Source: an uncultured bacterium (GTDB lineage Bacteria > Verrucomicrobiota > Kiritimatiellia > CAIVKH01). From it: 64,000 nt of DNA. Location of the stretch: the NCBI GenBank assembly GCA_937958885.1, contig CALGMT010000029.1, forward strand, positions 18,744 to 82,743, given 5' to 3'. The notes under the pieces were generated by a model. The model made no database searches. It saw nothing but the letters and a program-made list of their open reading frames with translations, and was not told the DNA's origin. The position numbers and the translations under genes were made by a program. Of this stretch, positions 1-64,000 are shown in pieces. The number at the start of each line of letters is the position of its first letter. Positions within the stretch are counted from its first letter, which is position 1.

Positions 1-203
1 AGACATCACCCTCGGATGCCCCGGAACAACAGACGTCCAGTTCTGAGGAAGAGGAGCGCCCCGCGAGCGCGATGTCGGAGGAGGAGGCGGAACGCATCCT
101 CGACGCCCTCCGCGAGCGCGAGGCGTCCGACCGCGCGCGGATCGCCGCGGATCGACTCCGCCGCGAGATGAGCCGGCTTCCGCCTGTGGAGAAGGATTGG
201 TGA
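1..203 (+). CDS. C-terminal tail of a Bat-operon TPR/VWA protein (5' end outside window)
   Basis: This frame is open from the left edge and stops at TGA 201-203, giving 66 residues. It reads as a Ser/Glu-rich linker, then a charged helix (MSEEEAERILDALRERE), and ends in PVEKDW. Proteins encoded just before BatD in aerotolerance operons (BatC-type TPR proteins or VWA-TPR fusions) typically end with such an 'xxEEAERLLDAL...VEKDW' segment, and the next two genes are batD and batE, so the assignment rests on both motif and context. The TGA overlaps the batD ATG by one base (TGATG), implying translational coupling. Whether the missing part is a TPR or a VWA-TPR protein cannot be told from here. 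Confidence 0.7.
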   Translation, partial: TSPSDAPEQQTSSSEEEERPASAMSEEEAERILDALREREASDRARIAADRLRREMSRLPPVEKDW

Positions 204-1981
204 TGCGCACGAGACGTTCAAATGTCATCGCCGCCCTGCTCGCCCTGGCGCTCACCGCCGCGCGGGGCGCGGAGGTGGAAATGGACATCGAACCGCGCGT
301 GCTTCGGCTCGGCGAATCCGCGATATGCCGCATCGTGATAAAGGACGCGGCGAACGCGCCGCAGCCGCGGCTTCCGCCGCTGCAGGGGTTCGAGGTCAGC
401 GCGGCGGGAACCGAGCAGAACATCCAAATCGTGAACGGACGCCAGTCCCTCTTCACGGCCTACCGGTTCCAGCTCACGCCGATCGCCGCGGGCGACTTCA
501 AAATCGGACCGTTCCGCTATGACCTCGGCGATCGCGTGGCGGATATCCCCGCCGTCGAAGTGCGCGTGCTGCCGATGCAGGGAAATGGCGGAGAATCCGT
601 TCAATCGATGAATGAGTTGCTCTTTGCGACGCTGACCTCGAGCCGTCCGAAGGTGTACGTGCAGGAGGTGTTCGACATCACGCTCAACGTGTACGCGCAG
701 CCGGGATTGAATCTCGACCGCAACATCTCGCTGCTGAATTTCGACACGACCGGTCTGGCGCTATCCGGCTTTGAAGAGCTGGCGAGCGGGCGCGAGGCGA
801 TTGACGGACGCGTGTACGATGTGCGGCGATTCCGCGCGCGCGCCACGGCGCTAACCTCGGGAGCGTTCACGCTGAACCCGCGACTGCGGGTGAACATCAT
901 TGTGCCGCGCAGCCGGGGCAACCGGGATCCGTTTTTCGGCGACTCATTTTTCGACTCCTTCAGCCTTTTCGGGCGCGTTGAAACACGCGCGCACACACTG
1001 GAGGCGCGCCCGCTTTCGCTGCGCGTGCACGACCTGCCCGCGGAAGGGCGGCCCTCGAATTTTTCCGGCGCGGTGGGGCGTTTCTCGTTCGACCTGTCGG
1101 CGAGTCCGCTTCAACTGCGCGTCGGCGAGCCGATCACGATGCGCTACCGCATTCAGGGGCGCGGCAATATCGACACCGTGCGCGCGCCCGAGCTCGCGCT
1201 GCCGGACGGCTTCCGCGCGTTCGAGGCACAGTTGGTGGAACAGAACGCGCAGAGCGGATTGAAGGTGTTCGAGCAGGTCATCATTCCGCGTTCGGCGACG
1301 ATCAAGGAACTGCCGCCTGTCGCGTTCTCGTGGTTCGATCCGGAAGCGGAGCGCTACGAGACCATGGTCCGCGGCCCCTACCCGCTCGAACTCGCCGCCG
1401 GCAATGCCGGTCCGATCCTGCAGGGGGTCGAGGCGCAGCCCGCGCTCGAGCGCGGCCCCCTCGGCGCGGATCTGGTCTATCTGAAGCCCGCGCCGCGCCG
1501 ACTGCGCGCGGCGGCGCCCGCGTCGGACATTCCGCCGGCCCTGCACGGCCTGCCCGCGCTGGCCCTGCTGATCGCGGCGGTCTATGCGCGGCATCGCGAG
1601 CGATTGCTGCGCGATCCCGCGCGCGCCGCCCGCCTGCGCGCGCCGCGCGGCGCGCGCGAGGGACTCGCCCGTGCACGCGCCCTCGCGCACAATGTGCCGG
1701 AAGCCGCAGGAGCCTTGGCCGACGCGCTCGCGCGCTTCTTCGGTCCGCTGCTCGGATTGCCGCCCGGCCGGGTGGATGCGGAGTCCGTGTGCAGCCGTCT
1801 GCAGCAAAGCGGCCTCGACACAACGCGCATACGGGAGCTGCGCTCCCTCTTCGATTTCTGCGAGCGGATGCGATATGCCGGTCCTGCCGCGCCGGCAACG
1901 GAAGAAGATCGCACAGCGCTAGCGCGGCATCTGGAGCGCGCCCCCGACCTGCTTCGCGCCTGCAAGAGGGCCGTCCGATGA
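203..1981 (+). CDS. batD: BatD family protein (aerotolerance operon)
   Basis: The product is 592 aa from ATG 203; the ORF track's TTG at 197 and a GTG at 200 are in frame, but the ATG directly follows the upstream stop. It has an N-terminal signal peptide ending near ARGAEV, then a long periplasmic region of repeated beta-sandwich type. A C-terminal membrane segment (around LHGLPALALLIAAVYA, residues about 450-470) and an Arg/Ala-rich cytoplasmic tail follow. BatD proteins belong to Bat (Bacteroides aerotolerance) operons with MoxR-type ATPases and VWA proteins; their biochemical role is unsettled, with envelope stress or oxygen tolerance proposed. The stop overlaps the next ATG (ATGA), so batC-like, batD and batE form one transcript. 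Confidence 0.85.
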   Translation: MRTRRSNVIAALLALALTAARGAEVEMDIEPRVLRLGESAICRIVIKDAANAPQPRLPPLQGFEVSAAGTEQNIQIVNGRQSLFTAYRFQLTPIAAGDFKIGPFRYDLGDRVADIPAVEVRVLPMQGNGGESVQSMNELLFATLTSSRPKVYVQEVFDITLNVYAQPGLNLDRNISLLNFDTTGLALSGFEELASGREAIDGRVYDVRRFRARATALTSGAFTLNPRLRVNIIVPRSRGNRDPFFGDSFFDSFSLFGRVETRAHTLEARPLSLRVHDLPAEGRPSNFSGAVGRFSFDLSASPLQLRVGEPITMRYRIQGRGNIDTVRAPELALPDGFRAFEAQLVEQNAQSGLKVFEQVIIPRSATIKELPPVAFSWFDPEAERYETMVRGPYPLELAAGNAGPILQGVEAQPALERGPLGADLVYLKPAPRRLRAAAPASDIPPALHGLPALALLIAAVYARHRERLLRDPARAARLRAPRGAREGLARARALAHNVPEAAGALADALARFFGPLLGLPPGRVDAESVCSRLQQSGLDTTRIRELRSLFDFCERMRYAGPAAPATEEDRTALARHLERAPDLLRACKRAVR

Positions 1982-2715
1982 GCGCGCGCCTGCTGATCCC
2001 GGCCCTGCTGCTTATCATAGCGTGCGCAGCGTTTGGCGCGCCAGACCCGCGGTTCGACGCCGCGCGCGCGTCCTATGATGAAGGGCGATTCGCCGACGCG
2101 CTCGCCCTGTACGACGAATTGACGAAGGACTACCCGCATTCGCCGGAAGCCCACTTCAATCGCGGCAATGCGCTCGCACGGCTGGGGCGGGCCGGCGAGG
2201 CGATCGCCGCGTTTCAGCGCGTACTGATGATCGCCCCGCGCGACGCCGACGCACGGGCGAATTTGACGTTCTTGCGCGATGCCGCGGGTTTGCCCAAGCC
2301 GCAACCATCGCTGCGCGATGTCACCTTCGGCGCGCTGTCGGCGCGGGAATGGAAGGCCATCGCGCTTGCGGCATGGTGGCTGGGCGCCGCCGCACTGGCC
2401 GCGTCGCTCCTGATGCCGCGACTTCCGAACATCGTCCGACGCGCCGGCGTTGCGCTGCTCCTGGCGGCGCTCGTCGCCGGCGCAGGTTGGGGGCATTGGC
2501 GCTTGCGCCAGCGGCATCCTCTTGCCGTGGTCATTGCGCCGGGTGTGCAAGCGCGCTTCGCGCCGCTGGCCGACGCCACGCCGCATTTCGACGCGCCGGA
2601 GGGACTGACCCTCCGCGTCCTGGAACAGTCCGGCGCCTGGCTGCGCGTGCAAGAAGACCGCCGCGAAGGATGGATCCCTCGCGAGGGCGTCGCGATTCTC
2701 GAATTGGAATCCTGA
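1978..2715 (+). CDS. batE: BatE-like protein: TPR, membrane segments and SH3-like domain
   Basis: The product is 245 aa. The track ORF starts at 1330, but that N-terminal part is a shadow of batD; the real start is ATG 1978 in an ATGA overlap. The order is a signal peptide or first TM segment (LLIPALLLIIACAAFGA), two TPR-like repeats (about 25-95, with YDEGRFADALALYDEL and NRGNALARLGRAGEAIAAF), two membrane segments (about 128-180), and a C-terminal SH3-type module (about 190-240, ending GAWLRVQEDRREGWIPREGV). This architecture is that of BatE, the last gene of many Bat operons. It probably acts at the inner membrane with BatD. Nothing appears truncated. Confidence 0.85.
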   Translation: MSARLLIPALLLIIACAAFGAPDPRFDAARASYDEGRFADALALYDELTKDYPHSPEAHFNRGNALARLGRAGEAIAAFQRVLMIAPRDADARANLTFLRDAAGLPKPQPSLRDVTFGALSAREWKAIALAAWWLGAAALAASLLMPRLPNIVRRAGVALLLAALVAGAGWGHWRLRQRHPLAVVIAPGVQARFAPLADATPHFDAPEGLTLRVLEQSGAWLRVQEDRREGWIPREGVAILELES

Positions 2716-2725
2716 AGCCTTCGGC

Positions 2726-2737
2726 TATACTCGCGAT
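2726..2737 (+). promoter_or_regulatory. -10 element TATACT 6 nt before an ATG
   Basis: TATACT (2726-2731) is preceded by TTGGAA at 2704-2709 with a 16-nt spacer, and the ATG of the next small gene follows after only six bases. A transcript starting about 7 nt after the box would begin at the ATG, so a leaderless mRNA is the natural reading. No Shine-Dalgarno is present. Confidence 0.5.
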
Positions 2738-2947
2738 ATGTCACGCATTCCCGGACACTCGTCGCGCGGGCTTTGCATCACCGGCTTCTTGATTCTGGCG
2801 ACCGGCGCGGCGTCTGCGTACCTCGTGCGCACCTACGGCAACGCCCTGGTTGCCGATGAACCGATTCGCATGATTTTGCTCGCCACCGCGATCGGGTCCG
2901 GCATCTGTTTTATCTCCGCCACCGCGCGCTGGTGGATGCGGCACTGA
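2738..2947 (+). CDS. small two-TM membrane protein of unknown function
   Basis: This is a 69-aa product with two hydrophobic segments (about residues 12-28, GLCITGFLILATGAASAYL, and 44-62, MILLATAIGSGICFISATA) and a basic C-terminus (RWWMRH). I do not recognise a family. It is separated from batE by 22 bp, but a TATACT box directly before the ATG suggests its own leaderless transcript. Support comes from plausible topology and the promoter; there is no homology evidence, so it could still be a fortuitous ORF. The gene downstream is convergent. Confidence 0.5.
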   Translation: MSRIPGHSSRGLCITGFLILATGAASAYLVRTYGNALVADEPIRMILLATAIGSGICFISATARWWMRH

Positions 2948-2986
2948 TCTTCCGGCGCGATCTTTTTCAGCTTCCGCACGCGTCGA

Positions 2987-3847
2987 TTAGGCCGCCTCCC
3001 GCGTGCGGGGGTCGAGGATGTCGCGCAGGCGATCGCCGAGCACATTGAAGGCGAGGACGAGCAGGAAGATCGCAACCGTGACGAAGGTCATCTCCCACCA
3101 TACGCCCTGCCACAGCCGCGCGCGCGCGTTGTTCAGCATGATGCCCCACGACGGTTCGCCCTGCACGCCGAGGCCGAGGACGCTCATGAAGACCTCGGTG
3201 CCGACGGATGCAGGAAAACGCAGGGTGAACGTGACCAGCACGATGTGAAACACATTGGGGAGGATGTGCCGGAACAGGATGCGCGGCCCGCCATAGCCGA
3301 GCACCCGCGCGGCCTGGACATACGCGCGCTCGCGATGCGCCATCGTCTCCGCCCGCACGAGCCGGCAGATGCCCACCCAGGTCGTCAAGCCGATGCCGAG
3401 AAACACGCCGACCAGCCCCTTCCCCACCACCATCGAAATCGCGAGAATAAACAGCAGTCCGGGAATCGCGGCAAAGGTCGAATACATCCAGACGATCACG
3501 TCGTCCACGCGACCGCCGTAATAGCCCGCAAGCAGTCCGAGGAGCACGCCGATCGGAATCGCGATGCAGGACGTGATGATGCCGACATAGAATGCGATAC
3601 GCGCGCCCTGAACCAGCCGCCCGAAGACATCGCGGCCCAACCCGTCCGTGCCCATCCAATGGCGGAACGACGGCGGCTGGTATTGCTGGTGAATCTCCTG
3701 CCGCTGGTAAGCCGGCGTCGTGTCGCGCGCGCGGTGGATTCGATAGACAATCTCGCCGTAAGCCGCGAGGGCGGCGTATGCCAGCACCACGAGCAGCGCC
3801 GCGCGGGCGAGCAGGCCGCCCTGCCAGAGTTGCCGCAGTGCGCTCAT
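2987..3847 (-). CDS. peptide-type ABC transporter permease (DppC/OppC/YejE family)
   Basis: The product is 286 aa. The track ORF of 474 aa is over-extended; ATG 3847 overlaps the stop of the upstream permease gene (ATGA), which fixes the start. There is one N-terminal TM segment, then a periplasmic stretch with the family motif WMGTDGLGRDVFGR, then five more TM segments with the cytoplasmic EAA-type loop (RAETMAHRERAYVQAARVLG) that contacts the ATPase. It is the second half of a heterodimeric importer core for oligopeptides or dipeptides. No ATPase or substrate-binding protein is adjacent, so the remaining subunits must lie elsewhere and the substrate is unknown. Confidence 0.9.
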   Translation of the reverse strand: MSALRQLWQGGLLARAALLVVLAYAALAAYGEIVYRIHRARDTTPAYQRQEIHQQYQPPSFRHWMGTDGLGRDVFGRLVQGARIAFYVGIITSCIAIPIGVLLGLLAGYYGGRVDDVIVWMYSTFAAIPGLLFILAISMVVGKGLVGVFLGIGLTTWVGICRLVRAETMAHRERAYVQAARVLGYGGPRILFRHILPNVFHIVLVTFTLRFPASVGTEVFMSVLGLGVQGEPSWGIMLNNARARLWQGVWWEMTFVTVAIFLLVLAFNVLGDRLRDILDPRTREAA

Positions 3848-5103
3848 TGCAGTTTTATCCTCGGATCCGCCCACGCGTAGCACAGATCGGCCAGCAGATT
3901 GGCCGCCAAATAAAGCGCCGATCCGATCACCACAATCGCGCGGACCACGTCCACATCGCTGTCGTTGATCGCGTTCACGCCGAGATAGCCGAGGCCGGGG
4001 ATGCCGAAGAAACTCTCGAGCAGCAGGCTGCCGGTGTAGAGAAACGGAACCGACAGGACCACCTGCGTGATGATCGGGCCCATCGCGTTGCGCAGCACGT
4101 GCACAAACAACACCCGCGCGCGGCCAAGTCCTTTGGCATAGGCCGTTCGCACGTATTCCTTGTGCAGTTCTTCCAGCAGGATCGTGCGGTAAAACCGGAC
4201 GCCCGCGCCGAGTCCGCTGACGACGCCGATGATGATCGGCAGCAGCAGATACACCCAGGAATGAAAGCCCCACACGGGGAACCATCCGAGCTTGAACGCG
4301 AGCACGTACTGGCCGGCGACGATCCAGACCAAATAATTGACGCTCATCAACGCGACGGATCCCACCACCATCAGGCGATCCGGCCATCGGCCCCGATAAA
4401 ACGCGCTCCACAGCCCCAGCGTGACGCTCAACACCGTTTCGAGCAACAGGATCGGAAACGCCAGCGCGAGCGTCGGACCGATGCCGTCGCGCAGCAAATC
4501 GGCCACCGGCAGATTCGCGCTGCTGGAGACTCCAAAATCAAGGCGCGCGAGACTTTTGAGATAAAACAGAAATTGAGAGTCCCACGGTTTTTCCACGACG
4601 CGCCTCAGGCGAATGGACGCCACTTCTCGCTCGCCGCGCGACAGCCATTCGCTCAACGCCGCGGCGGGGGATTCGTCGGCGGTGCAGGCCAGCCGCTCAA
4701 CCGTCCACACGCGCGCGCCCGGCGCGCGCCAGCGCACGCGCCACTCGTGCGCCCGCCCGCGGGGCGGGTCGAATGCAAGCGGCGGCTGCACGACGGCGTC
4801 TGCCGCCACGATCAAAACGCCCTGTTCCCATCGCGCGCCGTCCGAACGGGTCCAGCCGCCGGGGCCGCTCTGAAAATTGATATCCGGCAGGGCGCGCGTC
4901 GGCGCGAGACGGCCCCAGAACAGCGGCTTGTTGAACCCACGCCCTTCGTCGAATTCCTCCAGCGCGCGCGGCGAGGCTTTTTCTCCCAGTTTCATCCGCG
5001 CGGGGCTTCCGCCGACGAGATGGAAGAGCAGAAAGGTCACGACGATGACACCGAACACCGTCGGGATCATTTGCAGGATTCGTCTGGCGATGTAGGCGAT
5101 CAT
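3844..5103 (-). CDS. peptide-type ABC transporter permease (DppB/OppB/YejB family) with a large periplasmic insert
   Basis: The product is 419 aa, against roughly 310-365 in usual family members. The first TM (MIAYIARRILQMIPTVFGVI) is typical and the transmembrane core resumes near residue 205, with the EAA loop at LLEELHKEYVRTAYAKGLG. Between them lies an insert of about 120 residues, Trp-rich and predicted beta-rich (for example AHEWRVRWRAPGARVWTVER), on the periplasmic side. It pairs with the overlapping downstream permease to form the pore. The insert might bind substrate or a partner protein; this is inference. The gene is first of a two-gene minus-strand operon. Confidence 0.88.
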   Translation of the reverse strand: MIAYIARRILQMIPTVFGVIVVTFLLFHLVGGSPARMKLGEKASPRALEEFDEGRGFNKPLFWGRLAPTRALPDINFQSGPGGWTRSDGARWEQGVLIVAADAVVQPPLAFDPPRGRAHEWRVRWRAPGARVWTVERLACTADESPAAALSEWLSRGEREVASIRLRRVVEKPWDSQFLFYLKSLARLDFGVSSSANLPVADLLRDGIGPTLALAFPILLLETVLSVTLGLWSAFYRGRWPDRLMVVGSVALMSVNYLVWIVAGQYVLAFKLGWFPVWGFHSWVYLLLPIIIGVVSGLGAGVRFYRTILLEELHKEYVRTAYAKGLGRARVLFVHVLRNAMGPIITQVVLSVPFLYTGSLLLESFFGIPGLGYLGVNAINDSDVDVVRAIVVIGSALYLAANLLADLCYAWADPRIKLQ

Positions 5104-5171
5104 GAACGGTCAACGCGACGCTTTGAATGGCCGGTCATTATCCTCGTATCAAGTGCGACCCGGATGCAACC

Positions 5172-6062
5172 TCACAAGCTCCGCGCGATGCGCGCGGCGA
5201 TTCGAGCGTTGTTTTCCAGCAGCGCGACATTCGCCGATTGACTTCGCCGGTCGGTCAGCTCGCTCACGCGCGCGAGTAGAAACGGCGTGACCTCCTTCCC
5301 CCGAATGCCGGTAGCGTCCGCCTCCAAGAGCGCAGCGGCGATCGCGTGCTCGATTTCATCGGCGGGTACTTCCGCCTCCGACGGTGGCGGCGCACAAACC
5401 AAGATTCCAGCCGATAGCTGTAGCTCGTCGCGCGCTTCCATTAGTGCAGCAACTTCATCAGGCGTGTCGCACCGAATGTCGACCGGCAACCCGGAGGAGC
5501 GCGAATAAAAAGCCGGGAACGTATCGCAACCGAATCCAACTACGGGTACGCCCCGCGTCTCCAACGCTTCCAGTGTCAACGGAAGATCGAGTATCGCCTT
5601 CGCGCCCGCACATACCACCGTTACCGGTGTCCGGCCCAACTCCTCCACATCCGCACTGATATCGAACGGGTGCCCGCGATGCACCCCGCCGATCCCGCCG
5701 GTCGCAAATATCCGGATGCCCGCCCGATGCGCCAGAAACATCGTGGCGGCAACCGTTGTGCCTCCCCATTCGCGCCGCGCGAGCGCGATGGGCAGGTCGC
5801 GACGACTGCACTTGCGCGCCGATCGCGATTTGCCCAGCGCCTCCAAATCGTCAGAATCCAGCCCGATGCGCACCACGCCCTCCATCAGGGCAACCGTCGC
5901 GGGAACCGCGCCCTCTTCCCGAACCGCCGCCTCCATGTTCGAGGCCGTCTCTACATTGAGCGGATATGGCAAGCCGTGCGTAATCAACGTGCTTTCAAGC
6001 GCCACCAGTGGGCGTCCATCTCGTCGCGCCGCCGCCGCTTCCCGTCCGAATACAAAATCCAC
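5172..6062 (-). CDS. psuG: pseudouridine-5'-phosphate glycosidase
   Basis: The enzyme interconverts pseudouridine 5'-phosphate with uracil plus ribose 5-phosphate, for pseudouridine salvage. The sequence carries the family motifs ALESTLITHG (metal/phosphate site near the N-terminus), SRRDLP, FATGGIGGVHRG, VVCAGAKAILDLP (catalytic Lys) and GKEVTPFLLARV. I chose GTG 6062 (296 aa) over the track's ATG 6095, because GGAGG sits 6 nt before the GTG and E. coli PsuG aligns with a short N-terminus. The usual partner kinase psuK is not next to it. Base composition is slightly lower in GC than the neighbours. The 68-bp gap to the downstream permease gene leaves operon membership open. Confidence 0.92.
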   Translation of the reverse strand: MDFVFGREAAAARRDGRPLVALESTLITHGLPYPLNVETASNMEAAVREEGAVPATVALMEGVVRIGLDSDDLEALGKSRSARKCSRRDLPIALARREWGGTTVAATMFLAHRAGIRIFATGGIGGVHRGHPFDISADVEELGRTPVTVVCAGAKAILDLPLTLEALETRGVPVVGFGCDTFPAFYSRSSGLPVDIRCDTPDEVAALMEARDELQLSAGILVCAPPPSEAEVPADEIEHAIAAALLEADATGIRGKEVTPFLLARVSELTDRRSQSANVALLENNARIAARIARSL

Positions 6063-6292
6063 CGATCTCCTCCCGGTCAAAATAAACCCGTTCAATGCGA
6101 TTACTGCAACATATTACCCGACAATAAGATACGATATTCGTTAGCCGCCGCCCGCCCTTCGATCGCCTTCGCATATCGCTGTCGGCAAATGAGTTATGCG
6201 GGCATCCGCACTCAACGACGCTTTCTGTATTGATGCCGGATATTTGATGGGGCAGCATAACTGTTTTCGCCCTCTATTGCGGGCAATTTTCC

Positions 6293-7642
6293 ATGCGCAT
6301 TTTGATTATCGGTGCAGGGAACGCAGGCCGCCACTTGGCGGCCAAGCTGTGCGAGGAGCGCCACGACATTGTCATTGTCGATTGCGATGAGGCGGCGTTG
6401 AACGAAGTTGCCGCCCAGCTCGACATTCAGACAGTGAATGGCGAGGGCTCCAGTCCGCGCGTCCTCGAGCGGGCCGGATTGATGAAGACGGATTTGCTGG
6501 TCGCGGTCACGGACCGGGACGAGGTCAACATCCTCGCCTGCGCGTTCGCGAACGCTGCGGGCGTGCCGCACAAGGTGGCCCGAGTGTCGAATCCGGATTT
6601 CCTCCATGCGAACGCCAAATTCGACCTGCGAAAACTGGGCATCGATCTGGTCATCAGCCAGAAAGAAGAGTGTGCGGACGAAATTTTCACGATTCTGCGC
6701 ATGCCGGGCACCCTCGAAGCCGTCGATATGTTCGAGAATCGCGTCCTCGCGGTGGGCGTAAAAATCCACATGGACAGCCCGCTGGTGATGACGACGCTAA
6801 AGGATTTTCCCCGCCCCGAGTTGCTGAGCCGCATCCGGATCATGGGACTGATGCGCGCTGACGAGTTGCTGATTCCGAAGGGCGACACGCAACTCATGAT
6901 CGGCGACGACATCTACTTCTGCGGCGTTCCGGAGGATGTCCATGCCTTCCTCGAATGGGCGAGCCCCGAGCATGAGCGCTTCGAAAAACTCATCATTGCC
7001 GGCGGCGGCGATCTGGGGCTCCAAATCGCCTTGCGTATGGAGAAGACGGATACGCCGGTCGTCCTCATCGAACGAAATCCAGAGCGCGCGGAGGCGTGTT
7101 CCCTGCTCCTCGACCGCACACTGGTCATCAAAGGCGACGCGCTCGATCAAGAAACGCTCGAAAACGCGGGCGTGATCCACGGCTCGGCATTCGTGGCCGT
7201 CACCGGTAGCGACGAGAACAATATCATGATCTGTCTGCTCGCCGAGAAGGCCGGCGCGACGTTCACCCTCGCGCAGGTCACACGGCCCGAATATGTGCCC
7301 ATCATCGGCAGTTTGAGCCTGCTCGACCGCGCGGTCAGCGCGCACATGTCGATGATCAACGCCATCCTGCATTTCGTGCGCGGCAAGAATGTCAAGGCGG
7401 CCGCGCTCCTGCACAAGCTGCCCGGCGAACTGCTCGATGTCGTGATCTCGGATGCGCATCGCTGGGCGGACAAGCCGATCCGCGCGCTCCGCATCCCCCA
7501 TGGCGTGATGATCGCGACGGTGCTTCGCGGACAGGATGTGATCCCGCCCACCGGCGATCTCGTCCTGCGCAAGGGGGACCGGCTGGTCCTGTTCGCCATG
7601 CCCTCCGCTGTGAGCCGCGTCGAAGACCTGTTCAAAGGTTGA
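6293..7642 (+). CDS. trkA: Trk system potassium uptake protein TrkA
   Basis: This 449-aa cytoplasmic gating subunit of the Trk K+ channel has two RCK (NAD-binding plus TrkA-C) units in tandem. The first Rossmann motif is IIGAGNAGRHLA at residues 4-15 and the second is IIAGGGDLGLQIA near 233. Each is followed by a C-terminal RCK_C-type domain. The full length matches E. coli TrkA (458 aa). It lies 6 bp upstream of trkH, so channel and gate are co-expressed. No clear Shine-Dalgarno precedes the ATG. The 230-bp region upstream, between the divergent psuG and trkA, is AT-richer and must contain both promoters; no convincing hexamers were picked. Confidence 0.95.
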   Translation: MRILIIGAGNAGRHLAAKLCEERHDIVIVDCDEAALNEVAAQLDIQTVNGEGSSPRVLERAGLMKTDLLVAVTDRDEVNILACAFANAAGVPHKVARVSNPDFLHANAKFDLRKLGIDLVISQKEECADEIFTILRMPGTLEAVDMFENRVLAVGVKIHMDSPLVMTTLKDFPRPELLSRIRIMGLMRADELLIPKGDTQLMIGDDIYFCGVPEDVHAFLEWASPEHERFEKLIIAGGGDLGLQIALRMEKTDTPVVLIERNPERAEACSLLLDRTLVIKGDALDQETLENAGVIHGSAFVAVTGSDENNIMICLLAEKAGATFTLAQVTRPEYVPIIGSLSLLDRAVSAHMSMINAILHFVRGKNVKAAALLHKLPGELLDVVISDAHRWADKPIRALRIPHGVMIATVLRGQDVIPPTGDLVLRKGDRLVLFAMPSAVSRVEDLFKG

Positions 7643-7648
7643 TCCGCC

Positions 7649-9097
7649 GTGAACTTCCGCGCCGTATTCCATCTGATTTCATTTTTGCCCCTCGTCTTGA
7701 GCCTCAGCATGATGATCTGCTGGCTCGTCGGCGCGCGGATGGACGACCCGTGGCACGCGCAGCGCGCCTTCGCGCTCTCCGCCGCCATTTCACTTATCAC
7801 CGGCAGCATTCTATGGACGAGCACCCGCGGCCCGGTGGACCTCAACCGCCGCGACGGGGTTGGCATTGTCGCCTTCGGATGGCTGCTCTGCACCGTGCTC
7901 GGCGCCATTCCCTTCATCCTCTCGGGCGTGGCGATGAACCCGGCGGATGCGTGGTTTGAAGCCGTTTCCGGGTTCACGACAACCGGCGCGACGGTGCTCG
8001 AGAACTTGGAATCCCTCCCCCGCGCGATCCTCCTCTGGCGGTCCATGAGTCAATTCATCGGCGGCATGGGCATTCTCGTGCTATGCGTGGCGATTCTCCC
8101 TCTGCTCGGGTCCGGCGGCATGCAGATTTACCGCGCGGAGGCGGCGGGCCCGTCCAAGGACCGCCTGACCCCGCGCATTGCGGGCACGGCGAAGCTGCTC
8201 TGGGGCGTGTACGCAGGGCTGACGCTGCTCGTCCTCCTCCTCCTGCGCGCGGCCGGGCTTTCATGGTTCGACGCGGTGTGCCACGCGTTCAGCACCACCG
8301 CGACCGGCGGCTTTTCCACCCGATCCGCGAGCATTTCGGCGCTTAACAACCCGGCAGTCGAATGGATTGTCACAGTGTTCATGTTCATCTGCGGGATCAA
8401 TTTCGCGCTGCACTGGCGAATGCTGCGCGGCGAATGGCGGGCATGGTTCCGCGATACCGAATGGCGTCTGTATGCGACGCTTATCGGCGCGGCCTTCCTC
8501 GCCATCCTGTTCAACGCGAGCCAAGGTTCCTACTCCGATTTCTCCCGCGCGGTGCGCGAAATTCTGTTCAACGTGGTCTCGATCATCACCAGCACAGGGT
8601 TCACCACCGACGACTACGGCCAGTGGCCGGCCTTTTCGCAGTTCGTCTTGTTCTTGCTGATGATCGTCGGCGGGTGCGCCGGCTCCACCGCGGGCGGCGT
8701 CAAGGTCATCCGCGTACTGGTCCTGCTCAAGCAGGTGTCGCGCGAGCTCAAATTGTTCATTCAGCCGCAGGCTATCTTTCACGTCAAAATCGGACGCCAG
8801 GTGGTCGAGCCGGAAATCGTATCGATGATCACCGCCTTCTTCGTGATCTTCGCGCTCCTGGGCGCCATCGCATCCGCCTGCATGTCCTTTTTGGTGCCCG
8901 ATCTGAAAACGGCCATTTCCGCGGTGGTCAGTTGCCTCGGCAACATCGGTCCCGGCCTCGGCGCGATCGACCCGTCCGGCACCTACGCTTTCATGCCGTC
9001 CGCGGCAAAAGTCCTGCTCGCGAGCTGCATGCTCCTCGGGCGCCTCGAGCTCTACACGCTTGTCGTGATCCTGATCCCCGGCTTCTGGCGGCGCTAA
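7649..9097 (+). CDS. trkH: Trk-type potassium channel subunit TrkH
   Basis: This is a 482-aa integral membrane K+ translocator. Four pore-loop filters characteristic of SKT proteins are visible in order: GFTTTGATV (about 108), TTATGGFST (about 217), ITSTGFTTDDY (about 314) and CLGNIGPGLG (about 430). The start is GTG 7649, six bases after the trkA stop; no ATG gives a better N-terminus. TrkA binds it and controls gating with nucleotides. Together with trkA and the following universal stress gene this looks like an osmotic or ion-stress cluster. The C-terminus ends in RLELYTLVVILIPGFWRR, as in complete family members. Confidence 0.95.
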   Translation: MNFRAVFHLISFLPLVLSLSMMICWLVGARMDDPWHAQRAFALSAAISLITGSILWTSTRGPVDLNRRDGVGIVAFGWLLCTVLGAIPFILSGVAMNPADAWFEAVSGFTTTGATVLENLESLPRAILLWRSMSQFIGGMGILVLCVAILPLLGSGGMQIYRAEAAGPSKDRLTPRIAGTAKLLWGVYAGLTLLVLLLLRAAGLSWFDAVCHAFSTTATGGFSTRSASISALNNPAVEWIVTVFMFICGINFALHWRMLRGEWRAWFRDTEWRLYATLIGAAFLAILFNASQGSYSDFSRAVREILFNVVSIITSTGFTTDDYGQWPAFSQFVLFLLMIVGGCAGSTAGGVKVIRVLVLLKQVSRELKLFIQPQAIFHVKIGRQVVEPEIVSMITAFFVIFALLGAIASACMSFLVPDLKTAISAVVSCLGNIGPGLGAIDPSGTYAFMPSAAKVLLASCMLLGRLELYTLVVILIPGFWRR

Positions 9098-9150
9098 TCC
9101 ATGGTCGACATGCGAACGCGCATCCGCCATACTGAGGCCGGAGGAATACG

Positions 9151-9615
9151 ATGAAACGAATCCTCATTCCTGTCGATTTTTCGGCGAGCACGGAACGGGT
9201 CGTGCGCACGGGCGCAAAGATTGCGCACGCGTTTGGCGCGGAAGTGTTCCTCCTGCATATCGCGCCGCCCGAACCGGAGTTCATCACCTACGAGCCCGGC
9301 CCGCCGTCCGTGCGCTCCGCTATCGCAAAGGATATCTCCGCCCAACATCGAAAGCTGCAAGACCTGGAGCGCGCCCTCGCGCATGAAGGCCTTGCCGTCA
9401 AGGCCTTGCTGATTCAAGGCTACATCGTCGAAAAGATTCTGAAGGAGATCGAACGCCTGCAGGTTGATCTCGTCGTTATGGGATCGCACGGCCATGGCGC
9501 GCTCTACCATCTGTTGCTCGGCAGTGCGACCGAGGGCGTGCTGCGGAAATCCCCCGTGCCGATCCTGATCGTGCCGAGAGCGCGAGGCGCTCCCCCTATT
9601 TCACCATCAGCGTGA
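9151..9615 (+). CDS. universal stress protein (UspA family)
   Basis: The protein is 154 aa with the Usp fold: N-terminal ILIPVDFSAST and the ATP-binding signature GSHGHGALYHLLLGSATEGV (G-x2-G-x9-G-S/T), followed by RKSPVPILIVP. It is therefore likely of the ATP-binding Usp subclass. A strong GGAGG lies 7-8 nt before the ATG. The gene follows trkH by 53 bp; Usp proteins often sit with ion transporters and may modulate them, but that link is inference. The 3' end overlaps the convergent downstream gene by 20 bp. Confidence 0.93.
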   Translation: MKRILIPVDFSASTERVVRTGAKIAHAFGAEVFLLHIAPPEPEFITYEPGPPSVRSAIAKDISAQHRKLQDLERALAHEGLAVKALLIQGYIVEKILKEIERLQVDLVVMGSHGHGALYHLLLGSATEGVLRKSPVPILIVPRARGAPPISPSA

Positions 9616-10024
9616 CGATCAAACGCCCGCCCTCGTGCGGGACGCCGCCAAGGATCGTGGGCTTGCCGCGCTGCAGCGAGACCGAGGTGCCCAGCAGGCG
9701 ATTTTCGCCGCGCATCCAGCTCACTTCCACATGACTGCCGCGCGTGCGGCCCGTGCGCAGATTCACCGAATGTCCGTCACCCAACGCAATCGAGGCCGTC
9801 CCCGGCGTGTTGACCATCACGGTTCCCTGCCCGATCAATCGGTAGGTTTCGAAGCGGAGCAGCGGTCGCAAGACGTAGTCCACCCGCTCCAGCCGCCTGT
9901 CCAACGGCGCCGGATCATTCGACGCGAGGATGAGCATCGCCTCGATCTCCATCGGCTGCGCCACGGCAGCCGGCGGCGCCGAAAGCAAAACCGCTCCGAC
10001 CAGGAATCCGAATATCCATTTCAT
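9596..10024 (-). CDS. secreted protein of unknown function in an ECF sigma operon
   Basis: The product is 142 aa with a clear signal peptide (IFGFLVGAVLLSAPPAAVAQP, cleavage near AVA-QP). The mature part is beta-rich and contains RLERVDYVLRPLLRFETYRL, a run resembling short periplasmic proteins encoded with ECF sigma operons, but I do not recognise a named family. The start is ATG 10024, which overlaps the upstream gene's TGA (ATGA); the track ORF starting at 10483 is an out-of-frame extension. Being the third gene of the sigma/anti-sigma transcript, it is probably either a signal sensor or an envelope effector. It is convergent with, and overlaps, the Usp gene. Confidence 0.75.
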   Translation of the reverse strand: MKWIFGFLVGAVLLSAPPAAVAQPMEIEAMLILASNDPAPLDRRLERVDYVLRPLLRFETYRLIGQGTVMVNTPGTASIALGDGHSVNLRTGRTRGSHVEVSWMRGENRLLGTSVSLQRGKPTILGGVPHEGGRLIVTLMVK

Positions 10025-10509
10025 ATCGCACCCCCGTTTGCGGGGCCGTTCTCCGGCGCAACCATCCAAATGACGACCGCGCCGCTCGTCTGATCTTCGT
10101 ACACCATCGCCGATGCGCCCGGCAACGCCGCATCCACCCATTCCACGCGAGGAGCCGCAAGCGCGGTCGGCGGCGACAGCACCCGCGTCGAAAAAAGGCC
10201 CACGCCTGCGAACAGCACGAGCGTCGCCGCAATCGCCGCCCAATCCCATCGGAATCGAATCCTGGCTGCTTCGTGCTCCTGCGCCTTGAGCAGATGAATC
10301 GCGCGGCGTACGTCGTTCCACATCACTTCGGCCGGCGGCGTCGGGATCGGCTGACGGCGGAGGCGGGCGCCGATATTTTCCCATTCTTCCAACGCTTCCT
10401 CGATCAAGGCGGGCTGGGTCTTCCGCGCGTCGAGCGCATGCGTCGCGCGAGCGTCCAGCTCGCCGTCGCGCCGGCGGCTCCACCGCTTGAGCTCCTTGAA
10501 AATATTCAT
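10021..10509 (-). CDS. single-pass membrane protein, candidate anti-sigma factor
   Basis: The product is 162 aa from ATG 10509, overlapping the sigma gene's stop (ATGA). It has a cytoplasmic N-terminal part of about 88 residues rich in helices and charges, one TM segment (WAAIAATLVLFAGVGLF, about 91-107), and a periplasmic tail of about 55 residues. Position and topology are those of a membrane anti-sigma factor controlling the ECF sigma encoded just upstream. The usual zinc-binding HxxxCxxC motif is absent, so it would be a non-zinc type; the assignment is by context. Translational coupling in both directions supports fixed stoichiometry with its partners. Confidence 0.7.
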   Translation of the reverse strand: MNIFKELKRWSRRRDGELDARATHALDARKTQPALIEEALEEWENIGARLRRQPIPTPPAEVMWNDVRRAIHLLKAQEHEAARIRFRWDWAAIAATLVLFAGVGLFSTRVLSPPTALAAPRVEWVDAALPGASAMVYEDQTSGAVVIWMVAPENGPANGGAI

Positions 10510-11123
10510 CGTATTCCCCTTAACATTTCCTGCATCTGTCGTCTCGCATAATAAATTCGCGACATCACCGTGCCGGTACGGCACTTCATCGCCTGCCCGA
10601 TTTCCCGATACGACAGGCCCTCCACCTCGCGGAGAATCAGCGCCGCCCGGTGTTCCGGCGACAATCGCGCCAGCGCGGCCTCGAACGCGCGCCAGACCTC
10701 CTCGCGCTCCATCCCGCGATCGGGCCGGCCGACATCCGGCGGCTGCCACGCCGCCGCCGGACGCGGCTCGCGCTCCGGCGTCTCGTCCAGCGACACTTCT
10801 TTGCGCCGCGCCGACCGCCGCGCCTCGTCCAGCACCGCGTTCACCGCGATTCGATACATCCAGGTGAAAAACTGCGCATCGCCTTTGTACGACCCCAGCC
10901 GCTGCCAGGCCTTCACCCACGCCTGCTGCGCCAGCTCCCGCGCGTCCTCCGCATTGTTGACCATCCGATAGATCACGCCGTACACCCGCCCGTGAAACGC
11001 CTTCACCAACTCGCCGAACGCCTCTTCGTCGCCGCCGCGCGCGCGCGCGACCAGCGCATCCACCGCCGCGCGCGACAGCGAACGCTCTTCGGTATTGGAC
11101 GGCGCGGGCGCGTCGTTATTCAT
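10506..11123 (-). CDS. ECF (RpoE-type) RNA polymerase sigma factor
   Basis: The protein is 205 aa. Region 2 is at about 25-95 (EEAFGELVKAFHGRVYGVIY and EDARELAQQAWVKAWQRL), a linker of about 40 residues follows, and region 4 is at about 145-200 with the HTH LSYREIGQAMKCRTGTVMSRI. It directs RNA polymerase to a stress or envelope regulon and is likely held by the membrane protein encoded next. The start ATG 11123 is followed upstream (minus strand) by GGAAG at 4-5 nt, which is itself the end of a 17-nt repeated motif found twice in this leader. Autoregulation is common in such operons, but no promoter pair was identified. Confidence 0.93.
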   Translation of the reverse strand: MNNDAPAPSNTEERSLSRAAVDALVARARGGDEEAFGELVKAFHGRVYGVIYRMVNNAEDARELAQQAWVKAWQRLGSYKGDAQFFTWMYRIAVNAVLDEARRSARRKEVSLDETPEREPRPAAAWQPPDVGRPDRGMEREEVWRAFEAALARLSPEHRAALILREVEGLSYREIGQAMKCRTGTVMSRIYYARRQMQEMLRGIR

Positions 11124-11127
11124 CGGC

Positions 11128-11175
11128 TTCCATGCTCTGTAAAAAATAATGTTCTCGTTTCCATGCTATGTAAAA
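11128..11175. repeat. pair of 17-nt motifs TTCCATGCTMTGTAAAA, 31-bp spacing
   Basis: Copy 1 starts at 11128 (TTCCATGCTCTGTAAAA) and copy 2 at 11159 (TTCCATGCTATGTAAAA). The start-to-start distance is 31 bp, about three helical turns. Each copy is an imperfect palindrome (TTTCCA...TGTAAA). The pair fills the gap between the phosphoesterase gene and the ECF sigma gene. The same motif, with the same spacing, recurs at 49251-49299. Confidence 0.75.
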
Positions 11176-11187
11176 TCAGGTTCCCGC

Positions 11188-12108
11188 TCACGGGCGGCGC
11201 GCGGTCCAGCCAAGCTCTACATACTGCCAATCCACCCGGTCTCGACGCAGGGTCACGACGCCGAAACCGGGCTCGGTTCCCATCCAGGCCCCGCGCCACC
11301 ACTTGCCGCAGACCGCGCCGCCGGTAATGAACGAGGTCCGGTTCCAACGCAGGATTTCATCCACATGCAGGTGACCTTGCAGCACGAGCGGCACGCGCCG
11401 CCCGGCGAGCAGGTCGAGCACGTCGCGGTTGTTGACCACAATCCGGTTGCGGGGCGCGGGATTCTCGCCGCCCTCGGTAGCCTGAAAGAAGGTGGTGAGC
11501 AACGGCATGTGCGTGACCAACACGATCGGCGTTGTTTCCGGAACGCGCGCGAGTTCTTCGCGCAGCCACACGAGCTGCGCGGCATCGACATAGCCGCGGT
11601 ACTTCAATTCATCGCGCGTAACGTCGACCGTATCCAGCACGATCACCCGGCATCCGCCTGCGTCGATGGAGCGGACAGTTTCCGACACGCCTAATTCGGC
11701 GCGAAACACCGCGCGCGGATCCGCCTCCGGCGCGCTGCCGTCCTTCGGCATCGCGCCGACGAGATCGTGGTTGCCGAGCGCGGTGATGGGGCGCGTTTCA
11801 AGGCGATCGGCAAGATGCTCGCGATAGGCGCGCCAGCGGTGCGCGACCGACTCGCGCGACGCCTCGAACCCGTCGGTGATGCAATCGCCCCCGCAGATCA
11901 ACACATCGGCCTTCTCGCGATTGATGAGATCCGCCGCCAGCTCCATCGCGACGGGCGTCTCCCATTCCACGCGCGCGTGGATGTCGGTGAAAAATACGAT
12001 GCGCACGGCGTCGCGCGGACCGTTCGCCTGCGCCCAGCTCGCGCGCCGTGGGAATCCGAGGCTCATCGCCGCCGCGGTCGCCGCCGTCAAAAATTCACGC
12101 CGATTCAT
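11188..12108 (-). CDS. Tat-exported calcineurin-like metallophosphoesterase
   Basis: The product is 306 aa from ATG 12108 and begins MNRREFLTAATAAA, a twin-arginine signal. The metallophosphoesterase motifs are in order: FFTDIHARVEW (D-x-H), CGGDCITDGFE (GGD), ITALGNHDLVG (GNHD), VLVTHMPL (H), and LQGHLHVDEI (GHxH). It is expected to hydrolyse a phosphoester in the periplasm; the substrate cannot be inferred. The start overlaps the end of the upstream VanZ-like gene by 14 bp, making it the last gene of the malQ-VanZ-VanZ-phosphoesterase transcript. The 22 extra residues in the track ORF precede the Tat signal and are not used. Confidence 0.88.
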   Translation of the reverse strand: MNRREFLTAATAAAMSLGFPRRASWAQANGPRDAVRIVFFTDIHARVEWETPVAMELAADLINREKADVLICGGDCITDGFEASRESVAHRWRAYREHLADRLETRPITALGNHDLVGAMPKDGSAPEADPRAVFRAELGVSETVRSIDAGGCRVIVLDTVDVTRDELKYRGYVDAAQLVWLREELARVPETTPIVLVTHMPLLTTFFQATEGGENPAPRNRIVVNNRDVLDLLAGRRVPLVLQGHLHVDEILRWNRTSFITGGAVCGKWWRGAWMGTEPGFGVVTLRRDRVDWQYVELGWTARRP

Positions 12109-13357
12109 AAGTGCCGCCCGCCGCAGGCCGTCTGCGGCGCCGGCCATCATAGGCCCCCGCCGCGGCGAGGACAAGCCAAGCGCCCGCCGCCGCGGTCTGC
12201 GCCTCGCGGCGCGTCCAGCGCGTCACCAGCTCGCGGCTGACGGGGCTGTCATACGGACCCGGCCGCGCAGCGGCCTCCGCGCGGGCCCGCAACTCTTTCG
12301 GCCAGTCGCGGCGCGCCGCGCGGAGGGTGTGGCCGAAATAGGACTCCAGAATTCGCTGCTCGCCGAAGGCGACGGTGATGAATTCTTCGTGCTTCGCCGG
12401 ATCGCCGCGGTTCGCGCGCGCGTCGTTCCAATAGCGGTCGCGCCGAAACAGGCGGACGCGCAGCTCATGCAAAAACGGATCCGTGATGGCCGAATAGCGC
12501 TTGAGAAACGCGGCATACTCCTTGTCCGACCCCATGCGCCGCAGGATTTCGCCGGCCTCCTCCGCGCGAGCGCGGTCGGTTGCGCGGAGCCGTTCCGGCG
12601 CGAGACGCGAACGGAAGCGTCCGATCTCGGGATCGACGATCAGGTGTCCGTATTCCGTCATGGCCTCGTCAAAGACGAAAAGGCCGGGGCGATAGGAGTA
12701 GAGCGGTTTCCACACATCGGGCGTGTTCGAGACAATGCCGAGCATCAGCAGCGCGGTCAGCCGCGCCAGACGCCACGCCATCCGCGCGGAACGCATTCCG
12801 GCGGGGATCGACGCGATCCGCGGGGCGAGCCCGGCGGCGAGTCCCAGTTGGATCAGCCAGACCGAGCCTGCGTTGATCGCGATGTCGCGATAATCGAAAT
12901 AGCGGCGCGGGACCGCCCACTGGATCACCTCGTCGAACACGCCCAGCATCGCGCCCAACAGCGCGGCGCACGCGAACGCTCCGCGATCGCCGTAGCGATC
13001 CGCATACGCGCGGTAGAGCAACCACGACAACACACCGTATTGCACAAAATGCATTGCCTCTTCCGCATTGCCGCGCAAGTGCCAGGCGCCCCCGCAAAAC
13101 AGCGCGGCGAGCGCCAGAAGAATCACCCACTGCCTCGGCGCGACGGCCGAAGCGCTTCGGCGAAGCGCTATGAGGGACAACACGCATGCAACCGCGATCG
13201 CGGCGAACACCGCCCACATGAACGCGTCGCGCGTCCAGTGCTCCGTCACCCACGTCTGAATTTGGCGCGCGATCGGAATCGTGGCGTAGATGAAAAGCGT
13301 CCACAGCACGACCGCCGTCCAATTCAACGCTTGTCTGGCTTTTGGGGTAGGCATCAT
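12095..13357 (-). CDS. VanZ-like membrane protein with large C-terminal domain, copy 2
   Basis: The product is 420 aa from ATG 13357 (ATGA overlap with copy 1). There are five to six TM segments over about 1-215. The VanZ-like signatures are EEAMHFVQYGVLSWLLYRAY (helix with H and Y) and DEVIQWAVPRRYFDYRDIAINAGSV (E/Q-W plus R-x-x-D-x-x-D-I-x-x-N). A soluble region of about 150 residues containing LIVDPEIGRFRSRL, a long Arg/Glu helix and FITVAFGEQRILESYFGHTL follows, then one last hydrophobic helix near the end. It is clearly paralogous to the upstream gene over its whole length. VanZ-like proteins are membrane proteins of mostly unknown activity; the extension makes this an unusual subgroup. 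Confidence 0.75.
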   Translation of the reverse strand: MMPTPKARQALNWTAVVLWTLFIYATIPIARQIQTWVTEHWTRDAFMWAVFAAIAVACVLSLIALRRSASAVAPRQWVILLALAALFCGGAWHLRGNAEEAMHFVQYGVLSWLLYRAYADRYGDRGAFACAALLGAMLGVFDEVIQWAVPRRYFDYRDIAINAGSVWLIQLGLAAGLAPRIASIPAGMRSARMAWRLARLTALLMLGIVSNTPDVWKPLYSYRPGLFVFDEAMTEYGHLIVDPEIGRFRSRLAPERLRATDRARAEEAGEILRRMGSDKEYAAFLKRYSAITDPFLHELRVRLFRRDRYWNDARANRGDPAKHEEFITVAFGEQRILESYFGHTLRAARRDWPKELRARAEAAARPGPYDSPVSRELVTRWTRREAQTAAAGAWLVLAAAGAYDGRRRRRPAAGGTYESA

Positions 13358-14601
13358 GTTCCGCGCTGCGGTCTGCGCGCGCGCGCCCAGACGACCGCAC
13401 ACACCGCGAGGACCGCCAACACGGCGGTCCAAATCTGCCGCAGCGTCACGCGGTGGATCAAGTGCTTGCCCGCCGGACTGACGTAATGCCGGTCCTGCAC
13501 GTGCTCGGCCAGGGCCTCCTTGAGTTCATCTGTCCATCGCTCGCCCGCCGCATCGAGCGTGTTCGAAAAATAGCGCTCGAGGATCTGGTTCTCCCGCCAG
13601 GCCACGGTCGCATGAAAGGCGTACCAGTGGGGCTCAAATCGATACTTCGGAAGCACGCCGAAATAATGGTTCCGCCGATTCAGGCGAACCATCGCCTCGT
13701 GCGCGAACGCGTCGCGCGCGGGGGTGTAGCGGCGCAGGAAATTCGTGAACGTGTCCTCCGTCGAGTAGCGCCGCAGGATTGGGCCAACCTCCTCCGCGCG
13801 AACGCGATCGATGGCCCGAATCGTTTCGGCGTCAAAGCGGGAGTAGAAGCGGCCGATGTCCGGATCGTCGAATCGGTATCCGTATTCGCTCATCGCATGC
13901 TCGTTGTCCAATAGGAACGCGATCGCGGGCACGCGCTCCGCCCAGCGCGCGGCCGCGGCGGGCGTATTCGCCGCGCAAAGCCCCAGTGACAGCGCCAGCG
14001 CCGCGGTCAGGGCGGCGGCCAGCCGCGCGGACGACGGCGCGATGGGCGGGCGAATGTAGGCGGGGCGAAATCCGCCGGCGAGCGCGGCCAGTGCGAGGAC
14101 CGACGCGAGACTGTTGTGCGCGAGGTCGCGCAGGTCCCAGAATCGGCCCGGCGTCAGCCACTGCGCCGCCTCATCGACCACGCTGACCAGCGCGCAGATC
14201 AGCGCCGCATTCACATACACCAGCGGGTCGCGCGCGCGGAACGCGAGCGCGCGGAAGACGAGGAGGCCGAGCACGCCATATTCGACAAAGTGAACCGCCT
14301 CGGCAGGCGTCTCCATCATGTCCAATGCGGCATAGAGGAACACGCCGGTAAGCGCGATCACCGCGCCGAGGCGGCTCCAGGGCATGCCGCGCATGCGTCG
14401 ATAAATGTGGCGAAGGGTCCACGCCGCGGCCAGGAGGATCAAGCCGATCGAGATCCAGCGCAGCGATCCCGATCCCCAGTTTCGCTCCGTCCAGTTTAGA
14501 ATCGCGCGCGCGACCGGAATCGAGGCGTAGATCAGCAGCGCCCAGCCGACCACCCATGCCCAGGCGATTGCGACTCGGCCCCTGGGCGGCGCTTCGATCA
14601 T
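13354..14601 (-). CDS. VanZ-like membrane protein with large C-terminal domain, copy 1
   Basis: The product is 415 aa with the same organisation as the overlapping downstream copy. TM segments lie at about 8-28, 45-63 and 78-95. PAEAVHFVEYGVLGLLVFRAL and DEAAQWLTPGRFWDLRDLAHNS are the VanZ-like signatures. A soluble region with YRFDDPDIGRFYSRF and FHATVAWRENQILERYFSNTL comes next, then a final TM (LRQIWTAVLAVLAVCAVVWA) and a basic tail. The shared blocks DP(E/D)IGRF.SR and Q(R/I)ILE.YF show the duplication. The gene starts 12 bp after malQ on the same strand, so a common transcript is likely. The function is unknown; a two-subunit membrane complex is a reasonable guess only. Confidence 0.75.
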   Translation of the reverse strand: MIEAPPRGRVAIAWAWVVGWALLIYASIPVARAILNWTERNWGSGSLRWISIGLILLAAAWTLRHIYRRMRGMPWSRLGAVIALTGVFLYAALDMMETPAEAVHFVEYGVLGLLVFRALAFRARDPLVYVNAALICALVSVVDEAAQWLTPGRFWDLRDLAHNSLASVLALAALAGGFRPAYIRPPIAPSSARLAAALTAALALSLGLCAANTPAAAARWAERVPAIAFLLDNEHAMSEYGYRFDDPDIGRFYSRFDAETIRAIDRVRAEEVGPILRRYSTEDTFTNFLRRYTPARDAFAHEAMVRLNRRNHYFGVLPKYRFEPHWYAFHATVAWRENQILERYFSNTLDAAGERWTDELKEALAEHVQDRHYVSPAGKHLIHRVTLRQIWTAVLAVLAVCAVVWARARRPQRGT

Positions 14602-14613
14602 GGCGTCCGCCGG

Positions 14614-16146
<1,533 letters not shown>

Positions 16147-16158
16147 AACACCCTCCTT

Positions 16159-16220
16159 GTTAGAAAATCGCGGGAAAACGTTAAGCGTTATACGAGCGGA
16201 TTGTCACGAAGTTTTCTAAC
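16159..16220. repeat. 9-bp inverted repeat GTTAGAAAA...TTTTCTAAC in the malQ leader
   Basis: The arms at 16159-16167 and 16212-16220 are perfect complements separated by 44 nt. On the minus strand the second arm ends directly before AAGGAGG, the malQ ribosome binding site. A -10-like TATAAC (complement of 16187-16192) lies in the loop. The repeat could be an aspS 3' structure, an operator or chance. Confidence 0.35.
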
Positions 16221-16230
16221 GAGCCGACAA

Positions 16231-18018
16231 TCACCCCGCACTCGGGGTCGATTCAGGTAAATCGAGTTGAATCCAGATGTCGCGCAACTGGCGCGCGTCC
16301 ACTTTGTCCGGCGCGTTCATCATGAGATCGGTGGCCCTCTGGGTCTTGGGGAAGGCCAGCACGTCGCGGATGCTCTCCGCGCCGACCATGAGCATGACGA
16401 GCCGGTCGAGGCCGAGCGCGATGCCGCCGTGCGGCGGCGCGCCATAACGAAACGCGTCGATCATGTGCCCGAACATCGCGCGGATGCGCTCCTCGTTGAG
16501 GCCCAGCGCGCGGAACGCGCGCGCCTGCAAGTCGGAATCGTGGATACGTATGCTGCCGCCGCCCAGCTCCACGCCGTTCAGAATAATGTCATACGCCAGC
16601 GCGCGCGCGCGGAGGGGATCGGACTCGATCAGCGGGGCGTCTTCCGGATGCGGAGCGGTAAACGGGTGGTTCACCGAGGTGAGTCCGCCCTCGGCGCTGC
16701 GCTCGAACAGCGGGAAGTCGGTCACCCAGGTGAACGCGAAGGTGTCAGCGGGAATGGCCTTCGCCTCCGCGCCGGCGAGCAGACGAATCCGTCCGAGCGC
16801 AAGGTTCACAACGTCCCGCTTGTCCGCGCCGAAGAGGACCAGGTCGCCCGGCTGCATGTCCAGCCGCTCGCGCAGGCCCGCCTGCTCCGCCTCGCTGAAG
16901 AATTTGACGATCGGCGATTTCCACGAGCCGTCCGGCTGGACCCGAATAAACGCGAGCCCGCCGAGCCCGGCCTCTCTCGCCGCAGCGGTCCACCCGTCGA
17001 TCGTGCCTTGCGAAACCGCGCCGAGTCCCTTGGCGTTGATCGCCTTGACTACGCCGCCCTGCCCCAGCACGGACGCGAACACCTTGAACTGCGTGCCTGT
17101 GAATAGGTCGGACATATCGGTCAGCAACATCGCGAAACGCGTATCGGGCTTGTCCGATCCGTATCGATCCATCGCCTCGCGATAGGGCATGCGCGGAAGC
17201 GGCAGCGTCGGGCGCGGATGGCCGGCGGCTTCCATCACATCGGCCAGCAAGCCGTCGATGAGCGCGTAGATGTCCTCCGGGGTGAGGAAGGACATTTCGA
17301 TGTCCACCTGCGTGAATTCCGGCTGGCGGTCCGCGCGGAGGTCTTCATCGCGGAAGCAGCGCGCGATCTGGAAATAACGGTCGAGCCCCGCCACCATGCA
17401 AAGCTGCTTGTATTGCTGGGGGGACTGCGGTAGCGCGTAGAAGCATCCAGGATTCACACGGCTCGGCACGAGATAATCGCGCGCGCCCTCCGGCGTGCTC
17501 TTGGTGAGGATCGGGGTTTCGATTTCGACGAACTGCTCGCCGTCGAGATAGGTGCGGATCGCCTGCGTGATGCGGTGGCGCAACAGGAGGTTGCGCTGCA
17601 TCGATTCGCGCCGCAGATCGAGGTAGCGATAGGTCAGGCGAAGCTCTTCGGCAACCTTGGCGGCCTTTTCGTCGTCCAGCGGGAACGGCGGCGGTTGACT
17701 GCGATTGAGCACCTCAATGGCCGTGCCGCGAATTTCGATGGCGCCCGTCTCGAGCTTGGAATTGACCATTTCGGGCGGCCTCAACTGGACCGTTCCGGCC
17801 ACGCGGAGGACATACTCCCCGCGCGCGGCCTGCGCCGCATCCCACGCGGCCTGCGAATCCTTCGGGTCGAACGTCACTTGTGTGATGCCGTACCGATCAC
17901 GCAGATCGATGAAGATTAGGCCCCCGTGATCGCGCACCGTGTCCGCCCAGCCGCACAGTGCGACCTGCTGTCCGGCATGTTCCGCCCGCAATTCCCCGCA
18001 TGTATGCGTCCGCATCAT
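16231..18018 (-). CDS. aspS: aspartate--tRNA ligase (bacterial type with GAD domain)
   Basis: The product is 595 aa and charges tRNA-Asp. The N-terminal OB-fold anticodon domain includes HTCGELRAEHAGQQVALCGW. The class II catalytic core follows, with motif 2 FRDEDLRADRQPEFTQVDIE and motif 3 GIALGLDRLVMLM. A bacterial insertion (GAD) domain lies between them at about 290-420. Length and order match bacterial AspRS (590 aa in E. coli). Two consecutive ATG codons open the gene; either could be used. tRNA-Cys lies 50 bp upstream on the same strand, so the two could share a transcript. Confidence 0.97.
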   Translation of the reverse strand: MMRTHTCGELRAEHAGQQVALCGWADTVRDHGGLIFIDLRDRYGITQVTFDPKDSQAAWDAAQAARGEYVLRVAGTVQLRPPEMVNSKLETGAIEIRGTAIEVLNRSQPPPFPLDDEKAAKVAEELRLTYRYLDLRRESMQRNLLLRHRITQAIRTYLDGEQFVEIETPILTKSTPEGARDYLVPSRVNPGCFYALPQSPQQYKQLCMVAGLDRYFQIARCFRDEDLRADRQPEFTQVDIEMSFLTPEDIYALIDGLLADVMEAAGHPRPTLPLPRMPYREAMDRYGSDKPDTRFAMLLTDMSDLFTGTQFKVFASVLGQGGVVKAINAKGLGAVSQGTIDGWTAAAREAGLGGLAFIRVQPDGSWKSPIVKFFSEAEQAGLRERLDMQPGDLVLFGADKRDVVNLALGRIRLLAGAEAKAIPADTFAFTWVTDFPLFERSAEGGLTSVNHPFTAPHPEDAPLIESDPLRARALAYDIILNGVELGGGSIRIHDSDLQARAFRALGLNEERIRAMFGHMIDAFRYGAPPHGGIALGLDRLVMLMVGAESIRDVLAFPKTQRATDLMMNAPDKVDARQLRDIWIQLDLPESTPSAG

Positions 18019-18066
18019 AATTCTTGAGACCTCAATGTTCCCGCTTTGCGCTGCTATGGAAATAAC

Positions 18067-18141
18067 TGGAGGCGCGGGTGGGGATCGAACCCACGAATAG
18101 AGGTTTTGCAGACCTCCGCCTTACCACTTGGCTACCGCGCC
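18067..18141 (-). tRNA. tRNA-Cys (anticodon GCA), CCA encoded
   Basis: On the minus strand the cloverleaf reads: acceptor GGCGCGG paired with CCGCGCC, D arm GCCAAGTGGTAAGGC, anticodon stem GAGGT/ACCTC with loop CTGCAAA (anticodon GCA), and T arm GTGGG TTCGATC CCCAC. The discriminator base is U73, the known identity element of tRNA-Cys, followed by a genomically encoded CCA (complement of TGG 18067-18069). All stems pair fully. Confidence 0.97.
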
Positions 18142-18252
18142 TCGATTGCGGGGCAAAGGGGATACGATACCACGCGCGCTTACGCAATCCAGATTTTCAT
18201 GCGGACAATCGCTCTTCTGGAATCACGACTCTACACCCGCCCGACGAATTGA

Positions 18253-18266
18253 TAGTCTATCGCCGT
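18253..18266 (+). promoter_or_regulatory. -10-like TAGTCT 8 nt before an ATG
   Basis: TAGTCT (18253-18258) lies eight bases before the ATG of the lipoprotein gene and no Shine-Dalgarno is present, which fits a leaderless transcript. The -35 region is weak. Confidence 0.35.
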
Positions 18267-18956
18267 ATGCGACTACTCGTTGCACTGGGGGGAGTGCTCG
18301 CGGCGGCCGTACTGTGCGGGTGCGGTGTATTGCCGCGTGTCGTGGATTCGATGCGGAACACGGCTTTTCCCGCGTCGGCCTCGCTTGCGCCGCCGCCGAA
18401 TCCGTCCGTGCCCTACCGGATCGATATTCTCCATTCCCCGCGCACCCTCCTCGCCGAATCGGCCTATCCGCCGATGGTTACGCGACAACGCATCGTGTGG
18501 GACGGGGATGGACTCGATTGGCGCATCCGATTTCCCTCCCAGCGATATGCGTACGGCCATTTTTCGTTGCGAAGACCGATCGATCTTCAACCACACTACC
18601 GCCAGATGCGCCTGATGTTCAAAATTCGTCCGGCGCGAAGCGCGGCCTTTCTCGCGGTGGCGCTGATCGATCGCCCCGAGAGTGGCGCCCCCGTTCTGTC
18701 GGATGTCCCCCTCGTCAACCGCGCGCCGCCGCTCGGCGACGGATGGACCACCGTCAGTATCCCACTCGCGGACTTCCCGGTAGGCTTGCCGGCGGCGCCG
18801 CTCGATGGTCGGACGTTGGACGCGTCGGCGCAGGCCCCCTCGACCCCGCGCCCGCTCGACTGGTCGCGCATTCAGGAGTTTCGGATCATCAGTCCCGGCG
18901 GGCGCATTCCCGCGGACGAAATCTCGATTCGCGAATTGCGATTCCAGCGGCTGTAG
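18267..18956 (+). CDS. exported lipoprotein of unknown function
   Basis: The product is 229 aa from ATG 18267. The track ORF begins at 18078 inside tRNA-Cys and is over-extended. The signal peptide ends in a lipobox (AAAVLCGCG, acylated Cys about residue 18), so the protein is lipid-anchored. The mature part contains DGLDWRIRFPSQRYAYGHFSL and GWTTVSIPLADFPVG, then DWSRIQEFRIISPGG; this looks like a beta-sandwich of the galactose-binding or CIA30-like type, by pattern only. There is no operon partner upstream; ettA follows after 63 bp. A TAGTCT box 8 nt before the ATG suggests leaderless transcription. Confidence 0.75.
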   Translation: MRLLVALGGVLAAAVLCGCGVLPRVVDSMRNTAFPASASLAPPPNPSVPYRIDILHSPRTLLAESAYPPMVTRQRIVWDGDGLDWRIRFPSQRYAYGHFSLRRPIDLQPHYRQMRLMFKIRPARSAAFLAVALIDRPESGAPVLSDVPLVNRAPPLGDGWTTVSIPLADFPVGLPAAPLDGRTLDASAQAPSTPRPLDWSRIQEFRIISPGGRIPADEISIRELRFQRL

Positions 18957-19019
18957 TCCTCTTTGCGCTTGCCCCCCCGCGCCGACTGCTTAAGGTGCGC
19001 GCTCGATGGAGGGTTTCCG

Positions 19020-20696
19020 ATGGCCGGCGAATACGTGTTCAATCTGCAGCGGCTGACCAAGCAATACAACAAAACGAATGTCCTCGAGGACGTTACGCTG
19101 GCCTTTTTCTTCGGCGCAAAAATCGGCGTCATCGGCGGAAACGGCGCGGGGAAATCAACGCTTCTCCGCATCATGGCCGGGATCGACACAGATTATTTGG
19201 GCGAGGTCCAGGTCGCGAAAGGCGTCAAGATCGGCTACCTCGCACAGGAACCGAGTCTCGATCCGTCGAAGGATGTGATGGGCAATGTGCAGGACGGCGT
19301 CGCAGAGGCGCGGGCCATCCTCGCGCGGTATGACGAGATTTGCGAAAAACTCGGCGATGACCTGCCCGCCGATCAGCGCGACAAGCTCGGCGATGAGATG
19401 GATCGCCTGCAGACCATCATTGATACGCACGATCTCTGGGAGCTCGATCACCAGGTGGAAATGGCGATGGAGGCGCTTCGCCTTCCCCCGCCGGACGCGC
19501 GGGTGACGGAAATCTCCGGCGGCGAAAAGCGCCGGGTCGCGCTCTGCCGGCTCCTGCTCTCGAATCCCGATGTGCTACTGCTGGACGAACCGACCAACCA
19601 TCTCGACGCGGAATCCGTCGCGTGGCTGGAAGAATACCTCAAAAAGTTCCCCGGCACGATCGTTGTGGTCACACACGACCGCTATTTCCTGTCGAATGTG
19701 ACCGAGTGGATCCTCGAACTCGATGGCGGACACGCGTATCCCTACAAGGGCAATTACGCCGCCTGGCTGGAACAGAAACAGGCGATGCAGGAGCGCGAGG
19801 CGAAAGCCGCGCAGTCGCGCCGCAAGTTGCTGGAACAGGAGCTCGAGTGGGTCCGCATGAACCCCGGGGCGCGCCGCGCCCGCAACAAGGCGCGGCTGCA
19901 GCGCTACGAAGAGCTCGCGAGCCGGCAGGTGGACACGCGCGAAGACAGCCTGCAGATCCAAATTCCGTCCGGCGAGCGACTCGGCGACCTCGTGGTGCGC
20001 GCGGTCGGCGTCTCAAAGGCCTATGGCGACCGCCTGCTGATGGCGGACGTCAACTTCGACCTGCCGCGCGGCGGCATCGTCGGCGTGATCGGCGGCAACG
20101 GCGCGGGCAAGACCACCCTGTTCCGCATGATCGTCGGCCAGGAGAAACCCACCGAAGGCACGCTGACCGTCGGCCCGACCGTGCGCATCGCCTACGTCGA
20201 TCAATTTCGAGACGCGCTCGACCCGGCCAAGACGGTGTACGAGGAAATCTCCGGCGGTCGCGAGTTTCTCGATCTCGGCGGCAAATCGATGAACAGCCGA
20301 GCGTATTGCGCGCGTTTCAATTTTCGGGGCGGCGACCAGCAAAAGAAGGTTAGCCAGCTATCCGGCGGCGAGCGCAACCGCCTCCACCTCGCGAAGCTGC
20401 TGCGCGGCGGCGGCAATCTGCTGCTGCTCGACGAACCGACGAACGACCTCGATGTGGACACCCTGCGCTCGCTGGAAGAGGGGCTGCTGAGCTTCGGCGG
20501 ATGCGCCGTGGTCATCAGCCACGACCGCTGGTTCCTCGATCGCATCGCCACCCACATTCTCGCGTTCGAGGGGGACAGCAAGGTCACGTGGTTCGAGGGC
20601 AATTACGAGGCCTATCACGAACAGCGCCGCCGACTGCTCGGCGAAGCCGCCGATCGCCCCACCCGGATGCGCTTCACCCCCATCCGGAATGGGTGA
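19020..20696 (+). CDS. ettA: energy-dependent translational throttle protein EttA (ABC-F)
   Basis: The protein is 558 aa from ATG 19020 (E. coli EttA is 555). It has two ABC domains: Walker [10 protein letters not shown] at about 40 and GGNGAGKTT at about 360; signatures [16 protein letters not shown] and [16 protein letters not shown]; and Walker B/DEPT boxes [11 protein letters not shown] and [11 protein letters not shown]. An arm and interdomain linker rich in Arg ([19 protein letters not shown]) lie between. EttA binds the ribosomal E site and gates elongation according to ATP/ADP ratio. It is a soluble protein without TM segments, so not a transporter. A GGAGGG precedes the start by 6 nt. 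Confidence 0.96.
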
Positions 20697-20736
20697 TTTA
20701 CTTGCTCCCCGAGATGAGGTATGCTTAATAAATAGA

Positions 20737-20928
20737 ATGAAAGAGCGGATATCCGAGCTTACCGGCGCCGAGCGCGACGCGGAATCAGGCGCTGAATTGA
20801 TGGCGGTGAAGTGCTCCATCTGCGGCGACTGGATGGACGTCAAACCCGGCCACATCAATTATATTTCACACGGCATCTGCCCGAGGTGTTATGTCGAGGA
20901 GATGCGCAAACTCGCTCGCGACACGTAG
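20737..20928 (+). CDS. small zinc-ribbon protein (SHGICPxC type)
   Basis: The product is 63 aa from ATG 20737; the track start at 20689 overlaps ettA. A helical, acidic N-terminus is followed by VKCSICGDWMDVK, then NYISHGICPRCYVEEM. The CxxC...SHGICPxCY pattern is the short Zn-binding module often found as a C-terminal tail on bacterial signalling proteins and phosphatases; here it stands alone. A TATGCT box lies 11 nt before the ATG. It is convergent with the SpoIIE-type phosphatase gene and shares a terminator hairpin with it. A role in that signalling pathway is a guess from proximity. Confidence 0.65.
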   Translation: MKERISELTGAERDAESGAELMAVKCSICGDWMDVKPGHINYISHGICPRCYVEEMRKLARDT

Positions 20929-20950
20929 CGGCCCGTCGTCGGGCCGCTTT
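20927..20950. terminator. bidirectional hairpin between convergent genes
   Basis: AGCGGCCCG (20927-20935), loop TCGT and CGGGCCGCT (20940-20948) form a perfect 9-bp stem followed by a short T run (TTT) on the plus strand. It overlaps the stop codon of the zinc-ribbon gene and abuts that of the phosphatase gene. The T tract is short, so efficiency is uncertain. Confidence 0.6.
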
Positions 20951-22896
20951 CAGGCGCGCTTGATCACCAGCACCGTGATGTCATCGGCCTGCGGCGTGCC
21001 CTCGGAAAAGGCCTGAACCTGGCGCACGAGCGCGTTCACCATCTCCGAGGCGTTCAAACCGATATGGGCGCCGGCCCAGTCCCCCAGCCGGTCGTAGCCG
21101 AGTTCCTCCTGCGCGCCGTTGCGCGCTTCGGTGATGCCGTCGGTGAACAGCAGCACGGCGTCGCCGACGCCGAGCTCCAGTTCGAGCGGCGTGAGCAATT
21201 CCTCGAAGACCGCTGCATCGGTGATGCCCATCGCGGTGCCGGGCGGTTGCAACCGCGCGACGGAACCGTCCGCGCGCACGTGCAAGAGCGGTTCGTGGCC
21301 GGCGCGCAGGACGCTGATGTGCGCCTTCTCCGGATTCACCTGCACCGCCGCGATGGTGACGAACATCTCCGCCTCGAGGTCGGGTGTGAGTTTTCGATTC
21401 ACGCGGCGCATGATTTCGGCGGGGCTGTCGGACACCTCGGCATAGGTGTGGATCAACGATCGGACGATGCTCATGATCAGGGCGGCCGGCACGCCTTTCC
21501 CCGAGACATCACCGATGATGCACTCCCACGCATGCGGGGTCTGCACGACATCAAAATAGTCGCCGCCCACATCCAGCGCCGGCAAACTGAGCCCGGCCAC
21601 TTGATAGCCGGGAATCTCCGGCATGGCGCGGGGCAACAGCGCCCGTTGAATGTCGCGCGCCCATTTCATCTCCTGCCGTACGCGCTCGCGCTCGGCCACT
21701 TCCTGGTAGAGCTGCGCATTCTCGATCGCCATCGCGGCGTGTTGCGCGAGGGTTTCGACGGTGGTCAATGTCTCCTCCGCATAGGGCGTGCCGTCGGCGC
21801 GCGGCCCAAGGTGGATGGCGCCCAGCCGCTTGCTTCCAATCGAGAGCGGCACGGCGAGCTCCGCCGCATCGTTCGGGTCCTCTCCGATCGCGCCATCCGG
21901 CCCCCGATACTGGGTGCGCCCGGTCTCGTGCGCGCGCTGCGCCATGCCCGTGCGCGAGGCATCCGGCAACGCGCCCCGCGCGTGCGCAAGCGTCAGCGCG
22001 CCGCCGGGCGGCTGCGCGACGTATAATCGGCTGAACCCCGCCTGCGTCATGCGCTCGAACATCTCGGACAGATTCTCGAACAGTACGGACGGATCGAATT
22101 GCTTGCTGATCCGCACCGTCCATTCCTGCATCCGATGCATCAGCGCAATTCGGCGGACGAGCGATGAGATCATCTGGTTAAACGTCTCGCCCAACAACCC
22201 GATCTCGTCCCCCGTGCTGACGATCACCCGCTGATCCAAATCGCCTTCGTGCACCTTGCGCGCCGCGCGCGTCAGCACCTCGATCGGCTGCAGGACGCGC
22301 CGCGCGAAGATCAACGAGAGCATGGTCGCGCCCAGGCTGATCAAGACCATGACGCCGACGGACTGGGCATAGAACGCTCGCATCTCGCTCGCCAGCGCAG
22401 TCGGGAAATACATCACCACGTACCCCGGCAAGCTGCCGTCTCGCGTCAGCGGTCCGGCGACGCGCAGTTGTTCGGACGCTTTGAGATAGGTCTGCACATA
22501 GTCGGACGGCCGGTCGCTCGGTTCGAGAATTTCGGGCGCGCGCGGCTCGCCGCGGGCCACGTGTTCATACACGAGGCGCCCGTCCTGATCGTAGAGACGG
22601 ATTTCGTCCGGCAGGTGTTTGACCGGCTGTTCTGCGGCGCCGTCGATGCGCATGAATTTGTTCGCGAAGACGAAATCCAGACTGCCCCGCACGAATCGCT
22701 CGCGGTTCGATTTGTAATGCGCGGCGAGATAATTCAGGCCCGAGAGATAGACGGTGAAGGCGCTGCTGAACTCGCGCGCATAGAGGCGGGCGCGGAACTG
22801 GACGGCGTTGACGCCGGTGACGCCGGCCGCCGTCACGACGATCAACGAGATTCCGAGAATCAGGATCTTGTGCGCGAATTTAAGCCGCGGGTGCAT
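20950..22896 (-). CDS. membrane-bound SpoIIE/RsbU-type protein phosphatase (HAMP-GAF-PP2C)
   Basis: The product is 648 aa. TM1 is at about 10-30 (ILILGISLIVVTAAGVTG), a periplasmic sensor region runs from about 31 to 178, and TM2 is at about 180-202. A HAMP domain (VLQPIEVLTRAARKVHEGDL) follows, then a GAF-like domain at about 270-420 and a PP2C/SpoIIE domain at about 440-648. The metal-binding motifs are DVGGDYFDVV, GDVSGKGVPAALIMS, LFTDGITEARN and QADDITVLV. It should dephosphorylate an anti-sigma antagonist of the STAS type, and such a protein is encoded just upstream in the same direction (13-bp gap). The cognate anti-sigma kinase (RsbW type) was not seen in the window. Confidence 0.92.
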   Translation of the reverse strand: MHPRLKFAHKILILGISLIVVTAAGVTGVNAVQFRARLYAREFSSAFTVYLSGLNYLAAHYKSNRERFVRGSLDFVFANKFMRIDGAAEQPVKHLPDEIRLYDQDGRLVYEHVARGEPRAPEILEPSDRPSDYVQTYLKASEQLRVAGPLTRDGSLPGYVVMYFPTALASEMRAFYAQSVGVMVLISLGATMLSLIFARRVLQPIEVLTRAARKVHEGDLDQRVIVSTGDEIGLLGETFNQMISSLVRRIALMHRMQEWTVRISKQFDPSVLFENLSEMFERMTQAGFSRLYVAQPPGGALTLAHARGALPDASRTGMAQRAHETGRTQYRGPDGAIGEDPNDAAELAVPLSIGSKRLGAIHLGPRADGTPYAEETLTTVETLAQHAAMAIENAQLYQEVAERERVRQEMKWARDIQRALLPRAMPEIPGYQVAGLSLPALDVGGDYFDVVQTPHAWECIIGDVSGKGVPAALIMSIVRSLIHTYAEVSDSPAEIMRRVNRKLTPDLEAEMFVTIAAVQVNPEKAHISVLRAGHEPLLHVRADGSVARLQPPGTAMGITDAAVFEELLTPLELELGVGDAVLLFTDGITEARNGAQEELGYDRLGDWAGAHIGLNASEMVNALVRQVQAFSEGTPQADDITVLVIKRA

Positions 22897-22909
22897 GGCG
22901 GCGCGCCGC

Positions 22910-23260
22910 TTACTTCAACGCAACGAGCGCCTCTTCGCGTGTCGGATACGAGACGAGCGACTTGCCGAGCTGCAGCAGATCCAGCGTCCGCACCAGCTTT
23001 TCGTTCAAGCCGCACAGCGCCAGCCGCCCGCGCGTCACCATCAAACTTCGATGGTACTTCATCAGCAGGCCGATGGCGCGGCTGTTCAAGTAGGTCAACC
23101 CTTTGCAGTCGAGCAACACGCGGGCGCCCTGCGGGAGACAAATCGGATCAAGACTGTCCTTGAACAGGTCGATCGTCGCCGAATCGACCGGGCCCCGGAT
23201 GACAGCGATCGAAACATTCCCTTCAGACTGAATTTCGACTTCCAACAATGGCTTACTCAT
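22910..23260 (-). CDS. STAS-domain anti-sigma factor antagonist
   Basis: The product is 116 aa from ATG 23260, with GAGGTGGG about 9 nt upstream; the track start at 23350 is further out and lacks support. The STAS fold is apparent: ISIAVIRGPVDSATID at the N-terminus and LLDCKGLTYLNSRAIGLLMK, in which the Ser of LNSRA corresponds to the regulated phosphoserine of SpoIIAA/RsbV. It is the likely substrate of the phosphatase encoded next, forming a partner-switching module that controls either a sigma factor or another target. Because no RsbW-type kinase is nearby, the output is unknown. Confidence 0.88.
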   Translation of the reverse strand: MSKPLLEVEIQSEGNVSIAVIRGPVDSATIDLFKDSLDPICLPQGARVLLDCKGLTYLNSRAIGLLMKYHRSLMVTRGRLALCGLNEKLVRTLDLLQLGKSLVSYPTREEALVALK

Positions 23261-23365
23261 GACGGTACCCACCTCATCCGCCAATATAGGCAAGGACGAT
23301 CGCAGGGCAAAGCCGGAAAGCATGTCTAACTCGAATCTCATTTTCCGCAAGGCCCCGCTTCGGCA

Positions 23366-23378
23366 TAGTGTGTCGCGT
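23366..23378 (+). promoter_or_regulatory. -10-like TAGTGT 7 nt before an ATG
   Basis: TAGTGT (23366-23371) is followed seven bases later by ATG 23379, with no Shine-Dalgarno. The element supports the downstream of two possible starts for the zincin gene. Confidence 0.35.
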
Positions 23379-23768
23379 ATGCGCGGATCCGAACGTCATC
23401 TCTTTCGTCGACTGTTGATCGCCGCGGAACGAGAGGTGAACAAAACCTTGCGCCAACTGCCGCCGGCACTGCGCGACAAGGCGCGCGGGGTTCCAGTGGT
23501 GTACGAACCCCGGCCCGATCCGGAACTCGCGCGCGAGGGCATCGAGTCCGACACCCTCGGCCTCTTTGTGGGTGAAACATTTCGGGATGCCTATGCCGGC
23601 GCGCACGATCTGCCGGCGCAGGTGATCCTCTATCTGCTGAACATCTGGGAATACGCCAACCACGATGCCGGATTCTATCGCGAGGAAGTGCGGCGCACTC
23701 TGCTGCACGAACTCGGCCACTATCTCGGCCTCGACGAGGACGAACTCGCCGACCGCGACCTCGACTAG
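23379..23768 (+). CDS. zincin-type metallopeptidase family protein
   Basis: The protein is 129 aa from ATG 23379 (an in-frame ATG at 23322 would give 148 aa). The C-terminal half carries RRTLLHELGHYLGLDEDELADRDL, an HExxH motif with a downstream Asp-rich segment, as in small bacterial 'possible zinc metallopeptidase' proteins of about 120-140 aa. The segment ESDTLGLFVG and LPAQVILYLLNIWEYA match that family's middle region. Substrates are unknown. I prefer the shorter start because it fits the family length and a TAGTGT box sits 7 nt before it. The gene is divergent from the STAS gene. Confidence 0.8.
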   Translation: MRGSERHLFRRLLIAAEREVNKTLRQLPPALRDKARGVPVVYEPRPDPELAREGIESDTLGLFVGETFRDAYAGAHDLPAQVILYLLNIWEYANHDAGFYREEVRRTLLHELGHYLGLDEDELADRDLD

Positions 23769-23778
23769 GCGGGGCGGA

Positions 23779-24543
23779 TCAGAGATCCTTGATGATCTCT
23801 TGCTCGGCGCTAATCAGGAGATTGTACATTTCCTCGGCGGACTCCGCCTCGCGCAAGTCGAGCAGCATCGTGGTCTGGTAGCACAGCACGCAGAGCCGCG
23901 CGAGGACGTGCAGGTGGATTTTGTCTTCCTGACAGCACACAAGAAAAAACAAGTCCGTCGTCATGCCGTCCGGCGAGCCGAACGGGATCGGCTGGATCGT
24001 GCGGCCCAGCACGAGGAATGAATCCTCGAACATGTAGGGCTGGTGCGTCCGGGGATGCAATAGCGCGATGCCGCCGGCGAGCGCCGTGGAGCACATTTGT
24101 TCGCGTTCCTTCAAACTCTTGATCAGATCGGCCTTTTGAAGCAGCAGGCCGGTCTTGTCCGCCTGCGCCACCATATCATTGATGACGGAAGCCTTGGTCT
24201 TCGACTTGAGCGCGGGATTGATGTACTCGACGCGCAGCAATTCGGGAATGATGGCGTGCTGCTTGTCGAGATTGTGCGCTTTCGCACGCGGCGCGGGTTT
24301 GTCGTCGTCGATCTCGCCTTTCTTGGAGCCGATGATGCGCTTGGACGCCCATTCATCAATGTCGTTCCGCATGAAAACCAGCTTCTCGCCGCGGCGTTGA
24401 TACGGAATCTCGTTGTCGCGCACGAGCCGCTCGACATCGCCGCGCGTGAGGTGCAAATAGTCGGCCACCTCATACAAGTTGAAGATGCGATGTGGAACGC
24501 GGGCGCTCTTGCCCCCGCCGGACGTTGTGCTAGTTTTCGCCAT
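23779..24543 (-). CDS. HTH-EIIA protein: excisionase-like helix-turn-helix plus PTS EIIA (fructose/Ntr type)
   Basis: The product is 254 aa from ATG 24543. The N-terminal part (about 15-70) is a MerR/excisionase-type HTH (YEVADYLHLTRGDVERLVRD and KLVFMRNDIDEWAS). The C-terminal 150 residues are PTS EIIA-like, with the phosphorylatable His in GGIALLHPRTHQP and later TTDLFFLVCCQEDKIHLH. It thus couples DNA binding to a phosphorelay signal, like PtsN-type regulators rather than sugar transporters; no EIIB/C is nearby. Its ATG lies 6 nt after the CCA end of tRNA-Thr, so the ORF-track extension (MSRSSVQIRPLAP) is tRNA sequence. Processing of the tRNA would leave a nearly leaderless mRNA. Confidence 0.85.
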   Translation of the reverse strand: MAKTSTTSGGGKSARVPHRIFNLYEVADYLHLTRGDVERLVRDNEIPYQRRGEKLVFMRNDIDEWASKRIIGSKKGEIDDDKPAPRAKAHNLDKQHAIIPELLRVEYINPALKSKTKASVINDMVAQADKTGLLLQKADLIKSLKEREQMCSTALAGGIALLHPRTHQPYMFEDSFLVLGRTIQPIPFGSPDGMTTDLFFLVCCQEDKIHLHVLARLCVLCYQTTMLLDLREAESAEEMYNLLISAEQEIIKDL

Positions 24544-24549
24544 AAATCG

Positions 24550-24625
24550 TGGAGCCAACGGACGGATTTGAACCGACGACCTGCTCATTACGAATGAGCT
24601 GCTCTACCAGCTGAGCTACGTTGGC
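24550..24625 (-). tRNA. tRNA-Thr (anticodon CGU), CCA encoded
   Basis: On the minus strand: acceptor GCCAACG/CGTTGGC, D arm GCTCAGCTGGTAGAGC, anticodon stem GCTCA/TGAGC with loop TTCGTAA (anticodon CGT, reading ACG), variable AGGTC, and T arm GTCGG TTCAAAT CCGTC with one T-T mismatch. Discriminator T and encoded CCA follow. The downstream protein gene starts 6 nt later on the same strand. Confidence 0.96.
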
Positions 24626-24636
24626 CGAGTTCCACT

Positions 24637-24664
24637 ATGCTAAACCGTTCAGCCTCAATGTCAA
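24637..24664 (-). promoter_or_regulatory. sigma70-type promoter of tRNA-Thr
   Basis: On the minus strand, a consensus -35 TTGACA (complement of 24659-24664) is followed by a 16-nt spacer and a -10 TAGCAT (complement of 24637-24642). The tRNA 5' end is 11 nt further on. It is the best promoter match in the window and probably also drives the HTH-EIIA gene. Confidence 0.7.
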
Positions 24665-24780
24665 CACGCGATGCCGCGCAAGCATCCGCGCCGCCCGTGC
24701 GCCTCGCGAAGGCGCGCGGCTCGTCGTTGTAAGTGCGCGCGCGGACTGTTACCGTGCGCTCGTTTTATCAAGGGACTCCT

Positions 24781-27675
24781 ATGTCTATACACGGATTTGA
24801 ACTGCTGCGCCGCGAAGAACTCACCGAATACCGCGCGTCCGCAACACTGTACCGGCATCTCAAAACCGGCGCAGAACTGCTATCGGTGGAGAGCGCGGAC
24901 GAAAACAAGGTGTTCGGCATCACCTTCCGCACGCCGCCCGCCGACCACACCGGCGTCGCGCACATCCTCGAGCACTCGGTCCTGTGCGGTTCGCGCCGAT
25001 ACCCCAGCAAGGAACCGTTCGTCGAATTGCTCAAAGGCTCGCTGCAGACCTTCCTCAACGCCTTCACCTATCCCGACAAGACCTGCTACCCGGTCGCGAG
25101 CCAGAACCTGCGCGATTTCTACAACCTGATCGAGGTCTATCTCGACGCCGTATTCTATCCCCTGCTCTCGCGCGAGACATTCGAGCAGGAGGGCTGGCAC
25201 TACGAACTGGAGGCGCCGGACAAACCGATTGTGTTCAAAGGCGTCGTCTTCAACGAAATGAAAGGCGTCTATTCCTCGCCCGACAGCGTACTGATCGAGC
25301 AGGCGCAGCGCTCCCTTTTTCCGGACACGGTGTACGGCCTGGATTCCGGAGGCGACCCGGCGCACATTCCTGACCTGACCTACGAACAACTCACGGCGTT
25401 TCATCGCCGCTACTATCACCCCTCCAACAGCCGGATATTTTTCTACGGCGACGACGACCCGGAACGCCGACTCGTCATCATGAACGAGTGGCTCTCGGCC
25501 TTTGAAGCGCAACCGTCCGACTCCGCTATTCCGGAACAGCCCGCGTTCGATGCGCCGCGCGCGCTGACCTGCGGCTACCGCGCAGACGCGGATGGCGCGG
25601 GCAAATCGTTCGTCGCATTAAACTGGGCCCTCCCCAGCCCTGCCGACGCTGTCGCGGCGCTTCATGCGCAGACACTCGCCCATATTCTGATCGGCGCGCC
25701 CGCCTCTCCGCTGCGCAAGGCGCTGCTCGAATCCGGACTCGGCGAGGACCTCACAGGGTGCGGCCTCGAAACGCATGCGCGGCAGATGTTCTTCTCGACC
25801 GGCCTCCGCGGCGTCCATGCGGCGGACGTGGGGAAGGTCGCCCCGCTCGCGCGCGGCACGCTCGAGTCCCTCGCTGCCGACGGCATCGATCCGAAAACAA
25901 TCGAGGCCGCGCTCAACACGGTCGAATTCGCCCTCCGCGAGAATAACACCGGCTCCTATCCGCGAGGCCTGGCACTGATGTTGCGCGCATTAACGAGCTG
26001 GAACTACGACAGCGACCCGTTCGCGCCCCTTCGCTTCGAGGAGCCGCTTACCGCTCTGCGCGCGCGCATCGCGGCGGGCGAGCCGGTGTTCGAGTCGCTG
26101 ATCCGGCGCTGGCTGCTCGACAATCCGCACCATACCGTCCTCACCTTGCACCCCGACCCGGAACTCGGTCCGCGTGCGGACGCGGCGGAGCGTCAACGGC
26201 TGGATGCCGTTCGATCCTCGATGTCCGAATCCGACCTTAAAGCCCTCGCCGCGCACACCGCGGAGTTAATTGCGGCGCAGGGCGCGCCGGACGATCCGGA
26301 AGCGCTCGCGAAAATCCCGCGCCTCTCCGTCTCGGACCTGCCGCGCGAGAACAAAGCGATCCCGTCCCAGAAGCAATACCTAGCGAAAACGCGCGTATTC
26401 TTCCACGACCTCTTCACCAACGGCATCCTGTATCTCGATGTCGGGTTCAACGTGCGCGAATTGTCGCCCGACGCCCTACCCTACGTTCCGCTGCTCGGAC
26501 GGGCGCTGCTCGAAACCGGCGCCGGCAGCGAAGACTACGTCGCGCTCAACCAACGCATCGGCAGCAAGACCGGCGGCATCGTCCCGCGCACGTTCACCTC
26601 CATTGTGCGCGAGACCGAATCGGGCGCGGCCTGGCTCTTCCTGCGCGCCAAGGCGATGGAGGCGCAAACCGCCGATCTCCTCCGCATCTTTCACGATGTA
26701 CTGACCAGCGCGCGGATTGACCTCCAAAGCCGCATCCGCCAGATAGCGCTCGAAGAGAAGGCCAACGTGGAAGCCAACCTCGTTCCGTCGGGCCACCACT
26801 ACGTCGGCCTCCGCATGCGCGCGGGTTTCGATGAGGCCGCGTTCGCCGCCGAGCAAATGAGCGGCATCAGCTACCTGATGTTCCTGCGCAAGCTCATCCG
26901 CGACATCGACGCCGACTGGGACGGCGTCGCCTCTGCGCTGGCGAGCGCGATGGATGCGCTGGTGAACCGGCGCGCGATGGTCGTGAATGCGACCATCGAC
27001 GGCGCCGCATGGTCGCGCATCGCCCCGCAGGTGGAGTCATTCTTGCGCGACCTTCCCGATCGCGCCGAACGGCGGCCGGCCTGGTCGATCCCCGTTGCGC
27101 CAACTGTGGAAGGGCTGTCGATTCCCGCCGCGGTCAACTACGTCGGCAAGGCCTTCAACTGGCGGGCGGCCGGACACCTCTTTCACGGCGCGGATCTCGT
27201 CGCAGCCCGCTTCCTGCGCGGCGCGTATTTGTGGGAAAAGGTGCGCGTCCAGGGCGGCGCGTATGGAGGATTCTGCCAGCTCGACTACCGCGCCGGATTG
27301 ATCAGTTTCCTGTCCTATCGCGATCCCAATCTGCAGGCCACGCTCGAGGTGTATGACGCGGCGGCGGACCATCTCGCAACCCTCAAACTGGACCGCGCCG
27401 AACTCGAAAAGGCGATCATCGGCGCGATCGGCGACCTCGACCAATACATGCTGCCGGACGCGAAAGGATACGCCGCGCTGTGCCGATGGCTGGCGAACGA
27501 TCCGGAATCCTTCCGTCAGGAAATGCGCGAGCAAATTTTGTCCGCCACCGTAAAGGACTTCCGCCGCTTCGGCGAAGCCTTGCGCGGCATGCGGGATAGT
27601 GGGCGCATCGCCGTCCTCGGCGGCGCAGACGCCCTGCGCGCCCTCCCCTCAGCCGTGGTCACGCGAGTGCTCTAA
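24781..27675 (+). CDS. M16C family metallopeptidase (presequence protease-like)
   Basis: The protein is 964 aa from ATG 24781, with AAGGGA 5 nt upstream; the 16-residue track extension is dropped. The inverted zinc motif is HILEHSVLCGS (H61-x2-E64-H65) and the third ligand is in GVVFNEMKGVYSSPD. An M16C-associated domain lies in the middle (about 460-710) and a second inactive M16 half follows to the C-terminus (VRVQGGAYGGFCQLDYRAG). The length of about 970 aa matches PreP/CymA-type oligopeptidases that degrade short peptides in a closed chamber. No signal peptide is visible, so cytoplasmic action is expected. It is monocistronic, divergent from tRNA-Thr. Confidence 0.94.
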   Translation: MSIHGFELLRREELTEYRASATLYRHLKTGAELLSVESADENKVFGITFRTPPADHTGVAHILEHSVLCGSRRYPSKEPFVELLKGSLQTFLNAFTYPDKTCYPVASQNLRDFYNLIEVYLDAVFYPLLSRETFEQEGWHYELEAPDKPIVFKGVVFNEMKGVYSSPDSVLIEQAQRSLFPDTVYGLDSGGDPAHIPDLTYEQLTAFHRRYYHPSNSRIFFYGDDDPERRLVIMNEWLSAFEAQPSDSAIPEQPAFDAPRALTCGYRADADGAGKSFVALNWALPSPADAVAALHAQTLAHILIGAPASPLRKALLESGLGEDLTGCGLETHARQMFFSTGLRGVHAADVGKVAPLARGTLESLAADGIDPKTIEAALNTVEFALRENNTGSYPRGLALMLRALTSWNYDSDPFAPLRFEEPLTALRARIAAGEPVFESLIRRWLLDNPHHTVLTLHPDPELGPRADAAERQRLDAVRSSMSESDLKALAAHTAELIAAQGAPDDPEALAKIPRLSVSDLPRENKAIPSQKQYLAKTRVFFHDLFTNGILYLDVGFNVRELSPDALPYVPLLGRALLETGAGSEDYVALNQRIGSKTGGIVPRTFTSIVRETESGAAWLFLRAKAMEAQTADLLRIFHDVLTSARIDLQSRIRQIALEEKANVEANLVPSGHHYVGLRMRAGFDEAAFAAEQMSGISYLMFLRKLIRDIDADWDGVASALASAMDALVNRRAMVVNATIDGAAWSRIAPQVESFLRDLPDRAERRPAWSIPVAPTVEGLSIPAAVNYVGKAFNWRAAGHLFHGADLVAARFLRGAYLWEKVRVQGGAYGGFCQLDYRAGLISFLSYRDPNLQATLEVYDAAADHLATLKLDRAELEKAIIGAIGDLDQYMLPDAKGYAALCRWLANDPESFRQEMREQILSATVKDFRRFGEALRGMRDSGRIAVLGGADALRALPSAVVTRVL

Positions 27676-27745
27676 ACGCCAGGCTCCGAAAAGCGGTTTT
27701 ATCCGGGTTAGTCGGCTGATCGCTCTCTTCGTCCGGGAGGCTGAA

Positions 27746-27855
27746 GACCCCGGCGGGCTTGCCCGCCGGTGAATCAGTTCTGCAGCTACACGCCGCGCTT
27801 CAACATGACCCCGGCGGGCTTGCCCCGCCGGTGAATGCGTTCAGCGGCTACCCGC
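27746..27855. repeat. two copies of a 48-nt REP-like unit with a CCGGCGGG hairpin
   Basis: Copies at 27746-27793 and 27807-27855 share GACCCCGGCGGGCTTGCC, then GAAT and GTTC.GC.GCTAC. Each contains an 8-bp palindrome CCGGCGGG...CCCGCCGG; the second has one extra C. They lie in a 311-bp gene-free gap. The rest of this gap (27676-27745 and 27856-27974) shows nothing I recognise; the ORF 27759-27974 is created by the repeat. Confidence 0.7.
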
Positions 27856-27974
27856 ACAACGCCAATATTCCCCGATTCGTCCGCCTCGGCCGCGCGCATC
27901 CGCTCGTCGCCTCCCGCGCTGCAATGCGCGGAGGTCCTGCGGCGGCGAGCGTGGCCATGTTCACTGGAACTTGA

Positions 27975-27986
27975 TATACTGACCAC
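27975..27986 (+). promoter_or_regulatory. -10 element TATACT 6 nt before an ATG
   Basis: TATACT (27975-27980) precedes the panE ATG by exactly six bases, as at 2726. The -35 region (TGGCCA) is poor. A leaderless panE transcript is suggested. Confidence 0.45.
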
Positions 27987-28916
27987 ATGCCGCGTCGTTA
28001 TGCCATCATCGGAACTGGAGCCGTGGGCGGCTTCTACGGAGCGCGCCTGCAGCAGGCGGGTTTCGAAGTCCACTTTCTGCTGCACTCCGATGTACAGTAC
28101 GTCCGCGAGCACGGAATCGTCATCGAAGGCGCCAACCGCCAACTGATCCTCGGCCGCGTCAACGCGCACGCCTCGGTCGATACGATCCCGCCGTGCGACG
28201 TTGTAATCGTCGCGCTCAAGACGACGCGCAACGACTTGCTCCCTCATCTCCTCGCTAAACCGCTCGCGCCGAACGGTGTCGTCCTCATGCTCCAAAACGG
28301 ACTCGGCGTCGAAGCCGAGGCCGCCGCGGTCGTCGGCGAGGATCGCGTCCTCGGCGGTCTGTGCTTCATCTGCGCAAACAAAATCGGGCCGGGCCGCATT
28401 CTGCACCTCGACTACGGCGATGTGATGCTCGGTGAGTACCGCGCCGACGGCGCCCCCGGAGGCATCACGCCGCGCCTCGAAGCCATCGCCGAAGATTTCC
28501 GCGCCGCCCAAGTGCCGACGACCTGCGCGGAAGACCTCCTGCGCTCACGCTGGAAGAAGCTGGTCTGGAACATCCCCTACAACGCGCTCTCGGTGATCCT
28601 GCGCACAACCACAGACCGCTTGATGCAGAACCCCGACGCGCGCGCCTTGGTCGAATCTGTAATGCGCGAAGTCATCGCGGCGGCAGCGGCATGCGGCAAA
28701 ACAATTGAAGAGGCCTTTGTCCGAAAAATGCTGGACGACACCGACCGGATGAAGCCCTACAAAACCAGCATGATGCTCGACTTCGAGGCCGGTCGCCCGA
28801 TGGAGATCGAAGCGCTGTATGCGCGTCCCCTCGCCGCCTCGCAGGCCGCCGGTTTTCCAGCCCCTATGATCGAAACCCTCATGCGCCAACTGCGTTTTCT
28901 CGGAGATTCGTCGTGA
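27987..28916 (+). CDS. panE: 2-dehydropantoate 2-reductase (ketopantoate reductase)
   Basis: The protein is 309 aa and makes pantoate from ketopantoate with NADPH, in pantothenate/CoA synthesis. The NADP-binding motif is IIGTGAVGGFYGARL at residues 6-20. The catalytic Lys region is SRWKKLVWNIPYNALSVIL, followed by the C-terminal KTSMMLDFEAGRPMEIEALY block that positions the substrate. The match extends over the full length. Because the ApbA/PanE family includes other 2-ketoacid reductases, substrate specificity is likely but not certain. The stop overlaps the GTG start of the next gene. Confidence 0.88.
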   Translation: MPRRYAIIGTGAVGGFYGARLQQAGFEVHFLLHSDVQYVREHGIVIEGANRQLILGRVNAHASVDTIPPCDVVIVALKTTRNDLLPHLLAKPLAPNGVVLMLQNGLGVEAEAAAVVGEDRVLGGLCFICANKIGPGRILHLDYGDVMLGEYRADGAPGGITPRLEAIAEDFRAAQVPTTCAEDLLRSRWKKLVWNIPYNALSVILRTTTDRLMQNPDARALVESVMREVIAAAAACGKTIEEAFVRKMLDDTDRMKPYKTSMMLDFEAGRPMEIEALYARPLAASQAAGFPAPMIETLMRQLRFLGDSS

Positions 28917-29737
28917 CACGACTAATTGTCGTCTTCCTGCTCGCCTGTCTTTCCGCCGCGCCCGCCAACGAGCCGACGCGTTTTGAAGTGTATCCGCTTG
29001 GCGGCGCGGACATGGAATCCACGCTGGAAACGGTCCGCCTTTTTGTCGGCGCCGAGGGACACGTCACACCGGATCCCGTCCATCAGCGCCTGCTCGTCGT
29101 CACCACGGCGGAGCGGCATGCGCGCATCGCAGAGCTCGTTCAAAAACTATCCGGCCCCACGCGCAACGTGTTCATCGAGGTCCGCATTGAAACCGCCGGC
29201 GAGCAGCGGGAATCGAACATCTCGGTCGGCGGTTCCGGCGACGTGACGATCGATCGGGACGGCCTCTCCGGATCGGTCCGCATCAAGCCGCGCGTGGTGA
29301 ACCAAACCACGACGCGCTCCGGCGCGTCGACGCAGTCCCTGCTGGTCGGCAGCGGGCGCGAGGCGGTCTTGCGCGTCGGCGAAAGCGTGCCCTACATCGA
29401 CTGGATCAGCGACTTCGGCCTGCGCAACGGCCTGCTCCAGACCCGCCTCGCGTGGCAACAGGTGGGGTCCTTCCTCATCGTTCAGCCCACCATTATCGGC
29501 AACGGGCCGACGATTCGGGTGCGGATCACGCCGGAACTGCGCGGCCTCGTCAACGGACGCCCGGAACACGTCCGGTTTTCCACGCTCACCACGGACGTAG
29601 TCGCGCGCGACGGCGAGTCGCTTCATCTCGGCGGACTCGGCCAGCAGGGTGAATTCTTCAGCCGATTCCTCGTCGGCGTCGGCGCGGGAGGCGCCGCCGA
29701 ATCCCTCTCCGTCCGGCTGGTGCCCCGCATCCAGTGA
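28913..29737 (+). CDS. short secretin-like exported protein
   Basis: The product is 274 aa with a GTG start (28913) overlapping the panE stop. A signal peptide (LIVVFLLACLSAAPANEP) is followed by a NolW/N1-like module (about 20-80; ESTLETVRLFVGAEGHVTPDP.HQRLLVVTT). A segment resembling the beginning of a secretin channel domain comes next (VFIEVRIETAGEQRES, then GESVPYIDW, and GNGPTIRVRITPELRGLVNG). Full secretins (GspD, PilQ) are 500-800 aa, so this is either a specialised small homologue or a partial domain. The end, SLSVRLVPRIQ, resembles the normal end of such domains. No other secretion genes are adjacent. The link to panE is probably only transcriptional. Confidence 0.65.
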   Translation: MTRLIVVFLLACLSAAPANEPTRFEVYPLGGADMESTLETVRLFVGAEGHVTPDPVHQRLLVVTTAERHARIAELVQKLSGPTRNVFIEVRIETAGEQRESNISVGGSGDVTIDRDGLSGSVRIKPRVVNQTTTRSGASTQSLLVGSGREAVLRVGESVPYIDWISDFGLRNGLLQTRLAWQQVGSFLIVQPTIIGNGPTIRVRITPELRGLVNGRPEHVRFSTLTTDVVARDGESLHLGGLGQQGEFFSRFLVGVGAGGAAESLSVRLVPRIQ

Positions 29738-29750
29738 TCGGCCGGCGCGC

Positions 29751-30734
29751 CTACTCGTGAACGAGCTCGGCGAGTCGGAAGCCCGCCTCCGCCAGCATCT
29801 CCATATCCTTCTCGTAGCCCTGTCCGCCGGTGGTCAGATAGCCCTCGCTGAACATTGAATTGGCCGGATACAGCGCCAACGGCTGCATGTGCTTGAGCAC
29901 CACCTCGCGCCCGCCGGCGGCCCGGATGTCGCGCGTGGGGTTCACAAATCGGAACATGCACAGCGCCTTCAAGCATTCGAACGGCGTCAGCTTGGGCACA
30001 TGCGCCAGCGGCGTACCGGGCCGCGGATCGAGGAAATTGACCGGAATGGACTCGACCTCCAGTTCGCGGAGCGTGAACGCGAGATCCACGCGGTCCTCGT
30101 CCGTCTCGCCCATGCCCATGATGCCGCCGCAGCAGGCCTCCATGCCCGCCGCCTTCGCAATTTTCACCGTGCGGATGCGATCCTCGAACGTATGCGTCTG
30201 GCAAACGTTCGGAAAATGCGCGCGCGAAGTTTCGAGGTTATGGTTGAACCGATTCACGCCCGCCGCCGCGAGTTTCGCGGCATGTGCTTCGGTGAGCAAC
30301 CCCAGCGACGTGCAAATGTTGATGTTCATTTCAGCCTTGATCCGGCGCACCGCCTCGCAGATTACATCGAGTTCTTTCTCCGACGGCCCCCGCGTGGCGG
30401 TGACCATGCAATACTTCACCGCGCCCATTTCGTGGGCCTTGCGCGCGCCCTCGACCAGTTGCTCCACCGTCTGCATCGGATAGCGCTCCACACCGCTGTA
30501 GGCGCCAATCGCCTGGCTGCAAAACGCGCAATTCTCGCGGCACAACCCGCTCTTCGCGTTGCGCAACACATGCAGTCGAACATCGCGCCCGTGAAACCGC
30601 TTGCGCACCCGGAACGCCGCGTGCAAAAGCGGCAGAAGCTCATCCTCGTCCGCCCGCAATACGGCCAGCGCATCCTCGCGCGACGGGGCGTTTCCCGCGA
30701 GCGCTTCCTCTGCCAGTTGATCCCAATTCGCCAT
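29751..30734 (-). CDS. bioB: biotin synthase
   Basis: The protein is 327 aa from ATG 30734, with AGGAG about 7 nt upstream; the track N-terminus is over-extended. It is a radical SAM enzyme inserting sulfur into dethiobiotin. The 4Fe-4S motif is CRENCAFC, and the 2Fe-2S ligands fit NINICTSLG (Cys), GMEACCGGIMGMGET (Cys) and NPTRDIRAAGGRE (Arg). It is divergent from bioA about 1 kb away; bioC, bioD and bioF are not in the window. No BirA-like operator (TTGTAAACC-type) was found upstream. Confidence 0.95.
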   Translation of the reverse strand: MANWDQLAEEALAGNAPSREDALAVLRADEDELLPLLHAAFRVRKRFHGRDVRLHVLRNAKSGLCRENCAFCSQAIGAYSGVERYPMQTVEQLVEGARKAHEMGAVKYCMVTATRGPSEKELDVICEAVRRIKAEMNINICTSLGLLTEAHAAKLAAAGVNRFNHNLETSRAHFPNVCQTHTFEDRIRTVKIAKAAGMEACCGGIMGMGETDEDRVDLAFTLRELEVESIPVNFLDPRPGTPLAHVPKLTPFECLKALCMFRFVNPTRDIRAAGGREVVLKHMQPLALYPANSMFSEGYLTTGGQGYEKDMEMLAEAGFRLAELVHE

Positions 30735-30976
30735 GTCCTGCTCCTGATTCGTGCGGCGAGTTATAGCATGAATCAATCCGCGCGAAAGCCACATCTGTCA
30801 CAAAACGAATTCAGGTAAATACGCAGAAATCCCACATCAAACCGCTTGCAGATATTGCGATACAGTGCGACCGGCGCTCGATCCAATCAGTTGTAATGGG
30901 GCTGTTGCCCAGACAGGTGTTTGATACAAGTTCTTTTTATTCTCTCAGCACACGTCGGTTCGGGTCCGGGCAAAAC

Positions 30977-31065
30977 ACCCACCCCCCGCTGCGCGGACCC
31001 CTCCCAGGAGGGGTCTCTATTCTGGTCCCCTCCTCCGGAGGGGCGCCCGAAGGGCGGGGTGGGTT
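30977..31065. repeat. imperfect inverted repeat of about 38 nt (ACCCACCCC...AGGAGGGG)
   Basis: The left arm 30977-31013 and right arm 31027-31065 are related in opposite orientation. Both contain ACCCACCCC, a small GC palindrome and CCCCTCC.AGGAGGGG. Such units are typical dispersed non-coding palindromes. They sit inside the bioB-bioA gap next to transposase remnants. Confidence 0.5.
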
Positions 31066-31142
31066 AATCCGCAAAAGTTGCCCGGAGAGCGAGGTGTTAT
31101 TTTGAGCCATGATTTGAGAAACAACCCCTTGCAGCCTGTCGG

Positions 31143-31346
31143 CGATCCGGACATGGCGGCGGCCAAGCGGGCGCAGAGGTTCAGCTTGCGCTCGCGCCCC
31201 TCGAGCACGAGAAGTCCGCCATTGCTGGAGAGGCGCTGCTCTGAAAAACGGACGTGAAGGGCTTGTGAAAAGGTTGAAAAAAGCAGACAGACTTCAGGCG
31301 TATCCGCCATTAGGAAGCCTCGCGCGCCGCATTGTATAAGCATCAT
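31143..31346 (-). pseudogene. N-terminal remnant of a transposase (IS1380-like)
   Basis: On the minus strand about 55 codons are transposase-like: HVRFSEQRLSSNGGLLVLEG followed by RERKLNLCARLAAAM. This matches the usual 'F..LSS.GGLLLL.E.E..LGL..RLA' N-terminus of IS1380-family transposases, which are about 430-460 aa. After AAMSGSP the frame continues into unrelated GC repeats and the remainder is missing, so it is a dead fragment. The upstream 80 bp (31347-31430) are unusually AT-rich. Confidence 0.6.
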
Positions 31347-31508
31347 AATGATATAGTTTTACGTATATTTTACATTACTGCTATATACCTATTTCAAGCC
31401 CCTTCATGAATCATTTATATTTGAGGGCTGTTGCACTAAGCGCGAAAAAGATTGAGTTGAAGAGCAAACTGCATGTTTAATTTTCTTACTACCGAGGTCG
31501 CCGCAATA
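31347..31508. other. AT-rich non-coding stretch with a GGGCTGTTGC element
   Basis: This region is far lower in GC than the rest of the window. GGGCTGTTGCAC occurs at 31428-31439, and GGGCTGTTGC also at 30899-30908 about 530 bp away. Such sequences resemble terminal repeats of IS4/IS5-type elements. No coding potential is seen. Confidence 0.4.
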
Positions 31509-31721
31509 ATGGGAAAACACGATCTTCATCATTCACGCTTAGCCCGCCGGATCGATCTGGAGGCCCGCATCCCCGCCGATCACCCCCTTCGGCGCGTCCT
31601 CGCACAGATCGATTACTCCTCCGTCCGCAATGCGGTGGCCGGCACCTGCGGGGCTATTCGGGTCGGACCTCGACAGGCTGTATCGGCTGGTGACGCGATG
31701 CGGATACGAACTGCCTCGTAA
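31509..31721 (+). pseudogene. N-terminal remnant of an IS5/IS1182-type transposase
   Basis: From ATG 31509, about 45 codons read MGKHDLHHSRLARRIDLEAR and then IPADHPLRRVLAQIDYSSVR, followed by VAGTCG. This is the usual start of IS1182/IS5-like transposases ('RIP.dHpLR.i...vDfsfvr..va..YG'). The match breaks at about 31650 and the reading frame ends after 71 codons, so most of the gene is deleted. The 3' end runs into the AAGGACTGACCCC repeats that precede bioA. Confidence 0.6.
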
Positions 31722-31795
31722 AGGACTGACCCCTTTTTGTCATGAATAAAGGACTGACCCTTTTTCGTCATGAATAAAGGACTGACCCCTTTTTC
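31719..31795 (+). repeat. three tandem copies of AATAAAGGACTGACCCC at the bioA start
   Basis: Copies begin at about 31719, 31739 and 31766; the second has one C fewer. The third contains the annotated bioA ATG (31770). The same unit recurs at 58474-58553, where 27 bases (58523-58549) are identical to 31766-31792. This type of 'GGACTGACCCCTTT' unit is a dispersed REP-like element seen in many bacteria; no RAYT transposase is in the window. Confidence 0.75.
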
Positions 31796-33044
31796 GGCGG
31801 TGTGGCATCCATATACGCGGGCGTCGGCGATCGCGGAGGGGAGAACGCCGGTGATCGTGCGAGGCGATGGCATCTACCTGATCGATGATCATGGGCGCCG
31901 CTATGTCGACGCGATCGCGTCGTGGTGGTGCGCGGCGCTCGGACATTCGCATCCCCGCCTCATCGCGGCCATCCAACAACAAGCGTCCGCACTGCAACAC
32001 AGTATCCTCGCGAACCTGACTCACCCGCAGGCAGAAGAACTAGCGCGCCGCCTCGCGGCTATGATGCCGACGCCGGAGCGCCACGTCCTCTTTGCGTCGG
32101 ACGGCGCGAGCGCGGTGGAACAGGCGCTGAAAATTGCGGCGCAGTATTGGCACAATATCGGACGACCCGAGCGGCGGCGCTTCGCCTGTATCCACGGCGC
32201 CTACCATGGAGACACGTTTGGGGCGATGGCCGTCGGCTACCTCGACCAGTGGCACCGCCCGTTCAAACCCTGGCTGGCAGAGGCGATCCAACTGCCGTTT
32301 CCCGACACCACGTCGGCGCGCTGGCATAAATCGCTCGACCCGCATCGCGATGAGCTGGCCGCCGTGATTGTGGAGCCGCTCTGCCTTGGCGCGGCCGGTA
32401 TGCGGATGTATCCCGCGGAACGGTTGCGGGCGCTCGGCGATTGGTGCACGGCGAACAACACGTTATTGATCGTCGATGAAATTGCAATGGGCTTCGGACG
32501 AACGGGGCGCTGGTTTGCCTTCGAACACGCCGGGATCGATCCGGACCTCGTCTGCGTCGGCAAGGCGCTTACCGGCGGAACGCTTCCGATGAGCGCGACG
32601 ATTGCAAAGAACTTCATTTATGAAACGTTCACCGACCGCCCGGTGGACCGCACGCTCCAACACGGCCACACCTTTTGCGGCAACCCAATCGCCGCCGCGG
32701 CGGCGAATGAAGCGCTGCGGGTTTATGAGGACATGGACGCGCCCGCGCGCGCCGCGGCGCTAGGCGCTCGAATGGCGGAACGCCTGGACACCCTGCGCGG
32801 GCGATCCGGTATCGCTGACGTTCGATGCCTGGGCCTGATCGGCGTGGTTGAGCTGGAGACGGAATCCGGGGCCGCCGCGGTCCCCCGCCCCCACCGCATC
32901 CGGCTCCGCCTCCAAGAGCAAGGCATCCTGCTGCGCCCGCTCGGCAACGTGCTCTACCTCATGCCCCCGCTCGTCATTTCAGAGTCCGAACTCGATGCGC
33001 TGGTCCAGGCATTCGCTTCGGCGATCGCTTCGGAATGCGGCTAA
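31770..33044 (+). CDS. bioA: adenosylmethionine--8-amino-7-oxononanoate aminotransferase
   Basis: The protein is 424 aa as annotated from ATG 31770, and is a PLP enzyme converting KAPA to DAPA in biotin synthesis. Motifs: WHPYTRAS near the N-terminus, SWWCAALGHSHP, FASDGASAVEQALKIAAQYW, GAYHGDTFGAM, VDEIAMGFGRTG and VCVGKALTGGTLPMSA (PLP Lys). The first seven residues (MNKGLTP) and the ATG come from a dispersed repeat. An in-frame GTG at 31800, immediately before WHPYT, may be the original start. Other biotin genes except divergent bioB are absent. Confidence 0.93.
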   Translation: MNKGLTPFSAVWHPYTRASAIAEGRTPVIVRGDGIYLIDDHGRRYVDAIASWWCAALGHSHPRLIAAIQQQASALQHSILANLTHPQAEELARRLAAMMPTPERHVLFASDGASAVEQALKIAAQYWHNIGRPERRRFACIHGAYHGDTFGAMAVGYLDQWHRPFKPWLAEAIQLPFPDTTSARWHKSLDPHRDELAAVIVEPLCLGAAGMRMYPAERLRALGDWCTANNTLLIVDEIAMGFGRTGRWFAFEHAGIDPDLVCVGKALTGGTLPMSATIAKNFIYETFTDRPVDRTLQHGHTFCGNPIAAAAANEALRVYEDMDAPARAAALGARMAERLDTLRGRSGIADVRCLGLIGVVELETESGAAAVPRPHRIRLRLQEQGILLRPLGNVLYLMPPLVISESELDALVQAFASAIASECG

Positions 33045-33047
33045 AAG

Positions 33048-33110
33048 TACGGCGCGACCTCCGGGCGCGCCGAATTCTTGAATAAAGCGGGTTCGGAGGT
33101 CCCGCCCTAC
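33048..33110. repeat. inverted repeat TA-GGCGSGACCTCCG at the convergent bioA/dgkA ends
   Basis: The left arm reads TACGGCGCGACCTCCGG (33048-33064); the right arm, on the minus strand, reads TAGGGCGGGACCTCCGAA (33110-33092). The two face each other across about 27 nt. The right arm supplies the TAG stop of dgkA. It may act as a bidirectional terminator, although no T run is present. Confidence 0.5.
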
Positions 33111-33481
33111 CGCAACAGGCGCGGGAGAAAAATGAGGAGGCCGACGGCCGCGGCTGCGAAGGCGGCGAGCAGGACCCCGGCGGCAGCGAGATCCTTGGCG
33201 CGCCCGATTCCAGGATGCTCGTCCGGATGCAGCGCGTCGGCCAGTTCTTCAATGGCCGAATTCAACGCCTCCGCGGCGAACACAAGACCGATACACAGGA
33301 CGATGGCCATCCATTCGCCGCGGCTGACGCCGAACCAGAACCCGCACGCAATGGCCGCGCAGCCGGCCATCGCGTGGAATCGCGCGTGCGGTTGACGGGC
33401 GGCAAGCAGAAAGAGACCGCGGAATGCGTGGCCGAAAGAGGCGAGCGCCCCGCGAATGCCGGTGCGACGGAATCGATTCAT
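33107..33481 (-). CDS. dgkA: diacylglycerol kinase / undecaprenol kinase (DgkA family)
   Basis: The protein is 124 aa from ATG 33481 (alternative ATG 33493, 128 aa). It is a small three-TM kinase with the family motif FAAEALNSAIEELADALHPD, where the Glu and Asn residues bind ATP/Mg, preceded by GEWMAIVLCIGLV. Members phosphorylate diacylglycerol or, in Gram-positive types, undecaprenol, recycling lipid carriers. I prefer the inner start because a TATGTT box lies 7 nt before it and the first residues MNRFRRTG resemble family N-termini. The stop codon lies in a dispersed inverted repeat. Confidence 0.88.
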   Translation of the reverse strand: MNRFRRTGIRGALASFGHAFRGLFLLAARQPHARFHAMAGCAAIACGFWFGVSRGEWMAIVLCIGLVFAAEALNSAIEELADALHPDEHPGIGRAKDLAAAGVLLAAFAAAAVGLLIFLPRLLR

Positions 33482-33488
33482 GTCCGTC

Positions 33489-33494
33489 AACATA
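33489..33494 (-). promoter_or_regulatory. -10-like TATGTT 7 nt before the dgkA ATG
   Basis: On the minus strand TATGTT (complement of 33489-33494) is followed by GACGGAC and ATG 33481, the same TANNNT-short gap-ATG layout as at four other genes in this window. Confidence 0.3.
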
Positions 33495-33613
33495 TAGCAT
33501 GGACGAGCAGGCCTCCGCCAAATCGATCCTTTCGCCGGTTTCCGTTCAACGAGACTTGCGTTTTCACTGCCCTGCTCGTACGTTCGCGGACTTCAAGTGA
33601 GGGGTGATTGTCT

Positions 33614-36289
33614 ATGACGGATGTCGATTCGAATCCGGAAAATATTGACCATTTGGAAACGCGGGATTGGCTGGACTCGCTGGACGATGTGTATTACACG
33701 CGCGGTCCGGAACGCGTGGCCGGCCTGTTGAGCGACCTCCAGCAACACGCCCAGCGAATGGGCGTCAAACTGCCGGTGACGTCGGTCACCCCCTACACCA
33801 ACACGATCCCGGTCAACCTCCAGCCGGCCTACCCCGGCGACCGCGAACTTGAGCGCCGTATCAAGAGTCTCGTGCGCTGGAACGCAATGGCGATGGTCGT
33901 GCGCGCGAATAAGGCGGACCCCAGCATCGGCGGTCACATCTCGACGTTCGCGTCGTGCGCGACCCTCTACGAGGTGGGCTTCAATCACTTCTTCCGCGGC
34001 CGCAGCGAAACGCAGGAACCGGATTTCGTCTATTTCCAGGGCCACGCCTCGCCCGGCATCTATGCGCGGGCCTTTCTCGAAGGACGTCTCTCGCGCGAAC
34101 ATCTCCAGAATTTCCGGCGCGAGCTGGCGAAGGGCGGCGGGTTGTCGTCCTACCCCCACCCCTGGCTGATGCCGGATTTCTGGGAGTTTCCAACAGTCTC
34201 GATGGGCCTGGGCCCGATCACCGCCATCTACCACGCGCGCTTTATCCGCTATCTGGAGGATCGCGGCCTCAAACCGAAGTCCGATCAGAAGGTATGGGCC
34301 TTCCTCGGCGACGGCGAGACGGACGAGCCAGAGTCGCTCGGCGCGATCTCGCTGGCCGCGCGCGAGCAACTCGACAACCTGATCTTCGTCATCAACTGCA
34401 ACCTCCAACGGCTTGACGGCCCGGTGCGCGGCAACGGGCAGATCATTCAGGAGCTCGAAGCCAACTTCCGCGGCTGCGGATGGAACGTGATCAAGGTCAT
34501 TTGGGGCAGCGACTGGGACCCGCTCCTCGCGGCGGACAAGACCGGGCACCTCGTCAAGCGCATGGGCGAGGTGGTGGACGGCGAGTTCCAAAAGTATGCA
34601 ACGGAATCCGGCGACTACATCCGCAAGAACTTTTTCGGCGCTTATCCGGAAACCCTCAAGCTTGTCGAGCACTTGAGCGACGAGGAACTGACTCGGCTGC
34701 GCCTCGGCGGCCACGACCCGGAGAAGATTTACGCGGCGTTCCGCGCGGCTGTGAACAACAAGGGCACGCCCACCGTCATCTTGTGCCGCACGATCAAAGG
34801 CTATGGCCTCGGCGAGGCAGGCGAAGGCAAAAACATTACGCACCAGCAGAAAAAGCTGAATGAGGAGGAGCTGCGCGAGTTCCGACGCCGCTTCGACATC
34901 CCGATCTCGGAAGACGATATCGCCTCCGCCCCGTTCTACCGCCCGGCCAAGGACAGCCTCGAGATGCAATATCTGCTCGAACGCCGGCGCGCGCTCGGCG
35001 GCTTCCTCCCGAAGCGCATGACCCGGACCAAGCCCATCGTCCCGCCCGAAGACGACCTGTTCGCCGAATTCGCGAAAGGCACCGACGGACGCGAGGCTTC
35101 GACAACGATGGCGTTCGTGCGCCTGCTCTCGAAACTGGTTAAAGATCCGAACATCGGCAAACTTGTGGTGCCGATCGTACCCGACGAGGCGCGGACCTTC
35201 GGTATGGAATCGCTGTTCCGGCAGATCGGCATCTATGCGCACGCCGGCCAGCTCTACGAACCGGTCGATGCGGAGAGCCTGCTCTACTACAAAGAGGCGA
35301 AAGACGGCCAAATTCTAGAAGAGGGCATCAACGAGGCCGGCTCGATCAGCTCCTTCATCGCGGCGGGCACCGCCTACGCGAACCACGGCGTCAACACAAT
35401 CCCGTTCTACATTTACTATTCCATGTTCGGCATGCAGCGCGTGGGCGACCTGGTCTGGCTCGCCGGCGACATGCGCTGCCGCGGGTTCCTCCTCGGCGGC
35501 ACCGCCGGACGCACGACGCTGAACGGCGAAGGCCTTCAGCATCAGGACGGGCACAGCCACCTGCTCGCCTATCCGGTCCCGAATCTGATGAGCTACGATC
35601 CGGCGTATGCCTACGAAATGGCCGTCATCATCAAGGACGGCATTCGCCGCATGTATGTCGAAGGCGAGAGCATTTTCTACTACCTCACCCTCTGCAACGA
35701 GAACTACGCGATGCCGCCCATGCCGAAAGGCGCGGAGGCGGGCATTCTCAAGGGCATGTATCTATTCAAGCCCTCGGAGCTGAAGGGCGCCAAGCTGAAA
35801 GCGCAACTGCTCGGCAGCGGCACGATCCTCAACGAAGTCGTCAAAGCGCAGCAGATGCTGGCGGAGAAATATCAAATCGCCGCGGATGTCTGGTCGGTCA
35901 CCAGCTACAAGGAACTGCGGCGCGACGCGATGGAAGCGGACCGCTTCAACCTGCTGAATCCCGGCGAGCCGCCGAAGACGCCCTACGTCTCGCAGTGTTT
36001 GAACACCACCGAGGGCGTTATCGTCGCGGCTTCCGACTACGTCAAAATGCTGCCCGACGCCCTACAGCGATGGGTGAACCGCCCGATGTACAACCTCGGC
36101 ACCGAGGGCTTCGGCCGCAGCGAAACGCGCGCCAAGTTGCGCGACTTCTTTGAGGTGGACGCGCGCTATGTCACGCTCGCCACTCTGACGCAGCTCGTGC
36201 GCGCCGGCCAACTCAAGGCGGACGTGCTGCCGAAAGCCGTGCAGGACCTTGAAATCGATCCTGCCAAGCCGAACCCGCTCACTGCCTGA
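33614..36289 (+). CDS. aceE: pyruvate dehydrogenase E1 component (homodimeric)
   Basis: The protein is 891 aa (E. coli AceE 887) and decarboxylates pyruvate and acetylates the lipoyl domain of E2. The ThDP/Mg motif is FLGDGETDEPESLGAI with the paired Asn in NLIFVINCN. Other hallmarks are GHISTFASCATLYEVGFNHF, GRTTLNGEGLQHQDGHSH and ELRRDAMEADRFNLL. I chose ATG 33614 over the track's TTG 33608 because GAGGGG lies 8-9 nt before it. The gene opens a three-gene operon with aceF (14-bp gap) and lpd. The 120-bp upstream gap must hold the promoter; a weak TTGCGT-N17-TACGTT is present. Confidence 0.97.
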   Translation: MTDVDSNPENIDHLETRDWLDSLDDVYYTRGPERVAGLLSDLQQHAQRMGVKLPVTSVTPYTNTIPVNLQPAYPGDRELERRIKSLVRWNAMAMVVRANKADPSIGGHISTFASCATLYEVGFNHFFRGRSETQEPDFVYFQGHASPGIYARAFLEGRLSREHLQNFRRELAKGGGLSSYPHPWLMPDFWEFPTVSMGLGPITAIYHARFIRYLEDRGLKPKSDQKVWAFLGDGETDEPESLGAISLAAREQLDNLIFVINCNLQRLDGPVRGNGQIIQELEANFRGCGWNVIKVIWGSDWDPLLAADKTGHLVKRMGEVVDGEFQKYATESGDYIRKNFFGAYPETLKLVEHLSDEELTRLRLGGHDPEKIYAAFRAAVNNKGTPTVILCRTIKGYGLGEAGEGKNITHQQKKLNEEELREFRRRFDIPISEDDIASAPFYRPAKDSLEMQYLLERRRALGGFLPKRMTRTKPIVPPEDDLFAEFAKGTDGREASTTMAFVRLLSKLVKDPNIGKLVVPIVPDEARTFGMESLFRQIGIYAHAGQLYEPVDAESLLYYKEAKDGQILEEGINEAGSISSFIAAGTAYANHGVNTIPFYIYYSMFGMQRVGDLVWLAGDMRCRGFLLGGTAGRTTLNGEGLQHQDGHSHLLAYPVPNLMSYDPAYAYEMAVIIKDGIRRMYVEGESIFYYLTLCNENYAMPPMPKGAEAGILKGMYLFKPSELKGAKLKAQLLGSGTILNEVVKAQQMLAEKYQIAADVWSVTSYKELRRDAMEADRFNLLNPGEPPKTPYVSQCLNTTEGVIVAASDYVKMLPDALQRWVNRPMYNLGTEGFGRSETRAKLRDFFEVDARYVTLATLTQLVRAGQLKADVLPKAVQDLEIDPAKPNPLTA

Positions 36290-36303
36290 ACCTGGAGACG
36301 ACT

Positions 36304-37638
36304 ATGGCTGCCATTGAAGTGAAATTGCCCTCGCTGGGCGAAAATGTAGATACCGGCGATGTGGTCCGCGTGCTGGTAAAAGTCGGCGACGCGGTAAAAA
36401 AAGACCAACCGCTGCTCGAAATGGAAACCGGCAAGGCCACGGTTGAAGTTCCCTCCACCGCCGAGGGCGTCGTCACACAGATTTTGGTGAAAGAGGGCGC
36501 AAAGGCGCGAGTGGGCCAGCCCATCGCCATGCTGGACAGCGCTGCGGCGGCAGCTCCTGCTCAACCGGCCGCTCCTGCCGCCGCGCCTCAGCCGACATCT
36601 GCGCCGCCGCCCGCTCCTCAGCCGCCGCCCCCGCCTGCGGCGTCGCCTGCACCGGCGCCTGTCGCCTCGGAACCACAACCGCGGCCGCGCCCGGCCCCGC
36701 CCCCGTTGCCCCAGATTCCGTTTGCTGCGAATTCAGGCAGCGCCGCGCCCGCCGCGCCCTCCACGCGCAAGTTCGCGCGCGAAATCGGTGTGGATATCAC
36801 CGCAGTCCCCGGCTCCGGCCCCGGCGGACGCATATCGGTGGATGACGTGAAAAACTACGCCCGCGCGATCAACGCCGGCATGGTCCGCCAGCCCGGCAAG
36901 CCGGTCTCTGCACCCCTCCCCGACTTCACCCGCTGGGGCGAAGTCGAGCACCAGCCGTTGAATAACGTCCGCGTCGCGACCGCTGAGCAGATGGCGTTCT
37001 GCTGGAGCACGATCCCGCACGTCACGCTTCACGACAAGGCGGATGTGACGGAACTTGAAAAGCTGCGCCAAGATTCAAAAAGCAAAGCCGAATCCGCGGG
37101 CGCGAAGCTCACCATGACGGCGTTCCTCGTCAAAATCGCCGCCTCAGCGCTGAAGGTCCATCCGAAGTTCAATTCGAGCATCGACCTCGCGCGCGGCGAG
37201 CAGATCGTCAAAAAGTTCTACAATATCGGCGTCGCGGTGGATACCGAGCGCGGGTTGATGGTGCCGGTGCTGCGCGACGCGGACCGTCGCAATGTGATTC
37301 AGATCGCCGTAGAATTGCAGCGCGCCGCGGACCGCGCGAAGGCGCGCAAGCTGAGCCCGGACGATATGGCGGGCGGCTGCTTCACCATCACCAACATCGG
37401 CGGCATCGGCGGCGGCTTTTTCACGCCGATCGTGAACCACCCCGAAGTCGCCATTCTCGGCGTCGGCCGCGCGGCTTACGAGCCCGTCCTCGTGAACGGC
37501 TTCTTCCAACCGCGCCTGCTGTTGCCGCTTTCGCTCTCCTTCGACCACCGCATCATCGACGGCGCGGACGGCGCGCGGTTTCTGCGGTGGATCATCGAAG
37601 CCATTCAAAATCCTGTTCTGCTTTCCCTGGAGGGTTGA
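36304..37638 (+). CDS. aceF: dihydrolipoyllysine-residue acetyltransferase (PDH E2)
   Basis: The protein is 444 aa. A single N-terminal lipoyl domain (1-78) has the lipoylated Lys in METGKATVEVPS. A long Pro/Ala-rich flexible linker (about 80-150) follows, then a peripheral subunit-binding domain (about 158-195; STRKFAREIGVDITAVPGSG). The catalytic acyltransferase domain completes it, with GGCFTITNIGGIGGGFFTPI and the active-site LSFDHRIIDGADGARF. One lipoyl domain instead of E. coli's three is common outside enterobacteria. It forms the core of the PDH complex with the flanking aceE and lpd products. GGAG lies 7 nt before the ATG. Confidence 0.97.
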   Translation: MAAIEVKLPSLGENVDTGDVVRVLVKVGDAVKKDQPLLEMETGKATVEVPSTAEGVVTQILVKEGAKARVGQPIAMLDSAAAAAPAQPAAPAAAPQPTSAPPPAPQPPPPPAASPAPAPVASEPQPRPRPAPPPLPQIPFAANSGSAAPAAPSTRKFAREIGVDITAVPGSGPGGRISVDDVKNYARAINAGMVRQPGKPVSAPLPDFTRWGEVEHQPLNNVRVATAEQMAFCWSTIPHVTLHDKADVTELEKLRQDSKSKAESAGAKLTMTAFLVKIAASALKVHPKFNSSIDLARGEQIVKKFYNIGVAVDTERGLMVPVLRDADRRNVIQIAVELQRAADRAKARKLSPDDMAGGCFTITNIGGIGGGFFTPIVNHPEVAILGVGRAAYEPVLVNGFFQPRLLLPLSLSFDHRIIDGADGARFLRWIIEAIQNPVLLSLEG

Positions 37639-37642
37639 CACC

Positions 37643-39064
37643 TTGAGCGCTGAATCCCAACACGCCCCCTTGCTCGTGATCGGCGGCGGCCCCGGCGGCT
37701 ACCCCGCCGCGTTTCTCGCCGCGGACCACGGAATCGACGTCACGATGGTAGACCAGGACACCAACCCCGGCGGTGTCTGCCTCTACCGAGGCTGCATTCC
37801 CTCGAAAGCCTTGCTGCATGTCGCGCGCGTGATCAACGAGTCCCGCGACGCGGTGGAATGGGGACTGACGTACGCGGAACCCAAAATCGACCTCGACCAG
37901 ATGCGAAAGTGGAAGAACCAGGTCGTCGGGAAACTGACCGGCGGCCTCGGCACGCTGACGCGCAAACGTAAGATCAACTACATCCAGGGCCGGGCCCGCT
38001 TCCAGTCCAATCGAAGCGTCGAAATCGAGCGCGCGGACGGCGCGCGCCAGGTGCTGACCTTCGATCACTGCGTGCTCTCCACCGGCTCGCGCCCTGTAGT
38101 GCCGGGCAATATGAAGTTGGACACGGATCGAGTGATGGACTCGACCTCGGCGTTGAACCTGCCCGACGTGCCGAACCGCCTGCTGGTGATCGGCGGCGGC
38201 TATATCGGTTGCGAACTGGGCACCGTCTATGCCGCGCTGGGAAGCAAGGTCACCGTCGTCGAGATGCTGCCCCAACTGCTGACCGGCGCGGATCGCGATC
38301 TCGCGAACGTCCTCATCTCCACGCTGGAGAAGAAATTCCACAAGATCATGCTCAAGACCAAAGTCGTCGAGATGAAGAACAAGGGCGAGACGATCGAGGT
38401 CAAATTCGAAGGGCTGCATGTCGATCAACCCGTGCAGGAATTCGATCGCGTCCTGATTTCCGTCGGGCGCAAACCCAACACCGAGGATCTCGGCTTGGAA
38501 AACACGCGGATTCAACTCGACCCGAAAGGGTTTGTGAAAGTGGACAAGCAGCGGCGCACGGCGGAGCCGACGATTTTTGCGATCGGCGACATCGCGGGCG
38601 ATCCGATGTTGGCGCATAAGGCGTCGCACGAAGGCCGCATCGCGGTCGAAGCCATCATGGGGCATCCCTCCATCTTCGATCCCCGCGCGATCCCGGCGGT
38701 GGTCTTCACCGACCCGGAAATGGCGTGGTGCGGGTTGACGGAGCTACAGGCCAAGCAAGATGGGCGTGAGGTCAAGATCGTCAGCTTCCCGTGGGCGGCA
38801 TCCGGCCGCGCGGCTACGATGGGGCGAAACGACGGGCTGACCAAATTGATTCTGGATCCGCACACGGAACAAGTGCTCGGCGTCGGAATCGTCGGAGTCG
38901 GCGCAGGCGAGATGATCGCGGAAGGCGTGCTGGCGGTTGAAATGGCCGCGCGCGCGGACGACCTCAAGATGACCATTCATGCGCACCCCACCCTTTCTGA
39001 AACGATGATGGAAGCCGCCGAGATTTTCTTCGGCCACAGCACGCACGTGATCGCGAAAAAATAG
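37643..39064 (+). CDS. lpdA: dihydrolipoyl dehydrogenase (PDH E3)
   Basis: The protein is 473 aa. FAD-binding GGGPGGYPAA at the N-terminus, the redox disulfide in GGVCLYRGCIPSKAL (C-x4-C), NAD-binding VIGGGYIGCELGTVYAALG, IFAIGDIAGDPMLAHKASHE, and the C-terminal HAHPTLSETMMEAAE with the His-Glu base are all present. It reoxidises dihydrolipoamide with NAD+. The start is TTG 37643, four bases after the aceF stop, with GGAGG about 9 nt upstream; no ATG is available at the N-terminus. The unusual LYR in the disulfide motif (usually LNV/LNR) leaves both Cys intact. Confidence 0.96.
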   Translation: MSAESQHAPLLVIGGGPGGYPAAFLAADHGIDVTMVDQDTNPGGVCLYRGCIPSKALLHVARVINESRDAVEWGLTYAEPKIDLDQMRKWKNQVVGKLTGGLGTLTRKRKINYIQGRARFQSNRSVEIERADGARQVLTFDHCVLSTGSRPVVPGNMKLDTDRVMDSTSALNLPDVPNRLLVIGGGYIGCELGTVYAALGSKVTVVEMLPQLLTGADRDLANVLISTLEKKFHKIMLKTKVVEMKNKGETIEVKFEGLHVDQPVQEFDRVLISVGRKPNTEDLGLENTRIQLDPKGFVKVDKQRRTAEPTIFAIGDIAGDPMLAHKASHEGRIAVEAIMGHPSIFDPRAIPAVVFTDPEMAWCGLTELQAKQDGREVKIVSFPWAASGRAATMGRNDGLTKLILDPHTEQVLGVGIVGVGAGEMIAEGVLAVEMAARADDLKMTIHAHPTLSETMMEAAEIFFGHSTHVIAKK

Positions 39065-39130
39065 CGAAAAGAAAAATTACGCGGGATTACGCGCGCGGTG
39101 AGCAAAACAAATCCGTTGCGTGATGACGGA

Positions 39131-39831
39131 TCAGGGCAGATGCCGGCGTCGTCGCGTGTACGCGGCCATTCCCAATCCCGACAAGAAAAGCGCCAACGTG
39201 CCGGGTTCGGGCACAACGGTCACGCTTCCAAATATCGCAACATCGATGCCCGCCGCGCCGAAGCTGCCGCCATCTGCCACGCGCAACACGCCGCCGGCCG
39301 CGGGTGCACCGAAGCCATACAGGCGGAACTCAACCGACGACTGGCCTGAAATATTCACATCGACAATGCGATTGTGCGTACCGCCGGACGTCCACAAATC
39401 CAAATCAGCCGTGAACCCGTCCGCACTGGAGCGCACCGCGAAGTTGGTCGGCCCCTGATTGCTTCGGCTCAGGCGAATGGAGAAATTTGTGATATCCAAC
39501 ACGTAGCCTGGAACGGCCGTGATGGTGACGGAATAGAAGTCGTTGCTGGCAACAGCGTCGGAGACGGTGCTGCTATGGCTAGGCATCGTCCAGCCTCCGG
39601 AGGAAAACGTGTTCGTCGCCGCAGATAGCGTCAATCCAGACCCCTGACCAGCGTCGTTGTGGCCGCGACATTCGGCGCGACATAGTCGGGTGAACGGCTC
39701 GGCTCGTTGCCTGCGCCCCCAGCGACATCCCACCCGATCAAGAGGTCCGCACGCGCGGGCAAAACGAACAGACAGGATAGAAGGATCAGCGCGCAGCCGA
39801 AGACGCCCCCTCGAAATATTTTGGTTTTCAC
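39131..39831 (-). pseudogene. PEP-CTERM exported protein, disrupted by a frameshift
   Basis: Two minus-strand frames together make one protein. The first (39831 down to about 39644) gives the signal peptide (FGCALILLSCLFVLPARADL) and LLIGWDVAGGAG...ATTTLVRG. The second continues with SGLTLSAATNTFSSGGW and ends VVPEPGTLALFLSGLGMAAY plus TRRRRH, the PEP-CTERM sorting signal with its TM helix and Arg cluster. The join falls in a CCCC run (39641-39644 on the plus strand), where one extra base would restore a read-through of about 230 aa. It is either a true inactivation or a sequencing indel. The gene is convergent with lpdA. Confidence 0.75.
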
Positions 39832-40067
39832 AATAATATATCGTTACACTTTCCGCACAAATTGTTCAACTATTTAATTGACCAAAATTACGCATGGATG
39901 ACCCGCCGGCGGCTGATCGTATCATGTTGCTATGCAGTGTATTACGGACACACCCGTCGTCCCGATGCAGGAACGCGAGATTGGAGGCGGCCATCGCAAG
40001 GCAAACGCAACGGGCAGGGGATCGTTTGGGCATACGTCTGTCTGTGCCGTTTTTTGCCTTTTCATGA
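39832..40067. other. gene-free AT-richer spacer between two PEP-CTERM genes
   Basis: This interval is lower in GC than its surroundings. The only ORF (39862-40071, 69 aa) has no recognisable motif, no ribosome site and Cys/Arg-rich composition, so I do not call it. It probably holds promoters for both divergent PEP-CTERM genes. Confidence 0.5.
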
Positions 40068-40096
40068 TTGACAGTTGGCCACCTTGAGCATATCGG
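40068..40096 (+). promoter_or_regulatory. promoter candidate TTGACA-N17-TATCGG
   Basis: A consensus TTGACA (40068-40073) is followed, after 17 nt, by TATCGG (40091-40096), and the ATG of the PEP-CTERM gene lies 24 nt further on behind a purine-rich ribosome site. The -10 match is only partial. Confidence 0.45.
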
Positions 40097-40119
40097 ATGA
40101 CAAAAGGATAGGTGATGTT

Positions 40120-40872
40120 ATGAATATCAAACACATGAGCATGGTGGTTGCATTTGGACTGTCCAGTGCAGTTCTTTCATCGGCAGACATCTCGCTGACT
40201 GGCGTGGGAACCTTCGGATCGGAAAACTTTAATTCGCTTGGCACCAATGCCTCGGTGAACGCATGGGTGAACAATTCCACGATTCCCAATTGGTATGCCG
40301 GCACGACAAATTATTTGGCCGGATCGGGTACCGGCACAGCGGGCGGGCTTTACAGTTTTGGGTCCAATACGACCGATCGCGCGCTCGGCGCGTTGAGTTC
40401 AGCCGCGGCTACACCGATCTTCGGCGTCGTGATGGTGAATAACTCCGGCGGCGATATCAACCTGGCCGACATCCAATTGAGCTTTGTCGGCGAACAATGG
40501 CGTCAGACTGCGAATGCGCAGGCGCTCGCCGCATCCTACCAAATTTCGTCCAGTCCGTTCGTCAACGTGACTTCCGGCACGTGGACGGCATCTACCGCGT
40601 TGAGCTTCACGGCGCCGAATACGGGTACTGCAGGCCCGCTGGACGGCAATTTGCCCGCGAATCAAACGGTCTTCTCCAGCGTGCCGGTTGATACCAGCGG
40701 CGTTCTGGCCAACGGCGAGTATTTGATGGTGCGCTGGGTGAAGGCCGGCACGACCTCGCCCGGTCTCGCGATCGACGACTTTTCGGTCACCGTTGTGCCT
40801 GAACCCGGCACGGTCGCGATGTTCGGCCTAGGATTGGGCGCACTCGCCATCTTGCGGCGCCGCCGCGTTTAG
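40120..40872 (+). CDS. PEP-CTERM sorting domain protein
   Basis: The protein is 250 aa from ATG 40120 (AAGGATAGGTGA upstream); the track start at 40075 is inside the promoter region. An N-terminal signal (SMVVAFGLSSAVLSSA) is followed by a Gly/Ser/Thr/Asn-rich secreted domain (GTFGSENFNSLGTNASVNAW; ALSSAAATPIFGVVMVNNSG). The C-terminus is VVPEPGTVAMFGLGLGALAI plus LRRRRV, a canonical PEP-CTERM signal for processing by exosortase at the inner membrane. The sequence pattern resembles extracellular proteins with a lamin-tail-like or autotransporter-like beta domain, function unknown. No exosortase gene lies in the window. A strong terminator follows. Confidence 0.85.
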   Translation: MNIKHMSMVVAFGLSSAVLSSADISLTGVGTFGSENFNSLGTNASVNAWVNNSTIPNWYAGTTNYLAGSGTGTAGGLYSFGSNTTDRALGALSSAAATPIFGVVMVNNSGGDINLADIQLSFVGEQWRQTANAQALAASYQISSSPFVNVTSGTWTASTALSFTAPNTGTAGPLDGNLPANQTVFSSVPVDTSGVLANGEYLMVRWVKAGTTSPGLAIDDFSVTVVPEPGTVAMFGLGLGALAILRRRRV

Positions 40873-40896
40873 CCGTCCCGGCCAGATCCGTTCACA

Positions 40897-40925
40897 AGCC
40901 CCCGTCTGCGGACGGGGGCTTTTTG
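40897..40925 (+). terminator. rho-independent terminator
   Basis: AGCCCCCGTC (40897-40906), loop TGCG and GACGGGGGCT (40911-40920) form a perfect 10-bp stem followed by TTTTT. It ends the PEP-CTERM transcript and also separates it from the convergent hydrolase gene. Confidence 0.9.
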
Positions 40926-40939
40926 TATTCACGCGCGGG

Positions 40940-41773
40940 TTATTGCGCCAGCAAGGAGCGAATGCGCGCCATCTGGTCCGACTGGAAATCGTGGCCCACG
41001 CCCGGCATCGGAACTTCCACCACATCGACAGACGCACGTTTCAACGCGTCAACCGTCTCGCGCGCCGCGCGAATCCACGGCACCCGATCCGCCGGCGTGG
41101 ATTGATCCCCGTAAGCAATAATCACACGGCGGTCGCGCAACGCAGAAAAAGTCGCGCGCGCGAAGCGCAATCCGCTTTCATGGTCGCAGTCCGATCCCAA
41201 CCAGAAGCCGCCTTCGACTAGAACAAAAGACCCGAACCGCGAGAGCAAATCCGGGTCGCCGGACCACAAGACAACCGCAATCGCCGCAGCCCCGTTGGAG
41301 AATCCAGCCAGCACGCTGCGCCTTTCATCAATATTCGGCGCCCGCTTCCGCAGTTCATCGAGCATAAGGCGAAAAGCAGGCAACATATATGGCCCATCCA
41401 CCGGGGTGATCGACCACTTCACCTCGTCGCGATCCGACGGCTCGACTTTTTTGAACAAGGGGATATTGCAAAGGATGTACCCGGCATCGCCCATGAACGG
41501 CTCGGCCATGTTCAACTCGCCGCCCTTCCCGCCGTCGCCACCGTTCAGGAACACGAGGACCGGATAGGACCGAGCAGGGTCGTAGTCTTTCGGCAGCTTG
41601 ATCGTCATGCGTACGGGTTCATGCGTCTGATTTCGTATTTGGTTGGCCATCGATTGCGGCGCGGACGGAACCTCAAACTCGACCGGCGTGCCGGGGATCA
41701 ATCGGACCTCGGAGTGACCTTGGGTTGCCCCCAGGCAGAGGGCAAGGACGGCTGCGGTGATGATACGGTTCAT
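40940..41773 (-). CDS. secreted alpha/beta hydrolase (esterase-like)
   Basis: The protein is 277 aa. I use ATG 41773, which has AGGGG 6 nt upstream, rather than ATG 41779. It has a signal peptide (ITAAVLALCLGATQGHSEV), then an alpha/beta-hydrolase fold. The oxyanion region is SYPVLVFLNGGDGGKGG, the nucleophile elbow is VLAGFSNGAAA (G-F-S-N-G), and the C-terminal catalytic His is in MPGVGHDFQSDQ. It resembles PHB-depolymerase/feruloyl-esterase type enzymes; the substrate is unknown. It is convergent with the PEP-CTERM gene and divergent from the SET gene. Confidence 0.82.
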   Translation of the reverse strand: MNRIITAAVLALCLGATQGHSEVRLIPGTPVEFEVPSAPQSMANQIRNQTHEPVRMTIKLPKDYDPARSYPVLVFLNGGDGGKGGELNMAEPFMGDAGYILCNIPLFKKVEPSDRDEVKWSITPVDGPYMLPAFRLMLDELRKRAPNIDERRSVLAGFSNGAAAIAVVLWSGDPDLLSRFGSFVLVEGGFWLGSDCDHESGLRFARATFSALRDRRVIIAYGDQSTPADRVPWIRAARETVDALKRASVDVVEVPMPGVGHDFQSDQMARIRSLLAQ

Positions 41774-41831
41774 GAACATCCCCTGTGTGTGCTCTTGATT
41801 TACGCATCATAAAGCATATACCCATCCGCGA

Positions 41832-42320
41832 ATGAAGCGTTTTGCGCATATAGAGGCTCGGCGATCGCCCATCCACGGACTCGGCGTATTTGCGCTGCAG
41901 CCGCTGCCGGCCGGCATGCAGATCATCGAATACACCGGGCGCCGCGAGCGGTGGGCCCTGCACAAGCACAAGCGCAGCTCGCATACGGAAATTTTTCACC
42001 TAAGCCCGACGCACATCATCAATCCCGTCGAGGGCGGCAGCATCGCCCGCTACATCAACCACTCGTGCGCGCCGAACTGCGAGGCGATCCAGGAAGAGGA
42101 TCGCATTTTTATCTACGCGTTGCGCGATATCCGCCCCGGCGAGGAGTTGTTTTATGACTACGGGTTGATTCTGGGTCGGCGATTTACACGCGAAGACGTC
42201 CGGTTGCATTTCTGCCGATGCGGCGCGCCGCGCTGCCGCGGCACAATGCTTGCCGTTCCGCCGCATCGCAGGGCGCAAGTGCGGCGTTGGGTTCGCGCCA
42301 TGCGAGCGGAGACGAAATGA
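41832..42320 (+). CDS. SET-domain protein lysine methyltransferase-like
   Basis: The protein is 162 aa, essentially a bare SET domain. Its motifs are RRSPIHGLGVFALQPLPAG (N-SET), RYINHSCAPNCEA (the SET-C pseudoknot NHSCxPNC), GEELFYDYGL (catalytic Tyr) and the post-SET cysteine cluster FCRCGAPRCRGTM. All key positions for SAM and Lys binding seem intact. Bacterial SET proteins of this size occur sporadically and have unknown protein targets. It overlaps the next gene (ATGA), so it is co-translated with a DUF3108-like periplasmic protein. Confidence 0.9.
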   Translation: MKRFAHIEARRSPIHGLGVFALQPLPAGMQIIEYTGRRERWALHKHKRSSHTEIFHLSPTHIINPVEGGSIARYINHSCAPNCEAIQEEDRIFIYALRDIRPGEELFYDYGLILGRRFTREDVRLHFCRCGAPRCRGTMLAVPPHRRAQVRRWVRAMRAETK

Positions 42321-43084
42321 TGCGGGCCGTTCGAGGGGTTGCGCTGCTCGCTGGTGTCTGGCTCACCTGCGCCGCTGCAGCGCGCGAGCCGGGCTTCCCC
42401 GTCGGCGAGGTCCTGAATGCGCATCTGAAATGGGGCGTGGTGCCCGTCGGCACGGCGCGCATTTCATCGGAGTGGACGGACGACGATCCCCCACTCATTC
42501 GCCTCCGCGTCCACGTCCGATCCAACGCCTTTCTCGACCGCCTCTACCGCATCGACGACACGGTCGAGAGCCTTGTCGATCCGCCCTCGTTCCTACCGGT
42601 TCGCTTCGACAAGGACATGAACGAGGGCGGCGTCAAGCGGCGCGACGCCACTTTTTTCGACCGGATTCAAGGCCAGGTGATCTGGCAAAACCTCCTGGAG
42701 CCGGAACGCAAATCGTACGATGCGTCGCGCGATGTGCGCGACATCCTCTCCCTCATGTACGCGCTCCGCGCGACGCCGTTGAACGAGGGCGAGACGAATC
42801 GGTACGTGGCCGCCGGCGACGACGGTCCGGTCGAGGTCAAGATCGCGATCAAGGCCCGGCGCAATTTCAAGCATGAGCGCTACGGCCCGATTCCCGCGCT
42901 GCACATTCGGCCGGAAGTCGGCAGCGACGGCCTGTTCCTTGGCCGCGTGCCGCGCGATTTATGGATTTCCGCGAATCCGCCGTACGTCTTGTTGCGGCTA
43001 TCCGTCGAAGCGCCGATCGGGCAAATTCATCTGATCCTCGATGAAATCGAGGGGCATCCTGAGGGGCCTTGGCCCTATCGATAG
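42317..43084 (+). CDS. DUF3108-like exported protein, copy A
   Basis: The protein is 255 aa from ATG 42317 (ATGA overlap with the SET gene; a second ATG follows at 42320). It has a signal peptide (GVALLAGVWLTCAAAAREP), then a beta-rich periplasmic domain with LKWGVVPVGTARISSEW, RSNAFLDRLYRIDDTVES and SFLPVRFDKDMNEGG. These blocks match the paralogue at 44.8-45.7 kb and the DUF3108 family. Family members are periplasmic or outer-membrane associated; the function is unresolved, with roles in lipid or LPS handling suggested by proximity to kdsB. It is convergent with kdsB. Confidence 0.82.
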   Translation: MMRAVRGVALLAGVWLTCAAAAREPGFPVGEVLNAHLKWGVVPVGTARISSEWTDDDPPLIRLRVHVRSNAFLDRLYRIDDTVESLVDPPSFLPVRFDKDMNEGGVKRRDATFFDRIQGQVIWQNLLEPERKSYDASRDVRDILSLMYALRATPLNEGETNRYVAAGDDGPVEVKIAIKARRNFKHERYGPIPALHIRPEVGSDGLFLGRVPRDLWISANPPYVLLRLSVEAPIGQIHLILDEIEGHPEGPWPYR

Positions 43085-43091
43085 TCGTCGT

Positions 43092-43841
43092 TTATTGCAG
43101 CGCCCGGAGGGCGGCCTCGGCGCGGGGCACGTCGTCTGGCGTGTCCACGCCAAGACTCGCATGCCGGGTTTCCAACACGCGAATGCGTGCGCCGAGGTGA
43201 AGAGCGCGCAACTGCTCGAGCTTCTCGGCCAGTTCCAGCGGCGCGGGCGGCGTCGCCACAAGACGCGCCAGAAATTCGCGGCGGTAAGCATAGATGCCGA
43301 TGTGGCGAAGGTGCAGGCCCGCGGCGAGCGCTTCCGCAGGCGACACGGCGTCGCGCACATGCGGGATCGGTTCGCGTGAAAAATAAAGCGCGCGCCGATG
43401 CGCTCCGCATACGACCTTCACCACAGCCGGATTCTGAAGGTCCGCCGCGTCGGTAATCGGCGAAGCCGCGGTGGCCATCTCCCACGAATCGGCGTCTGAC
43501 AGGGCGTCCGCGAGCGCGTCGATTAACCCCGGATCAATCAGCGGCTCATCGCCCTGTACATTGAGGACCACATCGGCCGCGGCATCAGCAACCGCCTCCG
43601 CAATCCGATCGGTCCCCGAAGGATGATCCGCGCGCGTCAGGACGGCGTCGCCGCCGAATCCCCGCACCACCTCCATGATCCGCGCATCATCCGTGGCCAC
43701 CCGCACGGCATCTGCGCGCCGGCTCTTGCGCGCGCGTTCCCAGACCCATTGAATCAGCGGTTTTCCGCAAAGAGACAGCAGCGGCTTCCCAGGAAGCCGC
43801 GTGGACCCGTAGCGCGCAGGAATGACGACCATGACGCGCAT
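43092..43841 (-). CDS. kdsB: 3-deoxy-manno-octulosonate cytidylyltransferase (CMP-KDO synthetase)
   Basis: The protein is 249 aa from ATG 43841 (E. coli 248 aa). It activates KDO with CTP for LPS inner core synthesis. Motifs: VVIPARYGSTRLPGKPL (nucleotide loop), VRVATDDARI, LTRADHPSGTDRIAEA, VLNVQGDEPLIDP (metal Asp), and HIGIYAYRREFLARLV. The start overlaps the 3' end of the upstream heptose-kinase gene, so the LPS genes are in one minus-strand operon. Two DUF3108-like genes flank this pair. Confidence 0.96.
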   Translation of the reverse strand: MRVMVVIPARYGSTRLPGKPLLSLCGKPLIQWVWERARKSRRADAVRVATDDARIMEVVRGFGGDAVLTRADHPSGTDRIAEAVADAAADVVLNVQGDEPLIDPGLIDALADALSDADSWEMATAASPITDAADLQNPAVVKVVCGAHRRALYFSREPIPHVRDAVSPAEALAAGLHLRHIGIYAYRREFLARLVATPPAPLELAEKLEQLRALHLGARIRVLETRHASLGVDTPDDVPRAEAALRALQ

Positions 43842-43848
43842 CGCCGCG

Positions 43849-44859
43849 CTAGTCCTTCCGCGCGAGGTAGGCCAGGAGTTCATCGCGCGTGCAGGTGGCC
43901 GTGCCGAGCTTGCCGACCACCACGCCCGCCGCGTAGTTGGCGAGTTCCGCCGCAGCATGAAAATCCGCGCCGGCCGCGATCGCCAGCATGCAGGTTGCGA
44001 TCACAGTGTCCCCCGCTCCGCTCAAATCGAAGACCTCCCGCGCGCGGGTCGGCACATGCCGCGGCGGGCGTCCGGGCTCGGCGAGCAACAAGCCGTGCGC
44101 GCCGAGCGTGATCATCAGCAGGCGGGGCCTCCATTTTTCCAACAGCACTGACGCGACGTTCAGCAGCGCGCGATCCTGCATCGGATCCGCCTGCGGGCCG
44201 GGATCGACAAGGCCCGCATGCGCGAAGGCCTCTTTTCGATTGGGCTTCGCGAGGGTCAGACCCTCAAAGCGCAACGCATAATTATCTTTCGGATCAAGAC
44301 CGACCGGAGCGCCCCGGCGCGACGCCGCCGCGTGCACGGCGTCGACAACCGCCTGCGACAGCACGCCTTTGCCGTAGTCTTCCAGCACCACGGCCGTCAC
44401 GCCGTCCATCGCGCGTTCCAGGCGCCGCGCGAATTCGCGCGCCTGCGCGGCCGTCAACTGAGCCGGGCGCTCCCAGTCCACGCGCACAACCTGCTGGCGC
44501 TCTGCGACCACTCGTGTTTTCACCGTCGTGGGATGGCCGGAAAGGCGCACGACCGATTCCGTGCCGATCTCGGCGCGGCGCAGCAAGCGCAGCAACGCTT
44601 CGCCCTGCGCATCGCGTCCGACGACGCCGGCGACGGAGGCGCCGCCGCCGAGCGCACGGACATTGGCCGCGACGTTGCACGCGCCGCCGGGAACACTGTG
44701 TTCGCGGTGGACATGCAGCACCGGAACCGGCGCTTCGGGCGAAATACGGCTCACATGGCCGTGAATGTAGTGATCGAGCATCAAATCGCCGACCACAAGA
44801 ACCTTCTGCTGGTCGAAGCGCCCGGCTATCGCACGCGCACGCGCTCGGCTAATGGACAT
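43849..44859 (-). CDS. rfaE1: D-glycero-beta-D-manno-heptose-7-phosphate kinase (RfaE1/HldE N-domain)
   Basis: The protein is 336 aa from ATG 44859; the track extension (20 residues) lies in the upstream gene. It is a PfkB/ribokinase-fold enzyme phosphorylating heptose 7-phosphate at C1, in ADP-heptose synthesis for LPS. Motifs: VLVVGDLMLDHYIHGHVSRI, SPEAPVPVLHV, PGGACNVAANV, VVLEDYGKGVLS, LAKPNRKEAF and the catalytic DLSGAGDTVIA. Only the kinase domain is present, not the HldE adenylyltransferase half, so a separate RfaE2 is expected elsewhere. It overlaps both neighbours by about 10 bp. Confidence 0.95.
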   Translation of the reverse strand: MSISRARARAIAGRFDQQKVLVVGDLMLDHYIHGHVSRISPEAPVPVLHVHREHSVPGGACNVAANVRALGGGASVAGVVGRDAQGEALLRLLRRAEIGTESVVRLSGHPTTVKTRVVAERQQVVRVDWERPAQLTAAQAREFARRLERAMDGVTAVVLEDYGKGVLSQAVVDAVHAAASRRGAPVGLDPKDNYALRFEGLTLAKPNRKEAFAHAGLVDPGPQADPMQDRALLNVASVLLEKWRPRLLMITLGAHGLLLAEPGRPPRHVPTRAREVFDLSGAGDTVIATCMLAIAAGADFHAAAELANYAAGVVVGKLGTATCTRDELLAYLARKD

Positions 44860-45700
44860 GCAAAGCCTCCTCGGACGCCAGACGGGCCTGGTGGGTCGCC
44901 GACGCCGTGGATGCATCACCGCGCACCCACCGGTCGCTCCCGGGCCCCTTCACCTCGTGCAAGTTGATGTGGACATCGGCGACGGGCACAGTGGCCTGAA
45001 TCCGCGTTGCGATACGCCGATCGTCCTGCGAAACCCAGATCGTCATCTTGCCCTTTCGAACGAACAGCCCCTGAAAAGAAGCCTCCGGCGTAATGCGGAT
45101 GGTCTGCACGCGCCCGTATCGGGGCAATTTCATGGATTCGACGGGGCCCGCGCTCACGGTAAGATCGTAGATCTTCTCGTCGGCCATCACGCGAAACTCC
45201 GCCGTGTCGCCGGACTGGAACTCGTTTTTGCGCATGTAATACATGAACGTCACGAGATCCCGCGTATCCGGATCGATTTCGAATTCCTTCTTGTCGCCGC
45301 GGCGGCGGTTCGTCCAATACGCCTTGCCCGCGGCGTGGTCGAACTCCGTCAGTTCATCCGCGCGATAGCGGCCCTCATTCAACACCTTGCTGAACCGCAC
45401 CGGCAGGAAGCTGTGCGGCTCGATCACCGCTTCAATGGTGTCATCCACGCGGTAAATCCGATCCAGAAACGCATTGCTGCGCGTGCGGTAGCGAATCGCG
45501 ATCAATTCGCGCCCGTCTTCCTCGATCCATTCGGTCGTCACGCGCGAGTCGCCGACGTGCATGACCCCCCAGTGAATGCGATAGTGCAATTCCTCGCCGA
45601 CGTCGAACCAGAGCGCGGGCCGCGCTCGCGGCGGATCTTCCGCACCGGCATGGAGGCACAGCGCGCACGACAACAGAACGAGGAGGTATTTATGCAGCAT
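44849..45700 (-). CDS. DUF3108-like exported protein, copy B
   Basis: The protein is 283 aa with a signal peptide (YLLVLLSCALCLHAGAED). The core is IHWGVMHVGDSRVTTEW, RSNAFLDRIYRVDDTIEA and HSFLPVRFSKVLNEG, closely paralleling copy A at 42.3 kb. The C-terminus is about 30 residues longer (Ser/Ala/Glu/His-rich). AGGAAA precedes the ATG by 6 nt. It overlaps holA upstream by 11 bp and the heptose kinase downstream by 11 bp, placing it within a holA-DUF3108-rfaE1-kdsB operon. Duplication around LPS genes suggests a role in the outer membrane; this is inference. Confidence 0.82.
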   Translation of the reverse strand: MLHKYLLVLLSCALCLHAGAEDPPRARPALWFDVGEELHYRIHWGVMHVGDSRVTTEWIEEDGRELIAIRYRTRSNAFLDRIYRVDDTIEAVIEPHSFLPVRFSKVLNEGRYRADELTEFDHAAGKAYWTNRRRGDKKEFEIDPDTRDLVTFMYYMRKNEFQSGDTAEFRVMADEKIYDLTVSAGPVESMKLPRYGRVQTIRITPEASFQGLFVRKGKMTIWVSQDDRRIATRIQATVPVADVHINLHEVKGPGSDRWVRGDASTASATHQARLASEEALHVH

Positions 45701-46841
45701 GGCGGTTTCCTGTTATTTTGACCAACCCGACCTCCAGGAGCAAGTCGGGCGGTGCGGATGTGCGGATCATCGATTCGTGGACTTCCAATAGAATCCGCTG
45801 CGCGCGGATCAATTCGGCGCGCGAATAGCGGCGGGCCTGCGCGGCCAGACGACCGGCGCGGAACGGGTGCACACGGCCGGGATGCAGATTATCCGGCAGC
45901 TCGGCAAACAGCGGCTCCGCATCGCCGGCGCCCCGCCACTCGGCCTTGATCCAAGGTTCGCTCCCTTTCAATTCGAGCCACCCCTGATCAAGGCATGTGC
46001 GATAAACGATCAGTTCGCGCACCCGATTCTGCAGGCCCATGATGAGGAGAAACTCCTTCTCCCCTTGAAACAGCAATTGGCGCAACAACTCCAGCGCCTT
46101 GCCGAGATTTCGATCGCCGAGGGCATCCGCCAGATCCCACCCGGCGGATTCGCGCGCGGGCGAGACGATCTGACGGACATCCGCGTCCTCGATGCGGGTT
46201 CGCGCGCCGAGATAATCGCGCAGCTTTTCGATTTCTTTCGCGAGCAGACGCGAGTCGCAACCGACTTTTCCGATGATGCTCACAATCGCGGTTTCGGACG
46301 CCTCCAGACCGGCTTCGCCGAGGAGCATCCGGATGATGTCGCGCGCGTATTTTTCCTGCTCATAGGATTTTTCCGGCACGGCGAACTCGCGCAACTCGCC
46401 GAGCGTCTGGCAGGTTTTATAGAAAGCCGATCGCTTGTCCACCTTCTCCGCATTCACCACAAGGCGCTGGCCCGGCATCAGCCCGCGCTTGAGTTCCGCG
46501 ACGAGGCGGGCGAGTTCCGCCTTCACTAGGGCGGAGCGCCCCACGAGGTTGTCGTAGAGAAAGGTCGCGTCTCGCAGCCAGACCACTTTCGACGAGCCGA
46601 AAAGCCCGACTGTTTCCAACCCCAACCTGCACTGCTGGAGCGCGAGAACGGCGGCGTCGACGCTGGGCGCGCGGCCGTTCACGATTTCGAGGCCCATCGC
46701 CTGGTCGGCGGGCGGGCACATCCGATTGACGACCTCGCGCGCATGGCGCGACACGAGAAAATCGTCTGCGCCAACGATCAGCCAGATGGCGGCTTCCGCT
46801 TCCGTCTTCGGGGGCTTTATAATGTCTTTTTTAGGAGGCAT
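45690..46841 (-). CDS. holA: DNA polymerase III delta subunit
   Basis: The protein is 383 aa from ATG 46841; the 440-aa track ORF is over-extended into the upstream gene. It is the clamp-loader subunit that opens the sliding clamp. The N-terminal domain shows IWLIVGADDFLVSRHAREVV, FGSSKVVWLRDATFL and LKRGLMPGQRLVVNAEKVDKR. The central part has LREFAVPEKSYEQEKYARDI, VGCDSRLLAKEIEKLRDYLG and GWDLADALGDRNLGKALELL, typical for HolA. A C-terminal collar domain is rich in Leu/Arg. The ATG overlaps the stop of the upstream peptidase-like gene (TGATG). Confidence 0.88.
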   Translation of the reverse strand: MPPKKDIIKPPKTEAEAAIWLIVGADDFLVSRHAREVVNRMCPPADQAMGLEIVNGRAPSVDAAVLALQQCRLGLETVGLFGSSKVVWLRDATFLYDNLVGRSALVKAELARLVAELKRGLMPGQRLVVNAEKVDKRSAFYKTCQTLGELREFAVPEKSYEQEKYARDIIRMLLGEAGLEASETAIVSIIGKVGCDSRLLAKEIEKLRDYLGARTRIEDADVRQIVSPARESAGWDLADALGDRNLGKALELLRQLLFQGEKEFLLIMGLQNRVRELIVYRTCLDQGWLELKGSEPWIKAEWRGAGDAEPLFAELPDNLHPGRVHPFRAGRLAAQARRYSRAELIRAQRILLEVHESMIRTSAPPDLLLEVGLVKITGNRHAA

Positions 46842-47716
46842 CAGCGTTTCTTCGGCGATTCCACTGCGCGGCGAATTTCCTCTTCCAGTTCGACTGTCGA
46901 AAAATGCGATGTATTCAACCTTTTTCCCAGCGCTTCGCGCCACAGCGCGCCGCGCGCGGTCTCGGCAATAAACTCCCGCATCCCGGCCGCGCCCAATCGG
47001 TCTTCGATCCACGCGACCAACTCCTCGGATGCGCGATAAAAAAGTCGAACCTCTTCGGCATCATCCGGCAGGCTCGTGCGGCTCGTCAAGACCTCCAGCG
47101 GCTCCATCTGCGCGGTCGACAGACCCGGCCAGGCGCCCGCCATCCGACGCCCGCGCGCCGTACGGAACGCGCGGCTGACCGCGAACCCGACATGAGCAGC
47201 CAACCCCTCGTCCAACCAGAGAGGAATCCCCTCGCCGAACGTCTCCCGGAGAACAAAATGCGTCAACTCGTGCGCGAGTCGATCTGGACGCGCCGACTGT
47301 TCGGGGTCGTCGCGCAGCAGAATTTCGCGACCCGCATTCAACGCCAGGCTGTCGGGCCGGAACCCTTTTGCGCGCGCCAGCGTGGTCCAGGTGGACACGC
47401 CGGGCGTCAGCAGAATATGGACCGTTGACGTCGGCGCGGCGACGCCGAGGCGCCGGCTGATTTCAATCACGGCGTAGTCCGCCTCCTCGATCATCGCCGC
47501 GGCCGCCCGCGGGTCCGCCGCATACACCACCGACACCGCGCCCGCGACCGCGCGAAGCGGTTCGGGGCTCTCGCGCACCGCGCGCCGGGCCAGCGGCGAG
47601 AGATCTGGGACGTTCCGCCGTATCGCACACATGCGCACCGACCACGCCGTCGCGAAAAGCGCGAACGCGAGCAGCGAAACCGCGATCACGCGCGGTCGGG
47701 ATGGCAGGGCGGTCAT
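46841..47716 (-). CDS. membrane-anchored gluzincin-type peptidase (peptidase MA-like)
   Basis: The protein is 291 aa from ATG 47716, with GGAG 6-7 nt upstream; the track start (47779) adds an unsupported N-terminus. One N-terminal TM or signal anchor (VIAVSLLAFALFATAWSV) precedes a domain with RPDRLAHELTHFVLRETFGE and IPLWLDEGLAAHVG. This HExxH plus downstream E(G) pattern is characteristic of gluzincin MA-clan peptidases with a third zinc ligand Glu about 23 residues later. The remainder (VLTSRTSLPDDAEEVRLFYRAS) matches that family's helical part. The substrate is unknown; it is likely periplasmic. Confidence 0.78.
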   Translation of the reverse strand: MTALPSRPRVIAVSLLAFALFATAWSVRMCAIRRNVPDLSPLARRAVRESPEPLRAVAGAVSVVYAADPRAAAAMIEEADYAVIEISRRLGVAAPTSTVHILLTPGVSTWTTLARAKGFRPDSLALNAGREILLRDDPEQSARPDRLAHELTHFVLRETFGEGIPLWLDEGLAAHVGFAVSRAFRTARGRRMAGAWPGLSTAQMEPLEVLTSRTSLPDDAEEVRLFYRASEELVAWIEDRLGAAGMREFIAETARGALWREALGKRLNTSHFSTVELEEEIRRAVESPKKR

Positions 47717-47796
47717 CTTGACTCCTCTAGGCGGCCCGTTAGACTGCATCAAATGCAGCAGCCCGTCAAACCCGCCCACCCCCTCCGCCCGACGGT

Positions 47797-48276
47797 ATGA
47801 ACAACCTGTGGGCGCCCTGGCGCATCGAATACATCCTGGCCCCGCGCGATGGCGAATGCTTCTTGTGCAAAATATTCGCCGAAACGAGCGATGCCGCGAA
47901 TCTGATTCTCCACCGCGGCCCTACGTGCGCCGTCGTAATGAACCGCTACCCCTACACCGGCGGACACCTGATGGTTTGTCCCTACCGACACATCGCGGAA
48001 TTTACCGACCTCACCCGCGAGGAGCGCATCGAGATCATGGACCTCACCGAGCGGTGCATTGCCATTCTAACCCGCCGGATGAAGCCGCAGGGCTTCAACA
48101 TCGGCTACAACCTCGGCTACGCCGCCGGCGCGGGTCTGAAAGATCATCTTCATCAGCACATCGTGCCGCGCTGGATCGGCGACACCAACCTGATGCCTGT
48201 GCTCGGCGGTGTGACCGTGGTCCCGCAGGCGCTCAATGACCTCTACGCCGCGCTCAAACCCGACTTCGATGCCTGA
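47797..48276 (+). CDS. HIT-family nucleotide hydrolase/transferase
   Basis: The protein is 159 aa. WAPWRIEYI at the N-terminus, CFLCKIF (zinc-binding type CxxC), MNRYPYTGGHLMVCPYRHIAE and the histidine triad HLHQHIVPRW are all present. Proteins of this length with a CxxC belong to the AP4A phosphorylase/HIT branch acting on dinucleoside polyphosphates or adenosine phosphoramidates. The downstream phoH gene overlaps its stop, a pairing also seen elsewhere in bacteria. The exact substrate is unknown. Confidence 0.92.
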   Translation: MNNLWAPWRIEYILAPRDGECFLCKIFAETSDAANLILHRGPTCAVVMNRYPYTGGHLMVCPYRHIAEFTDLTREERIEIMDLTERCIAILTRRMKPQGFNIGYNLGYAAGAGLKDHLHQHIVPRWIGDTNLMPVLGGVTVVPQALNDLYAALKPDFDA

Positions 48277-49231
48277 CGTCACGCTCCATTTCGACAACAC
48301 CCGCGAGGTCCAGGAGCTGCTCGGCCGCCGCGCAGAACTACTGCCTCAACTCGAATCGGCGTTCGGCGTCCGCCTCACCGCGCGCGATCTCTGGCTCAAA
48401 ATCGAAGGCGAGGCCGCCGCCGTCGCACGGGTTCGACGCCTCGTCGACACCCTCCGCGTCGCGCGCCAGTCCGGCGTCTCCCTGCGCGAACCCGGCATTG
48501 CGTACGCCGTGCAAGCCTTCCTCGACGGACGCGAAACGGAACTCGAGCGGCTGTACGAGAATCGCATCGAAGTCGCCGACGGCAAACCCGCCATTTTCGC
48601 CCGCACCTTCGGCCAACTGCGCTACCTGGAAGCGATCCGCCGGCACGATTTTGTGTTCGGCATCGGTCCCGCCGGCACCGGAAAAACGTATCTCGCCATG
48701 GCGATGGCGGTGTCGGAACTCATCCGGGGGGAGGTCAGTCGGATCATCCTCACCCGCCCCGCCGTCGAGGCGGGCGAAAACCTCGGATTCCTGCCCGGCG
48801 ACCTTCAGCAAAAAGTGCTGCCCTACCTCCGCCCGTTGTACGACGCGCTCTACGACATGATGGGACCCGAACGAATCGAACGCTGCACCGAGCGCGGCGT
48901 GATTGAAGTTGCGCCCCTCGCCTACATGCGCGGCCGCACGCTGAACCATGCGTTTGTGATTTTGGACGAGGCGCAGAACACCACGCCCGAACAAATGCTG
49001 ATGTTCCTCACGCGCCTCGGCTTCGACTCCAAGTGCGTCATTACCGGCGACCTCACGCAAGTGGATCTCCCCTCGCACAAAACCTCCGGCCTGCTCGAAG
49101 CGCGCCGTACGCTGCGCAATGTGGAGGGCATCGCGCTCGTCGAGCTGGCCGAGGAAGATGTCGTTCGCCATCCCCTCGTGCAGAAGATCATTCAGGCCTA
49201 TCGCGCCGACCGCGCCGCGCCGAAAGCCTGA
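48269..49231 (+). CDS. phoH: PhoH family ATPase
   Basis: The protein is 320 aa from ATG 48269, overlapping the HIT stop by 8 bp; the track start is upstream of the HIT stop. It has an N-terminal KH-like region (about 1-90) and a C-terminal P-loop ATPase with Walker A GIGPAGTGKTYLAM, Walker B FVILDEAQNTTPEQM and sensor VITGDLTQVDLPSHKTSGL. PhoH-like proteins are RNA helicase or ribonuclease-associated factors, often next to ybeY; ybeY is not seen here. Two copies of the 17-nt repeat follow the stop codon. Confidence 0.94.
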   Translation: MPDVTLHFDNTREVQELLGRRAELLPQLESAFGVRLTARDLWLKIEGEAAAVARVRRLVDTLRVARQSGVSLREPGIAYAVQAFLDGRETELERLYENRIEVADGKPAIFARTFGQLRYLEAIRRHDFVFGIGPAGTGKTYLAMAMAVSELIRGEVSRIILTRPAVEAGENLGFLPGDLQQKVLPYLRPLYDALYDMMGPERIERCTERGVIEVAPLAYMRGRTLNHAFVILDEAQNTTPEQMLMFLTRLGFDSKCVITGDLTQVDLPSHKTSGLLEARRTLRNVEGIALVELAEEDVVRHPLVQKIIQAYRADRAAPKA

Positions 49232-49250
49232 ACGCGCCGCGCCCAAAAAG

Positions 49251-49299
49251 TTCCATGCTCTGTAAAAACTTTTTTTAAAAGTTCCATGCTCTGTAAAAA
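49251..49299. repeat. pair of 17-nt motifs TTCCATGCTCTGTAAAA, 31-bp spacing
   Basis: Identical copies start at 49251 and 49282, exactly 31 bp apart, in the gap between phoH and the GH13 gene. The pair repeats the layout at 11128-11175. The spacer is AT-rich (ACTTTTTTTAAAAG), so a phoH terminator could overlap it. Confidence 0.75.
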
Positions 49300-49367
49300 T
49301 TTTGTGAGAGCCGCCCGCGCGTTTCATGCGCATTGACGGGCGACGCGCCCCGCGACAGGATGCCTCC

Positions 49368-51740
49368 ATGCGAGCCGATCGGTTGGCCATTCTCGCAACG
49401 CTCATCGCCTGTGCGGCGCACGCGCAGGATGTCGGACCGATGGGCGTGACCGCGGAACCCGGAGGGCTGCGCGTGCGCGTATGGGCGCCGAATGCCCATC
49501 AGGTCGAAATCATCGGCGATTTCAATAATTGGCGCGCGATGGGCTCCGAACGCCTTGCGCGCGAGGGCGATTCGGGCGTTTGGTCCACCTTTCTCAAGCG
49601 CAGCCTGCCGCGCGGCAGTTATCGCTTTTTGATCAATGGCTCGCTGAATCGGCGGGATCCTTACGGACGCGCCGTGTCGGCGGATGAGAAGGCCACGCTT
49701 TTCTACAATACGTCCGCGTTCGATTGGACCGGCGACACGCCGCCTAAACTGGCGCTCGACGATTTGGTGATCTATGAGCTGCACGTCGGCTCGTTCTTCG
49801 ACCCGGACCTGCGCGACGGACAGCCGGGCCGTTTCGCCGACGTCGCGCGCAGACTCGACCATCTGCAGGAGCTCGGCGTCAATGTGATCCAGCTCTTGCC
49901 GGTGCACGAATTTTACGGGCGCCACAGTTGGGGCTACAACCCCAGCGACCCGTTCGCCGTGGAGCAGGCGTACGGCGGACCCGACGCGTTCAAGGCGTTC
50001 GTCAAAGAATGCCACCGCCGCGGCTTCGCCGTGCACCTCGACATCGTGCATAATCATTACGGGCCGCAGAACCTCGATCTCTTGCGCTTCGACGGCGTCG
50101 GGGGATACCAAAACGGCGGCATCTATTTTTATGACCAGCCCGGCCTCGATATGACCCCGTGGGGGCCGCGCGTCCGATTCGACGAACCGATGGTGCGCCG
50201 CTACATCCGCGACAACGCCCTGATGTGGCTGGAGGAATACCGCATCGACGGCTTCCGCTGGGATTCGACAGTGAATATCCGCGCGTACAACGAGGGGCGC
50301 GACGCGATTCCCGCCGGCGCGCGCATGCTCGAGGAGATTAACCGCGAAATCCGAGCGCGATTCCCGCATGTGCACAGCATCGCGGAGGACTCGCTCGACA
50401 TCGGCAATTTTCATGCCTCGTGGGACTACGAGTTCCACCACGCGGTGATGCCGGAGCTAAAGCGCCCGGATGGAGAGCGGCGAATGGGCATCTTCGCCAA
50501 TGCCCTGACGGCGGAATACAGGATGCCGCGCGTCGTCTATGTGGACAACCACGACGAGGCGGGACAACTCAACGGGCAGGTTCGCATCGCGTCGGATATC
50601 GATCCCGCCAATCCAGGCAGCGATCGCGCGCGCAAAATCGCCCAACTCGGCGCGGTCCTCACGTTCACCGCGCCGGGCATTCCGTTGCTCTTCATGGGAA
50701 ATGAGTTCCTCGAAAGCGGAACCTTCCACGAGGACCGCCCTCTCGATTGGAGCAAGCGCCGCACTTTCGCCGGCGTGTTCGCGCTTCACCGGGACTTGAT
50801 TCGATTGCGTCGCAATCTCGATGGCGCGGGGATCGCGCTCAAAGGCAGAGGGATTGCGACGCCGGTGGTCGACGATGTGCGCCAAGTTCTGGCGTATTGG
50901 CGCTGGAACGACACGCACCCCGCCGATCGCATGGTGGTCGTCATCAATTTTTCCGGCAACGAGCAGGCGAACATCGCGGTACCGTTCCCTTCCGAAGGTC
51001 CTTGGATTACGCGGTTTCACTCCGAGTGGACGCGATACGGCGGCGCCGTGCGCGAGGAGGCGGCAGCGTTCAATTTCAAGGGGATCACCCCGCGCGGATC
51101 GATCACGCTGCCGCCCTACAGCGCGCGTATTTTCGCCCTCTCGCCGGGCGCCGCCGCCCAGCGACCGATTGAGCCGCCGCCGATCGAGCGGAATATTCCG
51201 CCCCCGCCCGGCGGGGGGTTCTCGATGTACGCCGGCATCCGCGTTGTCGGCCGCAACCAAAACGGCGCGCCGTTCGAGGTCCCGCTCAAACGCACCGGCG
51301 TGCTATGGGAGGGCATCTTGCGGCTCACCGGCGTTACCGGCGGCTCGCTTCGTCTCGCCGCGAACGATGACGGCGTGATCTACTGGGGCGTCCCCTACAC
51401 GCCGCTCGCCCAACTTCCGTTCGAAGCCTCGGCCGAGCGGCTTGGCGACGACCTGCACATTCGCGCGCCGCTCGATGGCAGCTACCGCATTCGTTTCAAT
51501 GAGGAAACTCTCTCGCTCTCCATCGAGCATATAAACGAAACCCCGCCGCCGACCGCCGCCCCGCTGCGCACATGGACCGACGCGCGCGGGCGCGCAATCG
51601 AAGCGCGGTTCATCGCCCTCCGCGGCGACACCGTGACACTCGAGCGCGCCGACGGACGGTCGATCGAGATCAAATTGCCGGCGCTGAGCCCGGCGGACCA
51701 GGCCGCGGCGCGCGAATCCGCCGCCCGCCTCGCGCCTTGA
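49368..51740 (+). CDS. secreted GH13 alpha-amylase-family enzyme with C-terminal SHD1-like domain
   Basis: The protein is 790 aa from ATG 49368; the track start (49326) lacks the signal-peptide context. It has a signal peptide (ILATLIACAAHAQDV), then a CBM48/E-set domain (about 25-110; VRVWAPNAHQVEIIGDFNNW). A GH13 barrel follows with VHLDIVHNHY, EYRIDGFRWDSTV (nucleophile Asp), SIAEDSLD (acid Glu) and VVYVDNHDEAG. Next come an all-beta C domain and a Pro-rich linker (about 615), then a further beta module. The last 60 residues are SHD1-like (TWTDARGRAIEARFIALRGD and IKLPALSPADQAA). The barrel resembles branching enzymes and trehalohydrolases; the exact reaction is undetermined. Confidence 0.88.
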   Translation: MRADRLAILATLIACAAHAQDVGPMGVTAEPGGLRVRVWAPNAHQVEIIGDFNNWRAMGSERLAREGDSGVWSTFLKRSLPRGSYRFLINGSLNRRDPYGRAVSADEKATLFYNTSAFDWTGDTPPKLALDDLVIYELHVGSFFDPDLRDGQPGRFADVARRLDHLQELGVNVIQLLPVHEFYGRHSWGYNPSDPFAVEQAYGGPDAFKAFVKECHRRGFAVHLDIVHNHYGPQNLDLLRFDGVGGYQNGGIYFYDQPGLDMTPWGPRVRFDEPMVRRYIRDNALMWLEEYRIDGFRWDSTVNIRAYNEGRDAIPAGARMLEEINREIRARFPHVHSIAEDSLDIGNFHASWDYEFHHAVMPELKRPDGERRMGIFANALTAEYRMPRVVYVDNHDEAGQLNGQVRIASDIDPANPGSDRARKIAQLGAVLTFTAPGIPLLFMGNEFLESGTFHEDRPLDWSKRRTFAGVFALHRDLIRLRRNLDGAGIALKGRGIATPVVDDVRQVLAYWRWNDTHPADRMVVVINFSGNEQANIAVPFPSEGPWITRFHSEWTRYGGAVREEAAAFNFKGITPRGSITLPPYSARIFALSPGAAAQRPIEPPPIERNIPPPPGGGFSMYAGIRVVGRNQNGAPFEVPLKRTGVLWEGILRLTGVTGGSLRLAANDDGVIYWGVPYTPLAQLPFEASAERLGDDLHIRAPLDGSYRIRFNEETLSLSIEHINETPPPTAAPLRTWTDARGRAIEARFIALRGDTVTLERADGRSIEIKLPALSPADQAAARESAARLAP

Positions 51741-51773
51741 CGCACCCGTTCCGCTCTGCCTTTATCTCCATTT

Positions 51774-52484
51774 ATGCGTTTTTCCGTCGTCATTCCCGTA
51801 TTCAACGAAGAGGACAACATCCTTCCCCTCGCCGATGAATGCGCGGCGCTGACCGCGGCGCCGGGCCCCTTTGAGGTTCTGCTGGTGGATGACGGCAGCC
51901 GCGACCGAACCTGGGGACGTATTTGCGAGGCCGCGGCTAAATATCCGTTCATTCGCGGCATTCGCTCCGCGCGCAACCGCGGACAGTCCGCCGCGATGCT
52001 GATGGGGCTCGCGGAAGCGAGCGGCGAGGTGCTCGTGACGATGGATGGCGACCGACAAAACAATCCCGCCGACATCCCGCGCTTGGTCGAGCGCATCGGG
52101 CCGGTGGATGTGGTTTGCGGTTATCGAGCCAGGCGGCGCGATTCCTGGTCGCGCCGAATCGGCTCCCGAATCGGAAATGCGATCCGCAACCGAGTCACCC
52201 GGGACGGCTTGCGCGATACCGGGTGCAGCCTCAAGGCGTTCAAGCGCGATTGCCGCGAGGATCTGCCTCCGCTGAACGGCGTTCACCGATTCATGGCCGC
52301 CTATTTCAAGTTGCACGGGCGCACAATCGAGGAAATCCCTGTTGATCATCGACCGCGATCGGCAGGCGCATCCAAATACACCAATCTTTCCCGCCTCCCT
52401 CGCACCACATTCGATCTCATCGGGTTTGTTTGGTACCGAAAGCGCCGCCTCCCCTCGCTCACGGTCGATGATCGAACCGCATAG
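51774..52484 (+). CDS. family 2 glycosyltransferase (dolichyl-phosphate mannose synthase-like)
   Basis: The protein is 236 aa. GT-A fold: SVVIPVFNEEDNILPL, VLLVDDGSRDRTW, SARNRGQSAAMLMGL, VLVTMDGDRQNNPADI (metal Asp) and GYRARRRDSWSRRIGSRIGN, then DTGCSLKAFKR. This matches DPMS/DPGS-type enzymes that charge polyprenyl phosphate, but the C-terminal TM helices of some members are missing. It likely uses undecaprenyl phosphate in glycan synthesis together with the next two genes. Its 3' end overlaps the GT4 gene by 17 bp. Confidence 0.9.
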   Translation: MRFSVVIPVFNEEDNILPLADECAALTAAPGPFEVLLVDDGSRDRTWGRICEAAAKYPFIRGIRSARNRGQSAAMLMGLAEASGEVLVTMDGDRQNNPADIPRLVERIGPVDVVCGYRARRRDSWSRRIGSRIGNAIRNRVTRDGLRDTGCSLKAFKRDCREDLPPLNGVHRFMAAYFKLHGRTIEEIPVDHRPRSAGASKYTNLSRLPRTTFDLIGFVWYRKRRLPSLTVDDRTA

Positions 52485-53685
52485 CCAGCAGCCACCGGCC
52501 CAACCGCAGCCGCGCGTATGCCTGCTGATCGGGGCCTTCCACCCGCGCGTCGGCGGAGGCGAAACGCATGCGCGCCTGCTTGCGCGCGAACTGAATGCGC
52601 TCGGCGTCCCCACCTTCGTGCTGACCCGCAGACATGAGCGGAAACTCCCATTACACGATCTCGTGGACGGCGTCCGCGTGCGCCGCATCGGGCCGTCCGG
52701 TTTTCCGCGTATGGGGAAGTACCTCATGATCCCCGGCGCGATTGCGGAGCTGATTCGTCTGCGCTCGGAGTATGACGTTATTTACGTTTGCGCGTTCCGC
52801 GTGCTCGGCGTGGCGGGCGTGATTGCGGCGCGGCGTTGCGGCAAACGGGTGGTCCTGCGCGCCGAGGCCTGTGGCGAGTGGTCGGGCGCCTTTATTCGCG
52901 GGGGCAACCTGCCGCTTCCGCTGCGCGCGCTGCTCAGCATCCGGAATCGGATATTGCGGAAGGCGGACCGCTTCCTCGCCATCTCAAGCGCCGTCCGCGA
53001 CGAATTTCGCGCCGGCGGCATCCCGGAAGGACAGATCGCCTGCATAACGAACGGCATCGATTTCGGCCCCTTCGAACCTCCGGATGCCGCCGCGCGCGAG
53101 CGCCTGCGCGCGGCGTTCGGATTCGTCGACCGCTTCGTGTTCGCCTACTCGGGCAAATTGAATCGCGGCAAGGGCCTCGACCGACTCCTCCGCGTGTGGG
53201 CGCGCGTCGTACCCGAGGCGCCCCGTGCACACCTGCTCTTGATCGGCGGCGGCGGCGGACAGTTCCTCTCTTGCGAGGATGAACTGCGCGCGTTCGTCGC
53301 GGCGAATGGCCTGACCGCATCTGTCACCTTCACCGGCTACACCGATCGCGTCGCCGACTACTTGCGCGCGGCGGACGCATTTGTGTTCCCTTCCGAGAGC
53401 GAGTCGCTCGGCCTCGCGCTCATCGAGGCCATGGCCTGCGGGCTGCCCGCTCTGGCCTCGGCAACGGGCGGCATCCTCGATATTATCGCCGATCAGGAGG
53501 ACGGCAGGCTTCTTCCGGTTGGCGACGAAGAGGCATGGCGCAGCGAGATGATCAAGGTGATGAACGACCCTGAGACGGCGGCCCGCTGGGGGCGGAATGC
53601 CGCCGTATCCGTCCGCCAAAAGTTCTCGATTCGCGAAGTCGCCCTTCAACACCAATCGCTTTTTCGATCGCTGCTGCGCACATGA
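52468..53685 (+). CDS. family 4 glycosyltransferase
   Basis: The protein is 405 aa from ATG 52468; the track ORF extends 42 residues into the preceding gene and is not used. It is GT-B fold. The N-terminal part has CLLIGAFHPRVGGGETHARL (typical 'P..GG.E.h' acceptor loop). The C-terminal donor domain has FAYSGKLNRGKGLDRLLRVW, VTFTGYTDRVADYLRAADAF and FPSESESLGLALIEAMACGL, the E-x7-E nucleotide-sugar motif. It adds a sugar to an envelope glycan, acting at the cytoplasmic membrane face. It overlaps the flippase gene downstream (ATGA). Confidence 0.92.
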   Translation: MIEPHSQQPPAQPQPRVCLLIGAFHPRVGGGETHARLLARELNALGVPTFVLTRRHERKLPLHDLVDGVRVRRIGPSGFPRMGKYLMIPGAIAELIRLRSEYDVIYVCAFRVLGVAGVIAARRCGKRVVLRAEACGEWSGAFIRGGNLPLPLRALLSIRNRILRKADRFLAISSAVRDEFRAGGIPEGQIACITNGIDFGPFEPPDAAARERLRAAFGFVDRFVFAYSGKLNRGKGLDRLLRVWARVVPEAPRAHLLLIGGGGGQFLSCEDELRAFVAANGLTASVTFTGYTDRVADYLRAADAFVFPSESESLGLALIEAMACGLPALASATGGILDIIADQEDGRLLPVGDEEAWRSEMIKVMNDPETAARWGRNAAVSVRQKFSIREVALQHQSLFRSLLRT

Positions 53686-55172
53686 ACAGCGAAACGTCGC
53701 CCCCTTCGCGCGCGCGCCTCGCGCGGCACACCCTGTGGAACCTTGTGGGCATGTGCGCGCCGATGCTCGTTGCGCTCGTCGCCATCCCCCTGCTGATCGA
53801 GGGTCTCGGTAAGGAGCGCTTCGGTCTGCTTTCGCTGGTGTGGATGCTGGTCGGCTATTTCAGCGTCTTCGATCTGGGGCTGGGCCGCGCGATGACAAAA
53901 CTGATTGCCGAAAAATTGGGGAGCAACGCCGACGATGTCGCCGCCACGTTTTGGACCGCGATGACCTTGATGCTGGGCCTTGGGCTCCTGGCGGGCGCGC
54001 TGGTCTATGCGCTTGCGCCGTGGCTCGCCACCCGCGCGTTGAACATCGAGCCGGCCCTGCAGCCGGAAACGCTGCGCGCGTTTCGCGCAGTCGCGTTCGG
54101 CCTGCCGGTCCTCATCACCGTCACCGGACTTGTCGGCTCGCTCGAAGCGTGTCACCGGTTTCCGCTCATCAACCTCATCCGGATTCCGATGGGCGCCTTC
54201 ACATTCGTGGGCCCGTTGCTCGTGCTGCCATTCAGCCGGAATCTGTACCCCGTCGTCCTCATCCTGCTGGCGGGCCGCCTCGCGGAGTGGCTGTTGTTCT
54301 TCGTGTCGTGCCTGCGCATGGTCCCCGGCGTTCGAGGCGGCTGGCGCTTTGATCGCGCGGAGGCGCCGCATCTCCTCGGGTTCGGCGGGTGGATGACCGT
54401 TTCCAACGTCATACAGCCGCTGATGATTCACATCGACCGATTTCTGATTGGGGCGATTCGCACCGTCGGCGAGGTTGCATACTATGTGACCTCCGCTGAA
54501 ATCGTCGTCAAACTGCTGATTGTGCCGCGCGCATGGGTGTCGGTGTTGTTTCCCACCTTCGCCGCAGAATTCAAGGCGCGTCCTGAAGCGACCGGCGCGC
54601 TGTTTGCGCAGAGTGTGCGCTTGTTGCTCGTGGTGATTTTTCCCGTTGTGCTCCTCATCGTCGCTTTCGCGCCCGAGGGACTGACGCTCTGGCTCGGCGC
54701 AGAATTCGGGGCGCGGAGCGCCCCGGTCATGCGTTGGCTCGCCGTGGGGATTTTCATCTACTCGCTTGCGTTTGTGCCGACCTCCCTCCTGCAGGGCACC
54801 GGGCGCCCCGATCTGACGGCCAAGCTGCACGCGATCGAGCTGCCGATTTACCTCGCGGCGGCGGCGGCCTTGATTCACGCCTACGGGATCATCGGCGCAT
54901 CGATGGCGTGGGTGCTGCGCGCCGCGCTGGATTTTGGGGCCACCGCGTGGATGGCCGCGCGCCGCGCGCCCGGCAGCGGGGCCTCGCTCCGCGGCGTCGG
55001 CGCCGCCGCAATCGCCGCGCTCGCGTGCTTTGCGCTGGTTGCGCTTCCGAACGGGTGGGCAATAAAACTTGGCGCATCCGCTTTTCTCGCCGCGGCCTAC
55101 ACCCTGGGCGCGTGGACGCGCCTGTTGACCGACGAGGATCGGCGAATCATCCTCAAGCGCCTGCGCCGGTAA
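53682..55172 (+). CDS. lipid-linked oligosaccharide flippase (polysaccharide biosynthesis, Wzx-like)
   Basis: The protein is 496 aa with about 12-14 TM helices, of the MOP-exporter superfamily. The N-terminal LWNLVGMCAPMLVALVAIP and GKERFGLLSLVWMLVGYFSV followed by DLGLGRAMTKLIAEKLG is the classic Wzx/MurJ-like start. The middle has IHIDRFLIGAIRTVGEVAYY and LRMVPGVRGG. It probably flips the glycan made by the two preceding transferases. The start overlaps the GT4 stop. Substrate specificity cannot be deduced. Confidence 0.9.
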   Translation: MNSETSPPSRARLARHTLWNLVGMCAPMLVALVAIPLLIEGLGKERFGLLSLVWMLVGYFSVFDLGLGRAMTKLIAEKLGSNADDVAATFWTAMTLMLGLGLLAGALVYALAPWLATRALNIEPALQPETLRAFRAVAFGLPVLITVTGLVGSLEACHRFPLINLIRIPMGAFTFVGPLLVLPFSRNLYPVVLILLAGRLAEWLLFFVSCLRMVPGVRGGWRFDRAEAPHLLGFGGWMTVSNVIQPLMIHIDRFLIGAIRTVGEVAYYVTSAEIVVKLLIVPRAWVSVLFPTFAAEFKARPEATGALFAQSVRLLLVVIFPVVLLIVAFAPEGLTLWLGAEFGARSAPVMRWLAVGIFIYSLAFVPTSLLQGTGRPDLTAKLHAIELPIYLAAAAALIHAYGIIGASMAWVLRAALDFGATAWMAARRAPGSGASLRGVGAAAIAALACFALVALPNGWAIKLGASAFLAAAYTLGAWTRLLTDEDRRIILKRLRR

Positions 55173-55224
55173 TGCGGGATTTTCAGTGAATTTTTGACGC
55201 CGCCTCTCTACCCTTCCGCCGAAT

Positions 55225-56997
55225 ATGAAGAAAAAGAGCGCTCCCCAGGCCGACGCCGCGCCGGCGCCGAAACCACGGAAAAAGACGCCCCGTGCCGAAA
55301 CGGCCGAATCGATGGCCTCCCGACAGCGCGAGATCGCGGTATCCGAGTTCTTTCTGAAAAACCGCCACCTGCTCGGCTTTGACTCCCCGCGGCGCGCGCT
55401 GCTCACCGCCGTCAAGGAGGCCGTGGACAATTCCCTCGATGCGTGCGAGGAAGCCGGCATCGTCCCGGAAATCGCGGTCGACGTGCAGCAAATCGCCGAG
55501 TCCCGTTTTCGCGTCACCGTCACGGATAACGGTCCGGGCATCGTCAAGGCGCAGATACCGAAAATATTCGCCAAACTGCTCTATGGCTCGAAGTTTCACC
55601 GCCTCCGCATGTCGCGCGGACAACAGGGCATCGGGATCAGCGCGGCGGGCATGTACGGCCAACTCACCACCGGTGCCGCCACGCGCATTCTTTCGAAGGT
55701 AAAGAACGCAAAAGCCGCGCACAGCCTCGCAGTGCAGATCGATACGAAAAGCAACAAACCGGTCATCCTGTCGGACGAAGAAGTCGATTGGCGGCCCGCT
55801 TTTCAGGCCGTCGAAGAGACGGGCGCGTCTGTCGGCGAAGCCGCTGTCTATGCCCATGGCACCTCGGTGGCCATCGAGATGGAAGCGCAGTATCAGCGGG
55901 GCAAGCAATCAGTGGACGAGTTCGTCAAACAGTGCGCGATTGTTAATCCGCACCTCACGCTCCACTATCGACTCGCGCTTCTCCCCAAACCGGAACCCCG
56001 TGTTCAAAAGCCGGAGGCAGAGAAGACTGAATCGCGACCGCCGCAGATGGAAGAACACCGGGTATCCTACGTCCGCGCACTCAAAGACATGCCCGTCATC
56101 CCGCGCGAAATCATGCCCCATCCGCACGGTGTTGAGCTGGGGTTGCTGATGCAGATGCTGAAGGACACCGAGGCGCGCACGCTGCGCTCCGCGCTCGCGT
56201 CCGACTTCTCGCGCGTAAGCGACCAAACGGCATTGCAAATCTGCGAGCGCGCCGGACTCAATCCGAAGGCGAACCCGACGCGCGTGGCGCATCAGGAAGC
56301 GGAATCGCTCTACAGGGCCATTCAGGAAACGAAGCTGATGCGTCCGCCGACGGACTGTCTTTCACCTATCGGCGAAGCGCAGATCGTGGCGGGCCTGCAA
56401 AAGGAAATCAAAGCGGACTTCTACACGGCCGTCACGCGCGAGCCCGAGGTGTATCGGGGCAATCCGTTTCAAATCGAAGTCGGCCTCGCTTACGCGCGCC
56501 CGGAGGAGACGAAGGCCGCGGAAGACATGGGGCAAGAAGAGCCGATTCGTCTGCTTCGCTTTGCAAATCGCGTCCCCCTCCTCTACCAGCCCGGCGCATG
56601 CGCGATCACCAAGGCGGTCATCGGCGTAAACTGGAAGGCGTATGGCTTAAATCAGCCGAAGGGCGCGCTTCCGCTGGGGCCATTGGTCTTGATGGTCCAC
56701 ATGGCAAGCGTCTGGGTGCCGTTCACCAGTGAAAGCAAAGACGCCGTCGCAAGCTACGAAGAAATCCTGGCGGAAATGACCCTCGCCCTCCAGGAGTGCG
56801 GCCGCCGCCTGTCAGTGTTTCTTAATAAGCGGCGGCGCGACATGGAGGCCGCTCGCAAGCGCAGTTACATTGAGCTGTATATCCCCCATCTCGCGTTGGG
56901 CCTCAAGGACATTCTCGGGTTTTCCGATACCGAGAAGGCGCGCGTCGAGCGCGAGTTGAAAAACATGCTCGAGAAAACCCATGTAGAGGTCGGATGA
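55225..56997 (+). CDS. top6B: DNA topoisomerase VI subunit B (type IIB)
   Basis: The protein is 590 aa. GHKL ATP-binding domain: LTAVKEAVDNSLDACEEAGI (N box), VTDNGPGI (G1) and RGQQGIGISAAGMYGQLTTG (G2 lid). A central H2TH region follows (about 300-400; ALASDFSRVSDQTALQICER). A transducer domain has the switch Lys block HMASVWVPFTSESKDAVASY at about 505-525. The N-terminus carries a short basic extension (residues 1-30). Archaeal and plant enzymes need subunit A (Spo11-like), but the next gene is a PLP enzyme (ATGA overlap), so no top6A is adjacent. It relaxes or decatenates DNA only with its A partner. Confidence 0.93.
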   Translation: MKKKSAPQADAAPAPKPRKKTPRAETAESMASRQREIAVSEFFLKNRHLLGFDSPRRALLTAVKEAVDNSLDACEEAGIVPEIAVDVQQIAESRFRVTVTDNGPGIVKAQIPKIFAKLLYGSKFHRLRMSRGQQGIGISAAGMYGQLTTGAATRILSKVKNAKAAHSLAVQIDTKSNKPVILSDEEVDWRPAFQAVEETGASVGEAAVYAHGTSVAIEMEAQYQRGKQSVDEFVKQCAIVNPHLTLHYRLALLPKPEPRVQKPEAEKTESRPPQMEEHRVSYVRALKDMPVIPREIMPHPHGVELGLLMQMLKDTEARTLRSALASDFSRVSDQTALQICERAGLNPKANPTRVAHQEAESLYRAIQETKLMRPPTDCLSPIGEAQIVAGLQKEIKADFYTAVTREPEVYRGNPFQIEVGLAYARPEETKAAEDMGQEEPIRLLRFANRVPLLYQPGACAITKAVIGVNWKAYGLNQPKGALPLGPLVLMVHMASVWVPFTSESKDAVASYEEILAEMTLALQECGRRLSVFLNKRRRDMEAARKRSYIELYIPHLALGLKDILGFSDTEKARVERELKNMLEKTHVEVG

Positions 56998-58499
56998 GCC
57001 GCGCCGACGATCTGTGCCGTTCGCCCTGCTGGCGGCCCGAGGACCTCGGAGCGCCCCTTCCGAATCTGCCGCATGCGAATTCCGTGTCTCTGCCGACATG
57101 GCGCGACGTGATTGACTACGAGGAAAAAGCACCCCGCGTGATGTCGCGCTTGCGCGCGGGGTATCCGCGATTCGTAATCCCGCCGCCCTGTGCAACGCTG
57201 TTTGCGCGCGCGAGGGCGGACGTATGCCGAGCCGATGAGGACTGTCACCTCTACCGCTCCGAACGCGCCGCGCACCGCTGCGTAGAACGGATCGCGGCAT
57301 GGTCCGGCGCGGTCGCGCGGGTCGCCGAATGGCGCGGCGTTCATGCGGTATGCTTCCCGACCACCGCCGCGTCGTGGGCCTTGAAGTATTGGCGGCACAC
57401 GGGCGACGGGATCTCATCGCGCCAGGCGCAAGCGATGCTTGATGGCGCCCCCGAGCCGGACGCCGCACGAGAAGCGGAGATCGTGCGCGGGCGAATCGCG
57501 GCCGCTGTAGGCGTGCGCGCCGAAGACGTGTACCTGTTTTCCTGCGGCATGTCCGCGATCTACACGCTCTATCGTTGCCTGCGCCGCCTGTTTCCGGATC
57601 GACGAATCGCCCAGTACGGATTTCCCTATGTGGATACGCTAAAGATCGTCCAGGATTTTGGCGGACCGCACATCTTTCTCCCGCGCGCGGACGCCGCGGA
57701 TCTTGCGCGTCTCGACGCCGAATCCGCGCGAGATCCGATCGGCGGCTTGATGTGCGAATTCCCGTCAAATCCGGTTTTGACCAGCGCCGATCTCGACGCC
57801 TTGCGTCGCGTTTCGTTGCGCGATCGGTTCCCGATTGTCATCGACGACACCATTTCCACGTGGACCAACGTGAACCTTCTGCCAGCCGCCGACGCGATAG
57901 CAACCAGCTTGACCAAGTGGTTCACCGGTCGCGGCGACGTCATGCTTGGATCGGCGATCGTGAATCCGGCGAGTCCCTTTGCGGATCAGCTGCGTGATCT
58001 GCTTGAGGAGGAATGGGAAGCGGACGCATGGGGTGAGGCCTGCATCCTCGCGGAGACGCTTTCGCGAGATGCTGACGCGCGGGTGCGGCGCGCCTCCGAG
58101 ACTGCGCGGGTTGTCGCCGAATGGCTGCGCAATCATCCCGCGGTAGATGCGGTGTACTACCCGCTTTTCCAGCAGCGCGAGTTGTACGACCGATACCGCC
58201 GCCCCGACGGCGGATACGGCGGCTTATTTTCCTTCATCCTGCGGAATCCGGAGCAAACGAGCGCGCGCTTTTATGATGCGCTGGAACTCTGCAAAGGCCC
58301 GAATCTGGGGACGACCTTCACCTTGTGCTGTCCGTTCACACTGTTGGCGCATTACGATGAGTTGACATGGGCCGAAACCTGTGGCGTCTCCCGTTGGCTG
58401 CTCCGCCTCTCTGTTGGCCAGGAGCCTGTAGAACATCTAATCGCCCGCCTCGCCCGCGCCCTCCCCCAACCCCAAAAGGGGTCAGTCCTTTATTCTTGA
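56994..58499 (+). CDS. PLP-dependent Cys/Met-metabolism family enzyme (cystathionine gamma-synthase-like)
   Basis: The protein is 501 aa, longer than the usual 380-430 aa because of an N-terminal segment of about 100 residues (LPHANSVSLPTWRDVIDYEE, AGYPRFVIPPPCA). The fold-type I core has VYLFSCGMSAIYTLYRCL, MCEFPSNPVLTSADL, IVIDDTISTWTNV and the PLP Lys in ATSLTKWFTGRGDVMLGS. It is related to the fungal-type cystathionine gamma-synthases with an extended N-terminus. It would add or eliminate thiol groups on homoserine derivatives; the exact reaction is unproven. The last residues (KGSVLYS) and stop come from a dispersed repeat. Confidence 0.82.
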   Translation: MSRADDLCRSPCWRPEDLGAPLPNLPHANSVSLPTWRDVIDYEEKAPRVMSRLRAGYPRFVIPPPCATLFARARADVCRADEDCHLYRSERAAHRCVERIAAWSGAVARVAEWRGVHAVCFPTTAASWALKYWRHTGDGISSRQAQAMLDGAPEPDAAREAEIVRGRIAAAVGVRAEDVYLFSCGMSAIYTLYRCLRRLFPDRRIAQYGFPYVDTLKIVQDFGGPHIFLPRADAADLARLDAESARDPIGGLMCEFPSNPVLTSADLDALRRVSLRDRFPIVIDDTISTWTNVNLLPAADAIATSLTKWFTGRGDVMLGSAIVNPASPFADQLRDLLEEEWEADAWGEACILAETLSRDADARVRRASETARVVAEWLRNHPAVDAVYYPLFQQRELYDRYRRPDGGYGGLFSFILRNPEQTSARFYDALELCKGPNLGTTFTLCCPFTLLAHYDELTWAETCGVSRWLLRLSVGQEPVEHLIARLARALPQPQKGSVLYS

Positions 58500-58553
58500 C
58501 GGAATAGGGTCAGTCCTTTACTCGTCATGAATAAAGGACTGACCCCTTTACTT
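58474..58553. repeat. three copies of the AATAAAGGACTGACCCC repeat, forming a long hairpin
   Basis: Copy A (58475-58495) and B (58505-58529) are inverted; copy C (58526-58553) is direct. Copies A and C are perfect complements over 21 bp. B and C form a 14-bp hairpin (58507-58520 with 58532-58545, 11-nt loop). The cluster supplies the stop codons of both convergent genes and may terminate transcription from both sides. Confidence 0.8.
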
Positions 58554-59537
58554 CGATGCGCCGGAAATCGCGGCAACGGCGGAGCGCCATGCGACAATCT
58601 TTGCGGCAACATCGAGAACGCCTTCGCGCCACGCGGTGAACCGACTCGCGATTTCACGCCGGGTCTCCTCCAGCGTGTCCGCCTGACGCTCTAAGCGCTC
58701 AAATTCCATAACCAAGGGTGGCAGATTAAACTTCGATTGGTTGAGTTGCTCCATGGCCTGCCATGCGGGGCCAGGATCGGGCGGCGGCGCCCCGACGGAA
58801 GGGGCGCGTCTGCGCGATGTGCGCGCAAAGTCTGCCGCGGCTGATGCTTTCTCGAGGCCCGCAAGGGCTTCCGCCATTCGAATGCCAGCCTCGCGGCGGT
58901 GCGCTTCGTGCTCAGCCATGCGCGTCTCCCATGCGCGGCGCTCTGCGCGCCATGCCAAACGCCGTTCGGTGTACGCCTTCTGAAGTGCGAGGAGCGCATT
59001 GCCCTCGCGCTCCAATACATCGACATCCTTAACCCGTGCCGTGAAGTCGGGCTGTAAATCCTGCAGCTTCCTCAGCGTTTCCAGAGTCGTCGCGAAGGTC
59101 GCCAGATCGATCGCCGGAGAACGCGCCGATTCCCGCTCCAACCGTGAGTGCAAGGCGTCCAATGACTCCTTCGCGTCGGCGAGCGCACGTCGCATGGCTT
59201 CGCCGTCAACGCGCATCGCTCCCTGCTCGTCATAGGCGCGCGCAAGCGCGCGCTGCAACTCGTGGACCTCGGCCTCGACACGCCCCGTGAAGCGGATCAA
59301 GAGAACCGCGGCGGTCGTTGCCACCGCGATCAGCAAACCTAGAAATATCAAGCCCAGCGCCACCATTCGGCGGCGCGCTTTACGGCGTTCGATTTCCAGG
59401 AATTCCTGGAACGCCTGCAATACAGGCAATCGGGATCCGAACGGCTGAATTCCGCCCCCCGCGCGCAGCGCCAGTCCATCCTGGCTCGTCGCAAGACTGC
59501 GTACCTGCTGCTTGACAATCTGCGGGGGCAGTTCCAC
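58548..59537 (-). CDS. single-pass membrane coiled-coil protein of unknown function
   Basis: The protein is 329 aa, GTG start 59537, 16 bp after the large coiled-coil gene. It has a cytoplasmic N-terminus of about 55 residues, a TM helix (VALGLIFLGLLIAVATTAAV, about 60-80), then a long, mostly helical Glu/Arg/Ala-rich periplasmic part with predicted coiled coils (AMRRALADAKESLDALHSRL, VDVLEREGNALLALQKAYTE) and a short Pro-rich insert. I do not recognise a family. Its final Lys precedes a TAA stop derived from a dispersed repeat. Operon context suggests it anchors or partners the giant coiled-coil protein. Confidence 0.7.
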   Translation of the reverse strand: MELPPQIVKQQVRSLATSQDGLALRAGGGIQPFGSRLPVLQAFQEFLEIERRKARRRMVALGLIFLGLLIAVATTAAVLLIRFTGRVEAEVHELQRALARAYDEQGAMRVDGEAMRRALADAKESLDALHSRLERESARSPAIDLATFATTLETLRKLQDLQPDFTARVKDVDVLEREGNALLALQKAYTERRLAWRAERRAWETRMAEHEAHRREAGIRMAEALAGLEKASAAADFARTSRRRAPSVGAPPPDPGPAWQAMEQLNQSKFNLPPLVMEFERLERQADTLEETRREIASRFTAWREGVLDVAAKIVAWRSAVAAISGASK

Positions 59538-59553
59538 TTCAACACGCCTCGGC

Positions 59554-62500
59554 TTACTTCAACTTGAGCCAGGGCATCGGCGAAAACTTGCCGCGGCCGG
59601 GCCCCTGCTTGGGTTCGTCTTTAGGCTTTCCCGGGTCTTCTTGATCCTTTGCGCCGGCGACCCCGTCTCGCTGCTGGCCCTTCCATACGGACAGTTCCTG
59701 CTGCGCCTGCGCTTCAATGTCTGCCAAGCGGGGCGCCGCGGGCCGAATCGGCGCGGCTTGGACGTCCTCAACGGGTCGGCGAGCGCGAACCGTGGGTTCG
59801 GCCGCAGGCGTGGGCGCAGCGCCTGGCGCGGGCGGCGCAGGCGCCGGGTTCCGATCCTCACCGGGCGTCGCATCTTCACGCGCGCGACGCTGCTCGACGG
59901 CGGCATCCGAAACAGGCGGCACGACCACGCGCCGCGCAGGGCGCTCGGTGCGCGGGACGGCGGCGGGCGGTACAGGCGCGGCCGCTGCACTCACGTTCTT
60001 CCGCGCAACGGTCTCGCGCTGGCCCTGCTCGATACGCGTCGATAGGGCGCGCCAATCCTGCTGAAGCTGCTCGATGCGCCGCGTGAGCATCTGCTCCTTG
60101 CTGCGCCAACGAGACGCCTTGTCCTCAAAAATCTTCTTCTCGTGCGCGAGCTGCTGGTCGCGCTGGCGAATCGCATTCTGGTCATCTTGAATCGTCTTCT
60201 TGAGCTGCAAGATTTCCAGCTCTTTTTGGCGGCGCTGCTCGCGCTCCTCGTCGTAGAACTTCTTCTGCTGCTGGAGACGCACGGCGATCGCCTCATTTTC
60301 CTGCTTCACCTGCTCCAGCCGCTGCTGCAAGTCCTCAATCTTGAGGCGGGCGCGCTCTTCGATATCCTCTTTTTCGAGGCGCAACTGATCGAGTTCCTGC
60401 GATTCCTTCTCCGCCTGTTCGCGCAGCCGCTCTTGCTCGGCCTGCATACTCTCTATTGTCTGCCGGAATTCCTCTTCGCGCTCCTGGCCGCGCTTGCGTT
60501 CCTCGTCCAGCAAAATGCGATGTTGGTCGAGGTCCTGCGCGGTCTCCTCCAGCTTGAGGGTGAGCTGCAATTGGCTCTCCTGCAGGCGCTCGAGGCGCGC
60601 CATCAGGTCGTCGCGCTCGTGCTGCAAGCGACTTTCGGAGTCTTCGAACGCCAGTTTCTCCTGCGCCAATTCCTCCGACAGGGTGCGAATGCGCTCCTCG
60701 GCCTCCTGCAGGCGCTTCTCGTACCGCTCCTGCGCTTCCTCGGACTGCTTGCGGATCGCCTGTTCGTGCGCGACCTGCGCGCGGAAATTCTGCAGCTCGC
60801 TCTCGCGATCGGACAGGGTCTTGCGCAAATCCTCCAAGGTGGTCTGCAATTGCGTCATTTCCTGTTCGCGCGAGCGGCGGGCCCGCTGTTCGTCCTGGAT
60901 GGCCTTGCGCAAGCGATCCAGCTCCTCCAGTTTTTGCTGGGCGCGCGACAACTCCGCGCTGGACTGGCGCTGCACCAGCGCAAGCTCGGCCGCAAGCGCG
61001 CGCTGCTGTTCCTGCGTCTGGGCCAGCGACGCCTGCAAGTCGGCCTCGCGTTTTGCAGAGGCTTCTTTCGCCGCCTCCAAGGTGGCGCGCAATTCGACCA
61101 GCGCGAGTTCGCGCTGGCGCAACTCGCCCGCCACGGCATCGCGCTCGGCATGAAGGCCGTCGATCTTCGCCGACAATTCCTCCAGCGCCTTCGTTTGCTC
61201 CTGCTCTCGCGCCTGTGCCTGCGCCTGCAGGTCGGCGAGCTGTGCGCGCAAGGCCTCGGACTCCGCGCGTTGCTGCTCCACCTGCTGCAACGCCTGCTGC
61301 AGTTCCGCACCGCGAGACTCCAGATTCCGCGTAAGGGATTCAACCCGCTCGGAGAGCGATTGTTCGCGTTCGCGCGAACCGGCCTCCACGTTCACACGCA
61401 GGGATTTCTCCTCATCAATGGAGGCTCGCAGCGAGGACATGTCGGCCAATGTTTCGGCATGGCGTCGTTCCCACTCGGCGACTTGCGCCCTCAATGCCGC
61501 CTCGTTTTCCTGCGCGCGCGCATTCGCGTCGTCGAGCACGCCGATCGTACGCTCCATTTCCAAGCGCAGTGCCTCCAGCGCGCGTTCGGTCTCCTCGGCG
61601 CGCAAGCGCTGCTCTTCCAATTGGCGGTCCATTTCATCCTTCTCGACGCGCCACGATTCCGCCGCCGCCGCGTGCGCCGCGTCCCGATCGCGCGCCTCCC
61701 ACTCCAACTGCTCCACCCGAGCCTGAGCGGTGTCCAGCGCCGCCTGCAATTGCTCGATGCGCGCCGCATAGTGCTGTTCCCGACGCAGCGCCTCCTCCGA
61801 TGTCGCGCCTACCGCGGTGCGATACTGGTTGAGCTCCTCCTCCCGGCGGCGCAGTTCCTCCAACGCATCGTCGCGTTGCTTGAGCGCCGCATCCAATTGA
61901 ACGGTCAGCTCGCCGAGTCGGCGGGAGGTTTCGCGCTGCTCCTCCAACGTCTGTTCGACGCGGGTGGTCCAATCCTCTTCCGCCTTGCGTCCGCGCTCGC
62001 GCATTTCGGCGAGCAGCGCCCGACTCCGCTCCAATTCGCTCTCCGCCGCCTGCAGGCGCGCGCGCGCGGACTGACTCTCCGACTGTAACTTCTGGACCTG
62101 CTGCGTCAGACCCTGCTCAACCTGCCGGCGCGCAGCGGCCGCCTCGTTATGGCGCGCTTTCTCCCGCTCAAGCTCGGCCTCAAGCTCCGCCAGCCGCGCC
62201 AGCGCCGCCTGTCTTTTTTCAAAGGCTTCGACGTGGCTCTGCAGGTCGCTCCCGACGAGCGCTCGAATCTGCTCGATGCGATCCTTGCCGAAGCGCTCTT
62301 TGGTCAACACGGCCTCGCGCACCTTTGCGAGAAATTCGCGCTCCTGCGCGATTTCCTGCTCTACTTTCATCGATTCGGAGAGCAGCAAATCCTTCACCAA
62401 TTCCGCCTGCCTGCGGCGCTCGGCTTGAGCGGCGTCGCGTTCCTGCTGCAACGTCTCCGCGCGCGCCCGCTCGCTGTTCAACTCGCTTCGCGCCTGCTCA

Positions 62501-64000
62501 ATCGCGAGCGCGGCTTCGTCTAGTTCCGTTTTCAGGCGATCGGCCTGCGCCGCAAGCGTCGCGAGCGATGCGCGCAATTCCGACTCCGCCGCCTCGTTCC
62601 GTGCTCGCTCTTGATCGAGTTCGGCGCGCACTTGGACCAAGTCAGCGGCCGTCTCATTTGCGCGCCGCATAAATTCGGCCAACTGGATCTCAAGTTCGCT
62701 GATGCGCGCCGTCGAACGGTCGCGCTCCTCCACGCGCGCGACCCGCTCTTCTGCCAGCAGGCGGGCCTGCGTGTCCCGATCCGCGCGCACCGCTTCGAGC
62801 TCCGAGTCGAGACTTGCGATGCGCGCAGCGGATTCCCGCTCGCCCGCTTGCTTGAGCTCGAGCACATGCCGGGCCTGCCGCTGCGCGACATCCAAATCGG
62901 CGAGCAGCGTATCGCGCTCGTTCGTCCTCGCCGCAAGCTCGCTTTCCAATGCGGCGATGCGCTCGGATCGCTCGGACTCCGCCGCACGAAACGACTCTTC
63001 CGCCGCCGCGGCCGCCGCGCGTGTCGACGCCCATTCCTGTTGGGTGCGTTCCAGTTCGAGCGCCGTATCCTGCTGGAGTTGCCGAGCGGATTCCAATTCG
63101 GCGCGCGTCTCACCATGCGCGCCGCGCTCAAGATGCAGGGCCGCGTCAAGTTCCGCAATCCGCGCGTTCGCTGTCTGATGCGCGGCGGTCAGCTCTGCAA
63201 TACGCTGTTGGAGCGAGCGGCTGCGCCCGTCGAAATCCATTCTCGCCGCCGCGGCGTCCCGCCGCTCGCGCTGAAGCATGTCGCGCGTCTGCTCAAGTTC
63301 CTGTAGGGCCGTCTGGCGCGCGCGATTGAGGTCCTCAATCCGCTCGCCGAGCACCATCGCCTGCCGCTCGGCCGTCGCGCGGGCGCCGGCCCACGCGCGA
63401 TCCAGCTCCCCGATGCGGGCCTGCGCGGCATCCAACGCGCCGCGCGCGTCGTTGAGTTGATCCTCCAACTCCTTGATTCGCGCTTCGGCCAGCTCGGAAG
63501 CCGCACGCGCCGCAGCGCGTTCTGCCTCCATATCGGTCTGAATCCGCACAAGTTCGCTTGAGGCAGCGGCAAGTTCCGCCTGCAGCGACTCCACCCGCGC
63601 CGCAGCCTCGCGACGCGCCGCATCCAGTTCCGACGCCAGTTCGCCGGCGCGGCTCCTCAGCGACGCTACCTCCGCCGCCCGCTCGTCGCGCGCGGCGGCC
63701 AGCGCGCCCAACTCCACTTGCAATGTCTGGCTCGTCTGCGCAGCCTCGGCGCGCGCCTTCTCCAACTCCGCATGAAGCTCGCGGGCCTGACGCTCCGCCG
63801 CCTCGCGTACGACCGCCAGTTCCTCGCCACGCGCACGCAACTCCGACGCGCGCGCCTCCGACTCCGCCCGGAGCTCCGCCAACTTCGATTCCAACTCGCG
63901 CGCGCGCGCCGTCGCCGCCGATTGCGCGGCCGTCAACGTTTCGACGCGCTCGGCCAATTTCCTCGCATGCGCGGCGTGCTCGTCGCGCGCGCCCGCCGCA
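59554..64000 (-). CDS. giant coiled-coil protein (N-terminus beyond the window)
   Basis: The frame is open to the right edge (the TTG at 63957 in the track is internal), so at least 1,481 residues are encoded. Nearly all of it is heptad-rich coiled coil (runs such as ELEAELEREKARHNEAAAAR and REQEMTQLQTTLEDLRKTLS) with one less regular segment near LVGSDLQSHVEAFEK. The last 180 residues are a Pro/Ala/Arg-rich disordered tail (VPPAAVPRTERPARR; PAPAPPAPGAAPTP) ending in KFSPMPWLKLK. No TM segment or signal is seen in this part. It may be a cytoskeletal, SMC-like or scaffolding protein; no ATPase motif is visible here. The opposite-strand ORF (60142-62088) is a coiled-coil artefact. Confidence 0.75.
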   Translation of the reverse strand, partial: AAGARDEHAAHARKLAERVETLTAAQSAATARARELESKLAELRAESEARASELRARGEELAVVREAAERQARELHAELEKARAEAAQTSQTLQVELGALAAARDERAAEVASLRSRAGELASELDAARREAAARVESLQAELAAASSELVRIQTDMEAERAAARAASELAEARIKELEDQLNDARGALDAAQARIGELDRAWAGARATAERQAMVLGERIEDLNRARQTALQELEQTRDMLQRERRDAAAARMDFDGRSRSLQQRIAELTAAHQTANARIAELDAALHLERGAHGETRAELESARQLQQDTALELERTQQEWASTRAAAAAAEESFRAAESERSERIAALESELAARTNERDTLLADLDVAQRQARHVLELKQAGERESAARIASLDSELEAVRADRDTQARLLAEERVARVEERDRSTARISELEIQLAEFMRRANETAADLVQVRAELDQERARNEAAESELRASLATLAAQADRLKTELDEAALAIEQARSELNSERARAETLQQERDAAQAERRRQAELVKDLLLSESMKVEQEIAQEREFLAKVREAVLTKERFGKDRIEQIRALVGSDLQSHVEAFEKRQAALARLAELEAELEREKARHNEAAAARRQVEQGLTQQVQKLQSESQSARARLQAAESELERSRALLAEMRERGRKAEEDWTTRVEQTLEEQRETSRRLGELTVQLDAALKQRDDALEELRRREEELNQYRTAVGATSEEALRREQHYAARIEQLQAALDTAQARVEQLEWEARDRDAAHAAAAESWRVEKDEMDRQLEEQRLRAEETERALEALRLEMERTIGVLDDANARAQENEAALRAQVAEWERRHAETLADMSSLRASIDEEKSLRVNVEAGSREREQSLSERVESLTRNLESRGAELQQALQQVEQQRAESEALRAQLADLQAQAQAREQEQTKALEELSAKIDGLHAERDAVAGELRQRELALVELRATLEAAKEASAKREADLQASLAQTQEQQRALAAELALVQRQSSAELSRAQQKLEELDRLRKAIQDEQRARRSREQEMTQLQTTLEDLRKTLSDRESELQNFRAQVAHEQAIRKQSEEAQERYEKRLQEAEERIRTLSEELAQEKLAFEDSESRLQHERDDLMARLERLQESQLQLTLKLEETAQDLDQHRILLDEERKRGQEREEEFRQTIESMQAEQERLREQAEKESQELDQLRLEKEDIEERARLKIEDLQQRLEQVKQENEAIAVRLQQQKKFYDEEREQRRQKELEILQLKKTIQDDQNAIRQRDQQLAHEKKIFEDKASRWRSKEQMLTRRIEQLQQDWRALSTRIEQGQRETVARKNVSAAAAPVPPAAVPRTERPARRVVVPPVSDAAVEQRRAREDATPGEDRNPAPAPPAPGAAPTPAAEPTVRARRPVEDVQAAPIRPAAPRLADIEAQAQQELSVWKGQQRDGVAGAKDQEDPGKPKDEPKQGPGRGKFSPMPWLKLK

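Follow-up and report, generated by a model that had tools for sequence, protein, structure and literature searches.

Helically phased palindrome arrays in Kiritimatiellia genomes, probable operator-like sites of an unidentified DNA-binding protein

NrdR boxes have the consensus acaCwAtATaTwGtgt. They are found as two tandem palindromes approximately 31–32 bp apart before ribonucleotide reductase genes (PMC2892513). The Ss-LrpB protein of Sulfolobus solfataricus recognizes several regularly spaced sites of 15-bp palindromes, where a dimer occupies each site, and binding is cooperative and accompanied by wrapping of DNA (PMC4046817). Two kinds of dispersed repeats are also relevant, namely, REP/BIME, which are high-copy extragenic palindromes with species-specific forms and RAYT transposases, and Rickettsia palindromic elements, which are small and palindromic and may be located in frame within coding sequences (PMC10969869).

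The arrays described here obey the same tandem spacing rule of 31–32 bp as NrdR boxes and, like Lrp/AsnC operators, consist of several regularly spaced 15-bp palindromes. Since both systems use tandem palindromes with similar spacing, they can be regarded, by analogy, as the closest functional analogues of the arrays, although no link to those proteins has been shown. In contrast to the arrays, which are counted in hundreds and contain 2–8 units, NrdR sites are few per genome, occur in pairs only and have another consensus; the Ss-LrpB consensus (TTGCAAAATTTGCAA) also differs from the TTCCA-N5-TGGAA of the arrays. The arrays resemble REP/BIME in being dispersed extragenic palindromes of high copy number with species-specific forms, but they are independent of Y1 transposases, form direct tandems with a helical phase, and have unconserved spacers in some genomes. 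In-frame placement inside genes, known for the Rickettsia elements, was also found in one genome (G013); however, those elements are approximately 150 bp long and mostly intragenic, whereas the arrays are mostly intergenic and do not match them in genic insertion. No earlier description of such arrays was found in the literature searched.

The window, i.e., the whole 64-kb stretch of DNA analyzed, contains two pairs of a 17-nt motif. According to our estimate, with a probability of about 0.7, these pairs belong to a class-wide family of operator-like arrays that bind a protein at the DNA level; no binder was found. The earlier note had stated that both pairs have a start-to-start distance of exactly 31 bp, that the window holds no further copy, and that both are intergenic, one in the leader of an ECF sigma operon and the other between phoH and a GH13 gene. 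A search of both strands with up to three mismatches confirmed four copies in total, TTCCATGCTCTGTAAAA starting at 11128, 49251, and 49282 and TTCCATGCTATGTAAAA starting at 11159, while dinucleotide shuffles give an expectation of 0.04. The intergenic location agrees with gene and Pfam positions. The features are as follows.

10506–11123, minus strand: ECF sigma factor gene (Pfam Sigma70_r2, Sigma70_r4_2), start codon 4 bp from array 1
11128–11144, plus strand: array 1, unit 1, TTCCATGCTCTGTAAAA, from the motif search
11145–11158, no strand: array 1 spacer, 14 bp, AATAATGTTCTCGT
11159–11175, plus strand: array 1, unit 2, TTCCATGCTATGTAAAA, start 31 bp from unit 1
11188–12174, minus strand: calcineurin-like phosphoesterase gene (Pfam Metallophos), stop codon 12 bp from array 1
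48269–49231, plus strand: phoH (Pfam PhoH), upstream of array 2
49245–49250, plus strand: left A-tract edge of array 2, AAAAAG, common to many arrays of this genome
49251–49267, plus strand: array 2, unit 1, TTCCATGCTCTGTAAAA
49268–49281, no strand: array 2 spacer, 14 bp, ACTTTTTTTAAAAG, near the spacer consensus of this genome
49282–49298, plus strand: array 2, unit 2, TTCCATGCTCTGTAAAA, start 31 bp from unit 1
49368–51740, plus strand: secreted GH13 alpha-amylase family gene with CBM48 (Pfam Alpha-amylase, CBM_48)

Array 1 fills the 64-bp gap between the phosphoesterase and ECF sigma genes, and array 2 lies between phoH and the CBM48/GH13 gene. In addition, a lone perfect palindrome with wider arm spacing (TTCCAGGAATTCCTGGAA) is located at 59394–59411 of the window. 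An array directly 3' of phoH was also found in a genome of the same genus (G002) and in one of the same family (G003), so that together with the window's genome (G000) this position is occupied by three dialects. G001 and G007 have no array there; in both, a conserved gene that reads as ybeY-like comes immediately after phoH.

The genome of the window (a 2.58 Mb draft) was accessed via searches and individual loci only, not read as a whole, and gene positions in it were obtained with a simple home-made gene caller. With up to three mismatches allowed, the 17-mer occurs there 208 times (103 forward and 105 reverse) and its reversed control 2 times; these counts, the shuffles, and the absence of reversed matches in relatives exclude a chance origin of the motif. 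The unit of this genome is TTCCATGCTCTGTAA, with A-tracts 3' of it, and the array consensus is AAAAAG-[TTCCATGCTCTGTAA]-AAACTTTTTTTAAAAC-[TTCCATGCTCTGTAA]-AAACTTTTTT in a GC-rich context. The 27 non-redundant arrays read have 2–4 units each, and all include at least one step of 31 bp (32 bp in one); some terminate with an inverted unit, TTCCATGCTMTGTAATTTACAGAGCATGGAA, at an offset of 14–16 bp. Although 87% of the DNA is coding, 24 of the 26 placeable arrays are intergenic, the other two overlap a predicted start by 6 bp, and none of the 26 lies clearly within a predicted gene. Of the 18 arrays in co-oriented gaps, 16 lie nearer to the stop codon of the upstream gene (median of approximately 20 bp) than to the start of the downstream one; arrays were also seen in either orientation and in gaps flanked by convergent or divergent genes. 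The genes downstream of the arrays (RecA, RuvB, SOD, L19, DapA, RfbC, MatE, and amylase included) share no function. Genome-wide copies with random spacing and mostly in coding regions, named beforehand as the refuting outcome, were looked for, and the opposite was found, namely, a fixed distance of 31/32 bp and an intergenic position.

In relatives, the observed form is TTCCA-N5-TGGAA, a palindrome with A and T tracts on its sides that is present in tandem copies. The canonical unit is TTCCAATGATTGGAA with 31 bp spacing; there is also a TGTAAAA form. TTCCA-N5-TGGAA is the ancestral form of the unit. The imperfect palindromy noticed earlier in the motif represents an eroded version of this perfect palindrome found across the class.

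The distribution of the arrays was assessed with a pair pattern whose spacing could vary freely between 19 and 49 bp, the reversed pattern serving as a control. The pattern matched in 31 of 58 relatives, with 1 to 1,359 pairs per genome, and the control gave 0 throughout. Among 289 genomes sampled from the phylum, 38 were positive, 37 of them from the same class, so the arrays are practically restricted to Kiritimatiellia. The exception, G094 from another class of the phylum, has three pairs; its array (G094:C52:13635-13744, L406), the sole one found outside the class, comprises four palindromes with steps of approximately 33, 29, and 33 bp. A three-unit pattern was compared with 11.3 million genome contigs, and among the matches listed were metagenome-assembled genomes labelled Kiritimatiellae, Lentisphaerae, Verrucomicrobia, Spartobacteria, or uncultured bacteria. 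One of the Kiritimatiellae records matches G041 without a difference over 3.2 kb, and the class is assigned to Kiritimatiellia on this basis. Genomes with and without arrays can occur within one genus (G039 vs. G011/G028; G185/G245 vs. G093/G123). In the class-wide set, 7 of 128 non-edge arrays are within genes. Specificity for promoters was dropped as an explanation, since the gap types of arrays match those of gaps of 80 bp or more in general, and no recurrent neighbouring gene family other than pheS stood out.

Only 12 stretches with arrays were detected in 2.9 million viral contigs of IMG/VR; therefore, phages are not the main carriers. The viral loci L446 (3034-3079), L447 (2786-2915), and L450/L454 bear the same phased arrays, and those of L446 and L447 precede genes that are similar to each other and seem to encode the small terminase subunit of a phage. 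In three bacterial genomes (G021, G034, and G044), so many arrays are located near contig ends, often within approximately 100 bp, that they probably break the assemblies.

Separate arrays of G021 share spacers in identical order (mean best match of 14.7 of 16–17 positions, 10.8 being expected), indicating that whole arrays were copied. In the window's genome, the spacers also resemble one another, and part of the identical 31 bp spacing there is therefore due to copying. Because of such copying in both genomes, equal spacing within one genome is not independent evidence, and independent evidence for phasing comes from genomes other than that of the window. When spacings of 19–49 bp were permitted, the best loci of 30 genomes gave spacings of 31 bp (28 cases), 32 bp (19), and 16 bp (2), i.e., 47 of 49 were 31 or 32 bp, and twenty contiguous 20-kb stretches agreed with these values. 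An unbiased set was provided by 1.1 Mb of loci that had been fetched for other reasons and not chosen by motif. In this set, 60 of 68 nearest spacings were 31 or 32 bp, the remaining eight (21, 22, 30, 33, 42, 62, 63, and 84 bp) were all near multiples of approximately 10.5 bp, and phase coherence reached its maximum, 0.94, at 10.45 bp. Since 10.5 bp is the helical repeat of DNA, about three turns of which make up 31–32 bp, the phasing points to proteins docked along one face of the helix and not to an RNA or coding constraint. A constant spacing was also seen in G039, although its 18 spacers bear no relation to one another. A 22-bp step is also used in family f26 (G126, G139, G130, G243, G251, and G280), several members of which have the dialect TTCCACGGTGTGGAA.

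Conservation of the arms was observed in two comparisons of orthologous arrays. One set the pheS leader of G051 against that of JAISGX (L144), and the other used the in-gene array that G013 shares with G151 in a SufD-like gene. The arms were identical at 60 of 60 positions, compared with 50 of 86 positions for cores and spacers (p = 1e-10); thus, the 5-bp core and the 16–17 bp spacer drift, and the arms and the phase are retained. The pheS leaders came from genomes in which arrays had already been seen, and this comparison is therefore biased, whereas that of the in-gene array was unselected on the G151 side. Fisher p-values overstate independence, because the genomes are related.

By coincidence, the array loci contained five pheS genes, each with an array of 3–8 palindromes immediately in front of its start codon. 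The pheS genes of relatives were then fetched by protein similarity, and in array-rich genomes (at least 10 pairs), an array was present no more than 250 bp upstream of pheS in 14 of 23 cases, versus 1 of 18 for nrdR and 0 of 17 for lrp (together 1 of 35; p = 1e-6). The position recurs across families; dialects of these arrays vary (TTCCAATCGTTGGAA, TTCCACTCAATGGAA, and TTTTACAGAGTATGGAA in the window's genome), while position and spacing are repeated. In several pheS leaders, a TATA-like −10 sequence precedes the first palindrome by 20–45 bp, and the array may thus be transcribed as part of the leader, as far as can be read from the sequence. A regulator encoded in the pheST operon itself was considered and rejected: the downstream genes are pheT, rarA, and a 5-formyltetrahydrofolate cyclo-ligase-like gene (names from translations), with no DNA-binding regulator.

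In the heavily loaded genome G013, several arrays are placed in frame inside genes. One of them is located in a SufD-like gene (L232:10413-10459), where it encodes the peptide FQTLETGRGDFSKPWKNG; it is also present in G151 and absent from the G040 orthologue (L264 and L265 compared). In a nucleotidyltransferase-like gene of two genomes, a six-unit array occupies approximately the same place (L132:609-778 and L201:1294-1453) in different frames (VVNGDTLLPNLDF... and VLNGDSLAPALDV...). Target-site duplications were not recognized. Since the arms are conserved, yet arrays have been copied (G021 and the window's genome) and vary in presence among orthologues of the SufD-like gene, the arrays are both retained by constraint and multiplied, by a route that remains unidentified. 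The alternatives proposed in the earlier note, a dimeric or cooperative binding protein or else a mobile unit, in this respect both appear partly true: phasing and conservation confined to the arms support the former and ordered shared spacers the latter.

The binding protein is unidentified: presence of RAYT transposases, Lrp, and NrdR was surveyed over 58 genomes (Y1/RAYT, Lrp/AsnC, NrdR), and none of them distinguishes genomes that have arrays from those that lack them. The transposase domain PF01797 has no match in G021 (79 pairs), G050 (99), and G039 (18) and many matches in array-free genomes; the correlation of Y1 counts with arrays is weak (Spearman 0.19, p 0.15). Nearly every genome encodes NrdR, array-free genomes among them, and it was not found in the array-bearing, possibly incomplete G015. 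Lrp/AsnC is present in all array-bearing and most array-free genomes, in nearly all as a single copy; the five genomes without Lrp are all array-free, which is only weakly in its favor. The low counts of arrays at nrdR and lrp given above also concern the candidates' own genes. This survey of binders was not unbiased, and the analysis as a whole is limited by draft genomes, the home-made gene caller, and the relatedness of the genomes.

Weighing against an operator function are the unrelated functions of downstream genes, the lack of an identified binder, and the in-frame genic arrays of G013, which are unexpected for regulatory sites. The unrelated functions, together with the closeness of arrays to gene 3' ends in the window's genome, would suit a purely selfish dispersed repeat similar to REP, MITE, or Rickettsia palindromic elements, which would have no host function, would have inherited its spacing from a master copy, and would be bound by its own mobilizing enzyme. 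The ordered spacers of G021 (14.7 vs. 10.8), the similar spacers in the window's genome, the SufD-like gene array missing from G040, and the abundance of arrays at contig ends also fit such a repeat. It is nevertheless considered unlikely: a master copy is at odds with the unrelated but constantly spaced units of G039 and with arms that are conserved when spacers are not, and selfish spread is at odds with a pheS position kept over many families. Moreover, Y1 counts do not track the arrays (none in G021, G039, and G050), and no target-site duplication was recognized.

An element acting at the RNA level, in which leader hairpins or terminators work post-transcriptionally, seems very improbable. 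Canonical palindromes can fold (z of −3.3 for a two-unit piece of a pheS leader), and the pheS arrays stand immediately before the start codon; but the helical phasing is a property of DNA, and RNA folding of the array of the window's genome is no better than that of shuffles (z of −1.3 and 0.4). In addition, no intrinsic terminator (GC-rich hairpin with a T-run) was seen at the 49251 array, Rfam families gave no match in seven pheS loci, and the arrays also occupy gaps between convergent or divergent genes, in either orientation. A sequence for self-recognition, such as the DNA-uptake sequences of competence, can hardly be credited at all: hundreds of dispersed copies, lineage dialects, and tolerated genic placement in some genomes are compatible with it, whereas the recurrent pheS position is not, and uptake sequences are not known to form phased tandem palindromes.

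For the reading as operator-like protein-binding arrays, a mechanism can be inferred that includes dimer binding, cooperativity on the same helix face, and an effect on transcription. A dimer of a DNA-binding protein common to these bacteria would bind each palindrome, and neighboring dimers on one face of the helix would touch and bend or wrap DNA. At pheS, binding just before the start codon could throttle transcription; elsewhere, most arrays may be boundary or nucleoid-organizing sites or locally without effect. Whole arrays were also copied into new positions in some lineages, that of the window among them, through an unidentified mechanism. A bolder version, which we put forward tentatively and hold at somewhat less than even odds, is that an undescribed oligomeric protein recognizing TTCCA-N5-TGGAA is a class-wide architectural or global regulator with hundreds to more than 1,000 phased arrays per genome, pheS being its ancient core target and the spread elsewhere being lineage-specific.

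Thus, approximately every second genome sampled from one bacterial class has arrays, with a maximum of 1,359 pairs in a single genome. The arrays offer a ready bait (two palindromes, 31 bp) for the unidentified protein, together with a measurable target, pheS, and genomes with none, few, or many arrays form a natural series. Operator-like sites with the spreading behavior of a mobile repeat would link regulation with selfish DNA, and this link is testable by comparison.
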